From a virus: 20,651 bases of DNA. Positions 1 to 20,651 of the stretch are shown one piece after another. The DNA is taken from positions 1 through 20,651 of IMG/VR virus record IMGVR_UViG_3300045135_001272; one strand, 5' to 3'. Numbering within the stretch: the first letter of the stretch is position 1; each line of letters begins with the position of its first letter. A program made the translations under genes and the position numbers. The notes under the pieces were generated by a model. That model was not told where the DNA came from and ran no database searches. It was given only the letters and a program-made list of their open reading frames with translations.

Positions 1-3000
1 AATCAGCTGAAGGTTATCTCGCTGGTAACCCCCAATACGAAAGAGTAGAAAATATTCGTGGTGTAGGCGATACTTTTGGCTATGGTGCTTACCAGCTAGC
101 TAAACAAGGCCCCATGCTACTAGGTCTTACTGGTGCTACTCTAGTTAACCCAGTTCTGGGTGCAGCTGCTGGCGCTTCAGTAGGTGTTGGCTCACTATAT
201 GAAAGTGCTAGAGAAGCTGATGGGTATGTTAGTAGCGAAGACTTATTTGAAATAGGTGGCAAAGCTGTACCATATGCTCTGTTGGAGACACTTACTCCTC
301 TGGCATTCGCTAAATTACTTCGTGCTGGTGCTGGTGGTGTAAAAGGCGCGGTTGCTGGTGGTGCTCGTGGTGTAGCTGCTGAAGCAAGTACTGAGCTTGG
401 CCAGACCGAACTTGAAATATCTATGAACCCCAACCTTACCGAGGAAGAAAAAGCCTCGATGCGCCTTAACGCAGCTGTAGCTGGCGGACTAGTGGGTGGT
501 GGTCTCGGCACTATCGGCGGTGCTATGGGGAGGGGGCAAGAACAAGAAGGCACAGACCTAACACAAACTATAGAGGGCCAACCAACACCAACGCCTGCAC
601 CTATAGATACAAGCGAACTACGACAGACCGAACTAGATATACCCATGGATGGCGTATATGAAATGGATCGTGACGAAATAGGTGCACCAGATCCTGCGGC
701 TAGAGTAAAACCCGCTGACGAAGTAGATGTTACGCCCCAGCAGTTCGACAACGAGGATCAGTTCTCGTTCGATTTCGTTACTGACGAAGAAGCTCGTATA
801 CGCAGTATAACTGCTGTGGAAGACCGCATTATCGAACTAAGGGAGCGTGTCAAAAGCGCTAGGAACATTCCTGCGCGCAGAGCAAAAATGGCCACCCAGA
901 GAATCGCTGCGGTAAACGGTAATATCGCTGCCATAGATGAGCGCATTGCTGAGATTGAAGAGGACGTTAACACGGTGTCTGGCAATCCGATCAAGCCCCA
1001 GTACCGCAGAGAGTACAATCGCCTCAAGCAGGATCGAATTAGGCTTGAAGAAGAGGTTGGTAGATGGTCTAAAGACGCTGACAAAGTAAACGCAGCTAAC
1101 GAAATGGCCACCCTAGTTATGGGCTTAGACGCCTTGCATCAGGGTGTTGATATAACAGATCTCGAAGAAGCACAGCTAGAAGCCGTCCGTGTTGCCATAC
1201 CAGAAGAAGTTGCATACTTAGAGCAGCGCAAAACGCTTAGAGACGCAACTGATTTGACAGCACAGCCTGCTGAAGAAGTAGTTGTTGAGCCCGAGTCTGA
1301 ATTAGTTACTGAGCCAGTAGAGCAAGAGGCTACTGAAGTCCAAGCGACCGAAGAGGTTGTTGAAGCCGCTCCCGTAGAACAAGTAGCAGAGCAAGCTCCT
1401 GCTAAATCACAGCCCACCGGTGAAACTCTAACTGAAGATGAAATCCTAGACGCCGCTATTAACGACGTAGATACTGAAAGCACTAGGCTGGAAGCTGAGG
1501 TAGACACTGAAGGTCGTAAACCTGTTGGCCGCGTCACAATGGACAAGCCGATGTTAGCTGGCATTATGCGCATGATTAGGGCTAAAGAGTTTTCGCCTGA
1601 CCCCAAAATCTACGAGCTAGGTGCTGATGGCAAACAAACGGCTAGAGTTGACGCCAAAAGAACAGAACAAGATGCCGCTAAGATGCGTCGCATTTATAAG
1701 CTGTTTATGGAAGTCGCTGCCACCAAAAAGAAAATGGATGACAAAGGCAAGAACATATTCTACGGCAGGGAAACCACCAAAAATGGCGACCCAGTAGAAC
1801 GTAAAATATCTACACTAGACAAAAATGCTCGCCAAGCCGTGGAATACCAGCGCACACTGCGATCTAAGGTAGAGAATCTTATCGACGAAGCAGGCGGTGA
1901 AGCTAACGTCCAAGCTCTTATCGCAATGACCAAGCGCTACCGCGACGAGGTTGGTACTTTTGTTGCTGACGCCAAAGGTTTTGCGCGCTATAACGCTGAG
2001 TTCAACAAGAAAGGTAACCCGTTCACTTCTATGCGAGATGTGCTAGCTACTATTGATACTAGTGTGTCCTCTGCGTTTGCTGGCTATCGTGATGGCGACC
2101 TTACTGAGACTCTAGACCGTGTATCCCCAAGACCTATTAGGGATGTTCTTAAGCGGTCTGAAAAGTCTTCTACTTCAAGGTTGCAACGTGTAGTCGAAGA
2201 AGGTGGTATCAAAGGGCTAATGGAGCTTGTTACTACTAGAGAAGGTACTCGCTCGCCCTATGTGATTATGCTCGGCTCTGCCATAAAGTACGGTATTGAG
2301 GGTATGACCGCAGCTGGGTTTAGGCCAGAAGTAGAGTTTATTACCGAAGGTAACCCATACTACGACAAAGCCCTAAACACTATATTTATCCGTACCGAGG
2401 CATCTGAAGAAGAAATCCTGCACGAGACCTTGCACGCTGCAACCTCTTGGTATGTACAACAAAACCCAGAAGCCGAAGCTGTGGTTGAACTTCGTAGCAC
2501 GCTAGACAATGTCCTCAATACCGCGACGCCAGAGTTTGTTCAGAACTTGGAAATGGCCGACGCAAGTAAAGACCGGATCAATCGCGTACTGCAAATTCTT
2601 CGCGATCTAAAGGCTAGTGGCAACCCTGATGACGCTGTGTTAGAGCTTGTTTCGTATGGTACTACCCTGCGTGACTTTAAAGACATGCTGAAAGAGATAG
2701 GCCAACCAGAAACACAAAGTATGCGTGGCTGGAAAAACATCATAGAAAGCTTATGGAGTAGCTTAGCCAATCTCGTTGCTAGGATACTGGGTGTTAAAGA
2801 TACAGCTGCCAACTCTGTGTTAAACAACACATACCGCTTACTTGAGTCTAGCCTACAAGAAAAACCAAGCAAAGAAGACTTTATAAGTGGGCAACTCAAT
2901 GCGTTGGTATCACAGTCAAACAATGTAGATATCACTGGTAAGGGTGTAGAGCTAAACGAAGCGCAGCGAGAAAAACGCCAAGCGTATGTCGGTGCTAACA

Positions 3001-5576
3001 TCACTCGCATGCTTATTGAGCAGCTTGGCATCACTACAGCCATAGACAAGACATCACAGCAATTCAAAAAGGCTGGTAGCTACATCCGCAAGGAACTGCC
3101 ACTACTAGAGAAAACCATTAGTACGTTTAACACGCGCTTTGGTGTGTCTCCAGCTCTTAGCGACTTGATGGATATGTGGAAAGTTATTCGTAACACTCCG
3201 CTCACTATCGTCAACCGCTTAATTACTAAGGGCTTTGAAAACCAGTCTGTGGATCGCCGACGCGCCATGATCGATTATATGGACGGCACTGATACGCAGG
3301 CTATTGAACAGTACAAAGACTCTGCGGCACTTAAGCTGATGGCTGACAGCTTGTTGAATCACTATAACGAGTTTATCGCGCAGCTGCCAGAAGAAGACCA
3401 AGCATTGTTTGCTGATAAGAAATTCTCTGACTCCCTGATCTATGTGGCGTCTGGCAAAGACGTATCTAGCCACAATCTAAGTCAGCGTAGCTTAACTGAG
3501 TACGCCAAGTCGGCTCTTATCCGCATTGACCAAGCTGATGTAGATAACAACCCTGATCTGCTACGCCTTGACCAGAACGGCGATGCCATACTAGATGAGC
3601 CTTTGTATCTCGTAACAGTTACCGACGGCATTAGCGGCAAGGACTACCAGCTTATAGCAAGTAAGGATTTAGTAGATTCTGTCGGCAGAGACAACCTCAA
3701 TATTGGTGATCCATACGTAGTGCATGATTCAGCGCCCGTTGAGTTAGTAAACTTTTCTAACGGCAAGTACAACTTCCGCGAGACTCGCAACTATGTAGAA
3801 AACATGAACGATGAAAACACAGAGAAGCTTACGGTCGCTATGCTTAACACCATGGCCGCACTGTCTAACTACTCGGCGTCTAAAGCGTTCTTGCAGGGCC
3901 TTGCAAACTACGACGGTGAACCAGTTGTTTACGATAGCGCTGAGCAAATAAGAGCTAGACACGAAAACCCGAACATCACTATAACTGACGCGGCTGAACT
4001 AAAAAGCCCCACTATTAAAGCCGCAACCAGATCAAGCCAGCACTGGATTCGTGTCTCTGACAATGAAAAATTGTGGGGCCCGCTAGCTGGTAAGATCATC
4101 CATGCGCCAGTGTGGCACGCTATGAACGATATGTCAGACAGATCTCCGCTGACTAATTTGCGCTGGGTCAACCAAGGTATGACTTTCTTCAAGAAGGTGA
4201 AGACTGTACAGAACCCCGGAACTCACATCACAAACGTAGCGTCTAACGTAACCCTAGCGCTTATGCACGGCATACCAATGAAGACGGTAGCTAGAGCAGC
4301 TAAGTTGTTGTGGGAATTTGAGGCAAAGCCTGAGCGATTTAAGTCGCCCGAACGCGAAGCAGAACTACAACTTATCCAAGACTTCTATGAGTCTGGTGCT
4401 TTGTTGGGTACATTCTCTGCGGTCGAAATTAAAAACGTTTTGCACCAAGCGCACGTCGACGCACTTAAAACTGGTGAGTCAGACTCTGTTGAAGGCAAAG
4501 TTAGGCATTTCGTAGAAGCCGAGATGGGCAAGAGCAAGCTAGCCAAGAGAGTAAAAGGCTGGTGGAATAACTACGACGAGTTCACTACTCAGTTATATGC
4601 TGCGGAAGATAACGCGTTCCGTTTAGCTGCCTATCTCAATAAGATCGACGAGCTGGGTGGTGATGCTACACCCGAGAACAAAGCCGCTGCTGGTAGAGCC
4701 GGTCTTAAGATGTTCTTAGACTACGATATCGATGCACCAGCTGTTAAGCTTGCGCGCCAGTCAGTGTTTCCATTTATCTCTTGGACATACGCTGCGATGC
4801 CTCTTATTGGTCGCATTGCTATGGAGAAGCCTTGGCAGATCGCTAATGTGATGATTGCCTATACCATACTTGATATGTTGGCTTCAGGCTTAGCGGGTGA
4901 CGATGATGAAGCACGTAAGTTCGGGCCAGAGAAATTAGACGAAAGAACATTTGGCTTGCGTACTCACATACGCATACCGGGTTTGGGCGATGAACAAAAC
5001 CCAGTGTACTACCGTTTAGGTGAATATATACCGCTTGTATCTACATTTGGTAGAACGCCTACAGGCTTCTTGGGGTTTGAGAATTGGCCCCAAGGATTTA
5101 AGCCCGGCGGCCCGCTGGTAGACAGCTTGACAATTATTATGACTGGCACAAGTCCATTTACTGGTAAGCCGCTGTATGAAGACACAGAATCCGATTTAGG
5201 TAAGCTAGGCGGCATATTTGGGGGGCTAGCTGGTATATTTTCACCGCCGTGGCTCCAGTCTTATAGTATCAAGGATATTAACAAGGCCCTTAGTGGTGAT
5301 GTGTCGTTTGCCGGTAACGAAGAGAGTCTTGCCAAAGCCGTAGCATCTAGAATATTTGGTCTGAAGATTGTCGACTACAATCGAGCAGAAGAAGCTATGT
5401 TTAGATCTATGCGCGAATCCGATATAGGCCGAAAGTACAAGTCTGCGATACGCAAACTACAGCGTGAAGAAATGCGCAGTGGTACGCCAGACTATGAAGG
5501 GTTGTATGAAGAGATTCAGCGCTTAGAACTTGAAATGCTTAGTGAAGTAAGAAAAACCTACAAAGTAGAGGAATAA
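1..5576 (+). CDS. Giant internal virion / polyvalent-type protein, 5' end outside window
   Basis: The reading frame is open from the window edge (codons from base 3) to TAA at 5574-5576, giving about 1857 visible residues; the true start lies upstream. The first in-window ATG (114) is internal, since the open frame continues before it without a ribosome site. Gly/Ala-rich hydrophobic stretches at about 114-200, 255-390 and 462-530 suit a membrane-penetrating virion protein. A coiled coil spans about 790-1090, and a Glu/Val/Pro-rich linker about 1255-1420. HETLH at 2421-2435 is an HExxH zinc-metallopeptidase motif. The region 4200-4900 ('NPGTHITN', then the hydrophobic segment 'VFPFISWTYAAMPLIG') resembles C-terminal large-polyvalent-protein-associated domains of phages. 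Giant proteins of this kind, at the end of a structural module, usually are ejected with the DNA. Virion role and domain naming are inference; length, HExxH and composition are seen. Confidence 0.75.
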   Translation, partial: SAEGYLAGNPQYERVENIRGVGDTFGYGAYQLAKQGPMLLGLTGATLVNPVLGAAAGASVGVGSLYESAREADGYVSSEDLFEIGGKAVPYALLETLTPLAFAKLLRAGAGGVKGAVAGGARGVAAEASTELGQTELEISMNPNLTEEEKASMRLNAAVAGGLVGGGLGTIGGAMGRGQEQEGTDLTQTIEGQPTPTPAPIDTSELRQTELDIPMDGVYEMDRDEIGAPDPAARVKPADEVDVTPQQFDNEDQFSFDFVTDEEARIRSITAVEDRIIELRERVKSARNIPARRAKMATQRIAAVNGNIAAIDERIAEIEEDVNTVSGNPIKPQYRREYNRLKQDRIRLEEEVGRWSKDADKVNAANEMATLVMGLDALHQGVDITDLEEAQLEAVRVAIPEEVAYLEQRKTLRDATDLTAQPAEEVVVEPESELVTEPVEQEATEVQATEEVVEAAPVEQVAEQAPAKSQPTGETLTEDEILDAAINDVDTESTRLEAEVDTEGRKPVGRVTMDKPMLAGIMRMIRAKEFSPDPKIYELGADGKQTARVDAKRTEQDAAKMRRIYKLFMEVAATKKKMDDKGKNIFYGRETTKNGDPVERKISTLDKNARQAVEYQRTLRSKVENLIDEAGGEANVQALIAMTKRYRDEVGTFVADAKGFARYNAEFNKKGNPFTSMRDVLATIDTSVSSAFAGYRDGDLTETLDRVSPRPIRDVLKRSEKSSTSRLQRVVEEGGIKGLMELVTTREGTRSPYVIMLGSAIKYGIEGMTAAGFRPEVEFITEGNPYYDKALNTIFIRTEASEEEILHETLHAATSWYVQQNPEAEAVVELRSTLDNVLNTATPEFVQNLEMADASKDRINRVLQILRDLKASGNPDDAVLELVSYGTTLRDFKDMLKEIGQPETQSMRGWKNIIESLWSSLANLVARILGVKDTAANSVLNNTYRLLESSLQEKPSKEDFISGQLNALVSQSNNVDITGKGVELNEAQREKRQAYVGANITRMLIEQLGITTAIDKTSQQFKKAGSYIRKELPLLEKTISTFNTRFGVSPALSDLMDMWKVIRNTPLTIVNRLITKGFENQSVDRRRAMIDYMDGTDTQAIEQYKDSAALKLMADSLLNHYNEFIAQLPEEDQALFADKKFSDSLIYVASGKDVSSHNLSQRSLTEYAKSALIRIDQADVDNNPDLLRLDQNGDAILDEPLYLVTVTDGISGKDYQLIASKDLVDSVGRDNLNIGDPYVVHDSAPVELVNFSNGKYNFRETRNYVENMNDENTEKLTVAMLNTMAALSNYSASKAFLQGLANYDGEPVVYDSAEQIRARHENPNITITDAAELKSPTIKAATRSSQHWIRVSDNEKLWGPLAGKIIHAPVWHAMNDMSDRSPLTNLRWVNQGMTFFKKVKTVQNPGTHITNVASNVTLALMHGIPMKTVARAAKLLWEFEAKPERFKSPEREAELQLIQDFYESGALLGTFSAVEIKNVLHQAHVDALKTGESDSVEGKVRHFVEAEMGKSKLAKRVKGWWNNYDEFTTQLYAAEDNAFRLAAYLNKIDELGGDATPENKAAAGRAGLKMFLDYDIDAPAVKLARQSVFPFISWTYAAMPLIGRIAMEKPWQIANVMIAYTILDMLASGLAGDDDEARKFGPEKLDERTFGLRTHIRIPGLGDEQNPVYYRLGEYIPLVSTFGRTPTGFLGFENWPQGFKPGGPLVDSLTIIMTGTSPFTGKPLYEDTESDLGKLGGIFGGLAGIFSPPWLQSYSIKDINKALSGDVSFAGNEESLAKAVASRIFGLKIVDYNRAEEAMFRSMRESDIGRKYKSAIRKLQREEMRSGTPDYEGLYEEIQRLELEMLSEVRKTYKVEE

Positions 5577-5578
5577 CC

Positions 5579-5845
5579 ATGCCTACTAAGAAAGACCCAA
5601 GATTAGCTCGTGCAGGTGTTAGTGGCTACAACAAGCCCAAGCGAACGCCTAGCCACCCCACTAAGTCGCACGTAGTAGTTGCAAAATCTGGCGATCAGGT
5701 TAAAACTATACGCTTCGGGCAACAAGGGGTAACTGGCGACAAAAAGCCGACCGCTCGACAAAAATCGTTCAAGGCTCGACACGCCGCAAATATAAGTAAA
5801 GGGAAAATGTCAGCGGCCTACTGGGCCGATAAGGTGAAGTGGTAA
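5579..5845 (+). CDS. Small basic conserved phage protein, function unknown
   Basis: This 88-residue protein starts two bases after the stop of the giant virion gene and is very rich in Lys, Arg and Pro. A purine-rich AAAGTAGAGGAA ahead of the ATG supplies a GAGG ribosome site. The C-terminal half (SFKARHAANISKGKMSAAYW) resembles, from memory, a family of short hypothetical proteins next to structural genes in marine phages. There is no membrane segment, no Cys and no enzyme motif. Its place suggests late co-expression with virion genes; a DNA-associated or minor virion role is only a guess. Its stop codon shares one base with the start of the next small gene (TAATG). Confidence 0.75.
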   Translation: MPTKKDPRLARAGVSGYNKPKRTPSHPTKSHVVVAKSGDQVKTIRFGQQGVTGDKKPTARQKSFKARHAANISKGKMSAAYWADKVKW

Positions 5846-5949
5846 TGATGGAAAAACCAGCCAAGAAAGCTACTGCGTTTACGCCCTGTAAGGGATGCCC
5901 AACTCCAGCAAGGTGCAAAGCCGCCAAAAAGTGCATGAAGAAAAAGTAA
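5845..5949 (+). CDS. 34-residue Cys/Lys-rich peptide
   Basis: The ATG overlaps the previous stop by one base (TAATG at 5843-5847), a translational-coupling arrangement. The peptide has 34 residues, with Cys at 15, 18, 24 and 30 (C-x2-C-x5-C-x5-C) embedded in Lys, and ends in KKK. Four regularly spaced Cys in so short a chain suggest a metal-binding knuckle, and the charge suggests nucleic-acid contact; both are inference. A second ATG immediately follows the first (5848) and could equally be the start. It is shorter than common gene-calling cut-offs, so easy to miss. Support comes from the coupling, the Cys spacing and the tight fit between neighbours. Confidence 0.6.
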   Translation: MMEKPAKKATAFTPCKGCPTPARCKAAKKCMKKK

Positions 5950-5955
5950 AATTTC

Positions 5956-6459
5956 ATGCAAAACAAGCAGTACGAGTTACCATGCCCGGTGTGCGGCGTG
6001 GTGCGCATATTAAATACTCGGCAAGCATACACGAATGCTATAAACAAAAACACGGCGTGTCGTAAGTGCTGCTGCAGGGGCCGAAAAGTAACGTACTATA
6101 AAGATATACCATCTATGTGGTTTAGTACGAAGCGTGCGCAAGCTAAGTATAGAGGCAAGAAGTGGTACCTAAAAATATCTGACTTACAAGAGATTTACGA
6201 GAAGCAAGGTAAGGTATGCGCCCTAACTAAGTTGCCTATAGGCTGGGCCAAGAAAAGTGGACCGCATAGGTCGAGAGACAAGGTACATAGGTATTCAGTG
6301 TCTATAGATCGCATAGATTCTAAGCGTAGTTATTGCAAGGATAACGTGCAGCTTGTCCACAAGAACGTGAATATAATGAAGCACAAGACCCCAATGAGGG
6401 AGTTCGTCCACTTCTGCAAGCTAGTCTACCTAACTAACAAACATCTAGTGGACGACTGA
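5956..6459 (+). CDS. HNH-type endonuclease with N-terminal zinc-ribbon-like Cys pairs
   Basis: The protein has 167 residues. Cys10/Cys13 and Cys35/Cys38 form two CxxC pairs near the N terminus, like a zinc ribbon. The C-terminal part has 'SVSIDRIDSKRSY' followed by 'KDNVQLVHKNVN', the recognisable core of a phage HNH nuclease subgroup (S-I-D-R-I-D ... D-N-V-Q-L-V ... N). The family cuts or nicks DNA, and free-standing members often act as homing enzymes. The ribosome site is weak (only a purine run AAGAAAAAG upstream), and use of ATA and AGG codons looks heavier than in the virion gene, which fits a separately acquired mobile gene; that last point is an impression, not a calculation. It is the last + strand gene and ends one base from a convergent gene. 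Confidence 0.7.
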   Translation: MQNKQYELPCPVCGVVRILNTRQAYTNAINKNTACRKCCCRGRKVTYYKDIPSMWFSTKRAQAKYRGKKWYLKISDLQEIYEKQGKVCALTKLPIGWAKKSGPHRSRDKVHRYSVSIDRIDSKRSYCKDNVQLVHKNVNIMKHKTPMREFVHFCKLVYLTNKHLVDD

Positions 6460-6460
6460 G

Positions 6461-6712
6461 TTACTTCATTTTCGCAGATTTAGTGCGGGCAAAAGATCTG
6501 TTAGCTGACTTACTTTTCACACGAAGGTTAGAGCGACCATTGCTGCCGCCCTTAGCCATCGGGGTTTTATGGTCTACGTCTTTGCCATCACCCTTTCGTA
6601 CCTTGCCTTCTTTCTCCATTGTGCGACGGGCCGCGTTGCGCTTAGCCCGTTTTTTCTTCTGCTCTGGAGAGCTATGATAGTTGTCATACTCTTTGCCGTA
6701 GTTGCGTGACAT
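6461..6712 (-). CDS. Small basic HNH-like protein
   Basis: The protein has 83 residues and is very rich in Lys, Arg and Ser. 'DVDHKTPMAKGGSNGRSNLR' matches the HNH core pattern D-H-..-P-..-GG-..-N-L, so it probably is a minimal HNH nuclease or a DNA-binding relative. The flanking CxxC pairs of larger HNH enzymes are absent, leaving activity uncertain. The ATG (6710-6712) shares one base with the primase-helicase stop (TAATG), with ribosome site GGAGG seven bases upstream, so it is translated at the tail of the replication transcript. Phage HNH proteins of this size are often found near packaging or replication genes. It is the terminal gene of the - strand block. Confidence 0.7.
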   Translation of the reverse strand: MSRNYGKEYDNYHSSPEQKKKRAKRNAARRTMEKEGKVRKGDGKDVDHKTPMAKGGSNGRSNLRVKSKSANRSFARTKSAKMK

Positions 6713-9681
6713 TACGCTTCCTCCGCGAGGTCTATGTTGTTTACCGCAGCGATAAGCTTATTAGTCTCTCTGCCGTCTAGCTCCGAGATAATGTCCGCGA
6801 ATCGTGGGTGCAGTAGGCTTACGATTATACACCATACCTGCGTTGGGTTACGACCTTGGCAACTCTTAAACATAGCTATGCGACGGTTCTCGTCTATCAA
6901 AGCTCCCATGGACTCAAGTTCGCGCAGTATGCGATCTTCTGCGTCATTGGTATCCCGCAGGTATTTCTTAAACGCCGCCTTGCTAATCGCCAACAAACTA
7001 CCCGGCATAAGGTTGCCGCTCTTGTCCGTGACAATCTCCTGACGTACCACTGCTTTAAGCGGCGCAGGCATATGCACTTGGAACTTGTTGTTGGCTCCGT
7101 ATTCTTTGTAAGCCTCTACACGCTGGTCGTTCTTCTCGTGCATGAACTGGCCAATCACATCGATAGCATCTACGACGGCGTCAACCGCACGCTTCCTGTT
7201 GTTCACTACTACGCCTAGAATGTGGCGTATCGTTCCCTCAACATCGAATGGAAATAACCCTAACGCCCTGCCCATCTTTCCTAGACCCCATGCAGCGATG
7301 ATCATAGACTCATAGAAACGTTCCGTAGGCTCGAACTCAAAACCAAAAGTGCGGTTAAAATCTTCCCTTGCTTTCTGGGCTACCAGCTTGGGGCCACCCA
7401 TATCGACGACTGCCTGCGCTAACTCTGGGCCAGCAAAGCCGTAGTTTTCTAGTAGCAAGTCTATGTATTTGTGTGCGACCTTAACACCGTCCTCGTCGAG
7501 TATGCTTACAAACTTGCGGTCATGCTGTGGCAGTTCTAATACACGAACACGCAGTGGGCCGCTCTGAGCCTTAGCTTCCGATACTTTTTCAATGACTGAA
7601 CTATTCGCTGACACAAACGTTGGGCCGTCCCAAGTCGCAGGCTCTCTAAGCTGTCTTGTCTGTGTGGAGCTTTTCTTGTCTCTGCCCTCACTGAAAGAGT
7701 AAACAACCTCGGCCACCTCGCGCGCGTCTACCATCGTGAACTCATCGATAGTCATTGGTATGTTGTTCAGCGTGCCGCGCACCATAAACGTCGCGGTGTT
7801 TGTATCTCTACGTGAACCCAGTAGTTCTTTTGGCGCACCAAAAATGCTATTCGCAGACAACAGTGATGCTGTCTTGCCTGTCGTGGAATCTGTCGAGTAG
7901 ATAGATATCATGCTTGAGCCGTTGCCTAAGTATTTCGCCAATATCCCAGTAAGCCCTAGTAGTACGCTAGAACGTATGGTCTCAGTACCAGCGTATTTAC
8001 CCAACATAGCCATAGCTTCTACGAACTTCTCACGCGAACCGTGCTGCTTGATGTGTTCCGATAGCTTTGCCGCGTCGCCCACTAAGCGTCTGTCATTGCT
8101 ACCGTGTGGTGGGTTTATGACTTTTTCTCCACAAATAAACGAGCCGTCTTTTTGCCAGCCAAATGTTTTATAGTCATACCCAGTATTTGATTGTTGTTGA
8201 ACCATACTCAAGTAGTCCATTAAGTAAATCCTCAATCGTTCTTGTTGTGCCTGTGTTCTAGCGCAGAATATCTGCAAGTGAAGTAGGAAAGCAGAGAAGT
8301 CTTTACCAGTCGTGGCGATAGCTGACATGTCGTGGTCTTTCTCTTCCCAACCCCTGCCGTTCGGGTAATGCACCGCTAGCGTAAACGAAGATGTGCCATC
8401 CTCTGGGTCAGTGTATATACCTTTGATATACATCAACCGTTCGGATATCAGCTCCATATCTTTGTATGGGTTGCCATCATCGTCGAACTTTTCTACTTCT
8501 TTGTAGAGCTTGCCACCATTGACCTTGTAGAAGTCTGGTAGCTTTATCTTGCGCTCCTCTTTAACTGGCTCTTCGTGAGCCGCTTCTTGTACTGCTTCCT
8601 GCACTACGATCTGGTCTGCACCACCTAACTGTGCGGGTGATGTTTTGTTGCCTAAATAAGGACAGCCCTCACAACCCTTGGGGCATAGCTGATTAAACGT
8701 ACCGCAAGTCGTAGGCCCTGTGCCCTTGTACCCGTCGATCTTACGCATGTTGTCGTCTAGGTCGAACTCTGGGTGGCCACCCGCTAGGTAGAGTACAGCT
8801 TCTTCTTTGTCCTTAGCGAACTTAGCAATACCCAACGACGCCCGCCACATTGGTTCGTCTACGTGGTTACCCGCCGCGTCTGTCTGACCGCCCGACTCAA
8901 TAAGTGCCCTTATCTGGTTACACTTCTCACCGATAGACAAAACATCTAGGTCACTATCCAGCGGTGTGTTAAGCACGCTGTCGATCATCTTGCTTCTAGG
9001 CTTTTGTACTTCCTTCGGTGCGTAGTCCTTAACCTTGCCATATAGCAGGGATATATCGTGCTCAGCGCCGTCGTCTAACAGAACCTTTACTGGCTTCCAT
9101 GGCTCAGACTTTTTGTGGTATGTCCCTGCAGGGCGCAGTACCATCGATGGGTCATGGATCTTACTAGTGTCGATCTCTAGGTTGTGTTGGGCTAGCGCGT
9201 AGCGGAATGCAGTTGAAACCTGCACCCACAAGTCCTTCTCTATATCGCGGTCTAATACCCAGTAAACGTGTGCACCATTGCCCGAGATAATAATAAGTGG
9301 CTTTGGTAGTTTAAGTTCTTTAACAACTTCGGCTAATTTAACAAGACCCTCTTCTAGAGTCTTGTATGGCTTATCCTCGCCACAGTCTAAATCGAAACAA
9401 ATTACTCTGAAGTATCTAGCGTTAGCTTGCGTCCGACTAATTTTTTGTTTGCCATCAACCTCTTCTATGTGATTCTCAAAAGCACCTATACTGAAGTAAA
9501 CGGTAGTTGTAGGGCTCTTATCCCACTGTGGGACTATGTCAGCAGCGTCTTGTAGTTCGCTGTATTTGTATGATCCCCTGTTCCAAAAAATTGTGTTGCC
9601 GTCGCTTTTCTTATCTAGTGTTGTTATTACTGTTTCGCCCTGCCTTGCACAGATGCGTCTAAGAAAATTAAGTGTATCCAC
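6712..9681 (-). CDS. Primase-helicase fusion: archaeo-eukaryotic-type primase plus DUF927-like ATPase
   Basis: The protein has 989 residues with a GTG start at 9679-9681; AGAGGA lies six bases upstream, supporting this start. The N-terminal third carries archaeo-eukaryotic primase signatures: FDLD with D97 and D99, SGNGAHVYW (133-141, His138), and RPAGT (183-187). Cys326, Cys333, Cys337 and Cys340 form a probable metal site between domains. The C-terminal half is a DUF927/SF3-type helicase: P-loop STTGKT (599-604), Walker B TIDEF (644-648), polar sensor Asn near 693 and a basic RVRV at 711-714. The first Gly of a standard P-loop is replaced by Thr597. Expected role: primer synthesis and unwinding at the fork. 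It lies directly after a strong terminator and before the small HNH gene, which overlaps it by one base. The family assignment is by motif only. Confidence 0.85.
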   Translation of the reverse strand: MDTLNFLRRICARQGETVITTLDKKSDGNTIFWNRGSYKYSELQDAADIVPQWDKSPTTTVYFSIGAFENHIEEVDGKQKISRTQANARYFRVICFDLDCGEDKPYKTLEEGLVKLAEVVKELKLPKPLIIISGNGAHVYWVLDRDIEKDLWVQVSTAFRYALAQHNLEIDTSKIHDPSMVLRPAGTYHKKSEPWKPVKVLLDDGAEHDISLLYGKVKDYAPKEVQKPRSKMIDSVLNTPLDSDLDVLSIGEKCNQIRALIESGGQTDAAGNHVDEPMWRASLGIAKFAKDKEEAVLYLAGGHPEFDLDDNMRKIDGYKGTGPTTCGTFNQLCPKGCEGCPYLGNKTSPAQLGGADQIVVQEAVQEAAHEEPVKEERKIKLPDFYKVNGGKLYKEVEKFDDDGNPYKDMELISERLMYIKGIYTDPEDGTSSFTLAVHYPNGRGWEEKDHDMSAIATTGKDFSAFLLHLQIFCARTQAQQERLRIYLMDYLSMVQQQSNTGYDYKTFGWQKDGSFICGEKVINPPHGSNDRRLVGDAAKLSEHIKQHGSREKFVEAMAMLGKYAGTETIRSSVLLGLTGILAKYLGNGSSMISIYSTDSTTGKTASLLSANSIFGAPKELLGSRRDTNTATFMVRGTLNNIPMTIDEFTMVDAREVAEVVYSFSEGRDKKSSTQTRQLREPATWDGPTFVSANSSVIEKVSEAKAQSGPLRVRVLELPQHDRKFVSILDEDGVKVAHKYIDLLLENYGFAGPELAQAVVDMGGPKLVAQKAREDFNRTFGFEFEPTERFYESMIIAAWGLGKMGRALGLFPFDVEGTIRHILGVVVNNRKRAVDAVVDAIDVIGQFMHEKNDQRVEAYKEYGANNKFQVHMPAPLKAVVRQEIVTDKSGNLMPGSLLAISKAAFKKYLRDTNDAEDRILRELESMGALIDENRRIAMFKSCQGRNPTQVWCIIVSLLHPRFADIISELDGRETNKLIAAVNNIDLAEEA

Positions 9682-9696
9682 AATTTGTCCTCTGAT

Positions 9697-9718
9697 AAAA
9701 AACCCCCCGAAGGGGGCT
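9697..9718 (-). terminator. Rho-independent terminator between SSB-like and primase genes
   Basis: Read on the - strand: AG-CCCCC-TTCG-GGGGG followed at once by TTTTTT. It has a five-pair GC stem closed by a UUCG tetraloop, extendable by A-U and G-U pairs, plus a six-U tail. It lies five bases past the TAG of the SSB-like gene and about 15 bases before the primase GTG, inside an otherwise continuous - strand block. Confidence 0.9.
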
Positions 9719-9723
9719 GTGAT

Positions 9724-10611
9724 CTAGTCGAAGAGATTATCAAGTTTAGCCGCTAACTCATCAGATGCTTTAACCGGCTCGACCTTTGGCTTCTCCGTGT
9801 TCTTCGCTACTACAGGCTCTTCCTCGTACGCCGCTGCTTCGTCGTCTTCTGGGCTAGCTTTCGGTGCTTCGATCTTAGCTGTCGTTTCCGCCGCAGGTAA
9901 TGCAGCTGCATTACTAGAAGCATCTATTAATCGAATCGCAACCTTCGTCTGTTCGGCTTCTAGCAGAGATTCTACCAGCGGGATCGCCTTCTCTGTGATG
10001 AAATCTTTCTGCTTGAATGTCAGCTTAGGATAACTTGCCTCGTCGTCAAAGCCAAGCTCAGTGATCACTTCTTCTGGACCAATCCCATAGTTAGCAAGGT
10101 CGGCGAAGTACGAACGCAACGCCTTCATACCAGAGACAGGTACAGTTAGGTTATACACCTTGCTTGGGTCTGCCGCAGCTACTACTGCTAGGTGGCGTTG
10201 GTCTGAACACATCTTCGACTTGGCACCTGATGGCAAGATCTTGGAACCCAGCACGTTGTTGGGGCAATTCGCACAGCTGTCACACACAGGGCTTTGTACG
10301 GCAGCGTGTGGCTTGATGCCGTCATGTGAGAAGCAGTCTGGGCTCTGGTCATCAGCCGCCTGATCAAACTTGCGTGAGTAGAAAATCTTGGAGACCTTGG
10401 GGTTCACACCAACGATAATCACGTCAAGTGTAATACCTACGGTGCTCTCTGCCCCACCCTCTACGAGACGGAATCGGCTAGCACGCGTGCTGATGCGCGG
10501 AATAGAAGTTCCTTGGCTACCAACAATCGTCGATGCGAGTGTGCTGGTCTTGTTCTTCTTACGCTCTGCAATACGCGCGGCGATGTGGGCTGGTACATTC
10601 ATGGTAGTCAT
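9724..10611 (-). CDS. Probable single-stranded DNA-binding protein with Cys cluster and acidic tail
   Basis: The start was placed at ATG 10609-10611 because GAGGAAA lies eight bases ahead; a frame extension 13 codons longer lacks this site and runs into the preceding gene. The protein has 295 residues. The middle holds Cys110, Cys113, Cys116 and Cys135 (C-x2-C-x2-C-P ... C), with Cys93 nearby, a probable zinc or iron-sulfur site seen in related phage proteins. The last 65 residues are low-complexity Ala/Glu/Pro, ending in DELAAKLDNLFD, the acidic-hydrophobic tip typical of SSBs that recruit partners. An SSB is otherwise missing from this replication set. There is no primary-sequence match to the E. 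coli SSB OB-fold that I can see, so the call rests on tail, Cys cluster and neighbourhood. A strong terminator follows it. Confidence 0.55.
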   Translation of the reverse strand: MTTMNVPAHIAARIAERKKNKTSTLASTIVGSQGTSIPRISTRASRFRLVEGGAESTVGITLDVIIVGVNPKVSKIFYSRKFDQAADDQSPDCFSHDGIKPHAAVQSPVCDSCANCPNNVLGSKILPSGAKSKMCSDQRHLAVVAAADPSKVYNLTVPVSGMKALRSYFADLANYGIGPEEVITELGFDDEASYPKLTFKQKDFITEKAIPLVESLLEAEQTKVAIRLIDASSNAAALPAAETTAKIEAPKASPEDDEAAAYEEEPVVAKNTEKPKVEPVKASDELAAKLDNLFD

Positions 10612-10621
10612 AGTAATTTCC

Positions 10622-11005
10622 TCACTTAGATTTACGGAAGTTAAACACATTTACTGAGCTGTAATTCACACCGGGTGGTGGCGAACCTTCAGCCTCTATA
10701 TAGCTCTTAACTGCTATCTTCGATGCACGTGCTTCGAGTAAATCCCAAGCATCATGCTCTTTGCAAAACTCGAAAAAGTCTTCACGTGACCCAACAGTCG
10801 CTGAGTGGTGTGTTGACCAGTAGGCAGTTCCAGCCGCAGTCTTGATGGAGGACAAGCCATCTTCCTGTGCCTTCGCTGTAAACCAGTTTTCAAGTGTTAC
10901 AAGTTTTTCTCTGATCGTAGCCTTCTGTTCTTTGTAAGCCCGATCAAGATCTTCAAGCTCACGCTTAACCAAAAGGTAGCGAGCAGCTGCCTCTTCATAG
11001 TTCAT
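10622..11005 (-). CDS. Conserved phage protein with N-terminal coiled coil, unknown function
   Basis: The protein has 127 residues and starts at ATG 11003-11005 with AGGAGA five bases upstream. Residues 1-45 are a charged helix, probably a coiled coil (RELEDLDRAYKEQKATIREKL). The middle 'SIKTAAGTAYWSTH' and the end 'SPPPGVNYSSVNVFNFRKS' match, from memory, a widespread phage family found beside SSB-like, nuclease and polymerase genes and having no settled function. Its stop (TGA, 10622-10624) lies only ten bases before the SSB-like start, whose ribosome site abuts it, so the two are co-translated. A role with DNA, like Gam-type coiled-coil proteins, is conceivable but unsupported by a motif. 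Confidence 0.7.
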   Translation of the reverse strand: MNYEEAAARYLLVKRELEDLDRAYKEQKATIREKLVTLENWFTAKAQEDGLSSIKTAAGTAYWSTHHSATVGSREDFFEFCKEHDAWDLLEARASKIAVKSYIEAEGSPPPGVNYSSVNVFNFRKSK

Positions 11006-11014
11006 ATAAGTCTC

Positions 11015-12571
11015 CTAGTTGATATCGTCGTTGTTTATACCACGCACCAAGTCCAAGAACTCGGCTAACGTGTTTTGTTTCGCGCGAAGACGACGATAAA
11101 GCTCCGCCTCGAATTTTGTTGAATAAATGTGCCATACAGTTGTTTTGCCTTCCGTACTTAAGCGCCTGATGCGGGCGTTGGCCTGCTCGTACTGCTCAAG
11201 TGAATAAATCGGTGCATACCAAATAATGTCTTTCGCTCGTGTCAATGTCAGACCGTGAGCCGCAACCTTGGGGTGTGCAATCAGTATCTTGTGCTTATCT
11301 GTATGCTGGAAGTTGTAAAATATCTCGTCGCGATCTTTCTTACTAACGTCACCGTTAACCAACGCGCAATCGTATTTGTCTTTTTCCAGTTTCTCCATAA
11401 GCCATTTCTGCACGCCTTTTAGGGGCACGAAGACAATAACTTTGTCACCGATCTCGTCTAATAACTCAGTAAGCGTATTATACCTGTTGGAGCAGTCTAT
11501 GGCAATTGTCTTGTCCTCGCCGTACACCACACCACAACAGATCTGCAGTAGCTTGGATAACATCACCGCCGTGTTCGTAGCGGTTACTTCACCCTCTGCA
11601 AATATCGTTACAGCCCTGTCCTGCATATCCTTAAACGCTTTCTCTTGCTGTGCTGTCAGCTCTGTCTTGCGCCCAACAAAGTTCGTATCTGGTAGATCTT
11701 TACACTCATCCAAGCTGAACCGCACCGACGGCTGTAGTACTTTCTTACAGGTAGTTAGCGCATCCTCACGTGGTATCCACTTAAACTGTGTGACCTTCTT
11801 CATCACCGTGTCTTTAAACGCTGTGTAGCTTCTTGCTACAGTAGGCGACTCAACCAGTCTCGCTAACGTCCAAGCATCTGCAGGCGTCTGTGATATTGGT
11901 GTGCCTGTCAGCAGCCATAGCCACGGCTTGTGTTTAATCATCCATTTGTAGAACACTTTAAACCGCTGTGATGACGGTGACTTAAGTGCTGTAGCCTCGT
12001 CGTAGATCACAATGTCAAAGTCGTTCAGTTCATCTGCGAGTCCAGTAAACCCATCGTGGTTAATAATGAGGTACTGTAATCCCGGTTTACTTGCTATTTC
12101 TAGCCTTTTCTTCCTAGTTCCTACACATAACTCGAACTGCCTGTGTGGCATGTGGTGCCGTATTTCTGACCCCCACACTGGTTTAAGTGTAGATAGTGGG
12201 GCCACAATCAAAACTTTCTTGGCTACGCCCATAGTTACTAAAAAGTCGGCTGCCCACAGTGAGCTAATAGACTTCCCAGTGCCCGGAGCATTTAGGCATA
12301 GCGCTTTCTTGTGTGTAGTAAGAAACGCCGCCGTAGCAATCTGGTGCTCCATCGGTTGGAACCTAGCAGGCCACGTGTAGTAGTGGCGTATCGGCTCTGG
12401 GATACTAAACCCCATGTTCTTTAATACGATTGACTCTTCTACACCATACTTAACCGCCAGTAGTTCCTTGCCATCGTGCATGAACTTTTTAGAGTGCGGT
12501 ATGCACTGAGCCACAAAATCATTCTGTGAACTGTCTAGGATTAGCTGCTGCTTTTCCGGTATCACGAGCAT
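11015..12571 (-). CDS. SNF2-like superfamily 2 DNA helicase/ATPase
   Basis: The protein has 518 residues. Motif order is typical of SF2: a Q-like element before the P-loop (FQPMEHQ, about 71-77), Walker A NAPGTGKS (94-101), APLSTL (124-129), DEAT box (191-194), LLTGTP (220-225), a second domain with 'VNGDVSKKDRDE' (405-415), AAHGLTLT (437-444) and QANARIRR (463-470). The compact build and the DEAT/TGTP pair put it with SNF2-like phage helicases that translocate on or remodel DNA in replication and recombination. No extra nuclease or chromodomain-like part is visible. The gene overlaps the VRR-NUC gene by ten bases, and this pairing is common in phages and suggests a joint DNA-processing step. 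Its stop TAG lies inside the ribosome site of the next gene. Confidence 0.9.
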   Translation of the reverse strand: MLVIPEKQQLILDSSQNDFVAQCIPHSKKFMHDGKELLAVKYGVEESIVLKNMGFSIPEPIRHYYTWPARFQPMEHQIATAAFLTTHKKALCLNAPGTGKSISSLWAADFLVTMGVAKKVLIVAPLSTLKPVWGSEIRHHMPHRQFELCVGTRKKRLEIASKPGLQYLIINHDGFTGLADELNDFDIVIYDEATALKSPSSQRFKVFYKWMIKHKPWLWLLTGTPISQTPADAWTLARLVESPTVARSYTAFKDTVMKKVTQFKWIPREDALTTCKKVLQPSVRFSLDECKDLPDTNFVGRKTELTAQQEKAFKDMQDRAVTIFAEGEVTATNTAVMLSKLLQICCGVVYGEDKTIAIDCSNRYNTLTELLDEIGDKVIVFVPLKGVQKWLMEKLEKDKYDCALVNGDVSKKDRDEIFYNFQHTDKHKILIAHPKVAAHGLTLTRAKDIIWYAPIYSLEQYEQANARIRRLSTEGKTTVWHIYSTKFEAELYRRLRAKQNTLAEFLDLVRGINNDDIN

Positions 12572-12870
12572 AGTTCAGCCCACGCACGGAATTCATTAGC
12601 CCACTGATCGCACGATGTGTTGCGCACGACCCAAACTTTGGTGCCTGCTCTAGTTAAGTTGTGTATCTCTCTAAGTTGGTTGTTAGTAGGTTGGTTAGTA
12701 CCGAACTTAGTTTCTATAGCGAATGGATTACCTTTGAACACGCCCAGAAAATCAGGAATCCCAGACCTACCGTACCCATTAGCAGGTGGCATAAAATACC
12801 ACATAGAATCAGCTTCGTAACTATTGATGATCTTCTTAACATACTTTTTAACATCTCCTTCGTTTTTCAT
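12562..12870 (-). CDS. VRR-NUC domain nuclease
   Basis: The protein has 102 residues, the usual size for a stand-alone phage VRR-NUC. Conserved PD-(D/E)XK residues are visible: Glu4 in the first helix, GIPD (37-40, Asp40), ETK (53-55, Glu53 and Lys55) and Gln65 in the next helix, followed by the strand KVWVVR. Members of this family are structure-selective nucleases, cutting Holliday junctions or flaps (FAN1 domain relatives). The start ATG 12868-12870 has GAGGGG about 11 bases upstream, a longish but workable gap. The last three codons overlap the helicase start, so the two proteins are translationally coupled. Confidence 0.88.
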   Translation of the reverse strand: MKNEGDVKKYVKKIINSYEADSMWYFMPPANGYGRSGIPDFLGVFKGNPFAIETKFGTNQPTNNQLREIHNLTRAGTKVWVVRNTSCDQWANEFRAWAELCS

Positions 12871-12875
12871 ATTCG

Positions 12876-13331
12876 TTAGTTCCCCTCTTGGCTTAATTTA
12901 TTACGGTACTCAGCTCTAATATCCTCCCGTATTTCCTCAATAACCTCATTGGGTACGTGGACTCTCTCGGCGCCAAATAATTCTACATTTCTGTAATACT
13001 GCGCAACAACAGCTTTGGCGATATGGTGTTCTCGCACTATGCACTGGTTCAATCTTTGAGTTACGCGTTCTTCTTTACGGCGTAAATTTTCTTGTGCGTC
13101 TATTGTGGCGTCTGCCGCTGCCTTGCTTACTAAGGCGTCAAAGCTTGTTTCTCCGTGAGCCCAAGCGTATACCTCATCTATAACTATAGATCTAACTAAA
13201 TCCCTAGGACGCGCATCTAAAGCGGTAGCCTGCACAATTAGATCTCGTAGCCATTCGTCAGTAAGTTCTCTAATTTTCGTTTTGAGTTGTCGTAAAGTTA
13301 GTTCATATTTTTTCTTTTTTCTCTCTGGCAT
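12876..13331 (-). CDS. Unknown helical protein between two nuclease genes
   Basis: The protein has 151 residues, with a strongly basic N terminus (PERKKKKY) and a mostly helical, charged body; there are no Cys pairs, membrane segment or catalytic motif that I recognise. The start ATG (13329-13331) shares one base with the stop of the Cas4-like gene (TAATG), and AAGGAG lies six bases upstream. It ends five bases before the VRR-NUC start. Placement between a Cas4/RecB-like nuclease and a VRR nuclease suggests a role in the same DNA-processing step, perhaps as a DNA-binding partner; this is inference from position only. Confidence 0.7.
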   Translation of the reverse strand: MPERKKKKYELTLRQLKTKIRELTDEWLRDLIVQATALDARPRDLVRSIVIDEVYAWAHGETSFDALVSKAAADATIDAQENLRRKEERVTQRLNQCIVREHHIAKAVVAQYYRNVELFGAERVHVPNEVIEEIREDIRAEYRNKLSQEGN

Positions 13332-14017
13332 TATCTACTCCTTAGTCTCGCATCTGGGCATATATCTTTGGCAGGGCACCAAGGACACAGCCCAGAAGGT
13401 TTTGATTTAAATACACCAAGGTCTACAGTCTCTAATACTTGTTCAAACCTTGGCTTTAGTCCGTCCCACAGTTCTTTTAAGTAAGCTCGTCTATAGACTG
13501 CTTCAGTTGTTTCACCAAACTTGAGCCATATGAAGCTAGTTTTGACTTCTTCCACGTCTGGGAAATGAAAGAACACCATTGCTGCAAACAGTTGTAACTG
13601 AGTCGGGTTATCTTTGACTTTACCAGTCTTGTAGTCAAGGCAGTAAGCCCTTTCCCCGTCCACCACAAGCACGTCAGCAATACTACGTATGTAAACGCTG
13701 GGATCAAACCAATCACAAGGATTACACTGCCTATCGATTGCCATTTGGTATTCGTAGTATTTGTCTCCATTTTTGCTCCTTATCGTATCAACAAGTGAAC
13801 CCCATCGCTTAAGCGTTTGCTTACCTTCAAGGGTTAGTTCTTCTTCTTTTAGCTCGCCTTTGCCATACAACTCGAGCACTTCATGTACCCTGTTGCCGTA
13901 CGCACTGGCTTCACTGCCCATGTCCCGCACAGATTTAGAAACGTATAAGTAATCAAACTTAGACTCGCATTGTTCAAAGGTACTCAGTCGACTATACGAC
14001 AAACCCATGCTGGACAT
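13331..14017 (-). CDS. Cas4/RecB-like PD-(D/E)XK exonuclease with probable Fe-S cluster
   Basis: The protein has 228 residues. The pattern is that of the Cas4/AddB nuclease group: Cys17 near the N terminus, His45 (GNRVHEVLE), Asp115 (SIADVLV), DYK (128-130) with catalytic Asp and Lys, QLQLFAAM (about 140-147) as the Q-motif helix, and Cys211, Cys214 and Cys220 at the C terminus. The four Cys are expected to hold a 4Fe-4S cluster clamping the nuclease fold. The family degrades or trims DNA ends, 5'-3' in Cas4. The ATG has AAGGAGA just upstream. Absence of Cas1/Cas2 or a CRISPR array argues for a phage recombination or replication role rather than spacer acquisition. Confidence 0.87.
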   Translation of the reverse strand: MSSMGLSYSRLSTFEQCESKFDYLYVSKSVRDMGSEASAYGNRVHEVLELYGKGELKEEELTLEGKQTLKRWGSLVDTIRSKNGDKYYEYQMAIDRQCNPCDWFDPSVYIRSIADVLVVDGERAYCLDYKTGKVKDNPTQLQLFAAMVFFHFPDVEEVKTSFIWLKFGETTEAVYRRAYLKELWDGLKPRFEQVLETVDLGVFKSKPSGLCPWCPAKDICPDARLRSR

Positions 14018-14026
14018 TAACTCTCC

Positions 14027-14371
14027 TTATATGTACTTCCAAAGCCGCTTTTCTAGCTCTAGTACTCTCTGCTGTAGCGCTGCTTCCCGCGCCCCTTGGT
14101 TTTTCTTGTACCTAGCTACAAAACGATCAAATCTTCTGCTGATCTCGTATTCAACATCAACACCATCATCAGCTACCAGTTGTGTAGCTCTAGCCAAATC
14201 ATCTTCTTTTTGGAGATCGCGTATATTTCTCCTATGCACCGCGCGTGACTTATTAGGTAACCTTTCACATACTTCGCGCATCACTCTCTTAAAAAATTCG
14301 TCCGATTCGTAGTTAATAATAGACGCAACAATATTAATTTCTTCTTGTGTATAATTATTTCGCTTCGCCAT
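14027..14371 (-). CDS. Small basic protein, possible helix-turn-helix plus coiled coil
   Basis: The protein has 114 residues. The N-terminal 50 residues (from 'YTQEEINIVASII' to 'KSRAVHRRNIRDL') have the helix-loop-helix look of a Myb/SANT or HTH fold: acid residues after the first aromatic, spaced hydrophobics, and a basic last helix. The C terminus is a short heptad-like stretch (REAALQQRVLELEKRLW), suggesting a dimer. The start (14369-14371) overlaps the polymerase end by 17 bases; AGGAG sits seven bases upstream, inside the polymerase codons. It could be a DNA-binding accessory protein or a regulator; I cannot name a family with certainty. Confidence 0.6.
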   Translation of the reverse strand: MAKRNNYTQEEINIVASIINYESDEFFKRVMREVCERLPNKSRAVHRRNIRDLQKEDDLARATQLVADDGVDVEYEISRRFDRFVARYKKNQGAREAALQQRVLELEKRLWKYI

Positions 14372-16205
14372 AAGAGTCTCCTATTTCAGTTTCACAAGCA
14401 ACAGGTATGAATCCCCTGCACCACGGCGGTGTCATATTTAAACATTGTTCCATATATGCACGCGCTTCTATAAGTTCGTTTTCTGGTACTACAGTTACCG
14501 CCTCGTCGTGTACGGATAACACTACTGGGTACCTAGCATTAATGCATGCTGTCTGCCACATAACAATCTTCATGGCCGCATGCTGACATAAGTTCTCAAC
14601 TACCTTAGCGCCGTAAATGTTTACGCGCTGTCTTCCCATCTGGTATGACCACTCCATATCGTCTTGGCCGTACTTCAGATCGTGGTATACAACGCCGGGT
14701 TCACCGGGCCTACCAAATCCACCCTTCTGAGTAATAAACCAGCCATTTACATCGACAGGCAGTAAGTCACATCCGTTATGGATATCTGGAATTATTACGT
14801 TCTGACAATTATCCCAAAGTTGAACTACTTTATAATGCACGCTGCGGTAAATGTCTACAACTTCGTATGCCCTATCCAAAGTGATAGGCTCTACCCCGGG
14901 GGTATATACTGACGCCTGCCGCACCATCTCTTGGAAGCGTGGTCCACCCGCACCATACTGTAGGCCCAACATAGCGGTCTTGCCTAGAAAGCGCTCAGCT
15001 TTGTCTTGCTTGGTTATCTCACGACCGAACAGCTTTGACGCAAAGTCGCAGTACATATCTATGCCAGCCCTGATCTTCTCAATAGCATCATCTTGTCCAG
15101 CAAGCGCCATGACTGTGCGCAACTCAATATTCGATGAGTCACCTACAAGAACCTTATGGCCTGCGGGGGCTCTTAGCGCCTTACGTAACCCAGCCGACAC
15201 GCCACGAGCAGGTAAGTTCTGCCAGTTGACTTTGTTGCCTCCGGAATATCGCCCAGTTGTTTTTGCACCCCAGAAGTTAAGGTACACAGGCAATGGGCCT
15301 CGCTCTGCCATCTCAACAAAACGCTGTGCTCTGGTCTCCGCAATGGTTGTCTTAGCACCGAGTCTAGCCCCGACTAAAGCCTGCACCTCTGGGTTGTGAT
15401 GCTCTAACAGGTCTGTAAATTCCTTATCTGTCTTTGCGAACGCGTATGTCTCTTTACCTGTCCTCGCACTTAGTTTCATGGGCGGCTGCACACCCAGCTC
15501 TTCAAGCCTAGCGGCAAACTTCTTAGAAGAGTTCAGTGTCTCCTTGTCTAACTCCGCCAGCGCTAGTAGGCCCTCTTTGCGGGCTATCTCGTCCTCTAGT
15601 AGTTTGCGCATCATCTCTATGTCACCAACTAGCTTTGGCTCTGTGAACATCCTCACAGTCATGTCAATAAGCGCGCGCTCCAGCTTCGGTGTTATTGCGT
15701 CTAGCTTCTCACCTATCTGTTTACACAACCACGTATCGTGCTCGCAATACTCGATGTACTCCTGCAACATCTCTGGATCGTCTAGGAAATCCTCTAGCGT
15801 CTTACCCATCGCGTTATGCACAGCTGTACCCTTATCAGGTAGGCCAAAGTGCTTTGCCATGTTAGCCAACGAATGTGATACCAAGTAGGGGAAGTGCATC
15901 CGAGACTGTGACGCCGTGTCTAGCCATAGCTTGGGTTTGATTCCGTACTTATATGACAAGATGAACCCATCAAACAAAACGTTATGCGCACGAACAGCGG
16001 TGTTAGACCAATCACAATAAGCGAACAGCGCCTCCTTAATTTCTTCGTCGCTGCCCATGATAATCTGCTTGTTTTCATGCTCGTCCATCAAGCAGACCAT
16101 GATAGTTTGGAACCTGTCGTCCATGACATAGGCGTCCGTCTGCATTTTGCTGAGCGAGAAATCCTTGTCGTAGTAAGTCTCAAAGTCTAGGGTTATTGTC
16201 CTCAT
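14355..16205 (-). CDS. polA: Family A DNA polymerase with 3'-5' exonuclease, Leu at the Phe762 position
   Basis: The start was set at ATG 16203-16205, with AAGGAG seven bases upstream; the frame extends 15 codons further without such a site. The protein has 616 residues. Exonuclease motifs: DFET (D7, E9), AHNVLFD (Asp79) and YCEHD (Tyr153, Asp157). Polymerase motif A is DSSNIELR (D356-R363), motif B R405-x3-K409-x3-L413-G-x2-Y417-G, and motif C HDE (566-568). There is no 5'-3' exonuclease domain, as usual for phage replicative PolA. Leu413 aligns with E. coli Pol I Phe762 (Tyr in T7), a site that influences sugar discrimination and speed. The gene heads the replication set, overlapping a 58-residue gene upstream and a small DNA-binding-type gene downstream. 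Assignment is secure; the exact phage lineage is not. Confidence 0.97.
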   Translation of the reverse strand: MRTITLDFETYYDKDFSLSKMQTDAYVMDDRFQTIMVCLMDEHENKQIIMGSDEEIKEALFAYCDWSNTAVRAHNVLFDGFILSYKYGIKPKLWLDTASQSRMHFPYLVSHSLANMAKHFGLPDKGTAVHNAMGKTLEDFLDDPEMLQEYIEYCEHDTWLCKQIGEKLDAITPKLERALIDMTVRMFTEPKLVGDIEMMRKLLEDEIARKEGLLALAELDKETLNSSKKFAARLEELGVQPPMKLSARTGKETYAFAKTDKEFTDLLEHHNPEVQALVGARLGAKTTIAETRAQRFVEMAERGPLPVYLNFWGAKTTGRYSGGNKVNWQNLPARGVSAGLRKALRAPAGHKVLVGDSSNIELRTVMALAGQDDAIEKIRAGIDMYCDFASKLFGREITKQDKAERFLGKTAMLGLQYGAGGPRFQEMVRQASVYTPGVEPITLDRAYEVVDIYRSVHYKVVQLWDNCQNVIIPDIHNGCDLLPVDVNGWFITQKGGFGRPGEPGVVYHDLKYGQDDMEWSYQMGRQRVNIYGAKVVENLCQHAAMKIVMWQTACINARYPVVLSVHDEAVTVVPENELIEARAYMEQCLNMTPPWCRGFIPVACETEIGDSYGEAK

Positions 16206-16356
16206 TGTGTTTCTCCTTTTTATCCTCTTTATTACCGAATATCCGGTCAAATGCTGCGTCGAATTTTTCTTTATCTACGAATCTAGGCGCGTCGCCTTTG
16301 CCGTATGTTGTTCTGCGCATCGACTGCTTACCCTGCGGCCTTCTATATGTTGTCAT
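16180..16356 (-). CDS. 58-residue basic phage protein overlapping polymerase start
   Basis: ATG 16354-16356 to TGA 16180-16182. GGAGG sits seven bases upstream, and the start shares a base with the previous stop (TGATG). The chain begins 'MTTYRRPQGKQSMRRTTYGK' and continues with 'GDAPRFVDKEKFDAAFDRIFG', a pattern I recall from short hypothetical phage proteins that lie ahead of polymerase or recombination genes. It is strongly basic at both ends with an acidic-hydrophobic central helix. Its last nine codons overlap the polymerase start in another frame, and the polymerase ribosome site AAGGAG lies within it, so polymerase synthesis is likely coupled to its translation. No function is known to me. 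Confidence 0.72.
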   Translation of the reverse strand: MTTYRRPQGKQSMRRTTYGKGDAPRFVDKEKFDAAFDRIFGNKEDKKEKHNEDNNPRL

Positions 16357-16484
16357 CACTCACCCTCCCGTTGTTCTTTGTTTTTTCGACAATTATCTAG
16401 CTTCTCCAGTGCCGCTAAATACAAAAAGGCAAACAGGCTAGCGAATCCCCAGCCGACTACGCTAACGCCAATTTCAAATGTCAT
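16356..16484 (-). CDS. 42-residue single-pass membrane peptide
   Basis: ATG 16482-16484 to TGA 16356-16358, sharing one base with each neighbour's stop or start (TGATG). Ribosome site AGGAGG lies seven bases upstream. Residues 5-26 are one hydrophobic stretch (IGVSVVGWGFASLFAFLYLAA), a convincing transmembrane helix with Trp and Gly, followed by a charged tail ending in EGE. A single helix with a short cytoplasmic-type tail is the form of holin-like, superinfection or host-takeover micro-proteins; its place in the replication/early block makes lysis less likely. The function is unknown. Confidence 0.65.
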   Translation of the reverse strand: MTFEIGVSVVGWGFASLFAFLYLAALEKLDNCRKNKEQREGE

Positions 16485-16711
16485 CACTCACCCTCCTGAG
16501 CTAATAAACTTCTAGCACTTTGTTGTATCCAAACGGGTATCTGTGGGTGATCGTCTGCAATACCTGCGATCCACTGTTCAAGCTCATTAATCCTAGCTTG
16601 TAATCTATATACCTCTGGATCAGTCCAATCAGCATCACAAGCGCACTCATGTTGTCCATAAGCAGAACATGTACAATCTTGCCCTGCGTATTTGTATTCT
16701 TCAAAGGTCAT
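16484..16711 (-). CDS. Small Cys-rich protein, unknown function
   Basis: Two ATGs stand in tandem (16712-16714 and 16709-16711). GGAGG ends two bases before the first and five before the second, so the second is preferred, giving 75 residues. Four Cys occur as two C-x-C pairs (13/15 and 23/25), followed by an acidic 'DADWTDPEVYRLQARINELEQW' region that may form a helix. C-x-C pairs suggest metal binding. Its TGA shares one base with the start of the membrane peptide gene. Another frame across the same bases (about 16501-16704) has no ribosome site and does not fit the chain of couplings. Confidence 0.6.
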   Translation of the reverse strand: MTFEEYKYAGQDCTCSAYGQHECACDADWTDPEVYRLQARINELEQWIAGIADDHPQIPVWIQQSARSLLAQEGE

Positions 16712-16720
16712 CATCGCCTC

Positions 16721-16930
16721 CTATACCGAATACTCAAGTTTGTAATTACAGTCTGGGCAGTGAAGAACGTAAGTTGTGAAAATGTAAACAGCAGGCGTAG
16801 CCATCGTCGTGCTTCCGGCAGCTATGTTCTTCATAGTTCTTTCTGTAATCGTAGGTTTTGGCTTTCGCTCATAATGATGCACGTTTTTACCACCGCATTG
16901 GTCGCAAACTATTACTGTTATTTCACTCAT
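16721..16930 (-). CDS. Small zinc-ribbon-type protein
   Basis: The protein has 69 residues. CDQCG (Cys9, Cys12) and CPDC (Cys58, Cys61) form the two knuckles of a zinc ribbon around a Thr-rich centre. GGAGG lies five bases before the ATG (16928-16930). It is the first gene after the long non-coding region, so its leader carries that region's 3' end, including the CCATATGA repeat. Zinc ribbons of this size often bind nucleic acid or serve as transcription cofactors; a role is not provable here. The stop TAG overlaps the ribosome site of the next gene. Confidence 0.7.
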   Translation of the reverse strand: MSEITVIVCDQCGGKNVHHYERKPKPTITERTMKNIAAGSTTMATPAVYIFTTYVLHCPDCNYKLEYSV

Positions 16931-16959
16931 AACTCCCTCCAGTTTGATCTATCTACTTA

Positions 16960-16978
16960 CCATATGACCGCCATATGA
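16960..16978. repeat. Tandem CCATATGA repeat ahead of zinc-ribbon gene
   Basis: CCATATGA at 16960-16967 and again at 16971-16978, with CCG between, an 11-base period. Each contains the palindrome CATATG. It lies 30-50 bases upstream of the zinc-ribbon start and just downstream of a weak promoter candidate, a fit for an operator binding a protein on one face of the helix. Confidence 0.5.
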
Positions 16979-17003
16979 TTCATACAGTGGCCAATACTTC
17001 CAG

Positions 17004-17031
17004 ATTCTGAAAGTTACAGGCACTCGGTCAA
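17004..17031 (-). promoter_or_regulatory. Weak sigma70-like promoter candidate
   Basis: On the - strand, TTGACC (17031-17026), 16 bases, then CAGAAT (17009-17004): five of six and four of six consensus matches. It would drive the zinc-ribbon to polymerase genes. It overlaps the second repeat module. The -10 box is poor, so this is tentative. Confidence 0.25.
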
Positions 17032-17184
17032 ACCTTTATCCTGCGTTATCTGCCGCCAGCGCTAGCGGTCTTACAAAGTGGTTCTTCTCGGGCTAGGCGT
17101 GCGGGGTGTTGTTTATAGTAACCCCACGGGGTGCGCATCACCGCGAATTCTTTAGAATAGACACTCGTCTTTATCGCCGTTATC
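17018..17184. repeat. Two-copy imperfect module: AGRCACTC + CTTTATC + CGTTATC
   Basis: Copy 1 (+ strand): AGACACTC 17159-17166, CTTTATC 17169-17175, CGTTATC 17178-17184. Copy 2: AGGCACTC 17018-17025, CTTTATC 17034-17040, CGTTATC 17044-17050. The two heptamers in each copy resemble each other (CKTTATC or CTTTATC) and are 9-10 bases apart, close to one helical turn, as in iterons. The copies are about 135-141 bases apart. Confidence 0.6.
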
Positions 17185-17308
17185 CATGGTTTGGCAGGGC
17201 CTGTCGAGTTCGTCTACGGGATAGCTACTTCCCTGCGACTGGCTAGGACAATTACCGTTCACGCTTGGGCGAACCACACTGAACGCAACCCTGAGTGCCT
17301 ATTCTAAA
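17151..17308 (-). repeat. Long-range inverted repeat, 16-bp arms
   Basis: The arms are + 17151-17166 (TTTAGAATAGACACTC form) and + 17293-17308 (GAGTGCCTATTCTAAA form). On - strand RNA every base pairs, with one G-U (17298 with 17161); on + strand RNA the same position is an A-C mismatch. The enclosed loop of about 126 bases itself contains smaller stems. The strand bias of the single non-Watson-Crick pair points to a - strand transcript. Confidence 0.7.
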
Positions 17309-17395
17309 AATTGGGACTGTCTTTTAGTGTGCACACGGCGCAGTCATTCCGTTTAAGTATACTCCAATGTCCAATTTTGGCGATTTTGTGTACAC

Positions 17396-17593
17396 TTAGG
17401 CACTATTGTGTCTAATATTCCGCACTTTATCGACATCAAGACCATCCGCTATCGGCCCAGTGCATACCTCAAACTCTGACTTACAGTCCATGCACGTGTA
17501 GAAAGACACGACAGTAAAGTCAGTGTAGCCTAGCTCCTCCGCATCAAAGTCACTGTTCCAAATAACATCGCCGTCACACAAAAAGCACCGCAT
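17396..17593 (-). CDS. Small zinc-ribbon-like protein after glutaredoxin
   Basis: The start is ATG 17591-17593, sharing one base with the glutaredoxin stop (TAATG), with GGAG about eight bases upstream. A longer frame to 17677 would lie wholly inside the glutaredoxin gene and is discarded. The protein has 65 residues: Cys3/Cys6, Cys34/Cys37 and Cys44 give a zinc-ribbon pattern. The centre is acidic. It may be a metal-binding partner or substrate of the glutaredoxin. It is the last gene before the long non-coding region. Confidence 0.65.
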   Translation of the reverse strand: MRCFLCDGDVIWNSDFDAEELGYTDFTVVSFYTCMDCKSEFEVCTGPIADGLDVDKVRNIRHNSA

Positions 17594-17802
17594 TACAGGG
17601 TCTCCAAATACTGCATCAAATCGTTGTACCCACCCAGATAAATATCTGAATGGAATACCTGTGGGACAGTTTCCCACTCCGGGTCACGCCACTCAGGGTG
17701 CTCACCAACATCTAGGTATATAGCTTCATACCCATGCTTCTTTATCTCCCGCACAGCCTCATGGCAATACGGGCAAGACTCTTTGCCGTACACAAAAAAC
17801 AT
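17593..17802 (-). CDS. Glutaredoxin-like thiol-disulfide oxidoreductase
   Basis: ATG 17800-17802 is chosen over an in-frame GTG three codons earlier, because AGGAGG lies eight bases before the ATG and abuts the GTG. The protein has 69 residues, the compact phage/NrdH size. The active site CPYC is at 10-13 after the first strand (MFFVYGKES), the cis-proline loop TVP at 45-47, and GGYND at 57-61 (glutathione/partner loop). It reduces disulfides, classically of ribonucleotide reductase; no reductase gene is in this window. It is coupled by one-base overlaps to small Cys-rich genes on both sides. Confidence 0.9.
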   Translation of the reverse strand: MFFVYGKESCPYCHEAVREIKKHGYEAIYLDVGEHPEWRDPEWETVPQVFHSDIYLGGYNDLMQYLETL

Positions 17803-18104
17803 TATACCCACCTCCTACATACTAAATTCTTGGCTAGCTCGCTAACGTTTAGGTAGGCTAGCTGCTCCGTTTCTTTGGGCTTTCTCTTACTGTGTTGTGG
17901 CCACACACAGCCACATGACTTCCTTGTCTTAACCGCGCTCGATGGCACATCAAACTTACTGCCGCACGATTTGCATTTAGCCAGCCACACATTGACACAT
18001 CGGAACTCGTCGTGGTGGCTGAACTTCAGTACTTTTAAGTGTTGGTTCTCAAAAGAGCTGTAGTTGTACTGGGGCTTGACATTCTTCACCGTCTTTATCT
18101 CCAT
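17802..18104 (-). CDS. Small zinc-finger protein with SCGC motif
   Basis: The protein has up to 100 residues. CKSCGSKFDV (Cys44, Cys47) and KSCGC (Cys64, Cys66) form the treble-clef-like finger often seen at the front of phage HNH/AP2 DNA-binding proteins, here without the nuclease part. Cys36 lies nearby. The ATG at 18102-18104 overlaps the DUF3310 gene by 56 bases and has no clear ribosome site; a GTG five codons later (18087-18089) has GGAG about nine bases upstream and may be the true start. The stop shares a base with the glutaredoxin ATG. Expected to bind DNA; the target is unknown. Confidence 0.65.
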   Translation of the reverse strand: MEIKTVKNVKPQYNYSSFENQHLKVLKFSHHDEFRCVNVWLAKCKSCGSKFDVPSSAVKTRKSCGCVWPQHSKRKPKETEQLAYLNVSELAKNLVCRRWV

Positions 18105-18324
18105 ACATCGTCAGACGTTTAATCTCTGCATCCGCGTAAAAGCGCATCTTCTTGGCATCTCGCAATTTCTCGCTGTGATCTACCTCACCATAGCGAAAGC
18201 ACGACCTGAATATCTCGCCGATCTGTGCATTCATATCCTTATAGCTAATCAAGTCTTGTAGCTGCTCGGCACCTTGGGGCAATAGGTAATAGTCAGCGCT
18301 ACTACCGTCTGATTTAATTTTCAT
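18049..18324 (-). CDS. DUF3310 family protein
   Basis: The protein has 91 residues. 'YYLLPQGAEQLQDLISYKDMN', followed by 'GEIFRSCFRYG' and 'LRDAKKMRFYADAEIKRL', follows the DUF3310 pattern (Y-x-LP...E-x-DLI...G-x-x-x-K/R-x-x-x-R-x-G...L-x-D-x-K-K-x-x-x-Y-x-x-x-E-I). This family is common in phages near nucleotide-metabolism and replication genes and sometimes is labelled a nucleotide kinase, without firm biochemical proof. Start ATG with AGGA six bases upstream. It ends in glutamine/leucine-rich APVQLQLF, overlapping the next gene. Confidence 0.75.
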   Translation of the reverse strand: MKIKSDGSSADYYLLPQGAEQLQDLISYKDMNAQIGEIFRSCFRYGEVDHSEKLRDAKKMRFYADAEIKRLTMYGDKDGEECQAPVQLQLF

Positions 18325-18332
18325 AAATTATC

Positions 18333-18539
18333 CTAGTGTCTTGTCAAATCTTTAAATTCTAGGTTTATATGTACGGAATCCAGTACGTAACACAGTACAT
18401 CATACACTTCGTCAGGCGATAGCGTTTTGCCTTCGTAGTTCTCATCGATGACGTCCATAGTTATTTGGAAGTACTGGGCTATGGCTTGGTCTATCGTTAA
18501 GCGCACCTGATCCTCGTATTCTTTCAGCGGATTAAACAC
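18333..18539 (-). CDS. Small acidic protein, unknown
   Basis: The protein has 68 residues and starts at GTG 18537-18539, with GGAG seven bases upstream inside the end of the previous gene (overlap of eight bases). It is acidic and mostly helical, with no Cys pair or membrane span. It lies eight bases upstream of the DUF3310 start. I do not recognise a family. Confidence 0.6.
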   Translation of the reverse strand: MFNPLKEYEDQVRLTIDQAIAQYFQITMDVIDENYEGKTLSPDEVYDVLCYVLDSVHINLEFKDLTRH

Positions 18540-18717
18540 AAGCTAACTCCTCGTCTATTTTTTGTTTGGCTAGTTGGCTCTGTTCTCTCGCGTCGAATAT
18601 GTTGTTGCCATTCACAATCCACTTGCGTCCCTGATATACACCATACATAGTGACGCTACCATCGAACTCGTAGATTGTATGTGGCTTTAGAACTTTGGTT
18701 GATACGTCAACATACAT
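18532..18717 (-). CDS. Small unknown protein
   Basis: The protein has 61 residues, ATG 18715-18717, with AAGGAG seven bases upstream. The first half looks beta-rich (YEFDGSVTMYGVYQGRKWIV), the second a charged helix. Its start overlaps the preceding gene by 31 bases and its end overlaps the next by eight. No function is recognised. Confidence 0.6.
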   Translation of the reverse strand: MYVDVSTKVLKPHTIYEFDGSVTMYGVYQGRKWIVNGNNIFDAREQSQLAKQKIDEELACV

Positions 18718-18974
18718 ACCGTTTCTCCTTTGTGGACAACTTCATACTCTTGGCCGACCTTAGTCGCACCCCGGGCTTTCATCTCTTGTAAGATTACAGT
18801 TAGCGACCGACCCAGCGTGGACACATACACAATGTTCGCCGCGTCATCGACACTCAGCCAGTCTTTATCTACGTCAAGGCTTACGCCCAGTTCCTCGAAC
18901 CCACGCACTAGCTTACTTTCCATGCGAATAAGCCGTGTGCGTAGCTCTCTGTTATCATTTCTAGAAGTCGACAT
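18687..18974 (-). CDS. Conserved phage hypothetical protein
   Basis: The protein has 95 residues, ATG 18972-18974, overlapping the VWA protein end by 14 bases, with GGAG about nine bases upstream. An N-terminal basic helix (RELRTRLIRMESKLVRGFEELG) is followed by 'TLGRSLTVILQEMKARGATKVG' and 'VVHKGETV'. I recall similar short proteins in phages and prophages without assigned function. No catalytic motif, Cys pair or membrane span is visible. Confidence 0.65.
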   Translation of the reverse strand: MSTSRNDNRELRTRLIRMESKLVRGFEELGVSLDVDKDWLSVDDAANIVYVSTLGRSLTVILQEMKARGATKVGQEYEVVHKGETVCMLTYQPKF

Positions 18975-20085
18975 TACATACTACTCCGAATGGTACATCT
19001 GTCTGGCGGTTGCCAGTATTAGCCCAGATCACAGGAATGCTTGGATCAGGACACTCATCTAAATCGCCGTACATGTCAGTAAAGTAAATCATACCGTGCA
19101 CGACATCGGTCATTGTGTTGATGTGGTCGAATACAGGCTTGAACTTAGTGCCGCCACCACCCGCCATATGTAGCTCGATGTCATCGCCGCGATCAAAACG
19201 TTGCACCTTGCGAATGTGCGTGTCACAGAATACTACCTCGACAAACTCTGGTGTTAAGTCATCCACGATAGCTTGGATCTCGCAGGCTGTCTGCTGTAGT
19301 TCTTTCTGAGTCATAGACCCTGAGCTATCAATGCCGACTACGATACCGCCAACCGCCTCGTTATGCAATGCTGGTAAGTAAATACCTTGGCCTATAAACC
19401 GACGTGACAGTCGGGCATACGAGTAGTCATCCTGCATAGACGAAGACAACATTGCCCGCAGTTCGTTACGCCAGTCGACCTTGGACTGCCCGACGTTCTT
19501 GAGTATGGAGTCGACGATACCACTGCCATAGCCACACTCCTTGGCCGCCTGTGCCGACGCTATGATAGTTGCCTCAAGGTCTGCGAGTGTTGCGTCTGAC
19601 GGCGCGTCAATAAGGTCACCTGTGCCATCAAAGCCACCGCTCTCACCTTCGCCCTGACCCTGACCTTGGCCTTCGCCGTCGTCTTGCTGTTGCTTGAGTC
19701 GCTTGTACACTTCCTCGGATGACATGCTGTCAGTAACCCAGTCAATGAACACCGCGCCCTCTGGCAGGAAGTAACCTTGCTTCTTTATATAGGCGTTGAT
19801 GATCGCGTCGTTCGCTATGTTCCACAGCTGTGGGTCACGGCTACCTCTGCGCCATGGGTGCAGTAACACAATGTGTAGCGCTTCGTGCACGGTCAGGCCA
19901 AACAGCTGGCGGTCATCTTGCTTAGCAACAAAGTCAGCGTTGTACAATATGCTCTTGCCGTCAGTTGCAGCGGTCGGTACCTCGTCGCTGATCTCTTTCT
20001 TGATCTTGGTCATAACAGCGGCGATGAACGGCTCTTTCAAACCTAGCTTGCTGAATGTATTGTCGATACGTTCTTTAGTATTCAT
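18961..20085 (-). CDS. DUF2201-type metallopeptidase-like protein with VWA domain
   Basis: The start is at ATG 20083-20085, six bases after GGAG; longer frames starting at GTG 20103 or ATG 20097 lack such a site. The protein has 374 residues. HEALH (67-71) is an HExxH zinc site, and Asp93 in NIANDAIIN is a likely third ligand, as in the DUF2201 N-terminal domain. A Gly/Gln-rich linker (about 137-153) leads to a VWA-like domain with MIDAS DSSGS (253-257), Thr313 and Asp337 (YFTDMYGD). Such proteins pair with MoxR ATPases, whose C-terminal end lies two genes upstream; together they resemble metal-insertase or protein-remodelling systems. The phage target is not known. Confidence 0.88.
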   Translation of the reverse strand: MNTKERIDNTFSKLGLKEPFIAAVMTKIKKEISDEVPTAATDGKSILYNADFVAKQDDRQLFGLTVHEALHIVLLHPWRRGSRDPQLWNIANDAIINAYIKKQGYFLPEGAVFIDWVTDSMSSEEVYKRLKQQQDDGEGQGQGQGEGESGGFDGTGDLIDAPSDATLADLEATIIASAQAAKECGYGSGIVDSILKNVGQSKVDWRNELRAMLSSSMQDDYSYARLSRRFIGQGIYLPALHNEAVGGIVVGIDSSGSMTQKELQQTACEIQAIVDDLTPEFVEVVFCDTHIRKVQRFDRGDDIELHMAGGGGTKFKPVFDHINTMTDVVHGMIYFTDMYGDLDECPDPSIPVIWANTGNRQTDVPFGVVCNVDF

Positions 20086-20374
20086 CGTAGTCTCCATACT
20101 CACCTAGTTCTCTACGCGCGACGATGTCAAGTAGCGCCTCTCTGAGTGTCCCGTGTCTAGTCTTCGCGTGCCCTGCAATGTACATCTTGTCGGCGTCCAT
20201 ATTGATGTGACTGAATATGGTGTACACCGTGTCCGTTGGGCTAGCTTTGTAGCCAACCCAGAATGACTCACGATACGGCGTGAACGGTTCGCTAATGCCA
20301 TACGCAAACTGTCTGCGCACGGCCACGTAATCACCAATCTGTAGTGCTATGTCTTGTAAGCTCTCGTTATACAT
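20075..20374 (-). CDS. Small unknown protein between MoxR-like and VWA genes
   Basis: The protein has 99 residues, ATG 20372-20374, with GGAGG nine bases upstream and the start overlapping the MoxR-like stop by eight bases. It ends 11 bases inside the VWA gene with an acidic, Tyr-rich tail (GEYGDYDEY). The body looks alpha/beta without a nuclease, ATPase or metal motif. Its fixed, overlapping place between the two partners suggests it belongs to the same complex, perhaps as adaptor or substrate; that is inference. Confidence 0.6.
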   Translation of the reverse strand: MYNESLQDIALQIGDYVAVRRQFAYGISEPFTPYRESFWVGYKASPTDTVYTIFSHINMDADKMYIAGHAKTRHGTLREALLDIVARRELGEYGDYDEY

Positions 20375-20651
20375 TGCTGAATGCCTCCGCGTTGTTGGCC
20401 GCCCAGTGTGTGAACGCCGCGCAGTTAGCTATGCCACGGTCTCGCTTGTAAGCCAGCTTGACTGCTAGGGTCTGGATATCACCTGACATCTGTGACAAGA
20501 AGCCCCACGCTTTGTCCATGTTGGTAGCGTCTAGGCGTGTCGCTAGGCCCATCGCTACGCAGTACAGCACGTTGAGTTCCTTGGGCACTTCTACGGTCTT
20601 GCCCGCTAGGATGTCGTCGATACGCGGCATCGATTCCCATACACGCATGTG
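20367..20651 (-). CDS. MoxR-like AAA+ ATPase, C-terminal end only
   Basis: Open from the window edge (the first in-frame ATG at 20646-20648 is preceded by more open frame), with the stop at 20367-20369. About 94 residues are visible. 'RIDDILAGKTVEVPKELNVLYC' and 'AVKLAYKRDRGIANCAAFTHWAANNAEAF' match the lid/C-terminal tail of MoxR-family ATPases that accompany VWA/DUF2201 proteins. The Walker motifs lie outside the window, so the call depends on this tail and on the VWA gene just downstream. Confidence 0.65.
   Translation of the reverse strand, partial: HMRVWESMPRIDDILAGKTVEVPKELNVLYCVAMGLATRLDATNMDKAWGFLSQMSGDIQTLAVKLAYKRDRGIANCAAFTHWAANNAEAFSNV

Follow-up and report, generated by a model that had tools for sequence, protein, structure and literature searches.

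A MoxR-type ATPase and DUF2201-VWA gene pair with candidate partner proteins at the end of a viral contig

The window analyzed here, the complete 20,651-base IMG/VR virus record IMGVR_UViG_3300045135_001272, ends in three minus-strand open reading frames (ORFs): one of 94 aa that is open at the contig end, one of 99 aa, and one listed as 380 aa (18961-20103). A preliminary description of this DNA had read them as the tail of a MoxR-like ATPase, a 99-residue protein and a VWA-DUF2201 protein joined by overlaps, an arrangement that Pfam and PHROG matches and the overlaps themselves bear out (Table 1). The listed GTG start of the VWA gene at 20103 was rejected as an over-call, since the homolog in the related locus L002 begins at the point corresponding to ATG 20085 of the window, which GGAG precedes by six bases; with this start, the middle and VWA genes overlap by 11 nt, and the ATPase and middle genes by 8 nt. 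Of the six frames, only that of the middle ORF has a codon score above zero relative to the window's own genes (0.098; the others range from -0.195 to -0.628). A fourth overlapping gene, designated D, had been missed in the preliminary description. In a tblastn search the VWA protein matched 410 of 50,697 phage records, all at less than 60% identity, and the module is not a product of chance, as 334 of these 410 matches cover at least 80% of its length.

Table 1. Features of the gene cluster at the end of the window
Feature	Position	Strand	Basis and remarks
ATPase C-terminus, last 94 residues	20367..20651	-	phrog_1297 match; phmmer with L002 ATPase; 76% identity to L134 ATPase C-terminus
Middle ('slot') protein, 99 aa	20075..20374	-	ORF and coding-frame score; overlaps ATPase stop by 8 nt
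DUF2201 zincin-like metallopeptidase and VWA protein, 374 aa from ATG 20085	18961..20085	-	PF13203, PF09967, phrog_1314; start from L002
HExxHxxxxH motif (HEALHIVLLH), predicted zinc site	19858..19887	-	Sequence and six-protein alignment
MIDAS DxSxS (DSSGS)	19315..19329	-	Completed by T at 19147-19149 and D at 19075-19077; alignment columns
GGAG Shine-Dalgarno-like site	20092..20095	-	6 nt before ATG 20085; sequence
D gene, 95 aa	18687..18974	-	Overlaps VWA stop by 14 nt; phmmer homologs

The minus-strand block of the window also carries, according to Pfam, a DNA polymerase A, an SNF2-type helicase, a RecB-like nuclease and a DUF927 protein. The last of these (989 aa, 6712-9681, minus strand) has a weak, sub-threshold Pfam match to a prim-pol domain near its N-terminus, and the product of the adjoining gene (9724-10650, minus strand; 308 aa) matches PHROG 27714 (E 4e-20), a family of unknown function. 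On the strand opposite to the replication genes, positions 3-5576 (plus) encode a protein of at least 1857 residues that contains the motif HETLH; PHROGs and NCBIfam gave no match to it, and Pfam a single sub-threshold one.

The ATPase tail aligns only to the C-terminal positions 261-354 of the 356 of PHROG 1297, labeled 'ATPase' (E 2.1e-7), and to the full-length L002 ATPase with an E value of 1.5e-38 (phmmer). Walker motifs are not visible in the window because the remainder of the protein lies beyond the end of the record. The earlier claim that the upstream gene encodes an AAA+ ATPase is therefore upheld through relatives: L134 and L002, the two nearest ones with a full ATPase (their VWA proteins being respectively 74% and 63% identical to that of the window), both have GKSGIGKS and LFLDE, and regular expressions detected Walker A in 112 of 113 distinct ATPases longer than 280 aa, and Walker B in 106. 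The L002 ATPase matches PF07728 AAA_5 (35.7 bits for a cut-off of 22), while its matches to PF07726 AAA_3 (19.0, cut-off 27) and to the bpMoxR model (E 0.046) fall below the cut-off; a search of solved structures returned nothing. The MoxR clade is defined by an insertion that helix 2 of its AAA+ domain carries, as stated in PMC7159879.

The VWA protein matches DUF2201_N (PF13203, residues 11-246, E 4.4e-38, 131.9 bits for a cut-off of 23.2), DUF2201 (PF09967, residues 254-378, E 9.7e-24, 84.3 bits for a cut-off of 26.4) and phrog_1314 (E 2.2e-90); a search of solved structures gave nothing. The HExxH and MIDAS motifs, described earlier as intact, are so: HExxHxxxxH, WNxAxD and the MIDAS columns D253, S255, S257, T313 and D337 are invariant in six aligned phage VWA proteins. 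As the search for the VWA family itself used HExxH patterns, conservation of this motif was taken only from loci seeded with the slot family or with the window's VWA branch. Among the 57 distinct VWA proteins from these searches, which used no HExxH pattern, 56 keep HExxHxxxxH and all 57 keep DxSxS; 16 were also reached through the HExxH-pattern search, and of the 41 that were not, 40 keep HExxHxxxxH. Such conservation concerns sequence, and the zincin domain could in practice be inactive.

The phrog_1314 family is labeled 'HNH endonuclease', a label that stands under the match in 38 of the 60 phage records listed (of 410), with 4 more reading 'homing endonuclease'. This assignment was rejected, as Pfam finds only DUF2201_N, DUF2201 and a weak VWA match in the window's protein. 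A possible source of the labeling error is that a true HNH gene occupies the slot between ATPase and VWA genes in Vibrio phage SBP1, and that an HNH intron splits the ATPase gene in Klebsiella phage Pylas.

Insertion of metal by the pair, which the preliminary description had raised, was not borne out. A machine of the chelatase type, inserting a metal or activating a metalloenzyme as CobST and magnesium chelatase do, could be invoked from the distant similarity of the L002 ATPase to phrog_249, labeled porphyrin biosynthesis (E 0.001). However, this similarity is expected of any ATPase of the MoxR/chelatase clade, no tetrapyrrole or cofactor gene was recognized in the window with Pfam, PHROGs or NCBIfam, and the adaptor carries a predicted peptidase domain instead, so that we regard this explanation as highly improbable.

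To follow the neighborhood of the pair, relatives were collected from IMG/VR with three seeds, namely the VWA family (80 loci, the best 80 of at least 586 confirmed relatives), the slot family (40 loci, 10 of whose contigs had, by contig name, already been found through the VWA-family search) and the window's VWA branch (at least 35 loci), and named phages were added. Loci identical over the last 300 VWA residues were merged (168 to 130), and near-copies were dropped to build a tree of 106 rows by a quick method without bootstrap. Among the matches listed, the slot of the 130 distinct VWA loci contains one gene of a family that we designate M in 44 cases, two M genes in 11, a c218 gene in 18, a c283 gene in 16, other genes in 17 (window included) and no detected gene, with a gap shorter than 130 nt, in 18; 6 slots could not be judged. 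Loci included in these counts also served to build the M and c283 profiles. Neither an ATPase match in the retrieved DNA nor a classifiable slot was found in 6 of the 130 loci (ATPase cut or absent). Of the 18 c218 proteins, 12 match Nmad5 at E <= 0.01 (best 5.3e-10); of 14 c283 proteins, 4 match DUF3150 (best 1.2e-6). In the tree, the window falls within a supported clade of 38 rows, of which 33 have M, 2 end at the contig edge, 1 has no slot gene (L035) and 2 have another gene (L026 and the window); its sister, L134, bears M.

M proteins are 84 to 126 residues long, with a conserved C-terminal helix (approximately F..l..A..yvEalFALe). When M alone served as seed, all 40 loci had a VWA gene downstream and 38 had an ATPase gene within 71 nt upstream, the other two having just 28 and 68 bases of upstream sequence before the contig end. 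The M profile recovered 103 ORFs among 6,828 at E < 1e-3, and 102 of them lie in the slot; the remaining one, in L156, misses it because the VWA start of that locus is over-called. M is under purifying selection: dN/dS is below 1 in all 70 usable pairs, with a median of 0.17, compared to 0.08 for VWA and 0.04 for the ATPase. Moreover, M identity is lower than VWA identity in each of 210 pairs drawn from 21 loci, and median identities over these pairs are 72% for the ATPase, 58% for VWA, 51% for D and 26% for M. Linkage to the slot, purifying selection and low identity together indicate that M is a real, dedicated and fast-evolving gene. A model computed from 14 M proteins has five strands and the C-terminal helix (pLDDT 83). 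Foldseek gave no PDB match at E <= 0.001 (best 0.34) and the best VIA-align Z was 5.2, a commonplace value, so no fold is claimed, nor is novelty of the fold implied; in BFVD the model matched only one protein, from an uncultured phage (E 3.9e-7).

These results bear on the possibility that the middle gene is a passenger, the junction between ATPase and VWA genes being merely a tolerant insertion site whose occupants lie outside the machine. Such an idea draws on the unrelated nature of the occupants, among which are the HNH endonuclease of Vibrio SBP1, a gene annotated as exonuclease in Kc283 and many genes in CRP-7, and on the 18 of 130 empty slots; yet it accords poorly with the presence of M in 33 of the 38 rows of the window's clade, with its confinement to the slot (102 of 103, L156 being explained by its VWA start) and with purifying selection on M, and we consider it unlikely. 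The empty slots, one of them (L035) in the window's own clade, do indicate that the slot protein is dispensable and no universal part. The earlier suggestion that the middle protein may be the specificity factor is thus possible, M being the fastest-evolving of the four genes, but it is unproven and could not hold for all loci. Faster evolution of a small protein can also reflect weak constraint instead of the tracking of a client.

The window's own 99-aa protein shares the slot and falls within the size range of M. It belongs to no family in Pfam (E <= 0.1), PHROGs, NCBIfam or PADLOC, it has no tblastn match in the 50,697 phage records and no exact peptide-pattern match in IMG/VR, and the M profile does not match it by hmmsearch at E <= 20. 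In an hhalign comparison its residues 71-90 were aligned with the C-terminal helix of M (P 0.033). It is co-linear with the M protein of L134 at 29% identity, while the three neighboring genes are 74-80% identical between the two loci. The global alignment with L134 M has a z score of 2.97; its score was reached by 26 of 2000 shuffles, its identity by 4 of 2000, and its z by 2 of 300 background ORFs. By local score L134 M ranks first of 2,685 ORFs with BLOSUM62 (50, followed by unrelated ORFs at 48 and 47) and sixth with BLOSUM45. The link to M thus consists of position and one marginal pairwise similarity, from which we judge the 99-aa protein likely to be a divergent M homolog; replacement of M by an unrelated protein in the window is possible. 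As for the expectation that the middle gene would co-occur with the pair elsewhere, it stands for the small slot gene of the window's clade, which is strictly linked to the pair (40 of 40 VWA and 38 of 40 ATPase genes when seeded with M), and is not borne out for the 99-aa protein itself, given its empty phage search and negative M profile. A single-sequence model of this protein (pLDDT 56, all helices) was left unused.

Downstream of the VWA gene, a D homolog is present in all 38 rows of the window's clade and in 94 loci, for the most part no further than 100 nt from the VWA stop (phmmer); D has no Pfam family. Searches of the phage collection by tblastn with the D protein, with an M protein and with an Nmad5-like slot protein gave no match. 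Upstream of the ATPase, a gene of the DUF3150 family was found in 43 of 44 distinct loci, these being loci of the M type or of the clade in which 1.5 kb or more precedes the ATPase; 16 further loci of these kinds have less than 1.5 kb. In the other loci it lies between the ATPase and VWA genes (15), lies in an unclassed place (5) or is absent (38), and 12 had too little sequence. The wider conserved third partner of the pair thus appears, from gene neighborhoods, to be the DUF3150 protein; a DUF3150 gene next to the window's own cluster is a prediction, as the window is cut before that point.

The three-gene core is also present in cyanophages and on plasmids. The cyanophages Pag-Yong1 and MinM2 (both 65,014 bases, and alike) have ATPase, DUF3150 and VWA genes clustered, and the L002 DUF3150 protein matches 42 of 72,556 plasmid records. 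In each of the three plasmid regions opened, of these 42 records, ATPase, DUF3150 homolog and DUF2201-VWA genes run in the same direction with HExxH and MIDAS intact, the ATPase being 3.6 kb away in one of them. The order differs: in Burkholderiales and Acetobacteraceae plasmids DUF3150 lies between the ATPase and VWA genes, whereas the window's clade has it upstream, with M in the slot. Two genes after the VWA gene of Planktothrix phage Pag-Yong1 lies a gene deposited as anti-CRISPR AcrVA2 (L089:5548-6588).

The pair itself is already known, from phage N4 and from a report on jumbo phages. N4 gp24 (ATPase) and gp25 (vWFA), of PHROGs 1297 and 1314, are the same two proteins in the same order as in the window; the window's VWA protein matches gp25, which adjoins gp24, with an E value of 5e-11. 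The N4 locus differs by 167 nt between the two genes, and by giving no M, D or DUF3150 match. Homologs of gp24 and gp25 are among the 14 core genes of 25 N4-like phages, according to the accessible part of that study (PMC4193335). Iyer et al. (2021) described, for jumbo phages of group 2.2, a MoxR ATPase with a vWA protein fused to an N-terminal metallopeptidase domain, as in the window, and proposed a role in virion assembly; the portion of their text available names no slot gene, DUF3150 or downstream small gene (PMC7824862). New here are the partners of the pair, that is, M, D and DUF3150. In the open literature searched, which leaves out most subscription journals, no paper contains 'DUF3150' and none of those listed describes these partners in its title, the opening of its abstract or the text consulted, and the fast-evolving slot protein M and the DUF3150 partner common to plasmids seem not to have been described previously.

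Other MoxR-VWA systems offer functional analogies. RavA-ViaA, CbbQ-CbbO and ATV p618-p892 resemble the window in combining a MoxR-clade motor with a VWA partner, and differ in that the sections available on them do not describe these partners as having a DUF2201 peptidase domain. CbbO docks rubisco through its MIDAS, with CbbQ as the motor, which is experimentally supported (PMC4660213, as far as accessible), and the viral MoxR ATPase ATV p618 is reported, in the available part of a review, to bind the VWA protein p892 and to be stimulated by it in its ATPase activity (PMC4124505). The VMAP/iSTAND ternary conflict systems likewise share MoxR, vWA and a third protein. According to the part of the source at hand, this third component is VMAP, iSTAND, FtsH or a beta-propeller (PMC7159879), none of which was matched by the slot proteins scanned here. 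PADLOC detected nothing convincing in the window. A literature search for experiments on the DUF2201-type phage members found none.

We propose, with the balance of evidence about even, that the operon cut short at the end of the window encodes an ATP-driven protein remodeler or protease with swappable partners, acting before virion assembly. A MoxR AAA+ ring would drive the machine; in the DUF2201 protein, the VWA domain would use its MIDAS metal to dock a client, and whatever is presented would be cut by the adjoining zincin domain, presuming that this domain is catalytic. The fast-evolving slot protein, here the 99-aa one, would most likely touch the client or tune the VWA protein, and the steadier 95-aa D protein is encoded alongside; small partners of this kind may adapt or regulate the machine. 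From the layout of relatives, a DUF3150 subunit would be encoded just upstream. We infer that these proteins form a complex and that it would act in early infection, on a host or replication complex.

A rival to this proposal is a virion assembly chaperone-protease, in which the pair would help to assemble the particle and trim structural proteins. That role was proposed for the identical architecture in jumbo phages (PMC7824862, in the part available); it is also suggested by analogy with ATV tail development in the p618/p892 work, as reviewed in the accessible sections of PMC4124505, and by roseophage RPP1, reported to encode four virion proteins near its gp24/gp25 homologs (PMC4193335, available part). 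Plasmids, however, make no virions, and the MoxR-DUF3150-VWA core in all three plasmid regions opened, of 42 records matched, weakens a role confined to the virion; N4 gp24 and gp25 are middle, not late, genes in the same available part of PMC4193335, and the window's module sits with replication genes and not with structural ones. None of these three arguments is decisive, but together they point to a function before virion assembly, and we hold the assembly role to be rather improbable.

A bolder version of the remodeler proposal is doubtful at this stage: an offensive MoxR-DUF3150-zincin/VWA machine common to phages and plasmids might, early after entry, dismantle or cut host complexes, possibly defenses, with fast-evolving slot proteins particular to each lineage (M, Nmad5-like and others) as interchangeable client adaptors, and might be for mobile elements what the MoxR-vWA ternary conflict systems are for bacteria.

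The gp24/gp25 pair is core and uncharacterized in N4-like phages, is found in hundreds of phage genomes and is often mislabeled as HNH endonuclease; with DUF3150, M and D named as conserved partners, there are complexes that can be tested. That plasmids carry it too argues for a task wider than the building of virions, and where a rapidly evolving subunit is tied to a conserved motor, client specificity is naturally sought in that subunit.

The diversity of slot genes provides further leads. In one clade the slot proteins (c218, L038-L085) are Nmad5-like; phage nmad5 has been associated with predicted DNA modification and with escape from the Tmn defense in Dhillonvirus (PMC11846954), so that these proteins form a lead from the module to DNA modification or defense. 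This lead was not taken as evidence for the window, as no Nmad5 was found among the window proteins scanned. Tandem M-type slot genes with strongly diverged copies are present in L023, L024, L025, L121, L122, L146, L149 and L156. Finally, a second slot ORF of L160 (2510-2929), also present in L161, has a DnaJ-type CxxCxGxG zinc finger (PF00684, E 2e-5, below the cut-off) ahead of an M-like C-terminal end, a sequence feature hinting at a chaperone-like adaptor.
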